A stretch of 64,000 nucleotides of DNA, from assembly GCA_958295785.1 (NCBI GenBank), contig OY282377.1, positions 1,812,394 through 1,876,393 on the forward strand, in the 5' to 3' direction. This document shows, piece after piece, positions 1-64,000 of the stretch. A program made the position numbers and the translations under genes. The number at the start of each line of letters is the position of its first letter. Within the stretch, counting starts at the first letter, position 1. The notes beneath the pieces are model-generated. The model ran no database searches. It saw only the letters and a program-made list of their open reading frames with translations, and was not told the origin of the DNA. This DNA comes from an uncultured Latescibacterota bacterium. GTDB lineage: Bacteria > Latescibacterota > UBA2968.

Positions 1-408
1 GCGGTCGGGATGTTCCCAGGCCAAAAATGCGAGGGGGACCAGCCCGACGCCGCCAGCGACCAAAAGCACGCGCTTGGATTTGGGGAGATCAAAGGGATTG
101 CCCAAGGGGCCGATAATATCGCGCGAATCGCCACACCGCGCAGCGGATAATCGCGCGGTGCCAGTACCGATCACGTCGTAGATCAGGTCGAGCCAGCCCG
201 CAGTGCGATCCGCGCGCAAGACGCTGAAAGGGCGGCGGAGAAAGGGCGACAGCCCCGAATCGGTCAGGATTTGCAGGAATTGCGCGGGGCCACAGGCGGT
301 TGCGAGCCGAGGGGCATACAAGCGCATCAGATAAATGTCCTGCGCGATGGGTTCATTGTGTTGAACAACGGCAACTTCGCGGATGAAGTTTGGGATGGCG
401 GGCATCAT
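1..408 (-). CDS. pyrK: Dihydroorotate dehydrogenase electron-transfer subunit (PyrK), 3' end beyond window
   Basis: The 136 visible codons are the N-terminal part of the iron-sulfur flavoprotein subunit that passes electrons from dihydroorotate dehydrogenase B to NAD+ in pyrimidine synthesis. The FAD-binding motif RRPFSV is at residues 58-63, GPLGNPF at 100-106, and the NAD-binding loop VAGGVGLVPLAFL at 117-129. The C-terminal [2Fe-2S] cysteine cluster lies outside the window. The start is one of two adjacent ATGs (408 or 405), overlapping the stop of the upstream lipoprotein gene, so translation is probably coupled. Closeness to carB fits pyrimidine supply. The family call is firm; the end of the gene is unseen. 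Confidence 0.9.
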   Translation of the reverse strand, partial: MMPAIPNFIREVAVVQHNEPIAQDIYLMRLYAPRLATACGPAQFLQILTDSGLSPFLRRPFSVLRADRTAGWLDLIYDVIGTGTARLSAARCGDSRDIIGPLGNPFDLPKSKRVLLVAGGVGLVPLAFLAWEHPDR

Positions 409-2516
409 TCCTCGGGCGGTTCAAAATAGATGGATATGTCATGCCACATATCGCGGGGTACATCTTCGTGGATACCGGGTTCAAATTTGTATTGGGTTGC
501 GACCTCGATGGCGGCGCTGTGAAATAATTCGGGACCCGAAAGCACTTGGACTTTGCCCACGTTGCCGTCTTTTGAGACCAGCAAACGCAACATGACCATA
601 GCGGGTTTCCCCTCGGCTCTTGCGGCTTCGGGATATTCGGGTTCGATTTCATCGATCAACTGGGGCTCTTGATCCGCGTCCGTGGCCTCCATCACACCGC
701 CCCCGATGATCACATTGGGTTTGAACGCGGGCTTTGGCTGGATGAGCGTTTGCGTTCTCGGCGCGGTTGTATCGGACGGTGAGACTGCGGTGGTATCCGC
801 CATCGTTGTATCGGACGGTGAGGCGGTGGTATCCGCCAGGGTCGAATCCGCGGGCATTGGTTTGTGTGGGTTGAGAAAGTCGCCCTCGAGTTTGTCGGTT
901 GCAATTTTGCCGTACTGCGTGAGGGGGTAGCGTTCCCGCACTTGTTCGTACAGGGTCTTTGCCTGATCGAGTTGATCCAGATCGTTTTCGTAGGTCCATG
1001 CGAGGGCAAACAGGGCCTGCGGGGCAAAGACGCTGTGGGGATAGTCGTCCGCAATTTGGCGATAGAGGGTTATGGCCTCTTCGGCTGTCGCGCCTTCTGC
1101 GATGAGGTTTTCGGCTTCCAAAAAACGCGCTTCTGCCAGTGCGTCATCGGCGTGCGTTTGATTGAGGCGGGCGCGGGCTTCAAGGGCATAAGGCGTGTGG
1201 GGGTGCTGATCGATGAGCAATTGAAATTGTTCGCGGGCTGCGGTTTCGTTTTTTAAGCTGTCGGCATAAACAAGCCCAATGGCATACCGCGCTTTGGGCG
1301 CGAGATCAGAACTGTCGGACAGGCCCAAGACGCGCTGATAAATGCCCATGGCCGAATCGGGTTCGCCGAGGTTAAAGAGATACAGTTCTGCCAAATTAAA
1401 AAGCGGCGCCAATGCTTTTTGGGAATCTTGGACGCTGTCGGCCTGCTTGCGATAGCGTTCGAGTGCTCGGAGGTCTTTTTGGCGTTGCAAAGCCAATGCC
1501 CCGGCGTCTGAACCGCGATCTTCGCGCACGGCTTTCTCGAACAGTTCTTTGGCTTTTTCCAGATCTTTGCGCTCTTTTTGCTCGATGAGGCCCAAGCGAT
1601 AAAAAGCCGCCGCGCTGTATTCGCTGCGGGGATATTTTTTCGCAATCGCGCTGTAAATTTCTTCTGCTGTTTCGTGTTGGCCTTTCCGGTGGTGGACATG
1701 GGCCTGTTTGAGTTGGGTTTCGGCTTCGTAAATGCGGAGGCGTTTGATTTTTAGGATTTGTCGGTATGCGTCTAATGCCTTGTCAAATTCGCGTTGCCGC
1801 TCGAGGGTCTCGCCAATTTTGACGCGCGTTTCAAAATTCGTCTTGGTGTCGGGTTTGGATTGCAGCACGTTTTGATACGCTTCTAAGGCTTCGTCATATC
1901 GGCCCAATTCGAGCAAATTATTGCCCACGCCCTGCCAGGCCTTGGCGCGCAATTTGTGTTTTTTATCGAGTGTTTTGAGGAGGGCGCGATAGGATGCAAT
2001 GGCGTCTTCTCTGTTGTCCTGAGCGGCTTCCATTTCCGCCAAGGCCAGATTTGCCAAGCCGTACAACTCGGCATCGGCTTTTGCGTCAAACAGGGAAAAC
2101 GCTGCCCGCGCGTCTGGGATGCGGTTCACGGCCCACAGGGAAAGCCCTTGCCAATAGCGCGACTCTGGGATCAGTTCGCTTTGCGGGAAATTCTTTTGCA
2201 ATTCTTGAAACTTGGTCAGTGCCTCGGCGTAATCCTCGCGCCAATAAGACGCCTTGCCGATGAGCAACAAACTGTCGTCGAACCACTTGCTCTTCGGGTA
2301 GTATGTGAGCACGATAGACGCTTTGACAATGACCCGTTGGTAAAGCGCGCGATAGGTCGCAGGGGTAATGCGGCTGCCGGGGGTTTCGGATTCCACGCGC
2401 TTCTGATCGGCGATCAGGTACTTTTGTTTGGCATTGTAAAACGTGTTGTAATACACGCTTTTACAAGACGCCAGACAGAAGAAGCAAAGCGATGCAATGT
2501 AGAGAAGACGAGACAT
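405..2516 (-). CDS. TPR-repeat lipoprotein with C-terminal TonB domain
   Basis: A 703-residue envelope protein. The N-terminus is a short hydrophobic signal ending in lipobox LASC (Cys18), predicting a lipidated protein. Residues about 50-520 are tandem TPR-like helices of the BamD/YbgF type. A low-complexity linker rich in Asp, Thr, Ser and Pro (about 560-605) precedes a TonB C-terminal-type fold (about 630-700) containing EPEYPEAARAEG and VQVLSGPELFHSAAIEVA. TonB C-termini contact outer-membrane receptors, but there is no N-terminal membrane anchor of TonB type here; the lipid anchor replaces it. The gene sits between carB and pyrK with stop/start overlap on the pyrK side. Function is inferred as envelope scaffolding or assembly; no enzyme signature is visible. 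Confidence 0.8.
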   Translation of the reverse strand: MSRLLYIASLCFFCLASCKSVYYNTFYNAKQKYLIADQKRVESETPGSRITPATYRALYQRVIVKASIVLTYYPKSKWFDDSLLLIGKASYWREDYAEALTKFQELQKNFPQSELIPESRYWQGLSLWAVNRIPDARAAFSLFDAKADAELYGLANLALAEMEAAQDNREDAIASYRALLKTLDKKHKLRAKAWQGVGNNLLELGRYDEALEAYQNVLQSKPDTKTNFETRVKIGETLERQREFDKALDAYRQILKIKRLRIYEAETQLKQAHVHHRKGQHETAEEIYSAIAKKYPRSEYSAAAFYRLGLIEQKERKDLEKAKELFEKAVREDRGSDAGALALQRQKDLRALERYRKQADSVQDSQKALAPLFNLAELYLFNLGEPDSAMGIYQRVLGLSDSSDLAPKARYAIGLVYADSLKNETAAREQFQLLIDQHPHTPYALEARARLNQTHADDALAEARFLEAENLIAEGATAEEAITLYRQIADDYPHSVFAPQALFALAWTYENDLDQLDQAKTLYEQVRERYPLTQYGKIATDKLEGDFLNPHKPMPADSTLADTTASPSDTTMADTTAVSPSDTTAPRTQTLIQPKPAFKPNVIIGGGVMEATDADQEPQLIDEIEPEYPEAARAEGKPAMVMLRLLVSKDGNVGKVQVLSGPELFHSAAIEVATQYKFEPGIHEDVPRDMWHDISIYFEPPEE

Positions 2517-2570
2517 AAAAAAGTGGTCAGTGGTTGGTCTCCGCCCATCCGCCTCAAAAGCGAAGAACGC

Positions 2571-2606
2571 ATCGCAGGGGCGCGGCCCTCGTGCCCGCCC
2601 GTAGAT
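2571..2606. repeat. REP-like GC-rich palindrome, diverged copy
   Basis: AGGGGCGCGGCCCTCGTGCC resembles the recurrent CGTAGGGGC-N-GCCCCCGTGCTCGCCCG motif found between genes throughout the window. It sits in the 100-bp gap between carB and the lipoprotein gene. Confidence 0.5.
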
Positions 2607-2618
2607 TCGCTGATTCGC

Positions 2619-4439
2619 CTATTGTCTTGTGCTGCGGTGAAATTCTTGTAGCGAACGAATGCGAATGGCACTGTTGTTTTTTAGCGATTGGATGCCGGCA
2701 ACCGCGGCAACCGCGCCGGATAGGGTGGTCGTATAGGGCAGGCCGTATTGAACCGCGGCCCTGCGAATTTCGGGGTCCGCGGCCTGCGATTGATCGCCTG
2801 CGGGCGTGTTGATCATCAGAGAAATGTCGCCATTTTTGATCGCATCGAGAATATTGGGCCGCCCCTCCTGGATTTTGAGGATCGGGCCGCAAACAATGCC
2901 GCGGGTGTTGAGAAAGGCGTGCGTTCCCCGCGTGGCAACCAAGCGGAAGCCCATCTCGGATAGGTGCTGGGCAATGGGCACGAGGGCTTCTTTGTCGCGG
3001 TCGTTGACGCTCAAAAATACCGTTCCCGCTTGGGGCAAGCGCACGCCCGCGCCGAGTTGGGCTTTTTGGAAACTGAGGCCAAAGTCCGTGTCTATGCCCA
3101 TGACTTCGCCGGTCGATTTCATTTCCGGGCCGAGCACAGTGTCAACGCCGGGAAATTTGTTGAAGGGCAAGACGGCTTCTTTGACGGCGATGTGATCGAT
3201 GGGCACTTCGCGGGTAAAGCCCTGCTCCTCAAGCGTGCGCCCGACCATTGCGCGGGCCGCGACTTTGGCCAGGGGCACGCCAATGGCTTTGCTGACAAAA
3301 GGCACGGTGCGCGAGGCGCGCGGATTGACTTCGATGATGAATACGTCCTCGTCTTGAATGGCAAATTGAATATTCATCAGGCCAACCACATTGAGCGCGC
3401 GGGCCAAAGCGTGCGTGTGGCGTCTCAATTCATCGCGGTTGGCATCGGAAATGCGATACGGCGGCAAAACGCACGCGCTATCGCCCGAGTGAATGCCCGC
3501 GCTTTCGATGTGTTGCATCATGCCGCCAATGACAACAGCGGTGGGATCGGCGACTGCATCGACATCAAATTCGTGCGCGTCTTCCAAAAACCGGTCGATG
3601 AGAACGGGATGCTCGGGCGATGCTTCGATGGCATTGTGCATATAGGCGATGAGGGCTTCGCGGTCATACACAATGGCCATGGCGCGACCGCCGAGCACAT
3701 ACGAGGGGCGCACGAGAATGGGGTAGCCGATGTGTTCGGCAATGGCGATGGCTTCATCGGTATTGACTGCCGTGCCGTTTTCGGGTTGGCGAATGCCCAG
3801 GTCTTTGATGAGGGCGCCAAATCGCTTGCGGTCTTCGGCGAGGTCGATGGCTTCGGGCGACGTGCCGGCGATCTCGAGGCCGCCGCGCTCGAGGTCGCGT
3901 GCGAGATTGAGCGGCGTTTGCCCGCCGAACTGAACGATGACCCCGTCGGGTTGTTCGACATCGGCAATGCCGAGCACATCTTCGGCGGTGAGGGGTTCAA
4001 AATAGAGTTTGTCAGAGGTGTCGTAATCCGTGGAAACGGTTTCCGGATTGGAGTTGACCATAATGGTTTCAAAACCGTCCTCTTTGAGGGCATAAGCGGC
4101 GTGGCAACAACAATAGTCGAACTCGATGCCCTGCCCAATGCGATTGGGGCCGCCGCCTAATATCATGATTTTTTTTCTGTTGGAGCGCACGGCCTCGGTT
4201 TCCGCCTCGTACGTGGAATAGTGATACGGGGTATAGGCTTCAAATTCCGCCGCACAGGTATCGACTGTTTTGAAAACCGGCATGACCCCGAGTTCTTTTC
4301 GCAAAGTGCGTATGGTCCACGCATCTGTGCGCCACAAATGCGCGAGTTGCGGGTCGGAAAACCCGTGGCGTTTGGCTTTGAGCAAATCGGCGCGGGAGAT
4401 GCGCGCCCGCAAATCGTCGAGGGTGTGCTGTTTGGTCAT
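2619..4439 (-). CDS. carB: Carbamoyl-phosphate synthase large subunit, C-terminal half (split CarB)
   Basis: A 606-residue protein equal to the C-terminal half of CarB. It contains the end of the oligomerization domain ([34 protein letters not shown]-like segment near residue 55), the second ATP-grasp domain ([17 protein letters not shown] near residue 93, [16 protein letters not shown]), and the MGS-like allosteric domain at the C-terminus (about 465-600, with [15 protein letters not shown] and MINTPAG). It starts with ATG 4439, sharing ATGA with the stop of the upstream N-terminal half, so the two halves are translationally coupled. Together they give 1090 residues, about one normal CarB. 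This is a true gene split; both halves are full-length and undamaged. carA is not in the window. Confidence 0.93.
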
Positions 4440-5890
4440 GGCGCGTCCATCAGGGCGGCGAGTTCTTTTTCCACTTCCACGATCCGCCGCATGTTGTCGA
4501 GAAACCAGGGGTCAATTTGGGTCGCGTCAAAAATTTCCCGCACGGACAAGCCCGCGTCATAAGCCGCTTTGAGATAGGCCAACCGTTGCGAATTGGGTTC
4601 TCGCAGGCCGCGCTCGAGGGCCTCGCGCGAAAGGGTGTTCGGGGGGATGTCTTTGCCGTCCGCGCCAAAACCCGCGCGCCCTATTTCGAGGGACCGCATC
4701 CCCTTTTGCAGGGCTTCCACAAATGTCCGGCCAATGGCCATGGTTTCGCCCACAGATTTCATTTGCGTGCCCAACAGGTCCGCGGTTTGGGGAAATTTTT
4801 CAAAGGTCCAGCGCGGGATTTTGACGACGCAATAGTCGATGGTGGGTTCAAACGAGGCCGGGGTTTCGCGCGTGATGTCGTTTTGGATTTCGTCGAGGGT
4901 GTAGCCAATGGCGAGTTTGGCCGCGATTTTGGCAATGGGAAAACCCGTGGCTTTCGAGGCCAGGGCAGAACTGCGGGACACGCGCGGGTTCATTTCAATG
5001 ACCGCGCGCCGCCCCGTGTTGGGATCGACCGCGAACTGGATATTGGAGCCGCCGGTTTCCACGCCAATTTCCCGGATGCAGGCAATGGCGTCATCGCGCA
5101 TGGCCTGATATTCTTTGTCGCTGAGGGTTTGCGCTGGCGCCACGGTGATGGAATCGCCCGTGTGAACGCCCATCGGATCGAAGTTTTCGATAGAGCAGAT
5201 GATGACGACATTGTCGTTTTGATCGCGCATGACTTCCAGTTCAAATTCTTTCCAGCCGATGATCGATTCTTCCACGAGAATCTCACTCGTGGGCGACAAG
5301 GCGAGTCCATGGGCCGCGGCGTGTCTAAATTCCTCGATATTGTACGCAGTGCCCGCGCCCGTGCCCCCCAAGGTGTAGGACGGGCGGATGATGGCCGGAA
5401 AGCCGATGTGGGATGCGATGTCGAGGGCTTCTTTGAGGGTGTAGGCAAATCGGCCTTTGGGAAAGTCGAGGCCAATTTTGCCCATGGCCTTTTGAAAGGC
5501 TTCGCGGTTTTCCGCCTTTTCAATGGCGTGTGGCTTCGCGCCGATCATCTCCACGCCGAATTTTTCGAGCGTACCCCGCTCGTGCAATGCCATCGCGGTG
5601 TTGAGGCCCGTTTGCCCGCCCAGCGTGGGGAGCAGTGCGTCCGGGCGTTCTTTTTCGATGATCGCCTCGCAGACCTCGGGGGTGACGGGCTCGATATACG
5701 TTTGATCCGCCATTTCGGGATCGGTCATGATGGTGGCCGGGTTGCTGTTGACCAACACGACTGCGTAGCCCTCTTCTCTGAGGGCTTTGCACGCTTGCGT
5801 GCCCGAATAATCAAATTCACAGGCTTGCCCAATCACAATGGGGCCAGAGCCGATGAGCATGATTTTATGGAGATCGTTTCGTTTGGGCAT
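4436..5890 (-). CDS. carB: Carbamoyl-phosphate synthase large subunit, N-terminal half (split CarB)
   Basis: 484 residues from ATG 5890 ([20 protein letters not shown]). It carries the first preATP-grasp/ATP-grasp unit, which makes carboxy-phosphate and carbamate: [40 protein letters not shown] and [18 protein letters not shown] are all present. It then runs into the first part of the oligomerization domain ([10 protein letters not shown]). It stops with TGA overlapping the start of the C-terminal half. The open frame continues upstream to 6169, but that extension has no CarB similarity and overlaps the next gene, so 5890 is preferred. The pair should assemble with CarA to produce carbamoyl phosphate for pyrimidines and arginine. 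Confidence 0.93.
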
Positions 5891-5937
5891 ATTAGCAGCG
5901 GTAAAAGGCAAGATGGGAGGAGAGAAACGTAGGGGCA

Positions 5938-5973
5938 GTGCCCCGTGCCCGCCCGAAAAGGCAAGATACAAGC
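5938..5973 (+). repeat. REP-like GC-rich palindrome copy
   Basis: CGTAGGGGCAGTGCCCCGTG followed by CCCGCCCGAAAAGGCAAGAT. The core GGGGCAGTGCCCC forms a short hairpin. The same core plus the tail GAAAAGGCAAGA(T/G)ACAAG recurs at 34.6 and 38.7 kb. Confidence 0.7.
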
Positions 5974-5982
5974 GGTCGGCGG

Positions 5983-6498
5983 TCAGGCGAACAGCAACCA
6001 GTAGATCGACAAAAGGGCGGCGATCAAAAAAACAAAAAAGCCAACTTTGATGAGGCGGTACATGAGATCGACGGGGATGCGCGTGTAAAAAGGCGACGGC
6101 ATGGGGGGGTGGATCGGCGAATCGGGAAATCGAGCGCGCTCGATGCGTGCGACCAAGCTGGGGTCGCACTCGGCGATAGCCCCCAAGATCACGCGCTTGC
6201 TGCGCGCGGCCCGCTCGGCGATGGGATTGCTCAATTGCTCCTCTTCGGGAAGCAGAGGCTCGGTCTCCAACGGACTATCGCCATCTTGCTCTTGGCGGCT
6301 CTCGATGAGGCTGATCAACCGCGCATGGGCGAGTTTTTCCGCCAGCATTTTCATGCGTTTTCTGTCGTGGACATGCGTTTGGATCACCCCGATACAAGTG
6401 TCGATAAACCGGTCGAGATTTTCCAAAATTTCATCGTCGCTCAGGCCGAGGAGATAGGACTCTTCAATGGCTTCTTCGATAAATTCGTTGGATCGCAT
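5983..6498 (-). CDS. Hypothetical tail-anchored membrane protein
   Basis: 171 residues from ATG 6498, overlapping the nnrD stop by one base (TGATG). Most of the protein is charged and helical ([20 protein letters not shown], then [17 protein letters not shown]). A single hydrophobic helix near the C-terminus ([19 protein letters not shown]) suggests a tail anchor with the bulk in the cytoplasm. I do not recognise a family. It sits between nnrD and carB on the same strand, about 90 bp from carB. A GTG at 6501 is an alternative start. Confidence 0.7.
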
Positions 6499-8084
6499 CA
6501 CATGAGGGGGTTGGGGTGAACAGCGAGATCGAGTTGTTGATCTATACGGCTGCGAACGCGATGCGTGGCAGCGGCGAAATTGTCGATGATGTCGCTGGCG
6601 ATCAGGCTCATCTGTCCGGTCTTTTCCGCTGCGATGTCGCCGGCCAGGCCGTGAAGATAAACGGCTGTGCAGGCGGCTGTTGAAACGTCGAGGCCCTGCC
6701 CGATCAGCGCGGCCACGAGACCCGTGAGCACATCCCCTGCGCCGCCGGTCGCCATCCCCGCGTTGCCCGTCGGGTTGATGTGCGTTTCACCTCTTGGGGT
6801 TGCGACAATGGTCGGCGCGCCCTTGAGCACGATGGTCGCGCGGACCCGTGCGGCAAATTCAGCGGCGATAGCAATGGGATTGCGCCGAATCTCGGCGATG
6901 CTCCATTGGGTCAGGCGCGCAAATTCGCCCCAATGTGGCGTGAGTACTAAGGGCATCTCGCAAGCGCGAATGGCATTGAGGTCGCCGGCTAGAGCGTTGA
7001 TCGCATCGGCATCTATGACCGCGGGACAGACGAGATCGCGCACGAGGCGGCGGATGAGTTCAACGGTTTCTCGATGCGTGCCCAAGCCCGGCCCTATCGC
7101 TGCGCTATTGGCACGGCGGAATTGGCGTTGAATCTCGCCGCGAGCGCGAAGGGACAAGCACCGCGCTCGTTTGACTTCGGGAAGCGGATGGGTCATGGCC
7201 TCGGTGACTTTGATTTCGAGAATGTCGTTGAGGCTTTGGGGAATGCCGATAGTGACCGTGCCCGCGCCCCCTATGAGTGCTGCGCATGCCGCGAGCGCGG
7301 CCGCGCCTGTAAGCCCGACGGACCCGGCCAGAATATAGACCCTGCCGCAATCGCCTTTGTGGGCGTCGGCTGATCGCTGAGGGAACAACCGCGCGCAGCG
7401 GCGATTGTCTATCAAGTAGGTGCTGACGCGCTCGTGTTCGATGGTTGAAGCGGGTATGCCAATGTCGATCAGGTGCAACTGCCCGCAGCGGGCGCGGCCG
7501 GGAAAAAAGAAATGTCCAATGCGCGGCCAGGCAAATGTGACCGTGCATGTTGCAGCCGCGCACGGGCCGTCAATTTGGCCCGTATCCGCATTGAGGCCCG
7601 AAGGCACATCCACCGCGACAATGGGACATGTTGCGCGGTTGAGCGCGTTGATGAGATCCGCATACACCCCCCGCGCCGCGCCGCGCGTGCCCGTGCCCAA
7701 AAGCGCGTCCACCGCGGCATCTGCACGGGCGAGTGCGGTTTGCACTGTTGCGATGCGATTGACCGGTTGCGCGATGTTTGCGGGCAGGCGGTCGAGATTG
7801 ATTTTGGCATCGCCTTTGATTTGGCTTGCAGAGGTCGCCAAGAACACCTGAACGATTGCGCCGCGTTGGGCCGCGTGTCGCGCAATGACAAACCCGTCGC
7901 CCCCGTTGTTGCCCTTGCCGCACAGCACCACGAGATGGCGATTTTGAAACCCGCCCAACAGGTCTTCTACGACTTGGGCCGCGCCTTGCCCGGCGGCTTC
8001 CATGAGATCGATGCTCGGCGCGCCGCCATCAATTGCCCGACGGTCGATAGAAGCCATTTGGGAGTTGGTGAGAAGTGCGATCAT
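6498..8084 (-). CDS. nnrD: Bifunctional NAD(P)H-hydrate epimerase / ADP-dependent NAD(P)H-hydrate dehydratase
   Basis: A 528-residue metabolite-repair enzyme that re-forms NAD(P)H from its hydrated damage products. The N-terminal YjeF_N epimerase domain (about 1-215) has LCGKGNNGGDGFVIARHAAQ and DALLGTG. The C-terminal ribokinase-like dehydratase domain (about 235-515) has AGSVGLTGAAALAACAALIG, GPGLG and the phosphate-binding GNAGMATGGAGDVLTGLVAA. Length and domain order match the fused bacterial form. The start is ATG 8084 (MIALLTNSQMASIDRRAI). It overlaps the following hypothetical gene and is probably first in this minus-strand cluster. Confidence 0.95.
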   Translation of the reverse strand: MIALLTNSQMASIDRRAIDGGAPSIDLMEAAGQGAAQVVEDLLGGFQNRHLVVLCGKGNNGGDGFVIARHAAQRGAIVQVFLATSASQIKGDAKINLDRLPANIAQPVNRIATVQTALARADAAVDALLGTGTRGAARGVYADLINALNRATCPIVAVDVPSGLNADTGQIDGPCAAATCTVTFAWPRIGHFFFPGRARCGQLHLIDIGIPASTIEHERVSTYLIDNRRCARLFPQRSADAHKGDCGRVYILAGSVGLTGAAALAACAALIGGAGTVTIGIPQSLNDILEIKVTEAMTHPLPEVKRARCLSLRARGEIQRQFRRANSAAIGPGLGTHRETVELIRRLVRDLVCPAVIDADAINALAGDLNAIRACEMPLVLTPHWGEFARLTQWSIAEIRRNPIAIAAEFAARVRATIVLKGAPTIVATPRGETHINPTGNAGMATGGAGDVLTGLVAALIGQGLDVSTAACTAVYLHGLAGDIAAEKTGQMSLIASDIIDNFAAATHRVRSRIDQQLDLAVHPNPLM

Positions 8085-8237
8085 ACCATTTGGAGCGCGA
8101 GGTCAATGGGCGTTTTCGGAACCTCTAACGATGTAAAAATACGGGAACGGCACGGGCAAAGCAAACCCTTTTTGGCGAAAGAGCCACAAAAGAGATGCGT
8201 GCGATTTGTCCTTTTCAGTGTTCCCCTGCCCCATCAA

Positions 8238-8270
8238 TCGCAGGGACAAGCCCCCGTGTCTGTCCTCGCC
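8238..8270 (+). repeat. REP-like palindrome, diverged copy
   Basis: CAGGGACAAGCCCCCGTGTC followed by TGTCCTCGCCC, a variant of the REP-like motif. A near-identical variant (AGGGATAGGCCCCCGTGCCT) lies at 54.5 kb. The rest of the 8085-8325 gap shows no gene. Confidence 0.5.
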
Positions 8271-8325
8271 CCAATCCCAAAACCCGACGCACTCCGTCGA
8301 TTCGCGCTTAACTGCCACAAACCGC

Positions 8326-8354
8326 TTGACATAGATGGGGTGCTTGTCTATACT
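8326..8354 (+). promoter_or_regulatory. Sigma70-type promoter for the tRNA-Ser/gltX cluster
   Basis: TTGACA at 8326-8331 and TATACT at 8349-8354 with 17-bp spacing, a near-consensus housekeeping promoter. The expected start of transcription near 8361 lies just before the first tRNA at 8367. Confidence 0.85.
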
Positions 8355-8366
8355 TTTGGGCGATAT

Positions 8367-8454
8367 GGTGGGGTGCGAGAGCGGTTGAATCGGGCGGTCT
8401 TGAAAACCGTTGACCTTCGCGGGTCCGTGGGTTCGAATCCCACCCCCACCGCCA
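8367..8454 (+). tRNA. tRNA-Ser (anticodon TGA)
   Basis: The acceptor stem GGTGGGG pairs with CCCCACC (8444-8450), with discriminator G and an encoded CCA. The anticodon loop CTTGAAA at 8399-8405 has TGA at 8401-8403. The T-arm is GTGGG TTCGAAT CCCAC, and a long class II variable arm is present, as expected for serine. Confidence 0.97.
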
Positions 8455-8483
8455 ACAAATTGCTTCTTTAATTTGTCGATAGC

Positions 8484-8577
<94 letters not shown>

Positions 8578-8592
8578 ATAATATTTGGGGAT

Positions 8593-10023
8593 GTGTTTTT
8601 GATGTCCGACATGGTTTTGCGATTCGCGCCATCTCCCACAGGTGGGTTTCATGTGGGCAATGCGCGAACGGCGATTTTCAATTATCTCTACGCGAAACAC
8701 CACAGCGCAAAATTGTCGTTGCGCGTTGAAGATACGGATCGCGAGCGATATACGGAATCGTCACTTCAAACGATTTTAGACGGTTTGAACTGGCTCGGCG
8801 TCGAGTTTGACGGCGAGCCAGTCTTTCAATCGCATCGCGCCCAAGCGCACAAACGCGCAGCAGAGCGTCTGCTGGCAACCGGCCATGCGTATTACGGGTA
8901 CGAAACGCCCGAAGAACTCGCCGCCATGCAAAAGCAGGCCCAGGCCGAGAAGCGGCGCGTGCGCTACAACCGGGATTTGACCCCGGAACAGCAGGCGGCT
9001 TACGAAGCCGAGGGGCGTCCAAGGGTCGTGCGGTTTAAGGTGCCCGCAGGCGAAACCGCATGGCATGATCGCATTCGCGGGGTGCAGCGTTGGCGCAATG
9101 CCGAGATCGAAGATTTCGTGTTGCTCCGCCCCGATGGGTCGCCGGTTTACAACCTCGCGGTGGTGGTTGATGATCGCGATATGGGCGTCAACATGGTGTT
9201 GCGGTCTGCGGATCATCTGTCGAATACGCCCAAGCAGATCATGCTGTTTCGGGCACTTTCATGGGCGGTGCCCGAATACGGACATTCAACCCTGATTTTA
9301 GGCCCCGATGGCAGCAAGTTGTCAAAGCGCCACGGCGCCACCCCCATTGCGGAATACCGCGCGCGAGGGGTTTTGTCAGATGCGATGTTCAATTACCTCG
9401 CGCTGTTGGGATGGTCGCCCGGCGATGCGCGCGAAGTGTTTGCGCGAGATGAATTGATCGCGGCGTTTTCGGTTGACGGATTGCTCAAAAGAGACGCGGT
9501 TTTTGACGAAAAAAAATTGATCTGGCTCAATGGCGAGCACATGCGTCTCCGCCCGGTTGATGAGGTATTAGACGACGCCATACCGATTTGGATCGCCGAG
9601 GGGTGGCTCACAGAAGCAGAGGTTTGTGAGCGACGGGATGCGCTGACGAGAATTGTCAAAATGTTGCAGCCGCGCTTGCACACGCTTCAAGACCTGAAAC
9701 ACACCGGATATTTTTTTGTCGATCCGGAAAATTATGATCCAAAAGCCGCAAAAAAACACTGGAAGGCCGATACGCCAATGCGCGTTCAGATGATGATTGA
9801 CCGCTTGCGGGATTTGGATGCGTTCGGCGAAAGCGATGTGGAAGGCGCGACGCGCTCGCTGGCCGGCGAACTCGGCATGTCCGCGTCCAAACTCATTCAC
9901 CCAACGCGCCTCGCGCTTTGCGGCGTTGGATTTGGCCCGGGGTTGTTTGAATTGATGGCTGTGCTCGGGCGCGAAGCCTGCGTTCGCCGCCTGAAAAAGG
10001 CACTGAAAATTTTGAGTTTCTGA
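8593..10023 (+). CDS. gltX: Glutamyl-tRNA synthetase
   Basis: 476 residues, a normal bacterial GluRS length. The class I HIGH region is FAPSPTGGFHVGNARTA near residue 10 and the KMSKS loop is GSKLSKRHGA near 240. The remainder matches the helical anticodon-binding half. ATG 8593 or ATG 8602 (MSDMVLRFAPSP) may be the start; neither has a strong Shine-Dalgarno. It is sandwiched between two tRNA-Ser genes and a tRNA-Gln gene that begins 5 bp after its stop. That raises the possibility that this is a non-discriminating enzyme also charging tRNA-Gln with glutamate for later amidation by GatCAB; this is inference, since anticodon-recognition residues were not compared. Confidence 0.97.
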   Translation: MFLMSDMVLRFAPSPTGGFHVGNARTAIFNYLYAKHHSAKLSLRVEDTDRERYTESSLQTILDGLNWLGVEFDGEPVFQSHRAQAHKRAAERLLATGHAYYGYETPEELAAMQKQAQAEKRRVRYNRDLTPEQQAAYEAEGRPRVVRFKVPAGETAWHDRIRGVQRWRNAEIEDFVLLRPDGSPVYNLAVVVDDRDMGVNMVLRSADHLSNTPKQIMLFRALSWAVPEYGHSTLILGPDGSKLSKRHGATPIAEYRARGVLSDAMFNYLALLGWSPGDAREVFARDELIAAFSVDGLLKRDAVFDEKKLIWLNGEHMRLRPVDEVLDDAIPIWIAEGWLTEAEVCERRDALTRIVKMLQPRLHTLQDLKHTGYFFVDPENYDPKAAKKHWKADTPMRVQMMIDRLRDLDAFGESDVEGATRSLAGELGMSASKLIHPTRLALCGVGFGPGLFELMAVLGREACVRRLKKALKILSF

Positions 10024-10028
10024 TTTCC

Positions 10029-10102
10029 TGCCCCCTCGTCTAATGGCAAGACATGCGGCTCTGGACCGTAGAATCGGGGTTCGAATCCCTGGGGGGCAAC
10101 CA
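10029..10102 (+). tRNA. tRNA-Gln (anticodon CTG)
   Basis: The acceptor TGCCCCC pairs with GGGGGCA (10092-10098), with discriminator A and an encoded CCA. The anticodon stem TGCGG/CCGTA closes loop CTCTGGA with anticodon CTG. The T-loop is TTCGAAT. It starts 5 bp after the gltX stop and is followed by a strong terminator. Confidence 0.95.
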
Positions 10103-10124
10103 CACCACCCGTCAATCGCACGAG

Positions 10125-10157
10125 AAGGCCGCAAATCAATATTCGCGGCCTTTTTTT
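10125..10157 (+). terminator. Rho-independent terminator after tRNA-Gln
   Basis: Stem AAGGCCGC (10125-10132) pairs perfectly with GCGGCCTT (10145-10152) and runs into a T tract to 10157. It ends the tRNA/gltX transcript. The ribosome-binding site of the next gene (GGAGGA, 10158-10163) begins immediately afterwards. Confidence 0.9.
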
Positions 10158-10168
10158 GGAGGATTCCA

Positions 10169-10510
10169 ATGATTTACGACATGCGAACCTACGACCTGAA
10201 TCCCGGCGCATTGCAAGCCTACATGGATGCGGTGCGAGAGGTGGCATTGCCACTCCGCGAAGAACACGGCATCAAACTCGCCGGATGGTATTATACCGAC
10301 ATTGGCAAATTGAACCGCGTCGTTCACATTTGGGCCTATCGCGATTACACCCACTTTGACCGTGCGCGGCAGGCCGTGCGCCGCGATCCGCGATGGACAG
10401 ACGAATATCTCCCGCGCATCAAAGGGCTCGTCGTGCGACAGCGAGATCAAATCATGCTCGCCGCCGATTTTTTTGAATCGCGCATCCCCACCCTTTCGGA
10501 AAACCCGTAA
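10169..10510 (+). CDS. NIPSNAP-family protein
   Basis: 113 residues from ATG 10169 with GGAGGA six bases upstream. The opening MIYDMRTYDLNPGALQAYMD and the closing basic/aromatic half (HIWAYRDYTHFDRARQAV) are typical of NIPSNAP ferredoxin-like alpha-beta-barrel proteins, whose bacterial roles are mostly unknown. There is no signal peptide. It starts 11 bp past the T tract of the tRNA-Gln terminator, so it needs read-through or a promoter inside gltX or the tRNA. A DUF1349-like gene follows 45 bp downstream on the same strand. Confidence 0.85.
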   Translation: MIYDMRTYDLNPGALQAYMDAVREVALPLREEHGIKLAGWYYTDIGKLNRVVHIWAYRDYTHFDRARQAVRRDPRWTDEYLPRIKGLVVRQRDQIMLAADFFESRIPTLSENP

Positions 10511-10555
10511 TGGTTCACGCCACATCAACCTGACAACTCGGGATAGGAGACCTGT

Positions 10556-11113
10556 ATGAGCACTGAACAAATCATCTTTCGGGACGCATTTGACGGCACA
10601 CTCGACAGCGGTTGGTCGTGGCTGCGCGAGCGACCCGATGATTGGCGCGTGCAGAATGGGGGCTTGGAAATTTGCGTGCGTCCAGGCGTCAAAGACACCG
10701 TGCAAAATGCCCTGCTCAGACCCGCGCCAGACCGCGGCAAAGGCGATTATGCCATTGAAGTCACCATCGCCAACCACACCCATCCGACGCAACAATACGA
10801 ACAAGCGGGCATTACGTGGTATCACAATGGCGAACCCGTTTTCAAAGAAGTCAAAGAACTCATCGATGGCGACCTCTACATCATTCCCGGGAAAAAACCC
10901 GTGCGGACCCAAAGCGTCCGCCTGCGCCTCGTCGTCACGGCCAGCACTTGGGAAGCGCAGTATCGCGCCGAGGGCGAATCCGCATTTCAAACCGCGTCTC
11001 AGGGCGACCTTCCCCCGCCGGGCGATGATCAAGTCAGTATCCAATGCTACAACGGCCCGGAAGAAGGCAACCACTGGATACGCTTTTCAGACTTTTGCAT
11101 CAAATGCCTGTAA
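10556..11113 (+). CDS. DUF1349-like (concanavalin A-type) domain protein
   Basis: 185 residues from ATG 10556, preceded by a GGAG-like site. The whole protein resembles the DUF1349/beta-xylosidase C-terminal jelly-roll: DAFDGTLDSGWSWLRE, then paired beta strands and the conserved QAGITWYHNGE and VRLRLVVTASTWEAQYR. No signal peptide or catalytic motif is visible. These domains usually bind or sense carbohydrate. It is probably co-transcribed with the NIPSNAP gene. I cannot assign a substrate. Confidence 0.75.
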   Translation: MSTEQIIFRDAFDGTLDSGWSWLRERPDDWRVQNGGLEICVRPGVKDTVQNALLRPAPDRGKGDYAIEVTIANHTHPTQQYEQAGITWYHNGEPVFKEVKELIDGDLYIIPGKKPVRTQSVRLRLVVTASTWEAQYRAEGESAFQTASQGDLPPPGDDQVSIQCYNGPEEGNHWIRFSDFCIKCL

Positions 11114-11184
11114 GCGTACAAAAACGAGCCGTTCACGCAGATTGGGTGTCTTCAATAACTGACGTTAAACCCAGATTATCACCT

Positions 11185-11598
11185 GCGTTGCTTGTCTAAA
11201 GTGTTTGGTTCTCAAGCGTCGTTTGTTGCCTTCGATGCGTTGGCTACGTCTGTGCCTACGGCGTGCGGCGACTTCCTTTTTTTCAACAGCAAAAAAAGGA
11301 AGCGAGCGGGGTACAACTGCCCTAGCAGTTCAAAAATGCCGCTCTCAAACGCCGAGGGGTGCTCTGCACAGCGCAAATCGCTTTTGTAACAGAACGACAT
11401 GCGTTGGCCTGCAAGGTGGGTTGCCCAATGAACGTGGGTTGCAAGACGGCCTTGCGCGCTGTGCGTGATGGCTTTATCTGATGGCCTTTTGGGATGGCAT
11501 TTTTGCAATGGCTTCTTTGAATGACTGGGTAAGGTCAAGGGGATCAATCACTGGCAACATATCGCATCAGGCCACTAGAAAATCAATTTAGTATTAGA
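11185..11598 (+). mobile_element. MITE-like repeat family, copy A (left end lost)
   Basis: This fills most of the gene-free 11114-11607 interval. It shares long near-identical blocks with copies at 13.6, 37.1, 48.4, 56.1 and 62.4 kb, and ends with the right terminal repeat GAAAATCAATTTAGTATTA. The core has a perfect 12-bp hairpin at 11272-11302 (CTTCCTTTTTTT, loop CAACAGC). This copy carries the extra 28-bp hairpin insert at 11304-11331. The preceding 11114-11184 shows nothing recognisable. No functional gene is evident, although short frames are open. Confidence 0.8.
11306..11331 (+). repeat. 26-bp hairpin insert (inside MITE copy A)
   Basis: GCGGGGTACAACTGC, loop CCTA, GCAGTTC. The arms AACTGC/GCAGTT are perfect. 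The block is absent from MITE copies B, C and H, which read straight from GGAAGC to AAAAATGCC. Related units lie at 24.78, 56.04 and 56.37 kb. Confidence 0.7.
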
Positions 11599-11607
11599 GA
11601 TAGCTCA

Positions 11608-12966
11608 ATGCCCAATTTTTTTCGACAAAACAAGGCCGGATTTCGCCGCGCAGTTGTGCTGGGCTTGGATGGCATGCCGCACAGCCTGTTGCAGCGTTTG
11701 ATAGCCGAGGGCGTGATGCCCAATTTTCAGGGGTTGATCGCAAAGGGATCCGCGATGTCTATGACCTCGGTCGTGCCTACGGTATCTTCCACTGCATGGG
11801 CGTCGATTGCGACGGGTTGCAACCCCGGCAAGCACGGGATTTTTGGGTTTATCGACCGCGTGCCCCAAACGCATGAAATGTTTATCCCCTCTTCGAGAAC
11901 CTTGAAAGCCGAGACCTGGGTCGATCTCTTCAGCGGCATGGGGCGGCGGGTTTTTTCGATGGGCGTGCCGACCACATTCCCCCCTCGCCCGGTCAATGGC
12001 GTCTTGATTTCGGGCTTTTTAGCCCCCAATTTGAACGGTGCGACCTATCCGGCTTCGGTCGCTTCAGAACTGGCATCTATGGGGTATTTGATCGATATCG
12101 ACGCATGGCAAGCGCGGGAGAACCGCGAGAAATTTCTCGACGAGATTTTCTACGCGCTCGACCGGCGCGCAGAGGCGATGTTCAAATATTACGCCCGTGA
12201 AGCGTGGGATCTGTTCATCGCGCATTTTATGGATACGGACCGCTTGCACCACTTTCTGTGGGGCGATGTCGAGCGCGGCGATGAGCAATACACCGCTTGG
12301 TTCAACAAATTTTACGCCCGCGTGGATGAAATCATCGGGGAATTGAGTTCGCGGTTGTACAGCGACACGCTGTTCATGATTGTGTCGGATCACGGGTTTT
12401 GCACCTTACAGCGCGAGGTGCATTTGAATTTTTGGCTGCAACAGGCGGGTTTGTTGTCTTTTGCATCGCCTGAACCCAAGCAGTTGCGCCACCTATCGCC
12501 GCAAACCCGGTGTTATTCTTTGTTGCCTGGGCGATTTTACGTCAATGTAAAAGGCAGAGAGCGCGAAGGTCGGGTGCAAGCTGGGGCTGAATACGAGCAG
12601 GTCAGACGCGATGTGGCGGCCGGGCTGATGGAAATTCGCGATCCCGATGGCGGGGCGCAAGTCATTGCGCGCGTGCTGATGCGCGAAGAGGCTTTCCGTG
12701 GCGACGACCTCGATGCGGCGCCCGATTTGATAGCCGTACCTGCGCGGGGCTATGACCTGAAGGGCGGTTTTGACAAGCGCGTTTTGCTCGAACCCAGTCC
12801 CGTGAATGGCACGCATACTTTTGACGATGCGTTGTGGTTTGTCAACGCGCCCGGTCTGGCGTGCGAAGACGCGACAGTGATGGATGTTTTGCCAACGATG
12901 ATGAATTTGTTGGAACTGGCCTGTCCCGATGGAATGGATGGTCGCATTGTATGGGGAACTTTGTGA
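11608..12966 (+). CDS. Alkaline phosphatase-superfamily protein (type I phosphodiesterase/nucleotide pyrophosphatase-like)
   Basis: 452 residues. It opens with the metal-site strand VVLGLDGMPHSLLQRLI and then the nucleophile region SSTAWASIATGCNPGKHGIFGF, as in nucleotide pyrophosphatase/phosphodiesterase-like hydrolases. A second metal site IVSDHGF lies near residue 258 and HTFDDALW near the end. There is no signal peptide. The substrate cannot be read from sequence; family members cleave phosphodiesters or transfer phospho-groups on lipids and nucleotides. The 3' end overlaps the start of the tetraheme cytochrome gene (GTGA), so the two are translationally coupled. Confidence 0.85.
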   Translation: MPNFFRQNKAGFRRAVVLGLDGMPHSLLQRLIAEGVMPNFQGLIAKGSAMSMTSVVPTVSSTAWASIATGCNPGKHGIFGFIDRVPQTHEMFIPSSRTLKAETWVDLFSGMGRRVFSMGVPTTFPPRPVNGVLISGFLAPNLNGATYPASVASELASMGYLIDIDAWQARENREKFLDEIFYALDRRAEAMFKYYAREAWDLFIAHFMDTDRLHHFLWGDVERGDEQYTAWFNKFYARVDEIIGELSSRLYSDTLFMIVSDHGFCTLQREVHLNFWLQQAGLLSFASPEPKQLRHLSPQTRCYSLLPGRFYVNVKGREREGRVQAGAEYEQVRRDVAAGLMEIRDPDGGAQVIARVLMREEAFRGDDLDAAPDLIAVPARGYDLKGGFDKRVLLEPSPVNGTHTFDDALWFVNAPGLACEDATVMDVLPTMMNLLELACPDGMDGRIVWGTL

Positions 12967-13559
12967 AACGCTTTGTTTTTTTGTGCGCGCTCGTCTCGTT
13001 TTGGGCCACCACACGCGCAGACGACCAACACGCACTCGACACGAGCGAGGAAGGAATGGAAGCGATTTCAGAAGCCCTGGGGGTCACATGCAAATACTGC
13101 CATCCGTCTGAGACCGAGGCCGGAGAACGCGATTACAAAGCACCATCCCCGCGCAAAGAAACCGCGCTTTATATGAATCACCACTTTGTCGGTCGCCTCG
13201 TCACGACAGCGGGAGAACCGATTGATTGCGCCTATTGTCACAAGGGCGCGGCGCGTTTTGTGGTGCGCGATACCAGCGCGGACAAACCCTCGCGGTTGGC
13301 GGGCATGGCGCGCGGGGAAATTGTGGCGATGATGAAAGCCATGCAGACCGCATTGGGGGTCAAGGCGTGCGACTATTGCCATGTGCGAAGGCGCGACGGC
13401 CGGCTCGATCCGGTCATGCCCACGCCCAATAAGGTTGCCGCGCGCATGATGATGGAGCAGTTCACAGATCGCTTGTTGGATATTCAGACGGGCAAACCCG
13501 CAACCTGTCAGACCTGCCACGCGGGCAAAGCGAAGTTTTTGGAAAGGCGGGAGAAGTAA
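12963..13559 (+). CDS. Periplasmic tetraheme cytochrome c
   Basis: 198 residues from GTG 12963, which has GGGGA (12953-12957) at good spacing; ATG 12951 is an alternative adding four residues. The signal peptide is MKRFVFLCALVSFWATTRA. Four CxxCH heme-c sites are seen: CKYCH (43-47), CAYCH (89-93), CDYCH (136-140) and CQTCH (182-186). Their even spacing resembles photosynthetic-reaction-centre-type and related multiheme electron carriers. It is probably an electron-transfer protein in the periplasm. It is coupled to the upstream phosphodiesterase-like gene by GTGA overlap. The stop codon is also the first three bases of MITE copy B. Confidence 0.88.
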   Translation: MKRFVFLCALVSFWATTRADDQHALDTSEEGMEAISEALGVTCKYCHPSETEAGERDYKAPSPRKETALYMNHHFVGRLVTTAGEPIDCAYCHKGAARFVVRDTSADKPSRLAGMARGEIVAMMKAMQTALGVKACDYCHVRRRDGRLDPVMPTPNKVAARMMMEQFTDRLLDIQTGKPATCQTCHAGKAKFLERREK

Positions 13560-13950
13560 TACCAAGTTGTCCGTATCCTGCCTCCCATCAGGGAGGAATG
13601 AGGAACAGACGTTCTGTAGAGATCATGCGTTGTTTGTCTCAAGCGTTTGGCCCTACCGCATCGTTTGTTGCCTTCGATGCGTTGGCTACGCCTGTGCCTA
13701 CGGCGTGCGGCGACCGACTTTTTTTCAACAGCAAAAAAAAGGAAGCAAAAAATGCCGCTCTCATGCGCCGAGGGGCTGGCATAGCGCAAATCGCTTTTGT
13801 AACAGCACGACATGCGCTGGCCTGCCAAGTGGGTTGCATCATGGATGTGGGTTGCGAGACGGCCTTGCGCGCTGTGCGTGATGGTTTTGTCTGATGGTCT
13901 TTTGGGATGGTCTCGTTGCAATGGCTTTTTTGAATGACTGCGGAACGTCA
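13557..13950 (+). mobile_element. MITE-like repeat family, copy B
   Basis: It begins with the degraded left terminal repeat TAATACCAAGTT, followed by GTCCGTATCCTGCCTCCCAT, and continues through the hairpin core (TTTTTTTCAACAGCAAAAAAA). The right end is replaced by a REP-like palindrome at 13949. A 98-codon open frame at 13598-13894 recurs in altered form in other copies; I do not call it a gene. Confidence 0.8.
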
Positions 13951-13967
13951 GGGGCATCGCCCCTATG
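13949..13967. repeat. REP-like palindrome, short copy
   Basis: AGGGGCATCGCCCCT is a hairpin with 6-bp arms (AGGGGC/GCCCCT) around AT(C). It sits at the broken right end of MITE copy B and 10 bp from the end of the next convergent gene, where it could act as a bidirectional transcript end. Confidence 0.5.
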
Positions 13968-13976
13968 TTTCTATCC

Positions 13977-16900
13977 TCACCTCTTACTTTTTTCCCCTTG
14001 CCTTTCCCTTTCCGTCAGTGCCTTAAAATATTCGGCGACCCGAGCGCGGTATTGTTCGGGGATTTCGTCTGTCTTACCCGCGGAAAAATCGGCTTTTCGC
14101 GCTCGAATCAAATCTGACAATTCCTCGACAGACAGGGTCAGGGGTTTGATCGCGCGGTCGAAAATCAGATCGTATTGCGGCAACACCCCATCGCGGTAAT
14201 AATCGCGGCCAATGCCGGCCAGATCTTCGCGGATGCCGGTCAGGCGTTGGCGAATACCCAAGTCATCGGGCAACAGGGACTCGGCCTCGCGCACGCGATC
14301 CATCCAATCCCGGAACCCGCCCTCGGCAAATCGGCGCAGGGCATCGGGGGTTTGCGGCCCCCAGCCAAATCGCTCAGTTGATGGCGGCATCGCGTCCTCC
14401 AAGCGTTCTTTGGCGCGCTCGAGGGCCTCCAAATCGTCTCGCACCAAAAATTGGGCGACCCCATCGAGGGCTTCGGCGGCCTGATCGAGTTTGTCTGCCA
14501 CAGCGCGCTCGCGTTCTGCGGATGCCTCCCACGCGCCCAACCACACCAAGCGTTCGCCTGCTTGCATCTCTTCAAAAATCCCCTCCCGGCTCGTCTCGCG
14601 CAGCCAATCATTGAGCTTTCGCGCCATCAGCCCCTGGCTTTCCGCTGATTTTTCCGCCAGCGCGCTCGCGTCCGCCATCATCTTGCGGAACTGCTCGATC
14701 ACCTCTTGTTTGTCGCGGATCATCTCGCTCATCTCGCGCTCGGAATCGGCCAAAGATCGCCTCTCGCGCTGTGCCTTTCGCGCCTGTGCGACCAAGCCGC
14801 GCTGTTGGGCGCGCAAACTGTCCATCGTTTGTTGCAACATTTTCACGCGCTCGCGTGCGGCCCCGCGCGATAAGTTGCCCAACTGCTCGCGCACATCGCG
14901 CAAGGCGTCTAAGGCGCGATTGCCCGAGGCCCTTGCCCGTTGCAACTGATCGCGCGCCAGATCTTGCGCGCTGCGGCCCATCTGCCTGCGCGCGCCCTCC
15001 AACTGCGCGCGTGCCCGGCGCGCCTGTTGCGCGTCCACATCGCCCGAGGCGATCTCGCCGGTGACCGCGTCGAGGGCGTCCATGGTTTGACGCTGGCTCT
15101 CGCGCAACTGCGCCAAGCGGCGTTTGGCTTCTTCGCGCTCCAGTTTTTCCATTTCCGAAATCAACTGCGCCACGTCTTCGTTGATCGCCTCTTGCCGGCG
15201 CGTCAATTCCTCAATTTTGTTTTTTGCCGCTGCGGTCTCGGCGAGTTGTTGTTGCAGGGTAGAGGCTTCTTCTCGAAAATCGCGCCGCCGCGCCAATTCC
15301 AAGCCATCCAAGCCGCGTTGCTGGGCATCGCGTCCGGTGCCGCGCTGTTGCCTTTGCGCGACCTCGGCCTCTGCGGGCTGCATCTGCAAGATGTGCCGGT
15401 AAGCGCGTTGTGCATGCCCCAAGGCCCGCGCCAACGCCGCATCCGGATCGCCAAACGCCGCGTCTGCCAGCGCGGTCAGCACGCCTATAAACTCGGCGTT
15501 CAACGCCTCTGTGGCGTTTCGAGTCGCATCCTGAACGCTTTGTTGCGCTTCGATAATCGCTTGCTTTTGTGCATCAAACGCCTCCTCCGCCATGCCCGGT
15601 GCGCGTTTTCGCAAATTCCAGATCGCGATGATCACCTGCTTTTGGCCTTGGGATCCACCCTGTTGCCCACGCGCCCTCTGCTCGCCCTCGTTGCTGATGG
15701 CTTGGCGATAGCGGCGTTCAAAAGGTCGAATTTCCAAAAAATAGGGATCGCCCGCGGTCTCGACCGCAGATCGCCCGGGCTTGCCATCTTCTGCCCAGAC
15801 CATCCACATCACAAAATCGCCCGCCGCGAGATGCAGGTCTTCCAATGACAGGAGATGCTCGCCCTCGGCGCTTTCCACGCGCTTTGCCTCTTTTTTGAGG
15901 GATATCCGCACCGGCGCGCGGCCTGCCGCTTCGTATTGCAAGCCGTAATCCGCGATCCCGTAATCGTCTTTGATCGAAAACCCAAACGCCACTTCCTCGA
16001 TGGCTGTGGCTTCGTCATCCCCCTTTGGAAAGCGGATGCGGATGCGCGGCGGGTGATCGGCTTTGCCCGCAATTTTATACGCGCGCGCCATCTCGTTTTG
16101 CTCGCCTTCTGCATCTTGCAACGCCACTTCGTAAGTATCGTTTTTTGTAATGGACAGCGTACCTTCCCACACCGCGTCGCCCGTGTTTTTCAATGCCAAT
16201 TCCTCGCCGTCACCCAAAATTAGCGATGCCTTCTCCAACGCCTTATTCACTGTCACTTGCACGACCACCTCGCTGCCTTGGGGCGCGGCAATGTCGCCGC
16301 CGAAAAGCACTTCGCGGTCTGCCATTTCCAAGTAATCGGGATAGCGATACAAGAGCGAAATCGACACGACCTCGGGCGGGGTCCACACGGAAAGCCGATA
16401 CACATTGGAGCGATGCGCCCCAACCTGCACCTGATATTCCGTATCCGCGTACAAATCGCGCAACTGGTGGGCAAACACATCGCCCGTCTTTCCAGGCAGC
16501 AGCGGCGCAGTCTGCCAGTCGCCCCCTGCGGTTCGCCACTGGATCGCTTTGCTCGCGTTCGTCAGTTCGGTCGTCACCCAAACCATCTGGCGCGCGCCGC
16601 GCCGCACACGCGCATCGCCCGGCTCCACGACGTAGGGCAAAGGCAGCACGGGCACGGAAAACAGCCGCCGCGCCACATCGCCCGCATCGACCAGCCACAC
16701 TGCTGCGATTAAAACGACCGCGCCCAACGCCCAAACCCCCACAGCCGCGTATCGCACGCGCTTCAAAACGCGCCCATCGATCACGGGCGCCTCGATTGCG
16801 GACAATGCGCGCACTTGTTCAAACACCTGCTCGGTCATCCACTCGGAAACCGGCGCGGACTGGTGCAGGGACACACTGCTTACGATCAGGTCTTCGAGTT

Positions 16901-17183
16901 CGGGATGGTGTGCGTCGAGAAACAGCGCGATTTGCTGCCGATCAATCCCCTTCCGCATATACAGCCACTTGTAAGCCGCGCCAGCGACCAAAACGAGAAA
17001 GGCCAGAATCGGCACTATCGCGGGCACGCGCTCGACAAATGCCACCGCCGCACACACGCCGATCAGCAAGCCCAAAAACACCACGCCAAAGATCAGGCGG
17101 CCGCGCAACCGCCGCCGGCGATCAAATTGCGCGGCCACGTCGCGGATGGCGTGTTCCAATTTTAGGGGTAGAAATGGCGTCAT
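13977..17183 (-). CDS. Large membrane-anchored coiled-coil protein, DUF4175-like
   Basis: 1068 residues. Hydrophobic segments lie near 29-75 (LIFGVVFLGLLIGVCAAVAF and ILAFLVLVAGAAYKWLYM) and 150-168 (AVGVWALGAVVLIAAVWLV). A beta-rich extracytoplasmic region follows (about 190-490), then a long Gln/Arg/Glu-rich helical stretch (about 520-1000) with heptad-like repeats and runs such as RQRQQRG-type low complexity. This layout matches the DUF4175 proteins often found after MoxR/DUF58/BatA genes. Here it is last in such a cluster, 66 bp after the BatA-like gene. Function is not established. Confidence 0.75.
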   Translation of the reverse strand: MTPFLPLKLEHAIRDVAAQFDRRRRLRGRLIFGVVFLGLLIGVCAAVAFVERVPAIVPILAFLVLVAGAAYKWLYMRKGIDRQQIALFLDAHHPELEDLIVSSVSLHQSAPVSEWMTEQVFEQVRALSAIEAPVIDGRVLKRVRYAAVGVWALGAVVLIAAVWLVDAGDVARRLFSVPVLPLPYVVEPGDARVRRGARQMVWVTTELTNASKAIQWRTAGGDWQTAPLLPGKTGDVFAHQLRDLYADTEYQVQVGAHRSNVYRLSVWTPPEVVSISLLYRYPDYLEMADREVLFGGDIAAPQGSEVVVQVTVNKALEKASLILGDGEELALKNTGDAVWEGTLSITKNDTYEVALQDAEGEQNEMARAYKIAGKADHPPRIRIRFPKGDDEATAIEEVAFGFSIKDDYGIADYGLQYEAAGRAPVRISLKKEAKRVESAEGEHLLSLEDLHLAAGDFVMWMVWAEDGKPGRSAVETAGDPYFLEIRPFERRYRQAISNEGEQRARGQQGGSQGQKQVIIAIWNLRKRAPGMAEEAFDAQKQAIIEAQQSVQDATRNATEALNAEFIGVLTALADAAFGDPDAALARALGHAQRAYRHILQMQPAEAEVAQRQQRGTGRDAQQRGLDGLELARRRDFREEASTLQQQLAETAAAKNKIEELTRRQEAINEDVAQLISEMEKLEREEAKRRLAQLRESQRQTMDALDAVTGEIASGDVDAQQARRARAQLEGARRQMGRSAQDLARDQLQRARASGNRALDALRDVREQLGNLSRGAARERVKMLQQTMDSLRAQQRGLVAQARKAQRERRSLADSEREMSEMIRDKQEVIEQFRKMMADASALAEKSAESQGLMARKLNDWLRETSREGIFEEMQAGERLVWLGAWEASAERERAVADKLDQAAEALDGVAQFLVRDDLEALERAKERLEDAMPPSTERFGWGPQTPDALRRFAEGGFRDWMDRVREAESLLPDDLGIRQRLTGIREDLAGIGRDYYRDGVLPQYDLIFDRAIKPLTLSVEELSDLIRARKADFSAGKTDEIPEQYRARVAEYFKALTERERQGEKSKR

Positions 17184-17249
17184 TTTGAAAGTCCTTTAGA
17201 AGCTGTTTTTGGTTTATGGGACCTACCCGCCCTAACCCCGTTATTCATT

Positions 17250-19139
17250 TTAAGACAGCCTCTGCCGAGATGCAAAACCATGTTCCAGCAAGACCAAGGC
17301 GAACAACAGCGCGATGGCCCAGCGGCCGTATTCGTAGGGCAGGGAATTGCGCGATTCGGTTGTCGCGTGTCCACCATCGTTTAACGCGGGCGCGTCGCAC
17401 AGGCGAATCTCAAATTCCGCGGGCGTGATCCGCGTCAGGTCGCTCTCCCTGTCCGAGACATTCACCGCTGCGATTTGCCCATCCCATTGGTATATGCCGG
17501 GCGCGTGGAATCGTGCGGGATCGCCCGATGCTTTTGGCCCTGCGATCTGCCGCGTTTCATCCGGGGCCGCATCCCCCACCTGATACGCTGTTTTGACCGT
17601 TTGCTCGCCCACCAGATAGCGCAAGGTCTCGTGCAGCAGGGGCACAAACCGGGGCGTTCGCGCGAGATTTGATCGATCCAGCCCCATCCCGCCGGCCCAG
17701 ACGAGAATGCGGCCTGCGCCCAACCGGCCTTCGACCATAGCGGGCATTTCATTGTCGTATTTTGCCAGCACCACTGTCGCGCTGTCTGCGGCGATGAGGT
17801 GGTAATTGTCATAGCGCACGGATGAAAAATCATTGAACCGCGCCCCCCGAAACGGATGAAAAATATCGTGATCCAATTTGACCCAGGCGAGTTCGGCATA
17901 CCCACCCGCGCGCAATCCCAAAATCCGAATATTGGCGCGTGAGAGCAAGGCATTTACAGAAGCGATATCCGCATCTGTGCGGAGCGGCAAAAACAGAGAT
18001 CCGCCCCGTTCGACATATTCTGCGAGTTCGCGTGCAAAAGTCGCAGTCACCTCTTCGGCGATGACAACCGCACCTGTGCCGCGCGCAGACCAATCCAACC
18101 GCAGGTCTGATCCCTCGGGCAACGCGGCTTTGAGCATAAAGCGCGTCGGCTCTGCGGCCTGCCATACTTGTATGCGATGTTGCGGTTGGGCCGTCCAAGC
18201 GAAAAACCGGCGATCATCGCGGGCCAAGCCATCGCCGGTTGCAAGCGCGACAGACCCGTGCGTTTCCCCTGGTGCGGGAATGGAAAACCCCACCTGAGTC
18301 GCATTGCCCGGCAACACCGCCACCTCGTGCGTTTTCGCTGTTTTCCCATTGACCGCGAGTTGCACGGTAAGCGCGGTTTGTCCAGACCGGTTTCGCACCC
18401 GGGCGCGCACTCGCAGGGCATCGTTTTTGATCGCACGCACCGCGAGCGCGTCTATTGACGCATTGGACGCATGGGCACCCCCCACATCCACGGCATTGAG
18501 CGCGATTGTGCCCGGCAATCGCCATCCCGCATCGGACAGACCACTCGCCTGAAAATCGCTGATCACATGCACCACGCGCCGCACCTGCGCGGTATCGGCT
18601 GCAAAAATGTGTTCAACCGCCTGAAGTGCCGACGCGTAATCCGTGTGTGCCCATGTCGCGTCTGCCTCGTCAATGGCGCGGCGGATGAGGGTCACATCGC
18701 CCGAGATCGGCACAGTGCCCAAAGGCCGGTGTGCAAATCGCACAAACCCGACCCTGTCCCCAGGCGCGACCGCATCCAACGCGGCATGCGCCTGCGTTTT
18801 GGCGCGTGCCCACACCCCATCATACGCCATGCTCATCGAAACGTCTAGCGCGATCACATGGTCTGTCGCCCCCCAAGGCGATGCGTCGGCGCGCAATATC
18901 ACCTCGCGGAAGGGGCGGGCAAACGCCAGTGCCAGCACCGCCAACATTGCCATTCGCAACACCATCAGCAAGATGTGTTGCACGCGCCTGCGCTCGATCA
19001 CTTCGCGCTCGACATCGGGCACGAACATCAGGCTGCTAAAGCGCGCGGTCTCGCGCTCGGGGCGGCGAATGCGATGGATGAGATAGGGCAGGCCAATCAG
19101 CGCGATGCCCAGTGCAAACAGCGGCGCCAACAAGCCCAT
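17250..19139 (-). CDS. BatA-type membrane protein with von Willebrand factor A domain
   Basis: 629 residues from ATG 19139, whose first base overlaps the DUF58 stop. The N-terminus is the BatA signature (two membrane helices around IRRPERETARFSSL and VLRMAMLAVLALAFARPF). A VWA domain follows with the MIDAS motif DVSMS and AVAPGDRVGFVRFAH. The middle is beta-rich, then a glutamine-amidotransferase-like fold region (about 400-560) typical of these proteins. A C-terminal helix (WAIALLFALVLLEHGF) gives a third membrane span. Such proteins work with MoxR ATPases and DUF58 proteins in envelope stress or protein maturation, by family association only. Confidence 0.85.
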   Translation of the reverse strand: MGLLAPLFALGIALIGLPYLIHRIRRPERETARFSSLMFVPDVEREVIERRRVQHILLMVLRMAMLAVLALAFARPFREVILRADASPWGATDHVIALDVSMSMAYDGVWARAKTQAHAALDAVAPGDRVGFVRFAHRPLGTVPISGDVTLIRRAIDEADATWAHTDYASALQAVEHIFAADTAQVRRVVHVISDFQASGLSDAGWRLPGTIALNAVDVGGAHASNASIDALAVRAIKNDALRVRARVRNRSGQTALTVQLAVNGKTAKTHEVAVLPGNATQVGFSIPAPGETHGSVALATGDGLARDDRRFFAWTAQPQHRIQVWQAAEPTRFMLKAALPEGSDLRLDWSARGTGAVVIAEEVTATFARELAEYVERGGSLFLPLRTDADIASVNALLSRANIRILGLRAGGYAELAWVKLDHDIFHPFRGARFNDFSSVRYDNYHLIAADSATVVLAKYDNEMPAMVEGRLGAGRILVWAGGMGLDRSNLARTPRFVPLLHETLRYLVGEQTVKTAYQVGDAAPDETRQIAGPKASGDPARFHAPGIYQWDGQIAAVNVSDRESDLTRITPAEFEIRLCDAPALNDGGHATTESRNSLPYEYGRWAIALLFALVLLEHGFASRQRLS

Positions 19140-20068
19140 CAGGCACCTCCTCGCGCCCGCCTGCGCGACGCGATCAGCCCGCGGTTGCGCCGATCCGAGA
19201 ACCGATGCAACGCCTCGTCCAAAGGTTGGGAACACACAAATTCTTCAATGTCGATTTCAGACGCCAAACACGCTTCGCGGATGCCCTCAAAATGGCGCGT
19301 GCGATTTTCCAAATAGGTCTCGCGCACCGCCTCGGGCACGGCGTATTGCTCGCGCCCGCCCTCGGCTTCGACCAGTGTGACCGCCCGATCAAAGGGAAAG
19401 GTCTGCTCGGCCGGGTCGCTCACTTGCAGCACCAGCACGTCGTGACGCTGTGCCCGCAGGGAACGCAAGTGCAAAATCATCTCGTCCGCTGGATGCAACA
19501 AATCCCCGATCAACACCACCATGCCGCGCGCGGGCAACACCTCGCCCATCGCGCGCAACGCGCCCGCGGTATCGGTTGACGCGCCCGCGGGTCTTGCATC
19601 GTCTATCGCCGTCAAAATGCGGTGGCGTTGCCCGTCTTTTCGCCGCGCGGGCACATGGGTTATCAATTCCCGGTGATACGCGGCAAAGCCCACAGTATCG
19701 CCCTGATTTGCGGCCAGCATCACCACGCATGCGGCCAACATCTGTGCATAGCGAAACTTGTCCACGCTTCCCGATCCGTAATCCATAGACGCGCTGCAAT
19801 CCAACAAAACCGTGCATCGCATATCGCGCTCGTCCTGAAATTGCTTGACTTGCAGGCGGTCGCTTCGCCCGTAGAGCCGCCAATCGACCAAGCGCGAATC
19901 ATCGCCCTGTGCGTAGGGCCGGTATTGGGCAAACTCGACCGCCGCGCCATTTTGCATGCTGCGATGCGCCCCCCCGCGCAACCCGGCGATAACCGTGCGC
20001 GCCAAAAGTTCCAAATCCGCAATGCGCGCGAGTTCTGCGGGATCGATGTACGTGTAAAAATTTTGCAT
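19139..20068 (-). CDS. DUF58 domain protein
   Basis: 309 residues. It shows the DUF58 hallmark of a conserved basic/aromatic block (FAQYRPYAQGDDSRLVDWRL, then RSDRLQVKQF), followed by a VWA-like segment with the MIDAS-like DCSASMDYG and GDTVGFAAY. The protein is soluble. It lies between the MoxR ATPase gene and the BatA-like gene in the standard order of this family of operons and overlaps the latter by one base. Confidence 0.9.
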   Translation of the reverse strand: MQNFYTYIDPAELARIADLELLARTVIAGLRGGAHRSMQNGAAVEFAQYRPYAQGDDSRLVDWRLYGRSDRLQVKQFQDERDMRCTVLLDCSASMDYGSGSVDKFRYAQMLAACVVMLAANQGDTVGFAAYHRELITHVPARRKDGQRHRILTAIDDARPAGASTDTAGALRAMGEVLPARGMVVLIGDLLHPADEMILHLRSLRAQRHDVLVLQVSDPAEQTFPFDRAVTLVEAEGGREQYAVPEAVRETYLENRTRHFEGIREACLASEIDIEEFVCSQPLDEALHRFSDRRNRGLIASRRRARGGA

Positions 20069-20110
20069 ATTGGTATTAGGGGGATATGGACTCTGGTTTA
20101 CGACATCGTG

Positions 20111-21109
20111 CTACGCCAAATCCGCTTGGGGCGGTTGGATGGTTGTCAGCAACCGATCAATAATATTTTCGGCTGTGACGCGGTCGGCTTCGGCTCTAAA
20201 ATTCGTCAAAATGCGGTGGCGCAACACATCGGGCGCGACTGCGCGAATATCGCCAAACGAAACGTGGTATCGCCCGCGCAGGAGTGCCCGCGCCTTGGCC
20301 CCCAGCAACAGGCTTTGCGTGCCGCGCGTGCCCGCGCCCCAACTGACCCAATCCCGCACAAAATCCGGCGCAGCATCGCTCGGGCGACTCGCCTGCACCA
20401 GTTGCACGGCATAACGCGCCACGGGATCGACCACGGGCACGATGCCCACCAATTTGGCGAAATCGAGCATATCCGCGCCCGTGAACACCGGCGCGACGTC
20501 TGCGATTTCAGCCTCGCGCGTCACCACGGCCAATTCCTCGTCTTCAGTCAGATAATCGATCCGCACATTCATCATAAACCGGTCGAGTTGCGCTTCGGGC
20601 AGGGGATACGTGCCTTCTAATTCAATGGGATTTTGGGTTGCCAGCACGTAAAACGGTTGTTTGAGCGGTCGCGTTTTCCCGCCGACTGTCACCTGTTTTT
20701 CCTCCATCGCCTCCAACAGCGCGGCCTGCGTTTTGGGCGGCGTGCGATTGATTTCATCGGCGAGCAAGATCTGTGTAAAAACAGGCCCCGCAACAAAGCG
20801 CAAGGCGCGGCGTCCGCCAACGCGGTCTTCGTCGATGATCTCTGTGCCCGTGATGTCAGACGGCATCAAATCGGGCGTGAATTGAACGCGCTTAAAATCC
20901 AGATCCAAAATTTTTGCTATCGTGCGTACCAACAGCGTCTTCGCCAACCCCGGTGCGCCGGTCAGCAAACAATGACCGCCGCTGAACAACGCGATCAACA
21001 GCGTTTCAATCACATCATCTTGCCCGACAATCACCTTGCGAATCTGTTCGACCATGCGCGTGCGGCCCTCGCGCAACCGGGCAATGGCGTCGGCTTCATT
21101 GTGTCTCAT
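20111..21109 (-). CDS. MoxR-family AAA+ ATPase
   Basis: 332 residues. Walker A is GAPGLAKT (51-58), Walker B LLADEI (115-120), followed by NRTPPKTQAALLEAMEE and sensor-1 ATQNPIELEGTYPLPEAQLD. The C-terminal lid contains the helix before RILTNF. MoxR ATPases act as chaperones for VWA-domain partners, and the DUF58 and BatA/VWA genes are directly downstream. The start is ATG 21109 with a GAGACAC-like leader; a REP-like palindrome separates it from the upstream DUF4159 gene. Confidence 0.93.
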   Translation of the reverse strand: MRHNEADAIARLREGRTRMVEQIRKVIVGQDDVIETLLIALFSGGHCLLTGAPGLAKTLLVRTIAKILDLDFKRVQFTPDLMPSDITGTEIIDEDRVGGRRALRFVAGPVFTQILLADEINRTPPKTQAALLEAMEEKQVTVGGKTRPLKQPFYVLATQNPIELEGTYPLPEAQLDRFMMNVRIDYLTEDEELAVVTREAEIADVAPVFTGADMLDFAKLVGIVPVVDPVARYAVQLVQASRPSDAAPDFVRDWVSWGAGTRGTQSLLLGAKARALLRGRYHVSFGDIRAVAPDVLRHRILTNFRAEADRVTAENIIDRLLTTIQPPQADLA

Positions 21110-21128
21110 GTTTTACCTTTTGTCTATT

Positions 21129-21157
21129 TGGGCGGGCACGGGGGCGCCGCCCCTACG
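21129..21157. repeat. REP-like palindrome copy
   Basis: GGGCGGGCACGGGGGCGCCG followed by CCCCTACG, the reverse orientation of the REP-like motif, in the 61-bp gap between DUF4159 and moxR. The next 30 bases (TACGTTTTACGCTATGATCA and the gene end) are duplicated near 26.51 kb. Confidence 0.65.
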
Positions 21158-21170
21158 TTTTACGCTATGA

Positions 21171-22022
21171 TCAATGCGTCATGGCATATACGACGATGTT
21201 GATCCCCATCGGATAGGCTTTGGGCGCGGAGAAATGGCGGAAGTACTCGTAATTTTCGCCTTCGCGCTCCCAGCCATCGCCCAAATCCGTATTGTGCATC
21301 ACCACGGCCATCAACCGCCCGTCGCGATCAAAAATGCCCTTGCAACGCGCGTCAGAACCGTATTCGACATACCGCCCGGCCCAGCCCTCATACGTCTCAC
21401 CCGTCGATTGCCAGTCCCAAAAAGCGCCCAGGCCCGGCACTTGCGGCACCTCTTTGATGTCAAATACAATGTGGAACAACTCGTGATCGAGCGGAATATC
21501 CACCATGGGAAATTCATCGGGCGGCAACACTTGGGCAATCTCGTATTCCCAATTTCGCCACGCATCATCGCCCCAAAAATCATCCACGAGCAAAAACCCC
21601 CCGCGCAACAAATAATCGCGCAGCCCGTCTTGCTCGGACGCGCTGAGGGCCATGCGCCCCACTTCGAGCATGTAAATAAAGGGGTATTTGAACACCTCGG
21701 GATCATCCAAGCGCACGACCACATGCTGAAACCGCCCATCTTTTGTGCGATTGACATTGAGGGTCGTAATTTGCGACAATCGCAGGGAAAAATTCACATC
21801 GGACTCGGGATAATCCACGGCCCAACTGCCCCGTCGCCGCCGCCCCCAATCGCCATCGCCGGCGTAATTAGAATATTCGATGCGGCAAAACGTAAAGCTA
21901 TTGCTCGGGAAAATATCGCGTGCCATCCGATCAATTGGCCCGCGCCGCCGCCCGCGTTGTGCATCGAGATCCCACTCGGGCAGCAACAGCATCAGCAAAC
22001 ACAGCCACCAAACCCGTTTCAT
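21171..22022 (-). CDS. DUF4159 domain protein, secreted
   Basis: 283 residues from ATG 22022, with signal peptide MKRVWWLCLLMLLLPEWDLDA. The mature part matches DUF4159, a glutamine-amidotransferase-like fold: FTFCRIEYSN, DYPESDVNFSLRLSQITTL, YLLRGGFLLVDDFWGDDAW, FPMVDIPLDHELFH, and the closing SAPKAYPMGINIVVYAMTH. DUF4159 genes regularly accompany MoxR/DUF58/VWA genes. The start overlaps the stop of the TPR metallopeptidase gene by four bases, indicating coupling. There is no recognised catalytic triad. Confidence 0.88.
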   Translation of the reverse strand: MKRVWWLCLLMLLLPEWDLDAQRGRRRGPIDRMARDIFPSNSFTFCRIEYSNYAGDGDWGRRRRGSWAVDYPESDVNFSLRLSQITTLNVNRTKDGRFQHVVVRLDDPEVFKYPFIYMLEVGRMALSASEQDGLRDYLLRGGFLLVDDFWGDDAWRNWEYEIAQVLPPDEFPMVDIPLDHELFHIVFDIKEVPQVPGLGAFWDWQSTGETYEGWAGRYVEYGSDARCKGIFDRDGRLMAVVMHNTDLGDGWEREGENYEYFRHFSAPKAYPMGINIVVYAMTH

Positions 22023-24442
22023 TGTGCCTCCACCAATTGCAACAACATTTCTTGCGCGGCCCAAAAATGCGGCGCGGTTTCCAACAGGGACAACACCTCG
22101 GCCTTTGCGGCTGTCACCGCGCCCTTTTTCGCCAGAGCCTTTGCCAGATTGAGGCGGTGATCCGCCCGTGCCGGGGCGTCCAAATAAATCAGCCGACGCC
22201 AATCGGCAATGGCGGCATCCCAATCCGATAGCATCGCGTGCGCCTCGGCTCTTCGCGCTATCATCTCGACCTGAAAAGGACGCACGGCCAAGGCGCGGGT
22301 CAACACATCGCGCGCACTTGTCCAATCCTCGTCCTGCACGTAAAACGCGCTCAACGCCAGACATGCGTCCTGCGGCGCGGTTACATCCCATTCGACCAAT
22401 TGTTTCAGTGCTTCGCGCTGCCACATGGGGTCGCCGCGCGCGATGCTCGCATCTGCCCATTGTCGCAGCGGCGCGTCTGCTGCTGCATAGTCGGGATACA
22501 AGGCGTGGGCTTCGAAAAAAAACCGCTCGGCATCATCCCAGTTTTTCGCTGCAACGGCGCGTTCTCCCGCCTCCAATTTCTGGCGAAATGCCGAATCTAC
22601 AACGCGCAGGGGCGCGCAGCGATTGCCCAGATGTTCCATAAACCGCTCGTCTATCGCCCGGGCAGAAACGCCGCTCGCCCCTATCAATGCCTCGACCGCC
22701 GGCATGCCACCGCCGATGCGGTTGAGGGCTGTGAGCAGCGCGTCAAAGCCGTAGCGCGCGGTGTAAAACGCGACAAATTCGCCCGATGCAAAATATCCAA
22801 ACATCAGGTGTGCGGCGGTTTTGGGCTGGCTGAACAACCGCGCGAGATCGCCCACGCCCGGAAACCCATCGCCATCCAAAATGGACTGAAATTTAGGACT
22901 CAGCTTTTGCCCCCAAGACGCATCTTTTTGCGTTTCTTCGTACACGGAAATCCCCTCTGACAACCAGCGCGGCAGGCGATTGCCGGTCTTTTGCAGGGTA
23001 ATCACATGCACGAACTCGTGCCACAACACCTGTTGCCAGTTCATCGTGCCGGGCGGACGCGCGCGCGGCGAGTCCATTGTCACCAATTGTCCAAAACAAA
23101 TTCCCAAGTGCCCGGCATTGCCCGGCAGGCCGACCGACCGCACCATAAACACGTCGTGATCGTCGAACACCTGCACCACCACGGGCGCGTGCAATTCGAT
23201 ATTGTATTTTCGCTGATAGCGCGATGCCGCGTCGTCGAGGAGTGTCAACAACGCGTCGGAGAACCCCGCGGCTTCACGCTCGGGCAATTGCAATTTGAAA
23301 AGCCCGTGCGATAGGGTGACAAAACCGTCAATCGCATCGGCGGCTTCGAGCAGATTATACGCCCGCACGCTGTATGGATCGGCGGCAAAAACCCGCTCCA
23401 ACTCGCGCCGCGCGTCGGCGTCTTTGCCCAAGCGCAATAAGTTATATGCCAAGAGCAGGCGCGCCTCGACATCGTCTGCGTCAATTTTCAATGCGCGTTC
23501 TTGAAAAGCGCGGCCTTCTTCAAAGCGATATTGCCGGGACGCAATGCGCCCGGGAATGCGAAACGCGCCAGAAAAATAACGGTTGAACGCCAATGCGCGA
23601 TCCTGCGCTTCTCGCATGGTCGTTTCATCGTCCAACAAAAAAAACGCCGCCGCCTTTAGCCCCAAGGCTTCCAAGTGGTTCGGGTTGACGGATAGCATCG
23701 CATCCAACACATTGAGCGCGGCGCGTGCCTCGTTGCGATCCAAAAATTGCTCGGCCTGCAACTGGCGCGCTTTTGGATGGTTGGGATTGAGCGCGAGGAG
23801 GCGCGCCATCACTTCTGCGGCGCGCTCATCGCCCGAATGATAATAGCACCGCATCAACCCGACCATGGCATCCTGATTTTCGGGCTGCAATGCGAGCGCG
23901 GCTCTGTATTTGTCAGCGGCCATATCAAACGCGCGTTTGCCCAGTGCGAGATCGCCCGCGGCAACGAGCACGGGCGCGCTGTTGGGAAATGCCTGGGCCA
24001 TCAAATTGTAAAAGCGCAGGATGGATTTGGGATCCTCGCCCTTTAATTCGCGCAACCGCGCAACCGCGAGCAAATCGTCAATGTCCCTGCGATAGGCCGA
24101 CGACAAGCGCACCTGTTGCTCGGTGTGGATCAGCGCGTTGTCATAATCGGTCAGGCGCCCGCGCCCGCGATACAATTCGGCCAATCGCACGGTCACATCT
24201 GGCGTACTGACCGCCTCTTCCAAAACCGCGATGGCTTCGTCAACGCGGCCCGTCAATGCCAACAATTCGGCGTAATCCAGCCGCGCTGACCGCGAGAGAT
24301 AGAGCCTGTGCGCGAGCACTTCAACCGCCTCGGCATAATCTCCGCGTTGCCAGAACACGCGATAATCCGCCTCCTGCGCGCAAAGGTTTTGCCCGCTGAG
24401 GAGAAGCGCGGCGATTAGATATGTGATTTTGCGGACATTCAT
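22019..24442 (-). CDS. Secreted TPR protein with gluzincin (peptidase MA-like) domain
   Basis: 807 residues. Signal peptide MNVRKITYLIAALLLSGQNLCA. TPR arrays occupy about 30-390. A zinc-peptidase core has WHEFVHVITL (HEFVH, about 478-482) and a downstream glutamate in WLSEGISVYEE, the HExxH...E arrangement of the peptidase MA family. More TPRs fill about 610-800. The protein is probably periplasmic or extracellular. It heads the cluster with DUF4159, MoxR, DUF58, BatA/VWA and the DUF4175-like protein. Activity is inferred only from the zinc motif. Confidence 0.85.
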   Translation of the reverse strand: MNVRKITYLIAALLLSGQNLCAQEADYRVFWQRGDYAEAVEVLAHRLYLSRSARLDYAELLALTGRVDEAIAVLEEAVSTPDVTVRLAELYRGRGRLTDYDNALIHTEQQVRLSSAYRRDIDDLLAVARLRELKGEDPKSILRFYNLMAQAFPNSAPVLVAAGDLALGKRAFDMAADKYRAALALQPENQDAMVGLMRCYYHSGDERAAEVMARLLALNPNHPKARQLQAEQFLDRNEARAALNVLDAMLSVNPNHLEALGLKAAAFFLLDDETTMREAQDRALAFNRYFSGAFRIPGRIASRQYRFEEGRAFQERALKIDADDVEARLLLAYNLLRLGKDADARRELERVFAADPYSVRAYNLLEAADAIDGFVTLSHGLFKLQLPEREAAGFSDALLTLLDDAASRYQRKYNIELHAPVVVQVFDDHDVFMVRSVGLPGNAGHLGICFGQLVTMDSPRARPPGTMNWQQVLWHEFVHVITLQKTGNRLPRWLSEGISVYEETQKDASWGQKLSPKFQSILDGDGFPGVGDLARLFSQPKTAAHLMFGYFASGEFVAFYTARYGFDALLTALNRIGGGMPAVEALIGASGVSARAIDERFMEHLGNRCAPLRVVDSAFRQKLEAGERAVAAKNWDDAERFFFEAHALYPDYAAADAPLRQWADASIARGDPMWQREALKQLVEWDVTAPQDACLALSAFYVQDEDWTSARDVLTRALAVRPFQVEMIARRAEAHAMLSDWDAAIADWRRLIYLDAPARADHRLNLAKALAKKGAVTAAKAEVLSLLETAPHFWAAQEMLLQLVEAQ

Positions 24443-24663
24443 AGGTCAGTAGCCAGTCCCAAAAAACGCGAGATGCAAGAGTGTTCCGTATTCCGCCTGC
24501 CATCAGGGATGAATAATGCGTCCCAAGACCCACTTTGGCGCGAATATCCCGTGCGTTCTGTTTGAGTTGGTCGCCTACCACAGCCCCGTTCTTCTCGGTA
24601 GCAATGAGCCGCTGGTTCGACGATTTTCTGTTCGCGTTGCGCGATCTTCTCTGCATCTGTCAT
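24439..24663 (-). pseudogene. Remnant of a small gene broken by repeat sequence
   Basis: ATG 24663 has a good AAGGAG seven bases upstream and reads MTDAEKIAQREQKIVEP. A second frame over the following bases reads SNQRLIATEKNGAVVGDQLK, which looks like the continuation after a frameshift. From about 24520 down to 24478 the DNA matches the left end of the MITE-like repeat (TCCGTATTCCGCCTGCCATC), so the natural 3' end is lost. I do not recognise the family. This occupies most of the 24443-24795 gap. Confidence 0.4.
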
Positions 24664-24710
24664 GGCGAGTCTCCTTGTGGGAAGTGGGTAAGATGACTCA
24701 AACCGATGAG
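24664..24710 (-). repeat. Leader repeat L, copy 1 (downstream of LRR gene)
   Basis: On the minus strand ATCGGTTTGAGTCAT leads into AAGGAGACTCGCC and then a start codon. The same two blocks recur at 26531-26605 on the other side of the LRR gene, so the LRR gene is bracketed by duplicated leader DNA. Confidence 0.5.
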
Positions 24711-24736
24711 TCGGAGAAGATGCGTACATGAACCCC

Positions 24737-24845
24737 CCCTGCGCCTGGAATTGAACGGGTGATTACATGAACCCCTATGAACTGCTAGCGCAGTTTTACC
24801 CCGGTCCGCCTGCGCTTGGAATTGAACGGGTGATTACATGAACCC
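24737..24845 (-). repeat. Two direct copies of the LRR-gene 3' end
   Basis: CGCCTGGAATTGAACGGGTG plus ATTACATGAACCCC at about 24741-24775 repeats CGCTTGGAATTGAACGGGTG plus ATTACATGAACCCC at about 24812-24846. The second is the coding end of the LRR gene (HVITRSIPSAGG); the first is an untranslated duplicate 70 bp beyond the stop. Confidence 0.7.
24778..24804 (-). repeat. Hairpin insert carrying the LRR stop codon
   Basis: On the minus strand CCGGGGTAAAACTGC, loop GCTA, GCAGTTCA, with perfect AACTGC/GCAGTT arms (loop in + orientation TAGC). It matches the insert found in MITE copies A and D. The TAA in GGGGTAAAAC is the stop codon of the LRR gene. Confidence 0.6.
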
Positions 24846-26427
24846 CTCGGCCTCGAAGGGCGAGAACGTGCGTGTTAATTGAGGTTTGACTCAGCGGGTT
24901 GCTGATCAAATAAACATAATCGCCACTCCCCAACCCTGTATTTGCCACCAATGGCTGTATATCTGAGATGTTGTTGTCGCTAAGCTTCAGCGTTGTCAGG
25001 TTGGTTAAGTTCGACAGCGCCGAGATATCTGAGATGTTGCTATCGCTAAGCTCTAGCGTTGTCAGGTTGGTTAAGTTCGACAGCACCGAGATATCCGAGA
25101 GGTTGGTGTTGTAAAGATTCAGGTCTGTCAGGCTGGTTAAGTTCGACAGCACCGAGATATCCGAGATGTTGCTACCGCTAAGCAACAGCGTTGTCAGGTT
25201 GGTTAAGTTCGACAGCGCCGAGATATCTGAGATGTTGCTATCGCTAAGCTCTAGCGTTGTCAGGTTGGTTAAGTTCGACAGCACCGAGATATCCGAGAGG
25301 TTGGTGTTGTAAAGATTCAGGTCTGTCAGGCTGGTTAAGTTCGACAGCACCGAGATATCCGAGATGTTGCTACCGCTAAGCAACAGCGTTGTCAGGTTGG
25401 TTAAGTTCGACAGCGCCGAGATATCTGAGATGTTGCTATCGCTAAGCTCTAGCGTTGTCAGGTTGGTTAAGTTCGACAGCACCGAGATATCCGAGAGGTT
25501 GGTGTTGTAAAGATTCAGGTCTGTCAGGCTGGCTAAGTTCGACAGCGCCGAGATATCTGAGATGTTGCTATCGCTAAGCTCTAGCGTTGTCAGGTTGGTT
25601 AAGTTCGACAGCACCGAGATATCCGAGAGGTTGGTGTTGTAAAGATTCAGGTCTGTCAGGCTGGTTAAGTTCGACAGCACCGAGATATCTGAATCGCTAA
25701 GCTCTAGCGTTGTCAGGTTGGTTAAGTTCGACAGCACCGAGATATCCGAGAGGTTGGTGTTGTAAAGATTCAGGTCTGTCAGGCTGGTTAAGTTCGACAG
25801 CACCGAGATATCTGAGATGTTGCTACCGCTAAGCAACAGCGTTGTCAGGCTGGTTAAGTTCGACAGCACCGAGATATCCGAGAGGTTGGTGTTGTAAAGA
25901 TTCAGGTCTGTCAGGCTGGTTAAGTTCGACAGCACCGAGATATCCGAGATGTTGCTACCGCTAAGCAACAGCGTTGTCAGGCTGGTTAAGTTCGACAGCA
26001 CCGAGATATCCGAGAGGTTGCTACCGCTAAGCAACAGCGTTGTCAGGCTGGTTAAGTTCGACAGCGCCGAGATATCCGAGAGGTTGGTGTAGGCAAGCAC
26101 CAGCGTTGTCAGGCTGGTTAAGTTCGACAGCGCCGAGATATCTGAGATGTAGTTGTTGGTAAGCTCCAGCGTTGTCAAGCCGGTTGCATACTCCAACCCG
26201 GTCAAATCGCTGATATTTGAGCTCAGTGCTTCAAGTATCGTCAAGGTCGCCATCTCAGCCGTGGTGATCGTCGCGCCGCTCGACTTGCCCAAGCTGTCTT
26301 CAATCACCGCACGCAGGTTGGCGTCAGGGATGTTCACGGCTTGCGCCTTTGTCAGTTGCAGGATGAGGATCAGGAGTGATGCGGCGATAGCGAACAGGGC
26401 GAACATGCGAAGTGCAATGGTGTACAT
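24796..26427 (-). CDS. Secreted leucine-rich-repeat protein
   Basis: 543 residues from ATG 26427, preceded by GGAGGAAC. The signal peptide runs MYTIALRMFALFAIAASLLILILQ... to about residue 28. A capping region (VNIPDANLRAVIEDSLGK) leads into one divergent and 18 near-identical 22-residue LRRs of the internalin/SDS22 kind (NLTSLTDLNLYNTNLSDISV plus LS). One repeat lacks three residues (ELSDSDISVLS). The repeats fall into higher-order 44- and 66-residue units. A short cap ends the protein (QPLVANTGLGSGDYVYLI). It is probably an extracellular binding protein; the ligand is unknown. The stop codon lies inside a hairpin insert, so the native C-terminus may have been longer. Confidence 0.85.
   Translation of the reverse strand: MYTIALRMFALFAIAASLLILILQLTKAQAVNIPDANLRAVIEDSLGKSSGATITTAEMATLTILEALSSNISDLTGLEYATGLTTLELTNNYISDISALSNLTSLTTLVLAYTNLSDISALSNLTSLTTLLLSGSNLSDISVLSNLTSLTTLLLSGSNISDISVLSNLTSLTDLNLYNTNLSDISVLSNLTSLTTLLLSGSNISDISVLSNLTSLTDLNLYNTNLSDISVLSNLTNLTTLELSDSDISVLSNLTSLTDLNLYNTNLSDISVLSNLTNLTTLELSDSNISDISALSNLASLTDLNLYNTNLSDISVLSNLTNLTTLELSDSNISDISALSNLTNLTTLLLSGSNISDISVLSNLTSLTDLNLYNTNLSDISVLSNLTNLTTLELSDSNISDISALSNLTNLTTLLLSGSNISDISVLSNLTSLTDLNLYNTNLSDISVLSNLTNLTTLELSDSNISDISALSNLTNLTTLKLSDNNISDIQPLVANTGLGSGDYVYLISNPLSQTSINTHVLALRGRGVHVITRSIPSAGGPG
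25196..25593 (-). repeat. 198-bp higher-order tandem duplication in the LRR gene
   Basis: Two consecutive 198-bp blocks (three LRRs each: LLLSGS, DLNLYNT and ELSDS types) appear essentially identical at the DNA level. The surrounding repeats are the same units at 66- and 132-bp spacing. This indicates recent duplication or gene conversion. Confidence 0.7.
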
Positions 26428-26751
26428 AACGAGGTTCCTCCAAATTGAAAAATAAAAAAAAATACCGCGTGTCATACTGTTATGCTGATCAGCGGGGGTG
26501 CCTTCCCTACGTTTTACGCTATTATCAATGCGTCAGGGCGAGTCTCCTTGTTGGATGTTGGGTTGAACCTCTTAATTTTTCCAATAATATGACTCAAACC
26601 GATATTCAAATCAAGGCCGAATTTTGCTATGTCAGTTAATCAGCGGTCATCTGCGCCATCTGCGGATCGCCTTTGGGGTGGTTGGGCGACTGACCCCTAA
26701 TCACTGCCTTTCGCCTTTGCGTTTCGCCGCGTCTGTGCGTACCTTTGCCCC
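26428..26751. other. Gene-free interval with duplicated leader and gene-end fragments
   Basis: 324 bp with no supported gene. 26505-26533 (CCTACGTTTTACGCTATTAT plus CAATGCGTCAG) copies the 3' end of the DUF4159 gene and its REP flank. 26533-26605 carries the second copy of leader repeat L (GGCGAGTCTCCTTGT and ATGACTCAAACCGAT). 26640-26675 holds heptamer-type GCGGAT repeats. It looks like a graveyard of rearranged ends. Confidence 0.6.
26531..26605 (-). repeat. Leader repeat L, copy 2 (upstream of LRR gene)
   Basis: It shares GGCGAGTCTCCTTGT and ATGACTCAAACCGAT with 24664-24710 but has about 25 extra bases between the blocks. In this copy the start codon following AAGGAGACTCGCC is CTG ACG CAT TGA, so no protein can be made. 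Confidence 0.5.
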
Positions 26752-27699
26752 ATGAACGCATTTCAAAAAACCGCGATAGCGACCCTTGTTGCCATTCTCG
26801 TCCTCATTGGCGTGGGCAGTCTCGTGCGCGTTTCGGGCGCGGGCTTGGGGTGTCCCGATTGGCCCAAGTGCTGGGGCTGTTGGTTTCCGCCATCGGGCGT
26901 TGATGAAATTGACAAAAATTATCTGTCGGAACGCGGGCTGAACATCGCTGACTTCAACGCGGTCAAAATGTGGATCGAATACATCAACCGGCTCATTGGC
27001 ATGTTCATCGGCGTTTTGGTCATCGCCACCTTTTTGCGCGCAATCCCGTATCGCAGAACACATCCCGCCATCTTTTTTGGATCGCTCGCGGCGGTCTTGC
27101 TCGTCGGCTTTGAAGGCTGGCTCGGCGGGCAGGTCGTCAAATCCGGTCTCAAACCCGGGGTTATTACCCTGCACATGGCCGGCGCGATGGTGCTCTTGTG
27201 CCTGTTGCTCTACGTCACTTTTCGCGCGGTTGACATCCGCCTGCCCGACACCTTGCCCCTTCCCAACGCGCTCGCTCGGCTTTCGGGGTTGCTCTTTGCC
27301 GCGATATGTATTCAAATGCTGCTCGGCACGCAGGTGCGCGAAGCCATTGATCCCTATATCAAAAACAGCGGCGGGGTCTCTCGCAGCGCGTGGATAGCCA
27401 ACGTCGGTCTGTTCGATCACATCCACCGCTCGTTCACTTGGGGGGTGGGTGCAATTGCCGCCTATCTCGTCTATATCATCCGCAAGCACGGCATCGGCGG
27501 CGTGCTCAAAGCAACTTGTTATCTCGCACTGGCACTCGTGCTTTGTCAAGCGGCCTCGGGCATTGCCTTGGCGTATGGTGGCTTGCCCCGTGTTTTTCAG
27601 GTGCTCCACCTCGTCAATTCGGCGTTGCTTATTTGCGCGGCCTACGCGCTGTGGCTCATTCTCAGAACCGCAACCCTCAACATCAGGAGGTCTTTGTGA
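26752..27699 (+). CDS. ctaA: COX15/CtaA-family heme A synthase
   Basis: 315 residues with about eight membrane helices, the size of CtaA, which oxidises heme O to heme A for cytochrome oxidase in the cytoplasmic membrane. Conserved segments are SLVRVSGAGLGCPDWPKCWG, EYINRLIGMFIG, TLHMAGAMVLL, HIHRSFTWGVG and VLHLVNSALL. Three of the usual heme-ligand histidines are present. The first, normally within ExxHR, is asparagine here (EYINR). The paired cysteine region CPDWPKCWGCW is retained. It ends in GTGA overlap with the next gene. No other terminal-oxidase gene is in the window. Confidence 0.9.
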   Translation: MNAFQKTAIATLVAILVLIGVGSLVRVSGAGLGCPDWPKCWGCWFPPSGVDEIDKNYLSERGLNIADFNAVKMWIEYINRLIGMFIGVLVIATFLRAIPYRRTHPAIFFGSLAAVLLVGFEGWLGGQVVKSGLKPGVITLHMAGAMVLLCLLLYVTFRAVDIRLPDTLPLPNALARLSGLLFAAICIQMLLGTQVREAIDPYIKNSGGVSRSAWIANVGLFDHIHRSFTWGVGAIAAYLVYIIRKHGIGGVLKATCYLALALVLCQAASGIALAYGGLPRVFQVLHLVNSALLICAAYALWLILRTATLNIRRSL

Positions 27700-28655
27700 A
27701 AATTTCCGTGTGGCACCGCGAACTCTCGGATTCCTATCTCCGCTTTGTCACCCAACTCGGCGCGGACTGCATCGACTTTGGGCGCGATGAGGATTTTCCC
27801 GGCGTTGCAGAACAGGGGTATCCCGACTTGGACGCGCTCATCAAAATCAAGAAAAAATTCCAATCGTGGGGCCTGGGGATCAACCGCGTTACCCTGCCCG
27901 ATCTGTCGGAAAAATTTATGACCGATCAACCCGGCGGGGAAAAAGAACTCGAAAATACGTGTCAGGCCCTGCGCGTCTTTGCCGAAGCGGGCGTGCCCAT
28001 TGCCCGCCAACGCTTTTGGGGCGACACGTTTAACGAACTCATGTTTCGCTATTCATCCGAACACCGGGGCGGGTACCGCTCGCGCGGCGAGAGTCGGGCA
28101 TTGACCCGTCCCGTGCCCGAAACGCCCGATTACGACGCCCTGCAAAACTGGTGGCAGCACTTTTGCACGGTCTATGAACACCTCGTGCCCATTGCCGAAG
28201 AGACCGGGATCAAGCTCGCCATCCACCCGTCTGACACGCCCAACCCAGACACGCCACTGGGCGGCTTGGGTTTTCATCGGGTCATCGACGCGTTCCCGAG
28301 CCGGCAAGTGGGCTATCTCTACTGCTGTGGCACGCGCGCCGAAGCGGGCGGATCCCCGCTCGTGCTCGATGAAATCAACAACTACGGTCGCAAAGGCCGC
28401 ATCTTTATGGTGCATTTTCGCAATGTGCGCGGCTCCCTGGCCACGGCGTGCGGTTTTGAAGAAACCCTGCTCGACGATGGCGATATGAACATGTTTAAGC
28501 TGTTGCTCGAACTCGAGCGCGTGGGATTTGACGGCTGCCTCAATCCCGACCACATTCCCCCGCTCGAAGGCGATCATCCCCCACTCACCGGGGGCTTGGC
28601 CTACTCTGTGGGCTACATCAAAGCCCTGTTCGCGGCGTTGGCGGCCCTGCCGTAA
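27696..28655 (+). CDS. Mannonate dehydratase-like (UxuA-type) TIM-barrel protein
   Basis: 319 residues starting at GTG 27696, with AGGAGG at 27685-27690 and the start overlapping the ctaA stop. Sequence landmarks are KLAIHPSDTP, GLGFHRVIDAFPS, VGYLYCCGTRAEAG, GRKGRIFMVHFRNVRGS, DGDMNM and GCLNPDHIPPLEGD, matching the metal-binding His/Cys/Asp set of the UxuA family, which converts mannonate to 2-keto-3-deoxygluconate in uronate breakdown. It is shorter than E. coli UxuA, as are many sugar-isomerase-like relatives. Coupling to ctaA is unexpected functionally. The exact substrate is uncertain. Confidence 0.85.
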   Translation: MKISVWHRELSDSYLRFVTQLGADCIDFGRDEDFPGVAEQGYPDLDALIKIKKKFQSWGLGINRVTLPDLSEKFMTDQPGGEKELENTCQALRVFAEAGVPIARQRFWGDTFNELMFRYSSEHRGGYRSRGESRALTRPVPETPDYDALQNWWQHFCTVYEHLVPIAEETGIKLAIHPSDTPNPDTPLGGLGFHRVIDAFPSRQVGYLYCCGTRAEAGGSPLVLDEINNYGRKGRIFMVHFRNVRGSLATACGFEETLLDDGDMNMFKLLLELERVGFDGCLNPDHIPPLEGDHPPLTGGLAYSVGYIKALFAALAALP

Positions 28656-28664
28656 TTCGCCTTC

Positions 28665-28693
28665 TTGACAATGCCAAAGGGATTTGATATATT
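28665..28693 (+). promoter_or_regulatory. Sigma70-type promoter for tRNA-Leu
   Basis: TTGACA at 28665-28670 and TATATT at 28688-28693 with 17-bp spacing, 11 bp before the mature tRNA. Confidence 0.85.
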
Positions 28694-28704
28694 TTGAGTC
28701 AGGT

Positions 28705-28791
28705 GCCGAAGTGATGGAACTGGTAGACGTGCGGCGTTCAGGGCGCCGTGGGCTTAGGCCCGTGTGGGTTCGAATCCCACCTTCGGCACCA
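28705..28791 (+). tRNA. tRNA-Leu (anticodon CAG)
   Basis: The acceptor GCCGAAG pairs with CTTCGGC (28781-28787), with discriminator A and an encoded CCA. The anticodon loop contains CAG (TTCAGGG). The T-arm is GTGGG TTCGAAT CCCAC and the class II variable arm is present. Confidence 0.96.
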
Positions 28792-28816
28792 TAAATACAG
28801 AATACCACACACAGAT

Positions 28817-28853
28817 AAAGGGTTATGCCAAGCGGGCGTAACCCTTTCTTTTT
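28817..28853 (+). terminator. Rho-independent terminator of tRNA-Leu
   Basis: AAAGGGTTA (28817-28825) pairs with TAACCCTTT (28839-28847), followed by CTTTTT. The IS701-like relic starts directly after it. Confidence 0.88.
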
Positions 28854-29490
28854 AGATCGGAATTTTAAGATGGATCATCTCAAGGACATGCTCTCTGTGT
28901 GGGTCTATCAGAAGGGCCTTCCTTTTACCGGGGTCTTGATGGACAGTGGGTATGCGACCAAAACGGTCATGTTACACAGAGAGCAGATGCAAAAAACCTA
29001 TTCTTGTCCCCTCAAGACGAACCGGCGCGTGGACGATTCGGCAGGCACAATCCCCTACCAGCGCGTAGATAGCTTAACTTGGACTCAAGCGCAACGCAAA
29101 CAAGGCAAGCCCATTAAAATCAGAGGGTTTCCCAAAGACCACAAAGTGAAATGATTCCGGGGGGCGTCTGCTGATAGACGCACGGTGTATGGCGTGACCA
29201 ACGACCATGCTCAAAACGATTCTTCAGGGGTACAACAGGTGTGTCACAGGCGATGGAAAATTGACCCCTTTCACCGCGAAGTCAAACAGGTGACCGGGCT
29301 TGAAAAGTGTCCATGTCGGTTGGCACGCATGGTACGAAATCATATTGGGTGTGCGATGTGGGTTTGGATTCGACTTGAGCAGGTGGCCTATCAAACAGGA
29401 CAAACCATTTATCAAGTCAAATACCGGGGGGTGGCTGACTTCTTGAGACAACAACTCAAAGCACCTGATATTCCAATGGTGATTGCGTAA
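28850..29490 (+). pseudogene. IS701-like transposase relic, 5'-truncated with an in-frame stop
   Basis: The frame reads DRNFKMDHLKDMLSVWVYQK, LMDSGYATKTVML (a catalytic Asp region), CPLKTNRRVDDSAG, then a TGA at 29152-29154. It continues in the same frame with RTVYGVTNDHAQNDSS and WKIDPFHREVKQVTGLEKC (catalytic Glu region) to IPMVIA. The N-terminal third is absent, cut off right behind the tRNA-Leu terminator. Only one nonsense codon separates the two open halves. The 3' boundary ends with GCGTAAGTCCTAA, the element end shared with the copy at 63.75 kb. It cannot make an active enzyme. Confidence 0.85.
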
Positions 29491-29506
29491 GTCCTAAAAA
29501 TAATCA
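28854..29506 (+). mobile_element. IS701-like element fragment
   Basis: The right end TTGCGTAAGTCCTAAAA matches, in reverse, TTAGGACTTACGCAA at 63748. The left end is missing. It lies immediately downstream of tRNA-Leu and its terminator, a frequent landing place for mobile DNA. Confidence 0.7.
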
Positions 29507-29523
29507 TAAAATAAAATTATCCT

Positions 29524-29760
29524 CTACAATGCTGCATGCCATCCTTTGGGCAGAACATCGCCAGCAAAACGAACGAGTGTATCATCTAAATTTTTCTCGA
29601 CTACAATGTTGGCAATGGCTTGACGACTTGGGTCATGGGCGACAAATTGAACCTCGGTAGGCCAATCGTGTTCATCGTTGTTCGTCACCTCGAACAATAG
29701 CCATTCGTTTGGATATTTGTCGAAATACGGCGCGATCAAGCTATCTAAATCGAGAATCAT
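29524..29760 (-). CDS. Small hypothetical protein
   Basis: 78 residues from ATG 29760, with AGGAGG spaced six bases upstream. The sequence begins MILDLDSLIAPYFDKYPNEW and contains LLFEVTNNDEHDWPTEVQFV and HDPSRQAIANIVVEKNLDD. It is acidic and soluble, without cysteines or a signal. I do not recognise a family. The YPNEWLLFEV pattern and size recall small DUF5678-like proteins, but the match is too weak to assign. It is transcribed divergently from ggt and convergently with the IS relic. Confidence 0.6.
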   Translation of the reverse strand: MILDLDSLIAPYFDKYPNEWLLFEVTNNDEHDWPTEVQFVAHDPSRQAIANIVVEKNLDDTLVRFAGDVLPKGWHAAL

Positions 29761-29785
29761 AGCACCTCCTAAAAGCAAATAAAAA

Positions 29786-29813
29786 TTGTCTGTTAGAAAA
29801 ATAAAGCTAGAAT
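29786..29813 (+). promoter_or_regulatory. Candidate promoter for gamma-glutamyltransferase gene
   Basis: TTGTCT at 29786-29791 and TAGAAT at 29808-29813, 16 bp apart, in an AT-rich stretch 38 bp before the ggt start. The boxes are imperfect. Confidence 0.4.
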
Positions 29814-29850
29814 TTCACGCGGCGTCAAAAAAAAAAGAAAGGAGCAAAAG

Positions 29851-31482
29851 ATGTCCAGCATAGATGTGAAACAAATCGGATGGCGCGCGGAAAGCAAAAC
29901 CGGCGTTGTTGCAGCGGGTGGGGCGGGTGCTGTTGCGGCGGGCATTGAAATTTTGAACCGAGGCGGCAATGCCGCCGATGCCGCCGCCGCAACCATTTTC
30001 GCGCTTAACGTCACGGACCACGGGGCTTGTTCCATTGGCGGGGAAGTTCCCCTCCTCATTTACAGTGCTGAAACCCGCGAGGTCAAAGCCTTGAGCGGAC
30101 AGGGCCGCGCGCCGCGTTCTCGAGAAGCCATTGACTGGTATCTGAAAAACGGCATCCCAGGCGATGGCGATATGAAAATGGCGCCCGTTCCCGCTGTTGT
30201 TGATCTGTGCATCACAGTGCTCAAGCGATACGGCAACATGTCGTTTGAAGAAATCATCGCCCCCGCGCTTGCCTTGCTCGATAGCGGCAAAGACGACTGG
30301 CATCCCCGTCTCGCCATCACATTGCGTAAACTCATCGCAGAAGAACGCCTCACCTCGGGCAGCCGCGAAGAAAAACTGCAAGCCGCCGCGGACCGCTTTT
30401 ACGGACGCAACGCATATCGCAACGATATTGCCGAAGCACTCGAAGCTTTTTACATCCAAAAAGGGGGCTTTCTCCGCCGGGAAGACCTCGCCGCGCACGT
30501 CACCACCATTGAAGACCCGGTCACGGTCTCCTATCGCGGATACACGGTTTGCAAATGCGGGCCGTGGACGCAAGGGCCGTATCTGTGCCAGGCTTTGCGC
30601 TTGCTCGAAAAATTCGACCTCAAAGCCACGCGCCACCTCTCTGCCGATTACATCCACGTCGTCACCGAAGCCATCAAACTCGCCATGGCCGACCGGGATG
30701 CGTATTATGCGGACCCGGAATTTTCAGGCGTGCCCTTGGGCGCGTTGCTCTCTGATGCGTACACGGACATGCGCGCGCCCCTCATCGACATGCAGACCGC
30801 GTCTTTGGAAGCGCGGCCAGGCGATCCGTATCGGATGCAGCCCATCAAACCGGGCGGTGTTTTTCGCCCCGGCACGGGCGGGACCACAACCTGCGTCGTG
30901 GCGGACCGCTGGGGCAATCTCATCGCGGCGACGCCCAGTGCCAATGTACACCGCCCCACAATGGATGGCGGTAGCACGGGCGTCACTTATGGCAATCGCC
31001 TGCGCAGCCTCAACACCACATTGGGGCATCCCAACTGCATTGCGCCGGGCAAACGCCCGCGCATCACCCTAACGCCTACCATGGTGCTCAAAAACGGGCA
31101 TCCCATTCTCGGCATCAGCGTTGCGGGGGGCGACCTGCAAGATCAAACCACCTTGAATTTGTTGCTCGATTTTATCGAATTTGACATCGTGCCGGAAGAA
31201 GCCGTGACCGCGCCCCGTTTTGCCACAGCCCACCACCAAAATTCATTCGATCCCAATCCCGTCCGCGAGCAAACTTTCAAACGGGCCGGCGCATTGACCC
31301 TCAACCAGACCATAGACCGAAATGTGCAAGACGAACTCGCCAGACGCGGGCATCAAATTGAAGCCACGTCGTCCACCATCGCCTCGCCCGTCATGGTGTA
31401 CATCAATCGGGAACAAGGCGTGTATTGCGCCGCAGGCGATCCAAAAGCACGCCGTCACGCTGCGGGGTTAGGAACTGCGTGA
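29851..31482 (+). CDS. Gamma-glutamyltransferase family protein
   Basis: 543 residues from ATG 29851 with AAAGGAG upstream. The family opening GGAGAVAAGIEILNRGGNAA and HGACSIGGEVPLLIY are present. The autoprocessing/nucleophile region GTGGTTTCVVADRWGNLIAA lies near residue 345, followed by ITLTPTMVLKNGHPILGISV and GGDLQDQTTLNLLLDFIEF. The precursor should self-cleave before the nucleophilic threonine into two subunits. There is no signal peptide, so it is probably cytoplasmic, unlike the E. coli enzyme. Substrate may be glutathione-like or another gamma-glutamyl/acyl amide; annotation below family level is not justified. The 3' end runs into a MITE fragment. Confidence 0.9.
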   Translation: MSSIDVKQIGWRAESKTGVVAAGGAGAVAAGIEILNRGGNAADAAAATIFALNVTDHGACSIGGEVPLLIYSAETREVKALSGQGRAPRSREAIDWYLKNGIPGDGDMKMAPVPAVVDLCITVLKRYGNMSFEEIIAPALALLDSGKDDWHPRLAITLRKLIAEERLTSGSREEKLQAAADRFYGRNAYRNDIAEALEAFYIQKGGFLRREDLAAHVTTIEDPVTVSYRGYTVCKCGPWTQGPYLCQALRLLEKFDLKATRHLSADYIHVVTEAIKLAMADRDAYYADPEFSGVPLGALLSDAYTDMRAPLIDMQTASLEARPGDPYRMQPIKPGGVFRPGTGGTTTCVVADRWGNLIAATPSANVHRPTMDGGSTGVTYGNRLRSLNTTLGHPNCIAPGKRPRITLTPTMVLKNGHPILGISVAGGDLQDQTTLNLLLDFIEFDIVPEEAVTAPRFATAHHQNSFDPNPVREQTFKRAGALTLNQTIDRNVQDELARRGHQIEATSSTIASPVMVYINREQGVYCAAGDPKARRHAAGLGTA

Positions 31483-31556
31483 TGGCTTTGTCTGATGGTA
31501 TTGTGATGGCATTTTTGCGATGGCTTATCTGAATACTGCGTAACATCAGTTTTAAG
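31467..31556 (+). mobile_element. MITE-like repeat, right-end fragment (copy F)
   Basis: CTGCGTGATGGCTTTGTCTG, GATGGCATTTTTGCGATGGC and CTGCGTAACATCAG match the right third of the MITE-like repeat. It overlaps the last codons of ggt, so the repeat probably supplied the present ggt stop. Confidence 0.65.
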
Positions 31557-31602
31557 ACAACTTCTAAAATCGCTCGCCTCTCTATTGAAAGCACGCGCTC
31601 CC

Positions 31603-34500
31603 ATGAGCCAACGCCCCGGAAAATCCACGCCACCCGCGCAGCGTTTGATCGCGCTGATCTGTTTTTTTGTGTCGGGATTTGCCGGGCTCGTGTACGAAGT
31701 CGCGTGGATCCGGCAGACCGCGCTCTTGTTTGGCTCGACCACGTTTGCGATCAGCGCGGTTTTGGCGGTCTTTTTTTTGGGCCTCGCCATTGGCGCGTAT
31801 CTGTTTGGACGCATTGGGCAACGCACTGACCGACCGCTCATCCTCTTTGCACATATCGAAATCGGTCTCGGCCTCCTCGCGCTGATCAGCCCTTATGCCT
31901 TTGACCTCGCGGACTTGCTCTACGGCATCGCGTATCGGATGTTGAGCGATGATCCCGCGCTCCGCTTTGCCACGCGCTTGTTGCTCGTCGCCTGCGTCAT
32001 TTTGCCGCCCGCGGTTCTCATGGGCGGCACTTTGCCTCTCTATTGCCGGCAGTACGCACGCAACAAGGACAAACTGGCGCGCGCGGTTGGTCTCCTCTAC
32101 GGCGTCAATACCTTTGGGGCTGCATTGGGTTGCGCGGTCGCGGGATTTGTTCTGCTTCCCGATTTGGGCCTTCGCGGCACTGTTTATATCGGCGTTGCGT
32201 GCAATATCCTGAGCGGCCTCGTCGTTCGCGCAATAGCCCAACAGGACTTGCCTCTCCCGCGTGTCTCGCCGCGGGCCCGTGTGGAAAGGGATGGCAAAAT
32301 CACGGGCATGCTCTTTTTTGGCGTTGGGTTTGTCGCGCTCGGCGCCGAAGTGCTGTGGGCGCGCTATCTCGGTCTGCTCATCAGCAACACGGTCTATACC
32401 TATACCCTCACGCTCGGCGTGGTATTGATCGGGTTGGTGCTCGGCAGTGTCCTCGCTTCTCGGTTCTCGGACAAAACAGAATATCGGGTGCATTATTTTG
32501 GCGCGTTTCAGGTCGCCACGGGCCTCATCGCGCTCGCCATTGCAATGCTTTCGCCGGAAATGTGGCGCGAATTGGGCGATGAGTTGTACATCTACTTTGT
32601 GGTATTGCTGCCGCCGGCTGTGCTGAGTGGCGCGGCGTTTCCCCTTGCGATTCGCCTATCGACCCAAAGTGCCGAACACACCACCCGCGTTGCCGGCAAC
32701 TTGATCGCCGTCAACACGCTCGGCGGGATCTCGGGTTCTCTTTTGATCGGATTTATCGGCCTTCCCTTTTTGGGGTTGGCAAAAAGCCTGCTTTTCATCA
32801 CGGGCGCGAATCTCGCCATTGGCATCGCCGCGTGGTTCGCGTTTGATCGAAAACACCGCGCATTCAAGTCTATCGCCACAGTTGCCGCCGTTGTGATCTA
32901 TTTGGGCATTCCGCACTATGCCCAAACGCAACTGCCCGCCGATTTCATCGGCGAGGGGCGAAACCTCATAGCCTACCGCGAGGGGTATGGCGCGAACATG
33001 GCGGTTGTGCAACGCGCCGGGGATCTCGAACTCGAAATTGACCGCTGGTGGCAGGGCGGCAGAAAAAAAAACCACCAGATCATGGCCGCGCATGTCCCGA
33101 TGCTTTTGCACCCCAACCCCAAGCGCGTCGTGATTGTGGGCATTGGCACGGGCCAAACCGCCAGCCGCTTTCTGATGTATCCGATTGACCAACTCGCCTG
33201 CGTGGATATCGAACCCGCGCTTTTTCCGTTTATCCAGCAACACTTTGAGACGGACTGGATGCGCGACCCGCGCGTGCAAATCATCGCTGAGGACGGCCGC
33301 AATTACCTGCGCCACACCGCGGGGACGTACGACATCATCTCGCTCGAACTCGGCGAAGTCTCCCGCCCGGGCGTGGCCTTTTTGTACACGGTTGACTTTT
33401 ATCGGCACGCGCGGCAACGCCTGCTTCCGGGCGGGTATCTCGTGCAGTTCGTCCCCCTGCGCTTTTTGACGCCAGAGCAATTTCGCGGCCTCGTCCGCAG
33501 TTTTCTGACGGTTTTTCCGCAGAGCTTGTTGTGGTACAACACGTCTGAACTCCTGCTCATCGGTACGACCGAAAGTGCTTTTAACCTCGCGCCGCGCGAG
33601 CAGTTAGTCGCGGACAAACAAATTTATACCGATCTCCAATACAGCCACTGGGGCGGCGCAGAACACCATCTCAACCAACGCCACGTCTTTTTGGGGGGCT
33701 TTCTGATGGGGCCTGTCGGGCTTGCCAGCATCACTGAGAATGCCGGCACTTATTCGGATAACCGCCCTATCTTGGACTACGCATCGGCCCAAAACGCGCC
33801 GAGCCATGAACGCGCGTTTGCAGAGATGCTCGCCGATCACCTCGAGCCGATCAGCACGTTGATACCGGGGGAGACGGATGCGCGTATCGACGCGATCCAA
33901 AAGAAGAATCTGCGGGAAATTGCGGCCCGGGTCTTTGTGCGCCAAGCGTCTGAACGCATCCCCGCGCGCGACCATGCGCGAATTGCAACCCTGTGCGCCG
34001 AGGCCATTCGCCATCTTCCCGAATACGTGGATGCCCACCGCATGTTTGCCGATGCCATGATGCAACTCGGGCATCTCGCAGACGCGGAAAAACACTATGC
34101 CCGAGTTTTGCGCCTCGATCCCACAGATGCGCGCGCATTGAACGGACGCGCCGTCGCGTTTCACCGCGCGGGACGCTTGAACGAGGCAGTCCTCCACTAC
34201 CGAGAAGCCATTCGCCTGCACCCGCACAATGCCCTGTCGCAAAACGGCATTGCAATGGCCTTGCACAGGCTCGGACGCTTGGACGAAGCCATCCATCACT
34301 ACCAAGCGGCCATTCGCCTGCATCCCGATAGACCGGACACGCATGCGGACCTCGGCGCGGCGCTGTCACAAGCCGGCAGATTGCGGGAAGCCGTTCCGCA
34401 TTTGGAAAAAGCCCTCGCCCTGCGCCCAAATTTCGGGAAGGCACAACGGGTGCTCAATCGGGTGCATAAGGAATTGAAGGCGAAAACCAACCCCCGATGA
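31603..34500 (+). CDS. Membrane-embedded spermidine synthase-like protein with C-terminal TPRs
   Basis: 965 residues from ATG 31603 (the frame opens earlier at TTG 31585). Residues about 10-425 contain some 10-12 membrane helices with the fused MFS/SpeE start ALICFFVSGFAGLVYEVAWI. About 490-700 is a spermidine-synthase-type SAM-binding fold: VVIVGIGTGQTASRF, VDIEPALFPFIQQHF, EDGRNYLRHT, YDIISLELGEVSRPGVAFLY. About 790-955 holds TPRs (two copies of AIRLHP within 40 residues). Such fusions are common in environmental genomes, and their reaction is unproven. The start region lies 120 bp after ggt across a MITE fragment. Confidence 0.85.
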   Translation: MSQRPGKSTPPAQRLIALICFFVSGFAGLVYEVAWIRQTALLFGSTTFAISAVLAVFFLGLAIGAYLFGRIGQRTDRPLILFAHIEIGLGLLALISPYAFDLADLLYGIAYRMLSDDPALRFATRLLLVACVILPPAVLMGGTLPLYCRQYARNKDKLARAVGLLYGVNTFGAALGCAVAGFVLLPDLGLRGTVYIGVACNILSGLVVRAIAQQDLPLPRVSPRARVERDGKITGMLFFGVGFVALGAEVLWARYLGLLISNTVYTYTLTLGVVLIGLVLGSVLASRFSDKTEYRVHYFGAFQVATGLIALAIAMLSPEMWRELGDELYIYFVVLLPPAVLSGAAFPLAIRLSTQSAEHTTRVAGNLIAVNTLGGISGSLLIGFIGLPFLGLAKSLLFITGANLAIGIAAWFAFDRKHRAFKSIATVAAVVIYLGIPHYAQTQLPADFIGEGRNLIAYREGYGANMAVVQRAGDLELEIDRWWQGGRKKNHQIMAAHVPMLLHPNPKRVVIVGIGTGQTASRFLMYPIDQLACVDIEPALFPFIQQHFETDWMRDPRVQIIAEDGRNYLRHTAGTYDIISLELGEVSRPGVAFLYTVDFYRHARQRLLPGGYLVQFVPLRFLTPEQFRGLVRSFLTVFPQSLLWYNTSELLLIGTTESAFNLAPREQLVADKQIYTDLQYSHWGGAEHHLNQRHVFLGGFLMGPVGLASITENAGTYSDNRPILDYASAQNAPSHERAFAEMLADHLEPISTLIPGETDARIDAIQKKNLREIAARVFVRQASERIPARDHARIATLCAEAIRHLPEYVDAHRMFADAMMQLGHLADAEKHYARVLRLDPTDARALNGRAVAFHRAGRLNEAVLHYREAIRLHPHNALSQNGIAMALHRLGRLDEAIHHYQAAIRLHPDRPDTHADLGAALSQAGRLREAVPHLEKALALRPNFGKAQRVLNRVHKELKAKTNPR

Positions 34501-34550
34501 ACGCGGATTAAACGGATTGCGCGGATTGCGCGGATGAAAGGCGAAAACCA
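34498..34550 (+). repeat. GCGGATT heptamer array
   Basis: GAACGCGGATTAAACGGATT, GCGCGGATTGCGCGGATGAA. It begins at the stop codon of the previous gene. The remaining bases to 34750 hold a REP-like copy (34563-34608) and another GCGGAT run near 34645-34665, and no gene. Confidence 0.7.
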
Positions 34551-34562
34551 ACCCCACAAAAA

Positions 34563-34608
34563 CGTAGGGGCGATGCCCCCGTGCTCGCCCGAAAAGGCAA
34601 GAGACAAG
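34563..34608 (+). repeat. REP-like palindrome copy
   Basis: CGTAGGGGCGATGCCCCCGT followed by GCTCGCCCGAAAAGGCAAGA. The GGGGC-GAT-GCCCC hairpin and the tail match the copies at 5.94 and 38.71 kb. Confidence 0.75.
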
Positions 34609-34750
34609 GAAAAATACAGAAGCCAAAAAAAACGTCCGCAGATGACGCGGATTGCGCGGATGGGCGGACAAGATTATCTGTTCGCGCATATTTTTGGCTT
34701 GCATGAGCGCGTGAAATGACCCACTATGAGACAACGACGGGAGGCCATTC

Positions 34751-36115
34751 ATGAAGTCATTATCCGAACTTGCAAAGCGGGTGTCTAAAGCGCGGCCGGG
34801 GGATGCCATTACTTTGGCCGATGGCGTGTATGGCGGGGAGAAGTGCAATCTCGCGGCAGAGGGATACGCGGATCATCCGATCACAATCCGAGCAGAAAAC
34901 AGCGGGAAAGCAATCATCCAAGCCCCATTGTCAGTTGAGGGCAATGGCATCAGCCTCGTGGGACTTCGCTTTGAAACAAAAGGCAAAATAGAAATTCGGG
35001 GAAGGGGATGCCGCCTAAGCCGGTGCGTGATGACAGATGTTCGCGCCGGCAAATGGGTGCGCGTTTTGCCCGAGAGCCGGCAAATCGAAATTGACCACTG
35101 CCGGTTCGAGAACAAGACCAACAACCGCGTTGAGATGCGCGGTTGCCAACTGATGCAAATTGTCGTGCGAAACGCGGGCGAAGAACACCACATCCACCAC
35201 AATCACTTTGTCGATATTCCAGATGGCAAGTCGAGCAATGGGTACGAAACGCTTCAACTCATCACAGAGGGAAATCCCTACGATCCAGAGCCGGGCGATT
35301 GTGGTAGCCTCATCGAATACAACCTTTTTGAACGCTGCAACGGCGAGGCGGAGATCATCTCTGTAAAATCCAATGGCAATATCCTCCGCAGAAATGCGTT
35401 TCGAGACTGCCGGGGCGCGTTGGTGCTTCGGCACGGCGATGGGAATGTGGTCGCTGAAAACTTCTTTTTTGGCGACGGCGAATCCCGCGCTGGGGGCGTG
35501 CGCTTGCAAGGTGCGGATCAGGTGGTGGTCAACAACCTGTTCCACTCGCTCAATGCGTTTGGCGTTGCGATGATGGATGGCGCGCAGGACGATCTCTACG
35601 TGCGAACAGAACGCGCCCTCGTCGCTTTCAACACCTTTGCGGGATGCCGCCCGGCATTGGTTGTCGGCCTCAACCACAGCAAGTACCCCAATGGCGCGCC
35701 ACCCAAAAATTGCGCGATAGCAAATAATGTTTTTATCGCGCCCGACGACCGAGAAACCCATGCGAATTTCCAGACTGTGAAACTCGTGAATGACGACGAG
35801 CCGGTGGATTGGACTTGGGAGGGAAATATCACCGATGGCGCGTTGGGCATGCCCGCACGCGATGGGATAAAAACTGCGAAAATCGCCATGCGTTATCTGC
35901 CCAACGGCGTTGTCGCGCCGATGGAATCGAGCGGCCTCATCGGCACTGCCGAGGGGGATTATCCCTATGTCACAACAGATATTTTGGGGCATTCGCGCGG
36001 CGAGCGCAAGACAGTGGGTTGCGTGGAGTTCCCCGCGCGTCGGGAAGACGGAGGCCCTTTGATGGCGGCAGATGTGGGGCCAGGGTGGTCGCGCGTCATA
36101 CGCATCGAGCGATAA
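34751..36115 (+). CDS. Polysaccharide lyase family 6-like protein (chondroitinase B/alginate lyase type)
   Basis: 454 residues from ATG 34751 with GGGAGG upstream. The right-handed beta-helix signature of PL6 is clear: ADGVYGGEKCNLAAEGYADH, GLRFETKGKIEIRG, ETLQLITEGN, then GEAEIISVKSNGNILRRNAF, CRGALVLRHGDGNVVAENFF and GVRLQGADQVVVNNLFHSL. The Lys in SVKS and Arg in LRHG match the catalytic pair position of the family. PL6 enzymes cleave alginate or dermatan by beta-elimination, releasing uronates, which fits the UxuA-like gene at 27.7 kb. No signal peptide is seen in this reading, which is unusual for a lyase acting on polymers; an upstream start was not found. Confidence 0.85.
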   Translation: MKSLSELAKRVSKARPGDAITLADGVYGGEKCNLAAEGYADHPITIRAENSGKAIIQAPLSVEGNGISLVGLRFETKGKIEIRGRGCRLSRCVMTDVRAGKWVRVLPESRQIEIDHCRFENKTNNRVEMRGCQLMQIVVRNAGEEHHIHHNHFVDIPDGKSSNGYETLQLITEGNPYDPEPGDCGSLIEYNLFERCNGEAEIISVKSNGNILRRNAFRDCRGALVLRHGDGNVVAENFFFGDGESRAGGVRLQGADQVVVNNLFHSLNAFGVAMMDGAQDDLYVRTERALVAFNTFAGCRPALVVGLNHSKYPNGAPPKNCAIANNVFIAPDDRETHANFQTVKLVNDDEPVDWTWEGNITDGALGMPARDGIKTAKIAMRYLPNGVVAPMESSGLIGTAEGDYPYVTTDILGHSRGERKTVGCVEFPARREDGGPLMAADVGPGWSRVIRIER

Positions 36116-36150
36116 AGATGTAACCGATTACTTTTTTGAGGATAATACCC

Positions 36151-37089
36151 ATGCCTGAAGACAACGCCGTTGTCGATGATTTCATGCAACTGATCGGCGG
36201 TACGCCCCTGATTCGCTTAAACAGCATGGCGACAGGCGATATGGCCGAGGTCGTGGTCAAGATGGAGTCGCTAAACCCGGCCCGCACGGTCAAAGACCGC
36301 ATTGCCCTGTCGATGATCGACGCCGCAGAACGCGATGGTTGCCTAAAGCCGGGCATGACCATTGTCGAGCCGACCAGCGGCAACACGGGCATTGGTCTGG
36401 CGATGGTCGCAACCGCACGGGGGTATCGCCTGATTTTAACCATGCCCGATTCCATGAGCCGGGAGAGACGCGATTTGCTCGAAAGTTATGGCGCCGAGTT
36501 AATTTTGACACCGGGCGATTGGGATATGCCAGGCGCCGTGGCCGAAGCCGAGCGGATCGTGCAGGCGTCGCCCGAGACGACCTTTATGCCGCAGCAATTC
36601 AACAACCCTGCCAATGCAGAAATACACCGCCAAAGCACGGCGCGAGAAATTTTAGACGCGGTTGATGGACAACTCGATGCGTTTGTCGCAGGCGTGGGCA
36701 CGGGGGGCACCATTACGGGCGTGGGCGAGGTCTTAAAATCCGAATTGGACCATGTGCGCGTGGTCGCGGTTGAACCGGCCAAATCTCCGGTCCTGTCTGG
36801 CGGCGCGGCCGGGTTGCACGGCATTCAAGGCATTGGGGCGGGCTTTGTTCCCGATGTGCTCAACCGAGATGTTTTTGACGCCGTCGTGTGCGTGCGCGAT
36901 GAAGACGCCATTGAAACAGCGCGCAAATTGGGGCGCGAGGAAGGCATTTTGGCAGGCATATCCGCCGGGGCAAATGTGTTTGTCGCCCTGCAAATGGCCC
37001 GCGACCTGGGGCCGGGAAATCGGGTGCTAACGATAATTTGCGATTCGGGCGAGCGATATTTCAGCGTACCGGCGTTTTTAAAAGGATAG
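36151..37089 (+). CDS. cysK: Cysteine synthase (O-acetylserine sulfhydrylase-like)
   Basis: 312 residues from ATG 36151 with TTGAGG upstream. It is a PLP fold type II enzyme: IGGTPLIRLNS, the PLP-lysine segment NPARTVKDRIALSMI (Lys near 48), the substrate loop EPTSGNTGIGLAMVA, and the phosphate-binding GVGTGGTITGVGEVLK. The C-terminal SGAN and CDSGERYFSVPAFLKG are as in CysK/CysM. The usual PGGSVKDR is NPARTVKDR here, closer to CysM/cystathionine-synthase-like enzymes, so the preferred acceptor is uncertain. It is cytoplasmic and monocistronic in appearance. Confidence 0.9.
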   Translation: MPEDNAVVDDFMQLIGGTPLIRLNSMATGDMAEVVVKMESLNPARTVKDRIALSMIDAAERDGCLKPGMTIVEPTSGNTGIGLAMVATARGYRLILTMPDSMSRERRDLLESYGAELILTPGDWDMPGAVAEAERIVQASPETTFMPQQFNNPANAEIHRQSTAREILDAVDGQLDAFVAGVGTGGTITGVGEVLKSELDHVRVVAVEPAKSPVLSGGAAGLHGIQGIGAGFVPDVLNRDVFDAVVCVRDEDAIETARKLGREEGILAGISAGANVFVALQMARDLGPGNRVLTIICDSGERYFSVPAFLKG

Positions 37090-37136
37090 CGAGAACATCG
37101 CACGTACACGTTCCTGCCTACTCGCCTCTTTCATCT

Positions 37137-37505
37137 TATACCAATTTGATTTTTATTTGTCCGTATCCTGCCTCCCATCAGGGAGGAATGAGGAATGGGG
37201 AATAGACTTACGTAAAGCGTTTGGTTCTGCCTCCTTGTGGGTTGCCTTCGATGCGTTGGCTACGCCTGTGCCTACGGCGTGCGGCGACCTACTTTTTTTC
37301 AACAGCAAAAAAAAGGAGGCAAAAAATGCCGCTCTCAAACGCCGAGAGGCTGGCACAGCGCAAAGCGCTTCGTCGCACACACGACATGCGTTGGCCTGCG
37401 AGGTGGGTTGCAAAATGGATGTGGGTTGCGAGATGGCCTTGCGCGCTGTGCGCGATGGTTTTGTCGGATGGTCTTTTGGGATGGCCTTGTTGCGATTGCT
37501 TTTCG
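37137..37505 (+). mobile_element. MITE-like repeat family, copy C
   Basis: The intact left terminal repeat TTATACCAATTTGATTTTTA is followed by TTTGTCCGTATCCTGCCTCC and the core with TTTTTTTTCAACAGCAAAAA. It lacks the 28-bp hairpin insert. The right end fades near 37505. It fills most of the gene-free 37090-37676 interval. Confidence 0.85.
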
Positions 37506-37562
37506 CTCTTTGGGGGATGAGCGGGGACTGACCACTGACGCTGCCTTGCTTCTTATATCTTT

Positions 37563-37590
37563 GGGCGAGCACGGGGGCATCGCCCCTACG
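37563..37590. repeat. REP-like palindrome copy
   Basis: GGGCGAGCACGGGGGCATCG followed by CCCCTACG, the reverse orientation of the 34.56-kb copy. Confidence 0.7.
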
Positions 37591-37614
37591 TTCTTGCTTC
37601 TTGCCTTTCGCCTT

Positions 37615-37658
37615 TCATCCGCGTAATCTGCGTAATCCGTTTAATCCGCGATCCGCCT
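37615..37658 (-). repeat. GCGGATT heptamer array
   Basis: TTCATCCGCGTAATCTGCGT, AATCCGTTTAATCCGCGATC. It ends 12 bp before the Shine-Dalgarno of the fucosidase gene. Confidence 0.7.
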
Positions 37659-37676
37659 TTTCCACAGGAGATTCTC

Positions 37677-38717
37677 ATGAGCGATGTTCCCAACTATTTG
37701 AAAAATTATGCCGACCGTTACGCCGAGGATCCGCGTGCTGCGGCCTTGCAATGGTTTCGAGAGGCGCGTTACGGGTTGTTCTTGCACTACGGATTGTACT
37801 CGCTGGTGGGACGGCACGAGTGGGTGCAGTTGCGAGAACTTATCCCCGTTGCCGAATACGCAAAGCTGATGCATGATTTTACCGCCGAGCATTTCGATGC
37901 GGAGCGCATCGCGCAATTTGCCGTTGATTGCGAGATGAAGTACATCAACATCACCACGCGGCACCACGATTCGTTTTGCTTGTTTGAGACAGCGGAAACG
38001 GATTTTAACAGCGTCAACGCGCCGGCCGGCCGCGATTTGATCAAAGAACTGGCCGCAGCGTGTGATCGGCGCGGCTTGGGATTGTGCTTGTACTATTCCC
38101 ACGGGCGGGACTGGAAGCACCCGCACGCGCCCAACAACGACGAATGGGGCGGGCAAGCAAGGCCCAAATACGACCCGCCCGAACCGAGCTATGCCACGGG
38201 CGCGGCACACAATTTGCAAATTTATCTCGATTTTATGCGGGCGCAAATCACAGAACTGCTCTCGAATTACGGGCCTGTGGCGGCCATCTGGCTGGACGGA
38301 ATCGCCGTTCCCAACAGCGGGGACAAATCGAAATTTCAGTGTCAAGAACTCTACGATTACATCCACAGCATGCAACCCCAAGTGCTAATTTCCTACAAGC
38401 AGGGCCTGTTGGGCACGGAAGATTTTCAAGCACCCGAACACCGCGCTCTGAAAGAGATCACCAAGCCCATGGAAATTTGCACGACCATGTGTTCCGGGCC
38501 AGGGGGCAAAGGCGTGTCATGGGGCTATCTCGCCGAAGGCGGGCATCACAAAAACGCGGACGAGGTTTGGCAGACATTGGCGACCGCGAGGAAAAGCGGT
38601 TGCAATTTGTTGTTGAATACCGGCCCTCTGCCGGATGGATCGCTCGATGAATCAGATGTTCGGGTCTTGATGTCCATTGGCGAACGCATCAGGAAAGATG
38701 CGCGGACAGAAACGTAG
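37677..38717 (+). CDS. Glycoside hydrolase family 29 alpha-L-fucosidase-like protein
   Basis: 346 residues from ATG 37677 with CAGGAGATT upstream. GH29 landmarks are FREARYGLFLHYGLYSLVGR, KYINITTRHHDSFCLFETAE, DLIKELAAACDRRGLGLCLY and the nucleophile strand VAAIWLDGI (Asp near 207). NADEVWQTLATARKSGCNLL and LNTGPLPDG close the catalytic domain. GH29 enzymes release fucose from fucosylated glycans with retention. There is no signal peptide and no C-terminal beta-sandwich, so this is a minimal, probably cytoplasmic form acting on imported oligosaccharides. The gene is followed by a DUF6785-type membrane protein on the same strand. Confidence 0.9.
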   Translation: MSDVPNYLKNYADRYAEDPRAAALQWFREARYGLFLHYGLYSLVGRHEWVQLRELIPVAEYAKLMHDFTAEHFDAERIAQFAVDCEMKYINITTRHHDSFCLFETAETDFNSVNAPAGRDLIKELAAACDRRGLGLCLYYSHGRDWKHPHAPNNDEWGGQARPKYDPPEPSYATGAAHNLQIYLDFMRAQITELLSNYGPVAAIWLDGIAVPNSGDKSKFQCQELYDYIHSMQPQVLISYKQGLLGTEDFQAPEHRALKEITKPMEICTTMCSGPGGKGVSWGYLAEGGHHKNADEVWQTLATARKSGCNLLLNTGPLPDGSLDESDVRVLMSIGERIRKDARTET

Positions 38718-38759
38718 GGGCGCGGCCCCCGTGCTCGCCCGAAAAGGCAAGATACAAGG
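38713..38759 (+). repeat. REP-like palindrome copy
   Basis: CGTAGGGGCGCGGCCCCCGT followed by GCTCGCCCGAAAAGGCAAGA and TACAAGG. It overlaps the last bases of the fucosidase gene. Confidence 0.75.
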
Positions 38760-38807
38760 CAGAAGGACATCTCTCTTCCCCGTTGCGGGATACTGCGGAG
38801 CACGCGC

Positions 38808-40766
38808 ATGGCAAGTCATCCCCAAGGCATTCATCCCAATCTCGCGCCCCATGATCGGCGGTCGCCGTGGTGGGCCATTGCGACTGGTGTGTCGATCACG
38901 GTCGCCATAAACGCGGTCATCCCCTATACCCATCATTACATGCACACCATTTCACTGGTTGAAGGCATGATTCCGATGGGTATTTTGATGCCGTTTCTCG
39001 TGCTGATTTTTCTCGTCAATCCGGTGTTGCGCGCACTGGGGTGTGCGTTGCAGCCGTGGGAATTGATTTTCATTTTTGCGGTCGGGTACGCGAGCATGTC
39101 CATCAACGAATTGTTGGGCCGCGTGCTGGCGACTTATGCGGTGATGCACTACATGGCAACGCCTGAAAATCTGTGGGAAGAATACGTTTTCGGGCTGGTG
39201 CAACCCTATCTCGTGGTCGAAGGTGCCGAGGATCAACTGGCGTGGTTTTACGAGGGCCTGCCGCGCAATGCGGCCATTCCTTGGGCGATCTGGCTGCGGC
39301 CCACATTTTGGTGGCTGAGTTTTATCGCCGCGCTCGGCATTGGCTCTGTCGCGCTGGCAACGATTTTGCGCCGGCAATGGGTGGAGCAAGAGCGGTTGCC
39401 GTTTCCCTTTGCACAGGTGGCCGAGGAATTGGCCGAGACCGCAGGGCCGAATGGGTTTCCCAACTACATGAAGCAACCCTTGTTCTGGGCCGGTTTTGCC
39501 ATTCCGGCCGGGATTGTGCTGTGGTATATCATCGGCTATTTCGATCCCGGCTTTCCCGTGATTACCGTGGGGATTCAGAATTACAACATTTCGTTGGGAC
39601 GCTATGTGCCCTCCCTGCACGGGCGGCTCAACTTTTTGATCATCGGATTTGCGTATTTTACCGATTTGCAGGTTTTGTTTTCGATCTGGGTGTTCTGGGT
39701 GCTCACATGGCTTCAAATCGGCATGACCAATCGCATGGGCCTGGCCGAGGGCCTGGGGGAGTTCGCCGGGACGCGGCAACAGGCATTGGGCGGTTTTATC
39801 GTCTTTTGCCTGTGGGGATTGTGGATTGCGCGCTTCCACCTCAAGGCGGTTTTTCAACACGCATTTCGCAAGCCCAAAAACATGGACGATCAGAACGAGT
39901 TGATGTCTTACCGCGCGGCGGTGTTTGCGTTTTTGGCCTGTGCGTCGTTCGCGATGTTCTGGTTGTGCAAGGGCGGCATGACGCCGATTTGGGCCGCGGT
40001 GGTCACGGTGTTCTGGTTCGTGTTTTACACGGGATTTGCCAAAATTGTCGCCATGACCGGGCTGGTCTTCCTCGAATCCCCGAGCAGTCTGGGCACGGGC
40101 ATGATGGGGTTCGCCCCGCCCGATTCCTTGCCGCCCAACACAATTGCCGTGCGCCAACAAGTGGGCAGCCTGTATCAAAACGGCAAGGGTTTTACCATGC
40201 CCGCTGCCACGCACGCCGCGCGATTGGGCACTGCGCTGGGCTATCGCGTGCGCGTGTTGGGCATCGCGATTGTGGTTGCATTTGTGCTTTCGCTCATCGC
40301 CGCCGCCGCATCCACAATTTATCTGGGCTATCGGGACGGCGCGTTTAATTTTGGCTCGTACATGTTTCGCGTTGCGGCGCCGCGTTACTACGATGGCATC
40401 GTGTCGTCCATCCGCGACATTGGCAAAGAAACCCATTACGGCCTTCGCATGGGCTTTGCCGCCTTTGGCGCGTTGACAATGGGCATTTTGACCCTGTGCC
40501 AGTACCGATTTACGTGGTGGCCCCTGCATCCCATCGGTTTTACAGTGGTGACGTTCTATTCCGCCCGCACCGCGATTCTGTCCGTCTTTGTGACTTGGCT
40601 CGTCAAGTTGATCGTGCTCCGCCTGGGCGGCATCGCGCTCTACCGCAAGGCAAAACCCTTTTTTATCGGCATGATCGTGGGCTACACCCTGTCGCTCATC
40701 GCGAGCCTGATCGTCGATCTGATCTGGTTCCCCGGACAAGGGCACAATTTGTTTTGGGGGGATTGA
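38808..40766 (+). CDS. Polytopic membrane protein, DUF6785/DUF6784-type
   Basis: 652 residues from ATG 38808 with GCGGAG upstream. About 13-15 hydrophobic helices span the protein, for example ILMPFLVLIFLVNPVLRALG, LSFIAALGIGSVALATIL, AAVFAFLACASFAMFWLC and VVAFVLSLIAAAASTIYLGY. A cytoplasmic or external segment (about 430-490) has ESPSSLGTGMMGFAPPDSLP. This matches the DUF6785/DUF6784 integral membrane proteins seen beside sugar genes in Planctomycetes-like and related genomes; an oligopeptide-transporter-like fold has been suggested for comparable proteins. It follows the fucosidase by 90 bp, so a transport role for its products is plausible but unproven. Confidence 0.75.
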   Translation: MASHPQGIHPNLAPHDRRSPWWAIATGVSITVAINAVIPYTHHYMHTISLVEGMIPMGILMPFLVLIFLVNPVLRALGCALQPWELIFIFAVGYASMSINELLGRVLATYAVMHYMATPENLWEEYVFGLVQPYLVVEGAEDQLAWFYEGLPRNAAIPWAIWLRPTFWWLSFIAALGIGSVALATILRRQWVEQERLPFPFAQVAEELAETAGPNGFPNYMKQPLFWAGFAIPAGIVLWYIIGYFDPGFPVITVGIQNYNISLGRYVPSLHGRLNFLIIGFAYFTDLQVLFSIWVFWVLTWLQIGMTNRMGLAEGLGEFAGTRQQALGGFIVFCLWGLWIARFHLKAVFQHAFRKPKNMDDQNELMSYRAAVFAFLACASFAMFWLCKGGMTPIWAAVVTVFWFVFYTGFAKIVAMTGLVFLESPSSLGTGMMGFAPPDSLPPNTIAVRQQVGSLYQNGKGFTMPAATHAARLGTALGYRVRVLGIAIVVAFVLSLIAAAASTIYLGYRDGAFNFGSYMFRVAAPRYYDGIVSSIRDIGKETHYGLRMGFAAFGALTMGILTLCQYRFTWWPLHPIGFTVVTFYSARTAILSVFVTWLVKLIVLRLGGIALYRKAKPFFIGMIVGYTLSLIASLIVDLIWFPGQGHNLFWGD

Positions 40767-40820
40767 AGGCAGGGGTCAGGGGGCGGTGTAATCGAGTCCC
40801 CAGGCCCTTATTCCTCGCCT

Positions 40821-40858
40821 TCATCCGCGCAATCCGCGTCATCCGCAGATCGCCTTTT
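40821..40858 (-). repeat. GCGGATT heptamer array
   Basis: TTCATCCGCGCAATCCGCGT, CATCCGCAGATCGCC. It sits just ahead of the ssb promoter. Confidence 0.65.
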
Positions 40859-40864
40859 TGCACC

Positions 40865-40893
40865 TTGACAAATCCGACATGTAAAAGTATATT
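40865..40893 (+). promoter_or_regulatory. Sigma70-type promoter for ssb
   Basis: TTGACA at 40865-40870 and TATATT at 40888-40893, 17 bp apart, about 68 bp before the ssb start. Confidence 0.8.
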
Positions 40894-40961
40894 CGCAATA
40901 ATTCAACAGGGTCGTGCCATGATCCCTGAAACATTTTTCTACTATTCTAAGGAGGCCATAT

Positions 40962-41441
40962 ATGGCACGGGGAGTCAACAAAGTGATTTTGATCGGCAAT
41001 GCCGGTGCCGATCCCGAACTGCGATACACGCCAGGAGGTAGCGCAGTGTCGAATTTTAGCATCGCCACCAATGAAAGCTGGACCAATAGCAGTGGCGAAA
41101 GGCAAGAACGCACCGAGTGGCACCGCATTGTGGTGTGGGGGCGTTTGGCCGAAATTTGCAACCAGTATTTGCGAAAAGGCAGCAAGGTCTATATTGAAGG
41201 CAAGTTGCAAACGAGCAGTTGGGAAGGGCAAGATGGGGTGAAGCGCTATACCACCGAAGTGGTTGCACGCGATATGCAAATGCTCGATTCGCGCGGCGAT
41301 ATGGATGGCAACTTTGGCGGCGAGCCTCAGTCTCAGCAGGCAACACCTCAGCCACAGGCAGCATCGACGACTGCACAGGGACAGGGCGGTACCGAATCCG
41401 AACCTCCGCCTTATGCCGCAGACGACGACCTGCCATTTTAA
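40962..41441 (+). CDS. ssb: Single-stranded DNA-binding protein
   Basis: 159 residues from ATG 40962 with AAGGAGG upstream. The OB-fold domain occupies about 1-108 ([56 protein letters not shown]). A Gln/Ala/Pro/Ser-rich linker follows, and the acidic tip DDDLPF is the protein-interaction tail of bacterial SSB. It has its own strong promoter and a terminator, so it forms a single-gene unit. Confidence 0.96.
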
Positions 41442-41492
41442 CGGTTCTGTCTGCCGATGCAACAACCATGTGCTGGCCTTGATTCAGCAAAA

Positions 41493-41522
41493 GCCCGCGG
41501 GTTTTTTCGAGCCTGCGGGCTT
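41493..41522 (+). terminator. Terminator after ssb
   Basis: AGCCCGCGGG (41493-41502) pairs with CCTGCGGGCT (41513-41522), ten pairs including one G-T, around a TTTTTTCGAG loop. The following T tract is weak. Confidence 0.75.
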
Positions 41523-41687
41523 TGCTATTTCGGGACGATGAGACGTTTTTGCACTACAGAGGCCGCGCCTCTACCCGCCTATCAAAACAACTTGAGCACA
41601 TGCCTCTCATCCGCATTCATCAGCGGTTGCTTTCCAAACCATTTTTTTTATATTCGAAAAAATGATACCACACTTCTGGAGGCATCT

Positions 41688-42674
41688 ATGGGATTGGAAC
41701 AGGCGTTGAAACTCACGTACAAAGGCGAGCCCTTGGGCCGGTCGCTGGACGATTTTGGCGGCTTGAGGATATCCAATGACGCGCTTCGTAATCGCGGCGA
41801 ACTCGCGCGGCGAATGGCAGGGGATGGCTATTTGTTTTTAAAGAATTTTTTGAACAAAGACGAGGTGCGAGCGGCGCGCCAAGAGGTGATGAACCGGCTG
41901 ATGGGCGCGGGCGTTTTGGACAAACGGTATCCGGCGATTGACGGCATCGCGGCCTCAAAGCGAGACATTGACGGACGCGCCACGGGTTCGTTTATGCCGT
42001 TGCTCGCGCGCAGTAATCCGCCCTTGGACAAAGTGATTCACGAAGGGCCTATTATGGCGTTTTTTGAATTTTTCTTGGGCGGCCCTGCGCGCTATTTTGA
42101 CTATACGTGGTTTCGGGCCAAACGGCCCGGATTGAACACCGCCACAACGCCGCATTGCGATATCGTCTATATGGGACGCGGAACAAAAGACCTCTATACC
42201 GCATGGATTCCCTACGGCGATGTGCCCTACCACATGGGCGGCCTGATGCTCCTTGAAAATTCGCACACCTTGCGCGATCTAAAAGCGGGCTACGGATCGA
42301 CAGATGTGGATTTGTATTGCGAAAACCAAGGCGATGCCAAAGCCATTGTGAAACGCGCCCGCGCCGAAGGGCGAAATTTGACCGATGAAGAGCGGGCCAA
42401 TGTGAACTGGAATTCGAGTGGTGCTTATTCCTCTGATGCGATAGCCACGCGCAAAGAACTGGGGGGTCGCTGGTTGGTATCGGAATACGAGATGGGCGAT
42501 TTGCTGCTGTTTTCAATGTACACCCTGCACGCGAGTTCCGACAACCACTCCAACCAGTATCGAATTTCATCCGATACGCGCTACCAACGCACGTCAGAAC
42601 CCGCAGACGAACGCTGGATTGGCAACGACCCACCCGCCCATGGCATTCGCGCAAAGCGCGGGATGGTGTGTTGA
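41688..42674 (+). CDS. Phytanoyl-CoA dioxygenase (PhyH)-family protein
   Basis: 328 residues from ATG 41688 with TGGAGG upstream. The iron-binding facial triad is visible as HCD in TPHCDIVYMG (His156, Asp158) and His281 in TLHASSDN, with a 2-oxoglutarate-binding Arg in YRISSDTRYQR. MAGDGYLFLKNFLNKDEV is the typical N-terminal helix. PhyH-family enzymes are Fe(II)/2-oxoglutarate-dependent oxygenases; the substrate of bacterial paralogs is mostly unknown. The gene stands alone between ssb and the IS composite. Its 3' flank at 42711 already contains an IS-end remnant. Confidence 0.88.
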   Translation: MGLEQALKLTYKGEPLGRSLDDFGGLRISNDALRNRGELARRMAGDGYLFLKNFLNKDEVRAARQEVMNRLMGAGVLDKRYPAIDGIAASKRDIDGRATGSFMPLLARSNPPLDKVIHEGPIMAFFEFFLGGPARYFDYTWFRAKRPGLNTATTPHCDIVYMGRGTKDLYTAWIPYGDVPYHMGGLMLLENSHTLRDLKAGYGSTDVDLYCENQGDAKAIVKRARAEGRNLTDEERANVNWNSSGAYSSDAIATRKELGGRWLVSEYEMGDLLLFSMYTLHASSDNHSNQYRISSDTRYQRTSEPADERWIGNDPPAHGIRAKRGMVC

Positions 42675-42710
42675 TGATACATCCTTTGGAGCATACCCAA
42701 AAATGACTTT

Positions 42711-42735
42711 GTTAGGGCTTCTTAGAGTCCCTAAC
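42711..42735. repeat. Abutting IS5-like ends
   Basis: GTTAGGGCTTC TTA GAGTCCCTAAC: a right-end sequence of the IS5-like element followed by TTA and a left end. GTTAGGGCTTCTTAGAG recurs at the outer right junction (50384-50400). Confidence 0.6.
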
Positions 42736-42836
42736 AGAAAGCGTTGCCATGGCTTTGTGAGAGGCCGCCTTTGAGGCGTACCTGCGGGTGTTCACTCCTC
42801 TGTTTCAGACGCTTGATTTCTTTATGTTAGGGCTTC
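42725..42836 (+). mobile_element. 112-bp internally deleted IS5-like element (MITE), copy 1
   Basis: It begins GAGTCCCTAACAGAAAGCGT like the full element and ends with TTGATTTCTTTATGTTAGGG plus CTTC. The middle (about 810 bp including the transposase) is missing. It could be mobilised in trans. Confidence 0.8.
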
Positions 42837-42841
42837 TAAGA

Positions 42842-42967
42842 GGAGGACGCCATGCCCCATTGCTCGTATTCCATGCGCTAGGACAAAAGACGATAGACTA
42901 TCGCTTTATCACAAAATTTTTGGAGCAGACAGAGCGATTGTCGGGATGGCTTCCTTCTACCCTATAG
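42842..42967 (+). pseudogene. Unidentified ORF tail inside IS composite, copy 1
   Basis: An open frame ending at TAG 42965-42967 reads PLLVFHALGQKTIDYRFITK and then FLEQTERLSGWLPSTL. It has no start codon in frame and is cut by the MITE end. The identical segment sits in the second composite. It may be the C-terminus of another transposase; I cannot name it. The rest of the 42837-43093 spacer has no feature. Confidence 0.35.
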
Positions 42968-43093
42968 GAAAAAAACGACCGAAAAATCGAAAATATACAG
43001 ACTTTACTGCTTTTTTTTTCTGACAGGCCCCTCCCGATCCTGCCCGTCAGAAAATCCAAAACGCAATGAATATAACATCTACCATGCTATTTA

Positions 43094-44014
43094 GAGTCCC
43101 TAACAAAAAGCGTTGCCATGGCTTTGTGAGAGGCCGCTTTTCTTCTCAGCCCAACCCTTACAACGTCCATGCCCGGCATCTGCAACCGGGCGAGGAGGGA
43201 CAAATGACCAACCCCCTCGTGAGCGATGCACTCTGGGAAAAGGCCCCCCCTTTTGCCGGTTCCCAAGCCTGGACGGTTCCGCTTTCCCGGCCGTAAGCGC
43301 ATTGACGACCGCAAGGCATTGACCGGCATTCTATTCGTCCTGAAGAGCGGCATCCCATGGGATCAGTTGCCCCAAGAGATGGGGTGTGGTTCCGGGATGA
43401 CCTGCTGGCGTCGTCTGAAGGCATGGCATGACGCAGGCGTGTGGGATCGGCTTCATCATCTGCTGTTGTCCAAACTGCGAGCGGCCGACGGCCTGGCCGG
43501 GTCTCGTGCCTGCGTGGACAGCGCCTGCGTGCGGTAGGCACTGGGGGGAAAACCCGGCCCCAATCCCACAGACCGCCGCAAGCCCGGGCGTAAGCATCAT
43601 GGGATCACCGATGCCAACGGGGTGCCTTTGGCCGCGATTGTGCCCGGGGCGAACCGGCCAGATGTGACGCAATTGTTGCCCTTGGTGGACGCCGTGCCTG
43701 CGGTCAGGGGCAAACGCGGTCGTTCGCGTCGCAGACCCCAACGGCTGTATGCAGACCGTGCCTATGACTCGAAGGCATGCCGGAAGGCCCTGCGTGCATG
43801 CCACATCTGGCCGGTGATCGCCCGGCGGGGTGCAGAGCATGGCAGCGGGTTGGGCGTGTACCGGTGGGTCGTTGAGCGGACGCTGGCCTGGCTCCGGCAG
43901 TTTGGCAGCCTGCGGGTGCGCCACGAACGCAGAGCGGACATCCATGCGGCGTTCCTCTCCATCGGCTGTTCACTCCTCTGTTTCAGATGCTTGATTTCTT
44001 TATGTTAGGGCTTC
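43094..44014 (+). mobile_element. IS5-like element, copy 1
   Basis: The 921-bp element begins GAGTCCCTAACAAAAAG and ends TATGTTAGGGCTTC. The terminal inverted repeats GA(A/G)(G/T)CCCTAACA(A/T)AAAG are nearly perfect. It is flanked by TTA on the left and TAA on the right. Size, one transposase and TNA-type targets fit the IS427/IS1031 groups of IS5. Confidence 0.85.
43204..44008 (+). pseudogene. IS5-family transposase, frameshifted (copy 1)
   Basis: It starts MTNPLVSDALWEKAPPF and loses frame at a C7 tract near 43243. The body continues in another frame (KRIDDRKALTGILFVLKSGI, RACVDSAC) to a stop at 43535, caused by a 4-bp deletion. It resumes from GGKPGPNPTDRRKPGRKHH to LISLC. Catalytic Asp (CVDSA), Asp (RAYDSKA) and Glu (WVVERTLAW) codons survive. 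By comparison with the 62.9-kb copy there are at least two inactivating lesions. Confidence 0.88.
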
Positions 44015-44169
44015 TAAGTCTTTTCGCTGGCTTATTGGCCTCATGTTTATCGCATGGGTTTCAACGATTACCACGATCTTGCTGAATGTCGATTGACCAC
44101 CCGCCAAAAAGCCATCCACAGATGGGAACCGGGGCCGAATTTGACCCCGGTCTTCTTTGTGTTAAAAAG

Positions 44170-44222
44170 GCGGATCGCGGATGAAACAGATTGCGCGGAT
44201 TGCGCGGATTGCGCGGATGAAA
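44170..44222 (+). repeat. GCGGATT heptamer array
   Basis: GGCGGATCGCGGATGAAACA, GATTGCGCGGATTGCGCGGA, TTGCGCGGATGAAAGG: four to five units, some perfect tandem. More units lie at 44251-44275 and, inverted, at 44322-44360 directly before the Shine-Dalgarno of the next gene. Nothing else is seen between 44015 and 44377. Confidence 0.7.
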
Positions 44223-44321
44223 GGCGAAAGGCAAAAGCAACCCCAGAAGAACGCAGATGAACGCGGATTGGAGTTTGCAGGTAGAGCGGCGGATGTAGCA
44301 GGTGGGAAGGCCGTAGCGAGG

Positions 44322-44360
44322 TAATCCGCGTCATCCTTTAATCCGTTTAATCCGCGATTC
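44322..44360 (-). repeat. GCGGATT heptamer array, inverted
   Basis: TAATCCGCGTCATCCTTTAA, TCCGTTTAATCCGCGATTC, in inverse orientation to the array at 44170. The two could pair in single-stranded form around 100 bp of spacer. Confidence 0.65.
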
Positions 44361-44377
44361 AGACAAAGGAGACAGCC

Positions 44378-47300
44378 ATGAACCGTTGCACCATCCCAAC
44401 CAAACTGACCCCCTGCATTTTCGCGTTGCTCTGCCTCGCGTCTATCGCACAGGCTTCTTCGCCACCCGCAGAGGACAATGTGCATTTTTGCCAAGTTCTC
44501 GATTACGAAGACATGCGAGCACGCGATAGCCTCTACGCCGCACGCAAGCAGGCGTTTAACCTGAACGTTGGCGAACCTCGCACGGTGCGGATGATCTACT
44601 TCTTGCCCAATGACCGGCCGTTTCGCCAAGAAGTGGTCGATTCGATGAAAACGACGATCCGTCAGGTTCAGACTTTTTTCCGCGATCAGATGCGCGCAAA
44701 TGGATACGGGAATATGACCTTCCGCTTTGAAACCGACGCAGGGGGCAACCCGATGGTTCATCGCGTAGATGGTCAATACTCCAATAGCCACTATCTTGAC
44801 GACACACCTAACACTGCACATCCCGAGATTGGACAGGCGTTTGATCTCTCGGCGAACAACGTCTATCTCATCGTCGTTGACAATGGTACAGATGTAATTG
44901 GTCTTCATGGCACGCAGGTGAGAGGAGTGGGCCGTGGCGGTAGAAATGGTGGCTTTGCGTATGTTTCAGGCGGATTTAGCTTTTTTTTGGCAGCACATGA
45001 ACTTGGACATGCCTTTGGCTTGGAGCACGATTTCCACAGTGGTACGTACATTATGTCGTATGGTTCGGGACCGTATCTGTTATCGGCATGTCATGCCGAA
45101 TTTTTATCCGTACATCCCTACTTCAATCTCTCTATACCAGATGGAGAGACACCGCCGCCAACAGTCGAACTCATTTCATCGCCTCTATATCCGGCAGGCT
45201 CAAAAAACGTTTCTGTCCAACTCAGAGTGAGCGATCCAGATGGACTTCACCAAGTGCTCCTATTCGTTAGAACAAAAGAACCACACAGCGCCGCCGGAAG
45301 TCTTGAAGTGAAGGCGTGTCGGGGATTGAATGGCGAAAGAGATGCTGTGGTTCAATTCGATTATGATGGCGTTGTTCCGTCTGATGGCAAGACGAGTCTT
45401 TTGAATCTCGACGATTACTGGATTACTCTCGAGGCAGTTGACATTTTTGGAAATGTGGGGAGGACTACAGTAGAGGTAACTTGCGGGAACTGTCCTATAA
45501 CGCTGGCAAAAATCTCAGGCGATAACCAGCAAGGCGCATCAGGGGAAGCACTGACGAACCCGTTTGTCGTTGAAGTGAGGGATAAAAACGGTGTTGGGCT
45601 CGCTGGTTTTCCGGTTAGATTTACCGTCACCGCAGGCGATGGAAAACTCAGTGGGTTCAGTGGTGAGAACGCAACAACCGATGCCAATGGCAGGGCGCAA
45701 AGCACATTGACGCTTGGAGACTATTCGGGCACAAACACTGTTGAGGTATCTGTCGCTGGCCTTAAGGTGGCCTTCAGTGCCGTGGGGGTTGGAACGCCTA
45801 CGCCGCCGATTGGGAGCGATTATCAGACATGGCATTTACCCGCAGGGGCAATCGCTCGCTTGGGAAAAGGAACAATTGAGGAAGTCGCGTTTTCGCCTGA
45901 TGGTTCACTTCTCGCTGTGGCAAGTAGCTTTGGCATTTGGCTTTATGACGCGGCGACCTCTCGTGAACTCGCGCTACTCCTTGGGCATACGAGGGGGGTC
46001 ACTTCAGTTTCGTTTTCTCCCGATGGCAGCACCCTCGCATCAGGGTCATGGGATAACACGGTCAAGTTGTGGGATGTGGCAACGAGACGGAACATCGCCA
46101 CGCTCAGGGGGCATAGGAATTATGTCTATTCAGTATCGTTTTCGCCCGATGGTTCAACGCTTGCATCAGGGTCTCATGATAACACGGTCAAGTTGTGGGA
46201 TGTGGCAACGAGACAAAACATCGCCACGCTTACAGGGCATACGAATGTTGTCTATTCAGTATCGTTTTCGCCCGATGGTTCAACGCTTGCATCAGGGTCT
46301 CATGATAACACGGTCAAGTTGTGGGATGTGGCAACGAGACGGAACATCGCCACGCTCACGGGGTATGGGAATAGTGTCAGATCAGTTTCGTTTTCGCCCG
46401 ATGGTTCAACGCTCGCTTCAGGGTCTTATGATGGCAGGGTCAAGTTGTGGGATGTGGCAACGAGACGGAACATCGCCACGCTTGAGGGGCATAGGCATAA
46501 TGTCGCTTCAATTTCGTTTTCGCCCGATGGTTCAACGCTTGCATCTGGGTCATGGGATAACACGGTCAAACTGTGGGATGTGGCAACGAGACAGAACACC
46601 GCCACGCTTGAGGGGCATACGAATTGGGTCAGATCAGTATCGTTTTCGCCCGATGGTTCAACGCTTGCATCTGGGTCAGATGATAACACGGTCAAGTTGT
46701 GGGATGTGGCAACGAAGAGCTGGAACTTCTTTACACATACAAGGGTCGCCGGAAAAGTTTCGTTTTCGCCCGATGGTTCAACGCTTGCATCTGGGTCATG
46801 GGATAACACGGTCAAGTTGTGGGATGTGGCAACGAGACGGAACATCGCCACGCTTGAGGGGCATACGAGGCTTGTCATTTCAGTTTCGTTTTCGCCCGAT
46901 GGTTCAACGCTTGCATCAGGGTCTCATGATAACACGGTCAAGTTGTGGGATGTGGCAACGAGACGGAACATCGCCACGCTCACGGGGCATACGAGTGTGG
47001 TCTATTCAGTTTCGTTTTCGCCCGATGGTTCAACGCTTGCATCTGGGTCTTATGATAACACGGTCAAGTTGTGGGATGTGGCAACGAGACGGAACATCGC
47101 CACGCTTGAGGGGCATACGAATTGGGTCCGTTCAGTTTCGTTTTCGCCCGATGGTTCAACGCTTGCATCTGGGTCAGGTGATAACACGGTCAAGTTGTGG
47201 GATGTGGCAACGAGACAAAACATCGCCACGCTTGAGGGGCATAGGGATAATGTCACTTCAGTTTCGTTTTCGCCCGATGGCAGCACCCTCGCATCAGGGT

Positions 47301-48235
47301 CATGGGATCACACGGTCAAGTTGTGGGATGTGGCAACGAGACGGAACATCGCTACGCTCGAGGCGCATACGAGTGCTGTCAGTTCAGTTTCGTTTTCGCC
47401 CGATGGCAGCATCCTCGCTTCATGGGCATGGTGGGATGACACGGTCAAGTTGTGGGATGTGGCAACGAGACGGAACATCGCCACGCTCAGGGGGCATAGG
47501 GGTAATGTCAGATCAGTTTCGTTTTCGCCCGATGGTTCAACGCTCGCTTCAGGGTCAACGGATGGCACGGTTCTGCTGTGGGATATGTCGCCGTATATCA
47601 CGCCGCTCACCTCCTTTTCACTTTCTCTGGATGGAGATGGCGCAGCGGGCGATCAAGCGGTGACAACGCTCAAGGTTTCGCCCGGGCCGATTGCGACCAT
47701 TCAGGTCTTTGGCAGAGGGATTCGGCAGGCCACCGGCATTTCTGCGCGTTTTGAATACGATTCAGCGCAGGTGGCTTACGAGGGCTTTGACGCGGGCGGT
47801 CTTTTGCCAAATGTACAGGTGCTTGCCGTGTCTTCAACAAATCCAACGGCTGTCGAGATCGATCTCGTCTCTTTTGGCGGACAAGCCACAGCCGATAGGG
47901 GCCTGGTGGGCACTATTCGCTTTCGCAGAATGAGCGCGTTTTCCGGCACGACGCTTCGGTTGGTGCGCGCCGAACTCGGCCGAGGAACGCAACGCGAGCG
48001 CGTGATGTTTGCCAATACCCACATCACCTTACAACCCGCGGCCGCGGCACTGACGCCCGACTTCAATGGCGATGGCAGAGTTGATTCTGCTGACTTTGTG
48101 TTGTTCACCGCGCAATACGGATTGCGTCAAGGCGACCCGGGATACGATGCGTGGTACGATCTGGATGGCGATGGCACCATTGGCTTCGGCGATTTCCTGA
48201 TGTTCGGCAGTGCCTTTGATCGGGAAGGGTCATAA
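44378..48235 (+). CDS. Giant secreted metzincin-Ig-WD40(x14)-cohesin/dockerin-like protein
   Basis: 1285 residues from ATG 44378 with AAGGAG upstream. The signal peptide is about 1-25. The zinc metallopeptidase domain (about 50-265) has HELGHAFGLEHD (207-218) and a Met-turn YIMSYG (Met226), the metzincin layout. A Big-1-like Ig domain spans about 372-468. Fourteen WD40 blades (about 500-1070) have the 42-residue unit SFSPDGSTLASGS...DNTVKLWDVATRRNIATL, enough for two seven-bladed propellers. A cohesin-like beta domain follows (about 1080-1222), and then two Ca2+-loop motifs (FNGDGRVDSADF, LDGDGTIGFGDF) of dockerin type. It is probably an extracellular protease displayed or assembled through its C-terminus. 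Blades 2-13 are nearly identical in DNA. It is bracketed by duplicated IS composites. Confidence 0.9.
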   Translation: MNRCTIPTKLTPCIFALLCLASIAQASSPPAEDNVHFCQVLDYEDMRARDSLYAARKQAFNLNVGEPRTVRMIYFLPNDRPFRQEVVDSMKTTIRQVQTFFRDQMRANGYGNMTFRFETDAGGNPMVHRVDGQYSNSHYLDDTPNTAHPEIGQAFDLSANNVYLIVVDNGTDVIGLHGTQVRGVGRGGRNGGFAYVSGGFSFFLAAHELGHAFGLEHDFHSGTYIMSYGSGPYLLSACHAEFLSVHPYFNLSIPDGETPPPTVELISSPLYPAGSKNVSVQLRVSDPDGLHQVLLFVRTKEPHSAAGSLEVKACRGLNGERDAVVQFDYDGVVPSDGKTSLLNLDDYWITLEAVDIFGNVGRTTVEVTCGNCPITLAKISGDNQQGASGEALTNPFVVEVRDKNGVGLAGFPVRFTVTAGDGKLSGFSGENATTDANGRAQSTLTLGDYSGTNTVEVSVAGLKVAFSAVGVGTPTPPIGSDYQTWHLPAGAIARLGKGTIEEVAFSPDGSLLAVASSFGIWLYDAATSRELALLLGHTRGVTSVSFSPDGSTLASGSWDNTVKLWDVATRRNIATLRGHRNYVYSVSFSPDGSTLASGSHDNTVKLWDVATRQNIATLTGHTNVVYSVSFSPDGSTLASGSHDNTVKLWDVATRRNIATLTGYGNSVRSVSFSPDGSTLASGSYDGRVKLWDVATRRNIATLEGHRHNVASISFSPDGSTLASGSWDNTVKLWDVATRQNTATLEGHTNWVRSVSFSPDGSTLASGSDDNTVKLWDVATKSWNFFTHTRVAGKVSFSPDGSTLASGSWDNTVKLWDVATRRNIATLEGHTRLVISVSFSPDGSTLASGSHDNTVKLWDVATRRNIATLTGHTSVVYSVSFSPDGSTLASGSYDNTVKLWDVATRRNIATLEGHTNWVRSVSFSPDGSTLASGSGDNTVKLWDVATRQNIATLEGHRDNVTSVSFSPDGSTLASGSWDHTVKLWDVATRRNIATLEAHTSAVSSVSFSPDGSILASWAWWDDTVKLWDVATRRNIATLRGHRGNVRSVSFSPDGSTLASGSTDGTVLLWDMSPYITPLTSFSLSLDGDGAAGDQAVTTLKVSPGPIATIQVFGRGIRQATGISARFEYDSAQVAYEGFDAGGLLPNVQVLAVSSTNPTAVEIDLVSFGGQATADRGLVGTIRFRRMSAFSGTTLRLVRAELGRGTQRERVMFANTHITLQPAAAALTPDFNGDGRVDSADFVLFTAQYGLRQGDPGYDAWYDLDGDGTIGFGDFLMFGSAFDREGS
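46014..47585 (+). repeat. 126-bp tandem coding repeats (WD40 array)
   Basis: Units of 126 bp beginning at TCGTTTTCGCCCGATGGTTC. One unit is shortened at the AAGAGCTGGAACTTC segment (about 46713) and one has an extra codon (WAWWDD). Synonymous positions are almost unvaried between most units, so homogenisation is recent. Confidence 0.85.
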
Positions 48236-48349
48236 CCGCGCCACCGGACACGCGATAGCCTCTACGCCGCACGCCATAAAAAGCGATTTGTTGACGCTCT
48301 TTTGGCGTTGAATATATTGTTTTGAAGCACTCTGCGCTGGTGGTCAAAA

Positions 48350-48580
48350 AAGCTGGCACAGCGCAAATCGCTTTTGTAGTAGTACGCCATGCGTTGGCCT
48401 GCAAGGTGGGTTGCAAGATGGCTGTGGGTTGCGAGACGGCCTTGCGCGCTGTGCGTGATGGCATGATCTGATGGTCTTTTGGGATGGCATTTTTGCAATG
48501 GCTTCTCTGAATGATTGGGTAACGTCAAGGGAGATCGCTTGCTGGCAACATATCGCATCACATGAGGCCAAGTGAAAATT
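48350..48580 (+). mobile_element. MITE-like repeat family, copy G (right half)
   Basis: It starts at AGCTGGCACAGCGCAAATCG, runs through GTTGGCCTGCAAGGTGGGTT and GAGACGGCCTTGCGCGCTGT, and ends near GTGAAAATTAAGA, a decayed right terminal repeat. The left half is missing. 48236-48349 between the metzincin gene and this copy shows no feature. Confidence 0.75.
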
Positions 48581-48598
48581 AAGATGCGAGTATAGAAC

Positions 48599-48629
48599 CG
48601 TAGGGCGATGCCCCTGTGCTCGCCCGAAG
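48599..48629 (+). repeat. REP-like palindrome, diverged copy
   Basis: CGTAGGGCGATGCCCCTGTG followed by CTCGCCCGAAGG. The following 48630-49098 has no supported gene, only short unrelated open frames. Confidence 0.6.
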
Positions 48630-49098
48630 GTGAGAGGCTGACGAGATGAATCGGGCGTTGGTGCCTGATGGGGGCGAACACTTTGCCGTGTATTTGGAAG
48701 CAAAAACAAAGCAAAAACGGGCGGCGAGATTTTTTCACAGCCCGTTTTATTTTGCCCACTGGCGCCAGGTGTTTGAAGACAATAGAAAATACAATTACGA
48801 CCTCTAAAGCCCGTCTTATATGGCTTGACGCTTATCCCCCATTTGGTTATTCTATCTGTAACGCTATCAAAGCATGAGCGGCCGTTGTGGCAGTTGGGTG
48901 AAGAAGAAGTGAAAAGTTGGAAAAAATCGGGTGATGACCCCCCCCTTTGGTGTGTGGATCGGTTTGTGCGTGGGTTGTGGGCGTGAGTTGGGAGTAGAAG
49001 GGGTCGCTTTGTTGTGGAAGAAGAGAACCAAGCGCGTGCATGGGCATGGCCTGCGCGCATTGCAGATACGCCTGAGAATAGAGCGCGGGCTGTTCTTA

Positions 49099-49210
49099 GA
49101 GTCCCTAACAGAAAGCGTTGCCATGGCTTTGTGAGAGGCCGCCTTTGAGGCGTACCTGCGGGTGTTCACTCCTCTGTTTCAGACGCTTGATTTTTTTATG
49201 TTAGGGCTTC
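49099..49210 (+). mobile_element. 112-bp internally deleted IS5-like element (MITE), copy 2
   Basis: Same length, ends and internal junction (CGCCTTTGAGGCGTACCTGC) as the copy at 42725, differing only at a T tract base. The spacer that follows (49211-49468) also matches 42837-43093, including the unidentified ORF tail (one I-to-F change). Confidence 0.82.
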
Positions 49211-49468
49211 TAAGAGGAGGACGCCATGCCCCATTGCTCGTATTCCATGCGCTAGGACAAAAGACGATAGACTATCGCTTTTTCACAAAATTTTTGGAGC
49301 AGACAGAGCGATTGTCGGGATGGCTTCCTTCTACCCTATAGGAAAAAAACGACCGAAAAATCGAAAATATACAGACTTTACTGCTTTTTTTTTTCTGACA
49401 GGCCCCTCCCGATCCTGCCCGTCAGAAAATCCAAAACGCAATGAATATAACATCTACCATGCTATTTA

Positions 49469-50394
49469 GAGTCCCTAACAAAAAGCGTTGCCATGGCTTT
49501 GTGAGAGGCCGCTTTTCTTCTCAGCCCAACCCTTACAACGTCCATGCCCGGCATCTGCAACCGGGCGAGGAGGGACAAATGACCAACCCCCTCGTGAGCG
49601 ATGCACTCTGGGAAAAAGGCCCCCCCTTTTGCCGGTTCCCAAGCCTGGACGATTCCGCTTTCCCGGACGTAAGCGCATTGATGACCGCAAGGCATTGACC
49701 GGCATTCTATTCGTCCTGAAGAGCGGCATCCCATGGGATCAGTTGCCCCAAGAGATGGGGTGTGGTTCCGGGATGACCTGCTGGCGTCGTCTGAAGGAAT
49801 GGCATGACGCCGGCGTGTGGGAGCGGCTTCATCATCTGCTGTTGTCCAAACTGCGAGCGGTCGATGGCCTGGCCGGGTCTCGCGCCTGCGTGGACAGCGC
49901 CTCCCTGCGTGCGGTAGGCGCTGGGGAGAAAACCCGGCCCCAATCCCACAGACCGCCGCAAGCCCGGGCGTAAGCATCATGGGATCACCGATGCCAACGG
50001 GATGCCTTTGGCCGCGATTGTGCCCGGGGCGCACCGGCCAGATGTGACGCAATGGTTGCCATGGGTGGACGCTGTGCCTGCGGTCAGAGGTAAACGCGGT
50101 CATCCGCGCCGCAGACCCCAACGGCTGTATGCGGCGCGTGCCTATGACTCGAAGGCATGCTGGAAGGCCCTGCGTGCATGCCACATCTCGCCGGTGATCG
50201 CCCGGCGGGGTACAGCGCATGGCAGCGGGTTGGGGGTGTACCGGTGGGTCGTTGAGCGGACGCTGGCCTGGCTCCGGCAGTTCCGCAGCCTGCGGGTGCG
50301 CGACGAACGCAGAGCGGACATCCATGAGGCGTTCCTCTCCATCGGCTGTTCTTTCATCTGTTTCAGACGCTTGATTTCTTTATGTTAGGGCTTC
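49469..50394 (+). mobile_element. IS5-like element, copy 2
   Basis: The 926-bp element has the same terminal inverted repeats as copy 1, here with TTA on both sides (49466-49468 and 50395-50397), as expected for a 3-bp target duplication. It lies 20 bp upstream of the hsdS start. Confidence 0.87.
49579..50388 (+). pseudogene. IS5-family transposase, frameshifted (copy 2)
   Basis: MTNPLVSDALWEKG loses frame at the A5/C7 run near 49615. The body (KRIDDRKALTGILFVLKSGI to SLRAVGAGE) is in another frame and returns to the first frame near 49930 after a 1-bp insertion (GGGGAGAAAACC). It ends at LISLC. The lesions differ from those of copy 1, so each decayed independently or was copied before decay. 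Confidence 0.88.
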
Positions 50395-50414
50395 TTAGAG
50401 AAGATGGGCTTAAT

Positions 50415-51713
50415 ATGAAAATGAACGCGGATACGACTCGCCTTCGGGCGCAGGGCAACACCGAAGACTTGCAGGCCAGTAAGACCTGCCTACCGGATCT
50501 CGGTGGAGAATGGGAAATGAAGCGGTTGGGAGACATCGCAGATATTGACCCCGAGAATCTCCCAAATAATACTGACCCAGATTGCGAATTTAACTATATA
50601 TCGCTTGAGCAAGTAGATGCAGGACGACTTCTTGGTTTTACTGAAATCGTTTTTCGGACAGCCCCTTCAAGAGCTCGACGAGTACTGCGCGAAAACGACG
50701 TCCTTATGTCAACGGTTCGCCCAAACCTAATGGCTCACCTTTTCTTTCGAGGACAAATCGCAAATGCGGTTTGCTCGACCGGATTCGCTGTCATCAGAAG
50801 TAAGTCCAACCTATCCGATCCTGGTTTCTTATTTGCCCATCTATTTGGTCATGTTGTGAACAAACAAATTAGCAAGATACTTGCGGGATCAAATTATCCG
50901 GCAATCAATACCAACGATGTGCGAATGATCGAGATTCCTTGTCCACCAAGTATTGAGGAACAACGCGCCATCGCCGAGGCGTTGTCGGATGTGGACGGCC
51001 TAATCCAGTCATTGGAGGCACTGATCGCCAAGAAGCAGGCCATTAAGCAGGCCGCCATGCAGCAACTTCTCACCGGCAAGACGCGCCTGCCGGGGTTCAG
51101 TGGGGCGTGGGAGAGGAAGCGGTTGGGAGAAATTGGAGAAATTTCCGGTGCTGGAGTTGACAAAAAGATCAGACCGAACGAAATTATGGTCCGACTCGTG
51201 AACTACCTCGACGTCTATCGCAAGACGTTTCTATACTCGAAAGATCTCGTGCAAGAAGTTTCTGCAAAACAGGGCCAGGTACGGCATTGTTCTGTAAATA
51301 GAGGTGACATTTTCTTCACTCCAACTTCTGAGGTACGCGATGATATTGGTCGATCAGCAGTCGCCATGGAAAACATTCCAGACGGTGTATATAGTTATCA
51401 TGTGGTCCGCTTGCGGTTGAATACAAATTGGGACCTTCGATTTCGAGCTTACGCCTTCGATACAAAGGATTTCTATGATCAAGCAAGCATATCATGCGAA
51501 GGAAGCGGAACGCGCTATGTCATAACCCTTCCAAAATTCCGAGCGATCACTATTCATTTCCCTCCAACGACGGAAGAACAGTCTGCCATCGCCGCCATCC
51601 TCTCCGACATGGACGCCGAGATCGTCGCGCTGGAGCAACGCCGGGATAAGACCCGCGCCATCAAACAGGGGATGATGCAACAACTTCTCACGGGTCAAGT
51701 AAGGCTGATGTAG
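50415..51713 (+). CDS. hsdS: Type I restriction-modification specificity subunit (HsdS), orphan
   Basis: 432 residues from ATG 50415. Two target-recognition domains are each followed by a conserved helical spacer: [20 protein letters not shown] to [20 protein letters not shown], and [20 protein letters not shown] to [20 protein letters not shown]. The spacers end in [15 protein letters not shown] and [15 protein letters not shown]. The protein appears complete and undamaged and would set the DNA sequence bound by an HsdM2S methylase. No hsdM or hsdR lies in the window. IS copy 2 ends 20 bp upstream, so the element has replaced whatever preceded hsdS. Base composition and codon use look more AT-rich than its neighbours, consistent with transfer. 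Confidence 0.9.
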
Positions 51714-51820
51714 TACAAATTGGGCTAAATAGCCTCAGAGCCACAATAGCTGGACATCTTCCCCACTCGCGTATTCATGCCACTGTGCAATCTTTCTACA
51801 ATTTATTCCCGGAGGTTTTT

Positions 51821-52858
51821 ATGAGCGATCTCAACGTCGGCATTGTCGGACTCGGCTGGGTAGCCGGGGCGCATATCGACACATTCAAAGCGGTCAACGG
51901 CGCGACCGCAACGGCGATCAGTTCTCGCCGCGACCATGACGAAGACGACCTCGCAGCGCAATACGGCACGCCCCTCAAAGCGTACAAAAGTTACGAGGAC
52001 ATGATCGCAGACCCCGACATTCACATCATCGACATCTGCACCCCCCACAAATTTCACGCGGATCAAGCTGTCGCGGCTGCCGAAGCGGGCAAGCACCTGA
52101 TCATCGAAAAACCCATCTGCCTGTCTTACGACGACCTCAAACGGGTGCGCGATGCCATCCGCGCTGCCGGCGTGCAATCCTGCGTCTGCTTTGAATGCCG
52201 CTTTAGCGCGCACTTTTCCATGATCCGCGCCATCATCGACGAGGGCCTGCTCGGGGAATTGCACTACGGCGAAGTCGATTACTACCACGGCATTGGCCCA
52301 TGGTACGGGCAATTTGAATGGAATATCAAAAAGGATTTTGCCGGATCCAGCCTGCTCACCGCCGGGTGTCATGCCCTCGATGCATGTCTGTTTTTCATGG
52401 ATGGCGAGGTCGCGGAAGTGACCAGCCTTGCCACCAAATCCAAATCCGACATTTTCCAGCCTTACGAATACGACACCACCTCTGTTTCCATCCTCAAATT
52501 TGCCAATGGCAATGCGGCAAAAGTCACCTCGTGCGTGGATTGCTTGCAGCCCTATTACTTCCACATTCACCTCGTCGGATCGGAAGGCAGCCTGCTCGAC
52601 AACCGCATTTATTCCCACAAATTGCACGGCATGAGCAAAGACAAATGGAGCACCCTCGAAACCTCGCTGATCGATTCGGGCGACGTGGCCGATCACCCCT
52701 ACGAGCCGCAGTTCCAAGCCTTTGTAGATGGCATTCGGGCGAATGAACCCATGCCGCGCACCAACTTTGACATCGCGTTTGAAACCCACCGCGTCAACTT
52801 CGCAGCCGACCTTTCGGCATCGCAAGGGCGCGTGGTCAAACTTTCGGAATTTGATTGA
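51821..52858 (+). CDS. Gfo/Idh/MocA-family oxidoreductase
   Basis: 345 residues from ATG 51821 with GGAGG seven bases upstream. The N-terminal Rossmann motif is [27 protein letters not shown] holds the conserved Lys of the EKP motif. The C-terminal alpha/beta domain has [20 protein letters not shown] and the His-containing [20 protein letters not shown]. Family members oxidise or epimerise sugars with NAD(P). It stands alone between hsdS and a terminator; the substrate is unknown. Confidence 0.93.
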
Positions 52859-52882
52859 GCGCAATGCCAAAAAATAAAAAAG

Positions 52883-52914
52883 GGCCGAGGTTCGCAGAGA
52901 ATCTCGGCCTTTTG
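52883..52914 (+). terminator. Rho-independent terminator after Gfo/Idh gene
   Basis: GGCCGAGGTT (52883-52892) pairs with AATCTCGGCC (52900-52909), ten pairs with one G-T, followed by TTTTGCTTTT. Confidence 0.9.
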
Positions 52915-52999
52915 CTTTTGGGTTGACGAGGCGGGATAAATTCAGGAACTTTCAACGCCGTGCGATAGTTTTTCAAGTGATCCAACTTCAATCGCGACG

Positions 53000-54406
53000 A
53001 TGCAGAGGTGGTCTATGCTACGGTGGACAGGGACGCTGATTTTCGGGCTGATGGTTTTGCAGGTCGGGGCAGCCATTGATCCCGCACATCAGGCCACACT
53101 CGCGCAAATGGAAAAATTCAGCGAAGCCTTTGCCGCGGTGGCGTCCGAAGTCAATCCGGGGGTGGTGGCGATAGTCAACAAACGAGATGTAGTCGTCGGG
53201 GTGCGAAGATCGACCGGCGATCCGTTTTTCGACCATTTTTTTCGGGGTCGCCTGCACTATCGGCGAGAACAGCGGGAACAGGGTTTGGGATCCGGTGTCC
53301 TCGTTTCGCGGGATGGCTATATCTTGACCAACGATCACGTCATTGCACGAGCCGATGCCATTGAAGTGGAACTGAGCGACGGCAGAACCTATGACGCAAC
53401 GCTGGTCGGCACGGATCCGCAAAGCGATGTGGCGGTGCTAAAAATTGACGGGCGCGACTTGCCCGCGCTGGAGATGGGCGATTCGGACAAGTTGAAAGTC
53501 GGAACTTGGGTGCTGGCAGTTGGCAATCCTTATGGCTTGCGCCATACCGTGACCTACGGCATTGTGAGCGCGATAGGGCGTGGCAATTTGGATCTGTTGG
53601 ATTACGAGGATTTTATTCAAACCGATGCGGCGATCAACCCGGGCAACAGCGGCGGGGCAATGGTGAATTTGCGCGGGGAATTGGTGGGGATCAACACGGC
53701 AATTTTGTCGCGCAGTGGGGGCAATCAGGGCATTGGCCTGGCCGTGCCGATCAACATGGCGCGCAATATCATGCAGCAAATTATCGCGCGCGGAAGGGTG
53801 AAACGCGGGTATTTGGATGTGGCGGTTCAAGACCTCGGCGAAGAACTTGTCGAAGCCCTGGATCTCAGTGTGAATAAGGGCGCGTTGATCGGGGAAGTGG
53901 GGGCATCTGCCGAGCGATCGGGCCTACAGCCCGGCGATGTGGTCGTGGGGTTAAACAACCGCGAGATCGCCAATGCAGACGAATTTCTCACGCGCATTGC
54001 GCGCACGCCGCCCGGCGCACAGGTGACAGTCGAGGTGATGCGAAATGGACAACGCGAAAAGTTGCGCGTGGCGGTGGGCGATTTTAATGCCCTAAAGGGG
54101 ATGCGAGAGACCGACCTCGGCCTGGATGTTCAAGAGTTGACAGCCGCGATTGCGCGGCAGTTGGGCTATCGGGCGCAAACGGGCCTGCTCATCACCGATG
54201 TGAGATCGGGAAGCCCGGCCGAAGCGGCGGGCCTACAGAGGTGGGACGTAATTCGCCAAATCAATCGCAGGCCCATCCGTTCGATGAAAGAATACGAAGA
54301 CGCACTGGCCGGGGCGAAACCCGGCGACGAAATTGGCCTGATCATTCGCCGAGAAACCCGTTGGAATTACGCCAATTTTTACGCCGTGCTCAAAGTGCCA
54401 AAATGA
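53000..54406 (+). CDS. DegP/HtrA-type serine protease with two PDZ domains
   Basis: 468 residues from ATG 53000; ATG 53015 (MLRWTGTLIFGLMVLQVGAA) is equally possible and has GAGGTGG just upstream. After a signal peptide, the S1C trypsin-like domain shows His113 (TNDHVI), Asp143 (SDVAVLKID) and Ser217 (NPGNSGGAM). Two PDZ domains follow, about 270-365 (EVGASAERSGLQPGDVVVGL) and 370-465 (DVRSGSPAEAAGLQRWDVIR). The layout is that of periplasmic DegP/DegQ quality-control proteases. It is a single-gene unit between a terminator and a convergent sulfatase. Confidence 0.93.
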   Translation: MQRWSMLRWTGTLIFGLMVLQVGAAIDPAHQATLAQMEKFSEAFAAVASEVNPGVVAIVNKRDVVVGVRRSTGDPFFDHFFRGRLHYRREQREQGLGSGVLVSRDGYILTNDHVIARADAIEVELSDGRTYDATLVGTDPQSDVAVLKIDGRDLPALEMGDSDKLKVGTWVLAVGNPYGLRHTVTYGIVSAIGRGNLDLLDYEDFIQTDAAINPGNSGGAMVNLRGELVGINTAILSRSGGNQGIGLAVPINMARNIMQQIIARGRVKRGYLDVAVQDLGEELVEALDLSVNKGALIGEVGASAERSGLQPGDVVVGLNNREIANADEFLTRIARTPPGAQVTVEVMRNGQREKLRVAVGDFNALKGMRETDLGLDVQELTAAIARQLGYRAQTGLLITDVRSGSPAEAAGLQRWDVIRQINRRPIRSMKEYEDALAGAKPGDEIGLIIRRETRWNYANFYAVLKVPK

Positions 54407-54520
54407 GTCACTGATGTTACGCACAGATTATACCCAATGGATGAATGTCGAGCGGATGCAGACTGAAGAACAGGGGACGCTGTTGTGATGCAGTGGCCGG
54501 TGGTCAGCCTGCCAATCACC

Positions 54521-54560
54521 CGTAGGGATAGGCCCCCGTGCCTGTCCTCATATCCGGGGC
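54521..54560. repeat. REP-like palindrome between convergent genes
   Basis: CGTAGGGATAGGCCCCCGTG followed by CCTGTCCTCATATCCGGGGC. It lies between the ends of the protease and sulfatase genes, where a hairpin could end both transcripts. Confidence 0.5.
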
Positions 54561-54577
54561 GGGCTGACGAATCATCT

Positions 54578-55990
54578 TTACGCTTCCACATCCTTGGCGT
54601 AACGCTCGTCTTTCACTTTGGCTTGCAGGCGGTGGAGTTCGTCTTTGAGTTCGCGCACAACCTCGGCGTATTCGGGATTGTCGTACACATTGTTGAGTTC
54701 ACGGGGGTCTTTTTGGAGGTCGAAAAGTTCCCATTCGGGTTCTTTGGTATCTTCGACCGACCCTTTTTGCTGGAGGCCATCGGCGTAGTAATAAATGAGT
54801 TTGTACTCGTGGGTGCGAACCCCGTAATGTGCATAAACGCCGTGATGTGCGAGGTGCATCCAATAGCGATAGTACATTGCGGTTTGCCAGCCTTCGGGTG
54901 TTTTGCGGTTGAGCAAGGGACGGATGCTCGATCCCTGGAAGGCGTCGGGAATGTCAATGCCCGCGTAGTCGAGAAAGGTGGGGGCAAAATCGACATTGAG
55001 GATCATGTCGGTATTGACACTGCCGGGCTCGATTTCTTTGGGATAGCGAATGATGAACGGCATGCGAAGCGATTCCTCGTACATAAAACGCTTGTCATAC
55101 CAGCCGTGATCGCCCAAGAAAAAGCCCTGGTCAGACGTGTAAATGACGATGGTGTTGTCGGCGAGACCTTCTGCATCGAGATAGTCCAGCATTCGCCCCA
55201 CATTGTCGTCAACAGAAGCCACACAGCGCAGGTAGTCTTTGATATAACGCTGGTATTTCCATTTCTTGTCTTCTTCGGGCGAGAGGCCCTCAGGGGGCAC
55301 TCCCTTGAGGTCTCTTTCGTTCATGTCGCGGTCAACGCGCATCTTGGCGGCTTTGGCAGCGCTGGCGCGGTTGCTGTAGTCGTCCCAAAAGGTCTCGGGT
55401 TCGGGAATGTCCTCGTCTTCATACATGTGGGCGTGTTTCTCGTCCGGCTCCCAAGCGCGGTGGGGGGCTTTGTGGTGATACATGAGCATAAAGGGGCGGT
55501 TGGTGTCTCGCGCTTTGAGCCAGTCGAGGCACAAATCGGTGATGATGTCCGTGACATAACCCTCATAGACTTTTTCCTCGCCCATTTCTATCATTTTGGG
55601 GTTGTGGTACAAACCCTGCCCGGGCAACACGTTCCAGTAGTCAAAGCCGGTGGGATCGTGAATCCCGCCGTGACCGAGATGCCATTTGCCGATCATAGCG
55701 GTTTGATAGCCCGCTTGCTGGAGCAATTTGGGAAAGGTGAGTTGCCGGCCGTCGAGATGGGTTGCCAGCGTGGTGACGCCGTTGATGTGGTTGTACGTGC
55801 CGCTGAGGATGGTCGCGCGGCTGGGGGCGCAAATCGAGTTGGTGCAAAAGCAGTTGTCAAAGCGCGTGCCTTCATTTGCAATGCGGTCGAGGTTGGGCGT
55901 CTGGTTGATGCGGCTGTTGTAACAACTCATGGCATGCGATGCGTGATCGTCAGACATGATGAAGAGGATGTTGGGGCGATTCGCAGGCAT
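54578..55990 (-). CDS. Sulfatase (formylglycine-dependent, type S1)
   Basis: 470 residues from ATG 55990 with GGAG eight bases upstream. Metal ligands Asp14/Asp15 lie in [14 protein letters not shown]. The formylglycine motif is C-A-P-S-R at 54-58, followed by [31 protein letters not shown] and [20 protein letters not shown] complete the active site. The Cys-type motif requires a formylglycine-generating enzyme, not seen here. The N-terminus lacks a signal peptide. Substrate is probably a sulfated sugar; no close polysaccharide genes pin it down. Confidence 0.93.
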
Positions 55991-56030
55991 AAAAGACTCC
56001 TTGATAGGGTGATTCACGAAGGACACGGTC

Positions 56031-56057
56031 GGGGGACAACTGCGACAGCAGTTCACG
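56031..56057 (+). repeat. Hairpin insert upstream of sulfatase gene
   Basis: GGGGGACAACTGC, loop GACA, GCAGTTCA. It has the same arms and flanks as the inserts in the MITE copies and at the LRR stop, here 45 bp upstream of the sulfatase start and inside its leader. Confidence 0.6.
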
Positions 56058-56099
56058 GACACGAAGGGCTTTAGGAACACCATTTGTAAATGTTAGGTC

Positions 56100-56563
56100 T
56101 AATACTAAATTGATTTTCTGTTGGCCTGATGCGCTATGCGACCCGCAAATGATTCCCTTGACGTTACCCAGTCATTCAAAGAAGCCATCGCAACAAGGCC
56201 ATCCCAAAAGACCATCGGATAAAGCCATCACGCACAGCGCGCAAGGCCGTCTCGCAACCCACGTTCATTGGGCAACCCACCTCGCAGGCCGGCGCATGTC
56301 GTTCTGTTACAAAAGCGATTTGCGCTGTGCCAGCCTCTCGGCGCATGAGAGCGGCATTTTTGAACTGCTAAGGCAGTTGTACCCCGCTCGCTTCCTTTTT
56401 TTTGCTGTGAAAAAAAAGGAAGTCGCCGCACGCATCGAAGGCAACAAACGGCGCTTGAGAACCAAACGCTTGAGACAAGCACCCCATGATCCGTACAGAA
56501 GTTTGTCCCTCATTCCTCCCTGATGGGAGGCAGGATACGGACAAATAAAATCAAATTGGTATA
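56100..56563 (-). mobile_element. MITE-like repeat family, copy D (full length, 464 bp)
   Basis: The only copy with both terminal repeats: TAATACTAAATTGATTTTC at 56100-56118, and at the other end (minus strand) TATACCAATTTGATTTTAT. These are imperfect inverted repeats of about 19 bp. The core hairpin CTTCCTTTTTTTT/AAAAAAAAGGAAG (56391-56422) has 13 perfect pairs. It includes the 28-bp hairpin insert at about 56362-56390. It fills the gap between the sulfatase and sensor genes. Confidence 0.88.
56362..56388 (-). repeat. Hairpin insert (inside MITE copy D)
   Basis: In plus orientation TGAACTGC, loop TAAG, GCAGTTGTACCCCGC. The arms are as in copy A but the loop differs. Confidence 0.7.
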
Positions 56564-56662
56564 ATCTGCGGTTTGTCAACATAGCGCATCGCGCTTGAGA
56601 TAGCAAGCGAGATAAAATAATGTGCGAGCGGCGGCGCGATATGACATTGAAGGAGTGTGTGA

Positions 56663-59600
56663 ATGGGCGGTGAAAATTTGAAAACGCTTTTCAGTTGGAT
56701 GCTCGTTGGGTTGTTTTTGTTGAACAGCGAAATTTTTGCGGGCGAGACCCAGCGCGTGTGGACGGCTTTTCGGCAAGAAGACGGGCTGGCGCACAATGTG
56801 GCGACGGCTGTGGTGCAAACGCCGGATGGGGCCATGTGGTTTGCCACGCTGGGCGGCGTGTCGCGCTATGACGGGCGCGTTTGGAAGACGTATGGCGTTG
56901 AAGATGGATTGCCGGGAACCGCGGTTTTAGATCTGGTTGCCACGCCCGACAACACCGTTTGGGCTGCTTTGGGACGTCGCCTCGACCGCCAACCCCAACG
57001 GGCAATCGCTTATTTTTCCAAAGAAAAATGGGTGGGCATCGATGTGCCAGAGCATTCGGAACAGGTGGGCGTGCGCCAGATTTTGGGGCTGGATAGCAGT
57101 CGCGTGTGTTTGGTGACAGATGACGGCCGCCTGTTGCGCCTTACCGGCGCGCAGTTGGATGTGGTGACATTAGATGGTCGCCCGATTCGAGGCGTGCAAA
57201 GCCTGATGGCCGATGCCGATGGCAAGGTTTGGGTCGCTTATGGCGGGCGAGGAGGGAATGCCTCGTTGGGGCCTGGGTTGGGGCCTGGGGGCGCGGGCCG
57301 CGGCGACCCCCCTGGGCGAGGCAGGCGCGGGGGGTTTCGAGACGCGGACGGTTTAGAAGGTCGCAGAGGCCGCGGCGGTTTCACAGGTGCAGAACGCAGA
57401 CCCCGCAGGCCCGGGTCGGGCGCGTGGCAAGCAGGGGGTATAGACAGTGGGCAGAGCATGGGATTGCTGGATATGGATACGGGCGTTTTGAAAGCCATTG
57501 CAGACATGGACAGTTTGATCGATGTGTCCGTGTTGGCGATGGCGCAAAGTGCGGATGGCGCGGTGTGGTTTGGCACAAACGGGGGCGGACTTAAGCGGTA
57601 CCATCGGGGAAAATGGGACACATTTACAACCGCGCACGGCTTGCCTTCCAACCGCGTGCAGGTGATCCGCTTTGCAAAAGACGGGACCCTGTGGATCGGC
57701 ACGCCGGCAGGCGCGGCGTTTCGAGATGTGCGCGGGCAATGGCATGCATTTGCAGAACGCGAGGGCTTGCCCAACAGCTATGTGGTCGATATCTGTGTTG
57801 CTGCGGATGGCGCGATATGGGTGGGCACGCGCGGCGGCGTTGCGCGGTTGGGGCTTTCGGGATGGCAGCACCATTTGGATTGGCCGGGAATGAATGATCG
57901 CGGCGCGGCCCTGTTCTCCCTAGACGGCGATGGTCAACTCTGGGTTGGCAATGACGCCCTTTACAAATTTGAGCGGGGTGCCTGGCATGAGATGTACGAC
58001 TTAGAGCGCGAAATGCGCGGGCGTCTGATCGATCTGTTTGTCGATGGCAAAGGCGATCTGTGGGTCGCAACCCCGTTTCAGTTGTCGCGCTATGACGGCG
58101 ACTCATGGCGGGTGATAAATCCCGATCATCTCCGGGGATCGCCCGTGCGCGCCGTGTGCCCGGCGAGAGATGGCGGCGTGTGGATCCTCGCGCGCTCGGG
58201 CATTTATCGCTTCGATGGACAGACGTGGACCATCCCCTCTGCCGTGCGCGGCTTGGCGCAGATGGAGGGCAATCCCAATGGCATTTCGATTTGCGAGGCC
58301 AGCGATGGCGCGCTGTGGATAGGGCAGATGGATGGCGTGCTCCATGTGGCGGATGGGCAACCGCGCAAATACACGCTTGACGACGGCATACCCGATGGCC
58401 CGATCAATGTGATTGCCGAAGATATCGGCGGGCGCATCTGGATCAGTTCACCGCTCGAGGGCGTGGCGCATTTTAATGGGCAGCGATGGCGGCGCGTGCC
58501 AGGCGCAGATCAAGCGCAGTTCAACGGCATCAGTCGCATTTTCCCGGCCGACGATGGCAAGGTGTGGCTGGCTTCGTCTGTTGATGGTGCGATTCACACC
58601 GATGGTTTTGCATGGGTGCGCTATACGGTGCAAGAGGGCTTGCCCAGCACCCGGGTTTGGGATGTGGGGCAAGATGCCAAAGGCCATCTCTGGTTTGCAA
58701 CCGCCGAGGGGTTGGGCTATTATCGCCCGGATAGCGATGCGCCCGAAACCCTGCTTTTGGCCCCGCTCACTCAGATCGCGCCGTATCAGATCGCGCTGTT
58801 TGAATTTGCCGGGCAAGATGTGTGGAAGCAAACGCCAGATTGGTCCTTGCAATACGCATGGCGGCTCAACGAGGGCGCGTGGTCGGCTTTTGGGCGCAAC
58901 AATCGCGTTTTGTTGGAAGACCTCGACGCCGGTTCTCACAAACTCGAAGTGCGCGCCATGGATCTCGCTTTTAATGTGGATGCGACTCCGGTTGTGCAGG
59001 TCTTTGAAGTTTTGGCACCCGTGTGGCAGCGTCCATGGTTTGTGGGGTTGAGCGGTTTTTCACTGCTCGCGGTGGTGCTCACCACGGGATATGCGTTTCA
59101 AAAGCACAAACGCTGGCGCGTGGCACAGGCGCGATTGATCCACGAATTGGAGACGGAACTTCAAGAAGCCCACGATATGCAAATGGGCCTGTTGCCCCGA
59201 GACCCCGTGCGCGAAAAGGGCTTTGAGGTGGTGGGCAAATGCCTGCCCGCCAATCACGTCGGCGGCGATTACTTCACGTATTTCTGGCTGGACGACAACC
59301 GGCAAATCCTGGGATTTTGCGCCGCAGATGTGTCGGGCAAAGCCATGCAAGGCGCGGTGAGGGCCATGCAATTGAGCGGCATGTTGCACTATGAGGCGCG
59401 CGCCGAACGCACCCCGATAGATGTGCTGCGGAATTTGAACGCGGTTTTGCAAGAGCAATTCGACGCGATGAGTTTTGTGACCTGTTGTTTGGGAACGCTG
59501 TATTTACAGACCGGGAAGGTCGTTTTGGCCAATGCCGGGCATCCCTATCCCTATCACGTCTCTGCGGCCGGGCATTTGCACATGGTCGAATTGATGTCCG

Positions 59601-59896
59601 TGCCCTTGGGCATGACCTTGCCCCCCGAGGTCAATACCGAACCCAAAGAGACGCATATCGCATTAGACGCTGGCGATATGCTGGTGATCTACAGCGATGG
59701 GGTGACAGATATGCAAAATGCAGCGGGCGATTTTTACGAAGAAGCGCGGTTGGAGGCCCTGCTCAAAAAGCACGCACACGAGGATGCCAGCACCCTGATC
59801 GATGCTGTGATAGACGACTTGCTTCAATTTCGCGCATCGTCAGCACAAACAGATGACGTCACGCTTCTCGTGATCAAAAGGAGGTCTTCCCCATGA
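56663..59896 (+). CDS. Beta-propeller sensor with membrane helix and PP2C/SpoIIE phosphatase output
   Basis: 1077 residues from ATG 56663 with AAGGAG upstream. The signal region ends about residue 25. Two-component-sensor-type propeller repeats fill about 30-700 (DGAMWFATLGGVSRYDGRVW, DGAIWVGTRGGVARL, GRIWISSPLEGVAHFNGQRW). A Gly/Arg/Pro-rich insert of about 65 residues interrupts them at 192-256. A Y_Y_Y domain (about 702-783) and one membrane helix (about 790-812) lead to a cytoplasmic SpoIIE/RsbU phosphatase (about 843-1075) with GGDYF, CAADVSGKAM and VIYSDGVTDMQNA metal ligands. The usual output of such receptors is a kinase or AraC domain; here it is a phosphatase. It probably controls an anti-anti-sigma or similar phosphoprotein. 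The stop overlaps the next oxidoreductase start (ATGA). Confidence 0.92.
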   Translation: MGGENLKTLFSWMLVGLFLLNSEIFAGETQRVWTAFRQEDGLAHNVATAVVQTPDGAMWFATLGGVSRYDGRVWKTYGVEDGLPGTAVLDLVATPDNTVWAALGRRLDRQPQRAIAYFSKEKWVGIDVPEHSEQVGVRQILGLDSSRVCLVTDDGRLLRLTGAQLDVVTLDGRPIRGVQSLMADADGKVWVAYGGRGGNASLGPGLGPGGAGRGDPPGRGRRGGFRDADGLEGRRGRGGFTGAERRPRRPGSGAWQAGGIDSGQSMGLLDMDTGVLKAIADMDSLIDVSVLAMAQSADGAVWFGTNGGGLKRYHRGKWDTFTTAHGLPSNRVQVIRFAKDGTLWIGTPAGAAFRDVRGQWHAFAEREGLPNSYVVDICVAADGAIWVGTRGGVARLGLSGWQHHLDWPGMNDRGAALFSLDGDGQLWVGNDALYKFERGAWHEMYDLEREMRGRLIDLFVDGKGDLWVATPFQLSRYDGDSWRVINPDHLRGSPVRAVCPARDGGVWILARSGIYRFDGQTWTIPSAVRGLAQMEGNPNGISICEASDGALWIGQMDGVLHVADGQPRKYTLDDGIPDGPINVIAEDIGGRIWISSPLEGVAHFNGQRWRRVPGADQAQFNGISRIFPADDGKVWLASSVDGAIHTDGFAWVRYTVQEGLPSTRVWDVGQDAKGHLWFATAEGLGYYRPDSDAPETLLLAPLTQIAPYQIALFEFAGQDVWKQTPDWSLQYAWRLNEGAWSAFGRNNRVLLEDLDAGSHKLEVRAMDLAFNVDATPVVQVFEVLAPVWQRPWFVGLSGFSLLAVVLTTGYAFQKHKRWRVAQARLIHELETELQEAHDMQMGLLPRDPVREKGFEVVGKCLPANHVGGDYFTYFWLDDNRQILGFCAADVSGKAMQGAVRAMQLSGMLHYEARAERTPIDVLRNLNAVLQEQFDAMSFVTCCLGTLYLQTGKVVLANAGHPYPYHVSAAGHLHMVELMSVPLGMTLPPEVNTEPKETHIALDAGDMLVIYSDGVTDMQNAAGDFYEEARLEALLKKHAHEDASTLIDAVIDDLLQFRASSAQTDDVTLLVIKRRSSP

Positions 59897-60906
59897 AAAA
59901 CGCGATAGCCGTCGTTGGCACGGGCTATATTGGCGGCGAACACATCAAAGCCATTGCGGCCAATCCCCGTGCCCATTTGCGAACAATCTGCACCACGCCG
60001 CGCAGCGAACGCATTGCAAAAGACCTGCAAGCGACCTACGCTGCAGATCGCATATCGACCGATTACGACCGCGTCTTGTGCGATCCGGAAGTCGATATCG
60101 TGTATCTTTGCACCCCCAACGCGCAACACGCGGATCAGGCCATTGCCGCTTTGGGCGCGGGCAAGCACGTTTTTGTTGAAAAACCCTTGGCCGTGACGGT
60201 TGAAGACTGTGAAAAAATCGTCCATGCCGCCAGACGGTCAGAACAACGGGTCATGGTCGGCCACGGCGCGCGATTTGGCAGCATCTTTGAAACCATCCAC
60301 CACCTCGTCCACAGCGGCACCTTGGGCGATGCCTGTTTTGTGGAAGGCGATTACATCCACGACCTCAAACCCTTCTTGCCGTTGCCCGGGCACGACTGGT
60401 GGATGCACCCGGAGCGAGAAGGCCAACTGCCCATCATCGGCGGCGCGTGCCATCCCATAGACCTCATGCGCTGGATCGCCGGCGAGATTGTGGAAGTCAG
60501 CGCGTATGGCGCGAACAGAAACATCCCCGAAGCCCCGTGGTGCGACACGGTGATCGCGGGCTTAAAATTTGAATCCGGCGCCTTGGGCAAATGCACGGTA
60601 TCTTGCGGCGCGGCAATCCCCTACACCCTCAACTTCAGCTACCACGGCAGCAAAGGCTCGGTTCACAATAACAAAGTCTTCATCGGCGGCATCCCCCACG
60701 TCGAGGGCTGGTCTGACCTGCCCGTTGAAATCCGCGCAGAAGACCACGCCTGCCCGCAGGAACTCGACCACTTTCTCGCCTGCATTGAACGCGCGGAAAA
60801 ACCGCGCATTGACGCGGCGGATGCGGCCCGCTCTGTGGCGGTGTGTTGCGCCATAGTCGAATCCATTGAAACCCATCGCCCGGCAACTGTCTTTCTAAAT
60901 TTTTGA
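59893..60906 (+). CDS. Gfo/Idh/MocA-family oxidoreductase
   Basis: 337 residues from ATG 59893 with AGGAGG upstream, sharing ATGA with the sensor gene. The Rossmann motif is IAVVGTGYIGGEHIKAI. The EKPLAVTVED motif and the C-terminal GHDWWMHPEREGQLPIIGGA, then CHPIDLMRWIAGEIVEVSAY, contain the catalytic-region His. Translational coupling to a sensor phosphatase is unusual for this family. It is followed closely by a GNAT gene and a second Gfo/Idh gene, suggesting one operon of sugar modification. Confidence 0.93.
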   Translation: MKNAIAVVGTGYIGGEHIKAIAANPRAHLRTICTTPRSERIAKDLQATYAADRISTDYDRVLCDPEVDIVYLCTPNAQHADQAIAALGAGKHVFVEKPLAVTVEDCEKIVHAARRSEQRVMVGHGARFGSIFETIHHLVHSGTLGDACFVEGDYIHDLKPFLPLPGHDWWMHPEREGQLPIIGGACHPIDLMRWIAGEIVEVSAYGANRNIPEAPWCDTVIAGLKFESGALGKCTVSCGAAIPYTLNFSYHGSKGSVHNNKVFIGGIPHVEGWSDLPVEIRAEDHACPQELDHFLACIERAEKPRIDAADAARSVAVCCAIVESIETHRPATVFLNF

Positions 60907-60909
60907 GAT

Positions 60910-61407
60910 ATGAACACCGCGCCCAATTCCACGCGCAGCATTCGCATGCACCGCTCGCTCGGGCAACCGCTTCCCCAATACGCCGAACCCGAGGGCTTTA
61001 TCATTCGCGCGCTTCGGCCCGGCGAAGAAGAAGCGTGGGTTCGCATGAAAAACGCGGCCTTTGGCGAAGAAGGCGGCAGGGCGTGGACCATTGAGGATTT
61101 TCACGCCACCTTCACCCGCGAGCCATGTTGCGATTACAAGCGCGTATTTGTCGCGCTGAAAGGCGATCACATGGTCGCCACGGCCAGCGCGTGGGAAGCC
61201 CATTACGGCGGCCCTGTCGGCCTCATCCACTGGGTTGGCACGCATCCCAAATACCGCGGGCATGGACTCGGCTATGCCCTCACCCTCCGCGCGCTTGAAG
61301 AACTCTCAGCACGCGGCTATGCAGACGCCTATCTCAACACCTCCCTGGCGCGCGAACCCGCGGTTCGCCTGTACAAACGCTTGGGGTTTCGCATTTTGGA
61401 GCCTTAA
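60910..61407 (+). CDS. GNAT-family N-acetyltransferase
   Basis: 165 residues from ATG 60910, three bases after the previous stop. The acetyl-CoA pyrophosphate-binding motif is GTHPKYRGHGLGYALTLRAL, with a strand VGLIHWVG before it and ARE-PAVRLYKRLGFRILEP at the end, all as in GNAT enzymes. The N-terminal 28 residues are extra and basic. The acceptor substrate is unknown; its place between two Gfo/Idh genes hints at an amino sugar. It is translated together with both neighbours. Confidence 0.88.
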   Translation: MNTAPNSTRSIRMHRSLGQPLPQYAEPEGFIIRALRPGEEEAWVRMKNAAFGEEGGRAWTIEDFHATFTREPCCDYKRVFVALKGDHMVATASAWEAHYGGPVGLIHWVGTHPKYRGHGLGYALTLRALEELSARGYADAYLNTSLAREPAVRLYKRLGFRILEP

Positions 61408-62400
61408 ATGAACGCCCCCATTCGCATTTTGCTCGTCGGTTGCGGGCGCATGGCCTTAAGCCATGCCAGCGGTTTGAAACCCCTGTCAGAACTCGGCATC
61501 ATTGTCGCGGGCGTCGATCCGTCTAAAGACGCGCGCAAAAAGCTGGAAACCGAATACGGCGTATCCGCCACCTATCCCGCGTTGGACGCCGCGCTCGCCC
61601 ATGTGGAAGCGGATGCCGCGATCATTGCCGCGCCCAATTTTCTGCACAAAAATTACACCATCGCCTGCTTGAAAAAGGGATTGCACACCCTCATCGAAAA
61701 GCCCATGGCCCTCACCATGGCCGATGTCGATGCCATGATCGCCACGGCCGAAGCCCAGGACAAATTGCTCATGAGCGGGCAGAGTCAGCGTTTTTCCCCG
61801 GGCATTCGCCAAGTTAAAAAAATGCTCGAAGAACGGGCCGTGGGAAAAATCCGCCACGTCATCCACCGCAGGCTCGGCTCCGGGCGCGGCGGAGACGCAC
61901 AGAGTTGGTTCGCGCGTCAGGAATTATCGGGCGGGATTTTGCCCGGCATTGGCGTCCACTCGCTCGACGTGCTCTTGTGGTGGCTCGATGAAAAAGTTGT
62001 CTCTGTCTCGGCTATCGTGCAAAATATCGACCCGCACCCGCAAATCGACATCGAAGACGAAGTCTCACTCATCGCCACAACAGAAAGCCATGCCATCCTC
62101 AACTGCGCCCTTTCCTTTCACCACCCTGGCGGCACGGATTGGCTGGTGATGGGCGACAAGGGCATCCTCCATCTCAACGGCACACAAGGTCCGCTCTTGC
62201 TCAACGGCAAAGAACAAGCCATTCCCCAAATCGTTTCCTTGGATGGCGAACCCAATATTCACGCCGAATTTCTCGCGGCCATTCGCAACAACCGCCCCCT
62301 CGCGCAAGCCTCTGCCCAAGATGTTCGCAAAACCATGGCCCTCATCTTTGCGGCGATGGAGTCGGGGAGAACCGGAAAGACTACGCTGGTGCCTGGGTGA
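61408..62400 (+). CDS. Gfo/Idh/MocA-family oxidoreductase
   Basis: 330 residues from ATG 61408, immediately after the GNAT stop. The Rossmann motif is IRILLVGCGRMALSHASGL. EKPMALTMADVDAMIATAEA carries the conserved Lys. The C-terminal domain has GKIRHVIHRRLGSGRGGDAQ and GGILPGIGVHSLDVLLWWLD with the catalytic-region His. It is a distinct subfamily from the gene at 59893 (low identity beyond motifs). Last gene of the sensor operon; a MITE copy begins about 15 bp downstream. Confidence 0.93.
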   Translation: MNAPIRILLVGCGRMALSHASGLKPLSELGIIVAGVDPSKDARKKLETEYGVSATYPALDAALAHVEADAAIIAAPNFLHKNYTIACLKKGLHTLIEKPMALTMADVDAMIATAEAQDKLLMSGQSQRFSPGIRQVKKMLEERAVGKIRHVIHRRLGSGRGGDAQSWFARQELSGGILPGIGVHSLDVLLWWLDEKVVSVSAIVQNIDPHPQIDIEDEVSLIATTESHAILNCALSFHHPGGTDWLVMGDKGILHLNGTQGPLLLNGKEQAIPQIVSLDGEPNIHAEFLAAIRNNRPLAQASAQDVRKTMALIFAAMESGRTGKTTLVPG

Positions 62401-62412
62401 GGTCGGTGGCCT

Positions 62413-62833
62413 AGGGAGGAATGAGGAACAAGCGTTCCGTAGAGAGCATGCGTTGCTCGTCTCAAGCGTTTGGTTCTGCCTCCATGTGGGTTGCCTTTAA
62501 TGCGTTGGCTACGCCTGTGCCTACGGCGTGCGGCGACCGACTTTTTTTCAACAGCAAAAAAAGGAAGCAAAAAATGCCGCTCTCAAACGCCGAGGGGTGC
62601 TCTGCACAGCGCAAATCGCTTCGTTGCACACACGACATGCGCCGGCCTGCGAAGAGAGTTGCAAGATGGCTGTGGGTTGCGAGACGGCCTTGCGCGCTGT
62701 GCGTGATGGCATGATCTGATGGTCTTTTGGGATGGCATTTTTGCAATGGTTTCTCTGAATGACGGCGTAAGGTCAAGGGAATCATTTGCGGGTCGCATAT
62801 CGCATCACATCAGGCCGACAGAAAATCAATTTA
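62413..62833 (+). mobile_element. MITE-like repeat family, copy H, interrupted by an IS5-like element
   Basis: The left end is lost (starts TAGGGAGGAATGAGGAACAA); the core hairpin TTTTTTTCAACAGCAAAAAA is present without the 28-bp insert. The right terminal repeat reads GAAAATCAATTTA and then stops where the IS5-like element begins with GAAGCCCTAACA, so the IS landed in this TTA. Confidence 0.85.
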
Positions 62834-63747
62834 GAAGCCCTAACAAAAAGCGTTGCCATGGATTTGTGAGAGGCCGATTTTCTTCTCAGCCCAACCCTTA
62901 CAACGTCCATGCCCGGCATCTGCAACCGGGCGAGGAGGGACAAATGACCAAACCCCTCGTGAGCGATGCACTCTGGGAAAAGGTCCACCCCCTTTTGCCG
63001 GTTCCCAAGCCGAGACGATTCCGCTTTCCCGGACGTAAGCGCATTGATGACCGCAAGGCGTTGACCGGCATTCTATTCGTCCTGAAGAGCGGCATCCCAT
63101 GGGATCAGTTGCCCCAAGAGATGGGGTGTGGTTCAGGGATGACCTGCTGGCGTCGTCTGAAGGCATGGCATGACGCCGGCGTGTGGGAGCGGCTTCATCA
63201 TCTGCTGTTGTCCAAACTGCGAGCGGCCGATGGCCTGGCCGGGTCTCGTGCCTGCGTGGACAGCGCCTGCCTGCGTGCGGTAGGCGCTGGGGGAAAACCC
63301 GGCCCCAATCCCACAGACCGCCGCAAGCCCGGGCGTAAGCATCATGGGATCACCGATGCCAACGGGGTGCCTTTGGCCGCGATTGTGCCCGGGGCGCACC
63401 GGCCAGATGTGACGCAATGGTTGCCATGGGTGGACGCCGTGCCTGCGGTCAGAGGCAAACGCGGTCGTCCGCGTCGCAGACCCCAACGGCTGTATGCGGC
63501 GCGTGCCTATGACTCGGAGGCGTGCCGGAAGGCCCTGCGTGCATGCCACATCTGGCCGGTGATCGCCCGGCGGGGTACAGAGCATGGCAGCGGGTTGGGC
63601 GTGTACCGGTGGGTCGTTGAGCGGACGCTGGCCTGGCTCCGGCAGTTTGGCAGCCTGCGGGTGCGCGACGAACGCAGAGCGGACCTCCATGAGGCGTTCC
63701 TCTCCATCGGCTGTTCACTCCTCTGTTTCAGATGCTTGATTTCTTTC
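62834..63747 (+). mobile_element. IS5-like element, copy 3 (right end lost)
   Basis: The left end GAAGCCCTAACAAAAAGCGT is intact. The right end stops at TTGATTTCTTT and is replaced by TTAGGACTTACGCAA, the end of an IS701-like element. Lacking one terminal repeat it cannot move itself, but its transposase could act in trans. Confidence 0.87.
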
Positions 63748-63789
63748 TTAGGACTTACGCAATCCCCATTGGAATATGAGGTGCTTTGA
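62944..63789 (+). CDS. IS5-family transposase, open frame, chimeric C-terminus
   Basis: 281 residues from ATG 62944 with GAGGAGGGA upstream. It begins MTKPLVSDALWEKVHPLLPV and is uninterrupted through the DDE set: Asp in ACVDSACL, Asp in AARAYDSEACR, Glu in YRWVVERTLAWLRQF. The native end LISLC is replaced by LISFLGLTQSPLEYEVL read from the inserted IS701-like end. All catalytic residues are present, so it is the likely source of activity for the two damaged copies and the two 112-bp MITEs. It also serves as the reference for the frameshifts in copies 1 and 2. Confidence 0.9.
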   Translation: MTKPLVSDALWEKVHPLLPVPKPRRFRFPGRKRIDDRKALTGILFVLKSGIPWDQLPQEMGCGSGMTCWRRLKAWHDAGVWERLHHLLLSKLRAADGLAGSRACVDSACLRAVGAGGKPGPNPTDRRKPGRKHHGITDANGVPLAAIVPGAHRPDVTQWLPWVDAVPAVRGKRGRPRRRPQRLYAARAYDSEACRKALRACHIWPVIARRGTEHGSGLGVYRWVVERTLAWLRQFGSLRVRDERRADLHEAFLSIGCSLLCFRCLISFLGLTQSPLEYEVL

Positions 63790-64000
63790 GTTGTTGTCTC
63801 AAGAAGTCAGCCACCCCCCGGTATTTGACTTGATAAATGGTTTGTCCTGTTTGATAGGCCACCTGCGCGAGTCGAATCCAAACGAACATCGCACACCCAA
63901 TATGATTTCGTACCATGCGTGCCAACCGACATGGACACTTTTCAAGCCCGGTCACCTGTTTGACTTCGCGGTGAAATGGCTCAATTTTCCATCTTTGGTG
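63748..64000 (-). mobile_element. IS701-like element, running out of the window
   Basis: It begins with the terminal sequence TTAGGACTTACGCAATCCCC, matching the end of the relic at 29.5 kb, and continues past base 64000. Confidence 0.8.
63755..64000 (-). CDS. IS701-like transposase, C-terminal part (5' end outside window)
   Basis: 81 codons visible, ending at the stop at 63755. The frame reads QRWKIEPFHREVKQVTGLEK with the catalytic Glu of the DDE set, then CPCRLARMVRNHIGCAMFVW, IRLAQVAYQTGQTIYQVKYR and GVADFLRQQLKAPHIPMGIA. It is over 90 percent identical by eye to the relic at 29.2-29.5 kb and shows no lesion in the visible part. Whether the complete gene is intact cannot be judged. Confidence 0.85.
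   Translation of the reverse strand, partial: HQRWKIEPFHREVKQVTGLEKCPCRLARMVRNHIGCAMFVWIRLAQVAYQTGQTIYQVKYRGVADFLRQQLKAPHIPMGIA

Follow-up and report, generated by a model that had tools for sequence, protein, structure and literature searches.

The receptor-phosphatase gene of this uncultured Latescibacterota bacterium and the sugar oxidoreductase genes directly behind it are very probably two unrelated units, a membrane receptor-phosphatase and an independent Gfo/Idh-GNAT-Gfo/Idh operon, that were brought together by rearrangement. Relatives carry the two units apart, the junction lies at the very end of the receptor gene, and the joined order is the derived one. The window, a stretch of 64,000 nucleotides, contains the following features around the junction.

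53000 to 54406, forward strand: DegP/HtrA-type protease, whose place near the receptor is conserved across the genus and in outgroup genus G014 (Pfam, congener gene order)
54578 to 56083, reverse strand: divergent sulfatase, conserved receptor neighbour in the genus and G014 (Pfam, congener gene order)
56102 to 56564, forward strand: copy of a 0.5-kb repeat dispersed in high copy number, lying upstream of the receptor gene (repeat search)
56663 to 59896, forward strand: propeller/Ig-like/transmembrane/SpoIIE-type PPM phosphatase receptor, 1077 residues (ORF list, Pfam, ortholog alignment, structure model)
59879 to 59896, forward strand: rearrangement junction (600-base probe, base-level comparison with congeners)
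59893 to 60906, forward strand: Gfo/Idh/MocA oxidoreductase 1, 337 residues (Pfam GFO_IDH_MocA; congener orthologs at separate loci)
60910 to 61407, forward strand: GNAT acetyltransferase, 165 residues (Pfam Acetyltransf_1; congener gene order)
61408 to 62400, forward strand: Gfo/Idh/MocA oxidoreductase 2, 330 residues (Pfam GFO_IDH_MocA; congener gene order)
62413 to 62845, reverse strand: inverted copy of the same dispersed 0.5-kb repeat, downstream of Gfo/Idh 2 (repeat search)
62719 to 63789, forward strand: IS4/IS5-family transposase ORF, true start likely near 62944 (Pfam; start by inspecting the translation)

The order, strand and ATGA overlap of the four ORFs agree with what had been described from the letters (ORF list), and Pfam matches (GFO_IDH_MocA twice, Acetyltransf_1) bear out the naming of the three downstream genes as Gfo/Idh, GNAT and a second Gfo/Idh. 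The source genome is rich in repeats, and Rfam matches in the window comprise four tRNAs only.

Gene order in relatives

Orthologs of the receptor are found in all ten congeners, which is why it is not a chance ORF. Beyond the genus they occur in two more genera of its family and in a single genus belonging to a related family; the propeller-to-phosphatase architecture is present in several Latescibacterota lineages. Public records label the ortholog-bearing relatives Candidatus Latescibacterota, with a few listed as Gemmatimonadota or unclassified. In 10/10 congeners and in G014 the receptor gene is directly followed by a DsbD-like (thiol:disulfide interchange) gene, and upstream of it lie DegP/HtrA and the divergent sulfatase wherever the contig extends far enough. 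The Gfo/Idh-GNAT-Gfo/Idh trio stands as a unit of its own and adjoins a different sulfatase (sulfatase B), again in all ten congeners. In the closed congener genome the receptor (0.617 Mb) and the Gfo/Idh unit (3.515 Mb) are 2.9 Mb apart; the other nine are draft assemblies with the two loci on different contigs, each local context being read directly. Farther away, the receptor of related family f2 is flanked by adenylate kinase on one side and FolD/PurL genes on the other, and in G013 a DUF3604-type gene comes after it. Sulfatases are abundant in the source genome (110 first-look candidates), and the receptor-sulfatase linkage as a functional clue is limited to the genus and G014.

Linkage of the receptor to the Gfo/Idh genes was seen in none of the ten congeners and in none of the outgroups examined. 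The sequence-only reading had proposed a glycan-responsive circuit and named conservation of this neighbourhood in relatives as its check; receptor and trio instead lie at separate loci in all ten congeners, and the claim that the receptor drives its own modifying enzymes depends on a junction unique to the source genome. A self-regulating sugar circuit is not indicated, because the tight gene link is recent and missing from the ten closest sampled relatives; judged by these gene orders, the receptor-oxidoreductase adjacency is a derived trait seen in this genome only and not evidence for self-control.

The junction

The congeners were searched with a probe of 600 bases that had the junction at its midpoint. 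In every one of them, probe bases 1 to 289-294 match the receptor locus and bases 284-307 onward match the Gfo/Idh locus, at separate places; where the split is, for example, 1-293 / 287-600, the overlapping stretch is AGGAGGTC (59879-59886). This stretch is the Shine-Dalgarno sequence of Gfo/Idh 1 and here encodes the C-terminal Arg-Arg of the receptor. Congener receptor genes end in ATTAAGAGGCGGTAG or similar, the congener Gfo/Idh leader reads CAGGAGGTCTTCCGATGAACGCG or similar, and the source genome has ATCAAAAGGAGGTCTTCCCCATGAAAAACGCG. The ancestral receptor stop codon has been lost, the present stop being the TGA of the ATGA at 59893-59896, and similarity to the ancestral Gfo/Idh leader begins only at the Shine-Dalgarno site. 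Because this ribosome-binding site became the receptor's end and the old stop was lost, the ATGA overlap of the receptor and Gfo/Idh 1 is, on base-level comparison, a rearrangement scar specific to the source genome and not a selected coupling. An ATGA overlap, often taken as evidence of functional coupling, can thus be a recent scar.

In the receptor tree the source genome branches outside the other sampled congeners (support 99/98) and G014 lies outside the genus; the DsbD order is therefore ancestral and the Gfo/Idh order derived. The two oxidoreductase trees are too short for resolution. The displaced DsbD gene persists in the source genome as a single copy (0.899 Mb, 86% identity). No close counterpart of sulfatase B was found there, the best match reaching 38%. 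All three genes of the trio remain intact, with about 80% identity to their orthologs, and the gene that typically lies downstream of the trio in the genus is still found about 14 kb downstream, beyond IS and repeat insertions.

At the break point the receptor end (AGGCGGT) and the Gfo/Idh leader (AGGAGGT) nearly match, which suggests joining via microhomology. Breakage and joining at this short near-match would have placed the Gfo/Idh unit directly behind the receptor, and the same event would have removed the receptor stop codon together with the DsbD-like gene formerly after it. A simple reciprocal exchange does not account for the present order: since the DsbD gene at 0.899 Mb does not adjoin sulfatase B, and sulfatase B itself has no close match, the rearrangement must have taken more than one event. 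The inverted repeats on either side were also considered as a cause and rejected, as the break at 59879-59886 falls inside the unit that they flank.

Architecture of the receptor

The gene product was resolved into the following parts, all on the forward strand.

56663 to 56731, forward strand: N-terminal signal peptide, residues 1-23, assigned by eye and not by a signal-peptide program; helix 3-21 in the model (inspection and model)
56744 to 58732, forward strand: Reg_prop beta-propeller region, residues 28-690 (Pfam PF07494, 6e-44; profile match to 4a2l/3v9f/3ott; model strands)
57248 to 57448, forward strand: Gly/Arg-rich low-complexity insert within the propeller, residues 196-262 (alignment, model)
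58745 to 59011, forward strand: Ig/Y_Y_Y-like domain, residues 695-783 (sub-threshold Pfam PF07495; separate beta domain in the model)
59033 to 59188, forward strand: single transmembrane helix continuing into a cytoplasmic coiled-coil linker, residues 791-842 (one unbroken helix in the model)
59207 to 59881, forward strand: SpoIIE-type PPM phosphatase domain (Pfam, alignments, fold match; D869, D889, D1012, D1064 and D1065 invariant)

The description of a propeller receptor with a SpoIIE-type phosphatase output holds, with Pfam E values of 6e-44 for Reg_prop and 1.3e-42 for SpoIIE (PF07228, residues 883-1073). Its pairing of the propeller with Y_Y_Y modules stands for the propeller and is uncertain for Y_Y_Y: the PF07495 match is below threshold (E 0.26; 11.6 bits, cut-off 26.6), and one ortholog, at E 1e-4, is likewise under the Pfam cut-off, yet the region forms a separate beta domain in the model and the ectodomain as a whole matches BT4663-type receptors in both profile and fold. 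The name Y_Y_Y-like is retained for this domain, which does not reach the Pfam cut-off. The metal-binding aspartates of the PPM fold do not vary among 12 orthologs, nor among 18 relatives whose identity falls as low as 27%. Both the architecture and the catalytic residues are shown. The Gly/Arg-rich insert varies across the genus and is disordered in the AF2 model.

The AF2 model (mean pLDDT 77.5, pTM 0.50) contains the propeller region, the beta domain at 695-783, the helix at 791-842, in which pLDDT is low at 809-822, and the phosphatase at 849-1073; the arrangement of these domains is uncertain because the overall pTM is 0.50. Its top fold match is the periplasmic domain of BT4663, a heparin/heparan-sulphate sensor, and the C-terminal part is best matched by the RssB phosphatase domain (TM 0.77-0.82 on the target). 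An ortholog profile compared with the PDB gave the same picture, the ectodomain matching 4a2l (BT4663-type, 5.5e-45) as well as 3v9f and 3ott, and the phosphatase end matching RssB and Rv1364c. The helical linker ahead of the phosphatase domain is present in the monomer model and kept across orthologs, among which its motif ELExELQEAHxMQMGLLP is conserved. Membrane topology and signal transmission are predicted: the periplasmic propeller and Ig-like domain would sense a ligand or an assembly state, and the single membrane helix, with the coiled coil that continues it, would relay the signal to a cytoplasmic PPM phosphatase in dimeric form. For RsbU, coiled-coil control of the phosphatase has been shown and has been proposed to be general for the PPM family with its diverse sensors (PMC12143880).

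Comparison with known systems

The ectodomain resembles those of the Bacteroides hybrid two-component systems BT4663, BT3049 and BT4673 (PDB 4a2l/4a2m, 3v9f, 3ott/3va6), which combine a double propeller with Y_Y_Y; these share the Reg_prop propeller and Ig-like domain and are the best PDB matches by profile and by fold. Their output consists of histidine kinase, receiver and AraC-type domains, whereas here it is a PPM phosphatase, and no linkage of the receptor to a polysaccharide-utilization gene cluster was seen. With the RsbU/RsbP/RssB-type phosphatases (PDB 3es2, 3eq2, and 3ke6 for Rv1364c) the receptor shares the PPM catalytic aspartates placed after a helical coiled-coil linker; unlike those proteins, which have a cytoplasmic PAS, GAF or receiver sensor, it carries a periplasmic propeller across the membrane, and no STAS partner is adjacent. 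Similar propeller/Ig-like ectodomains also occur in propeller diguanylate cyclases (annotated as ligand-binding sensor domain-containing) and in an adenylate/guanylate cyclase protein of Treponema saccharophilum; the cyclase-type matches cover much of the ectodomain and linker at only 22-24% identity, and their output is a cyclic nucleotide, in contrast to the phosphatase here.

By sequence similarity the receptor thus joins a known modular set, in which similar propeller ectodomains are elsewhere fused to histidine kinases and to cyclases, and it adds to that set an uncharacterised propeller-to-phosphatase architecture. The literature searched held nothing relevant on propeller-SpoIIE fusions and no paper linking a glycan-sensor-like ectodomain to partner switching, and propellers receive no mention in a 2025 survey of PP2C domain architectures in bacteria.

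Partner-switching components in trans

None of the STAS and HATPase_c_2 matches in the source genome lies inside the 64-kb window, in agreement with the earlier remark that no anti-anti-sigma or anti-sigma gene is nearby. The genome search proposed at that time for STAS/anti-sigma pairs found candidate substrates, the lack of which would have refuted the proposal: SpoIIE was matched five times in the source genome, STAS five times and HATPase_c_2 eight times, including RsbW-like kinases elsewhere in the genome and one complete STAS/receiver-SpoIIE/HATPase_c_2 cluster at 3.484-3.490 Mb of its contig (C1), which also contains a periplasmic binding protein and a histidine kinase. Stand-alone STAS proteins encoded elsewhere carry Ser at the expected position. 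An orphan STAS protein is present in every sampled receptor-bearing genome of the family and the sister family; it is a candidate partner only, because it is also found in genomes without the receptor. A partner-switching output in trans is plausible from these gene contents, and the most likely substrate of the phosphatase would be a STAS (anti-anti-sigma-like) protein whose gene lies elsewhere in the genome. Should a STAS protein indeed be its target, a glycan-sensor-like ectodomain would be tied to partner switching.

Alternative explanations

A glycan-responsive partner-switching receptor that evolved as one operon with its own Gfo/Idh-GNAT-Gfo/Idh enzymes would account for the ATGA overlap, the co-directional genes and the likeness of the ectodomain to the heparin/heparan-sulphate sensor BT4663, and STAS and RsbW-like proteins are available in the genome. 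It is nevertheless extremely improbable: the absence of linkage from all congeners and examined outgroups, the separate conserved context of each unit, and the adenylate kinase and FolD/PurL neighbours of the receptor in family f2 refute it as an ancestral or conserved arrangement. DegP and DsbD, the neighbours in the ancestral order, are as compatible with an envelope signal as with a glycan one, and the receptor may respond to protein folding or redox state in the periplasm in place of a glycan. We consider such an envelope-status sensor unlikely; the DegP-sulfatase-receptor-DsbD order recurs in congeners and G014 where contigs allow, but it is not kept in family f2 or in G013, and adjacency by itself is weak evidence.

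A false join of the two loci during assembly is very unlikely, even though the junction is found in one genome only, the only one available for its species, and that genome is repeat-rich. The break falls at a gene-level microhomology away from repeats and leaves both genes intact, the DsbD gene occurs only once and elsewhere, and the genome was assembled into one contig of 5.66 Mb, 99.3% complete. The joining of two unrelated units by rearrangement is compatible with a further reading that adds a functional consequence to it, namely that the rearrangement cut the oxidoreductase genes off from their own promoter, so that their transcription and translation now proceed from the receptor message. 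The region upstream of the ancestral Gfo/Idh leader is gone, similarity starting at the Shine-Dalgarno site, and all three genes have stayed intact and close to their orthologs; an internal promoter is conceivable, however, and co-expression in cis would not make the oxidoreductases targets of the phosphatase. We hold this new, genome-specific coupling to be possible but doubtful, and it is a little more doubtful that a rearrangement falling by chance at a ribosome-binding site created a working operon in which receptor and sugar oxidoreductases are both co-transcribed and co-translated. Such an operon, if real, would be a natural example of a Shine-Dalgarno sequence inside a coding end coupling two genes in one step.

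Repeat and low-complexity elements

The window holds copies of a dispersed repeat at the following positions:
56102-56564, dispersed repeat copy
62413-62845, dispersed repeat copy
11189-11598, dispersed repeat copy
13567-13958, dispersed repeat copy
37136-37501, dispersed repeat copy
48352-48560, dispersed repeat copy

The repeat is ~0.47 to 0.5 kb long, and its inverted ends (ATACCAAATTGATTTT ... AAAATCAAATTGGTAT) suggest a MITE-like element. A search of the window's genome gave 370 first-look candidates, and the 40 copies scored genome-wide are at 78 to 89% identity; in the 512 kb of congener DNA searched, no match was found beyond one of 34 bases. The receptor gene has one copy ~100 bases upstream.

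The receptor propeller carries a loop at a single insertion point, composed of RGRGEPGGRGRRGGFRGADGP-like units; its length varies across congeners, and in the sister family it is short or absent.
57248-57448 (amino acids 196 to 262), Gly/Arg-rich loop

Related loci

L105:8091-13550 (G000 C1:3484090-3489549, the window's own genome), STAS/receiver-SpoIIE/HATPase_c_2 cluster
L127:3664-8504 (G014, the outgroup genus), receptor-phosphatase paralog and sulfatase

The cluster, which also contains a periplasmic binding protein and a HAMP histidine kinase, is a partner-switching module that apparently takes its input from a two-component system. At the distant G014 paralog, a sulfatase 117 bases downstream is co-directional, whereas the sulfatase beside the main receptor is divergent.
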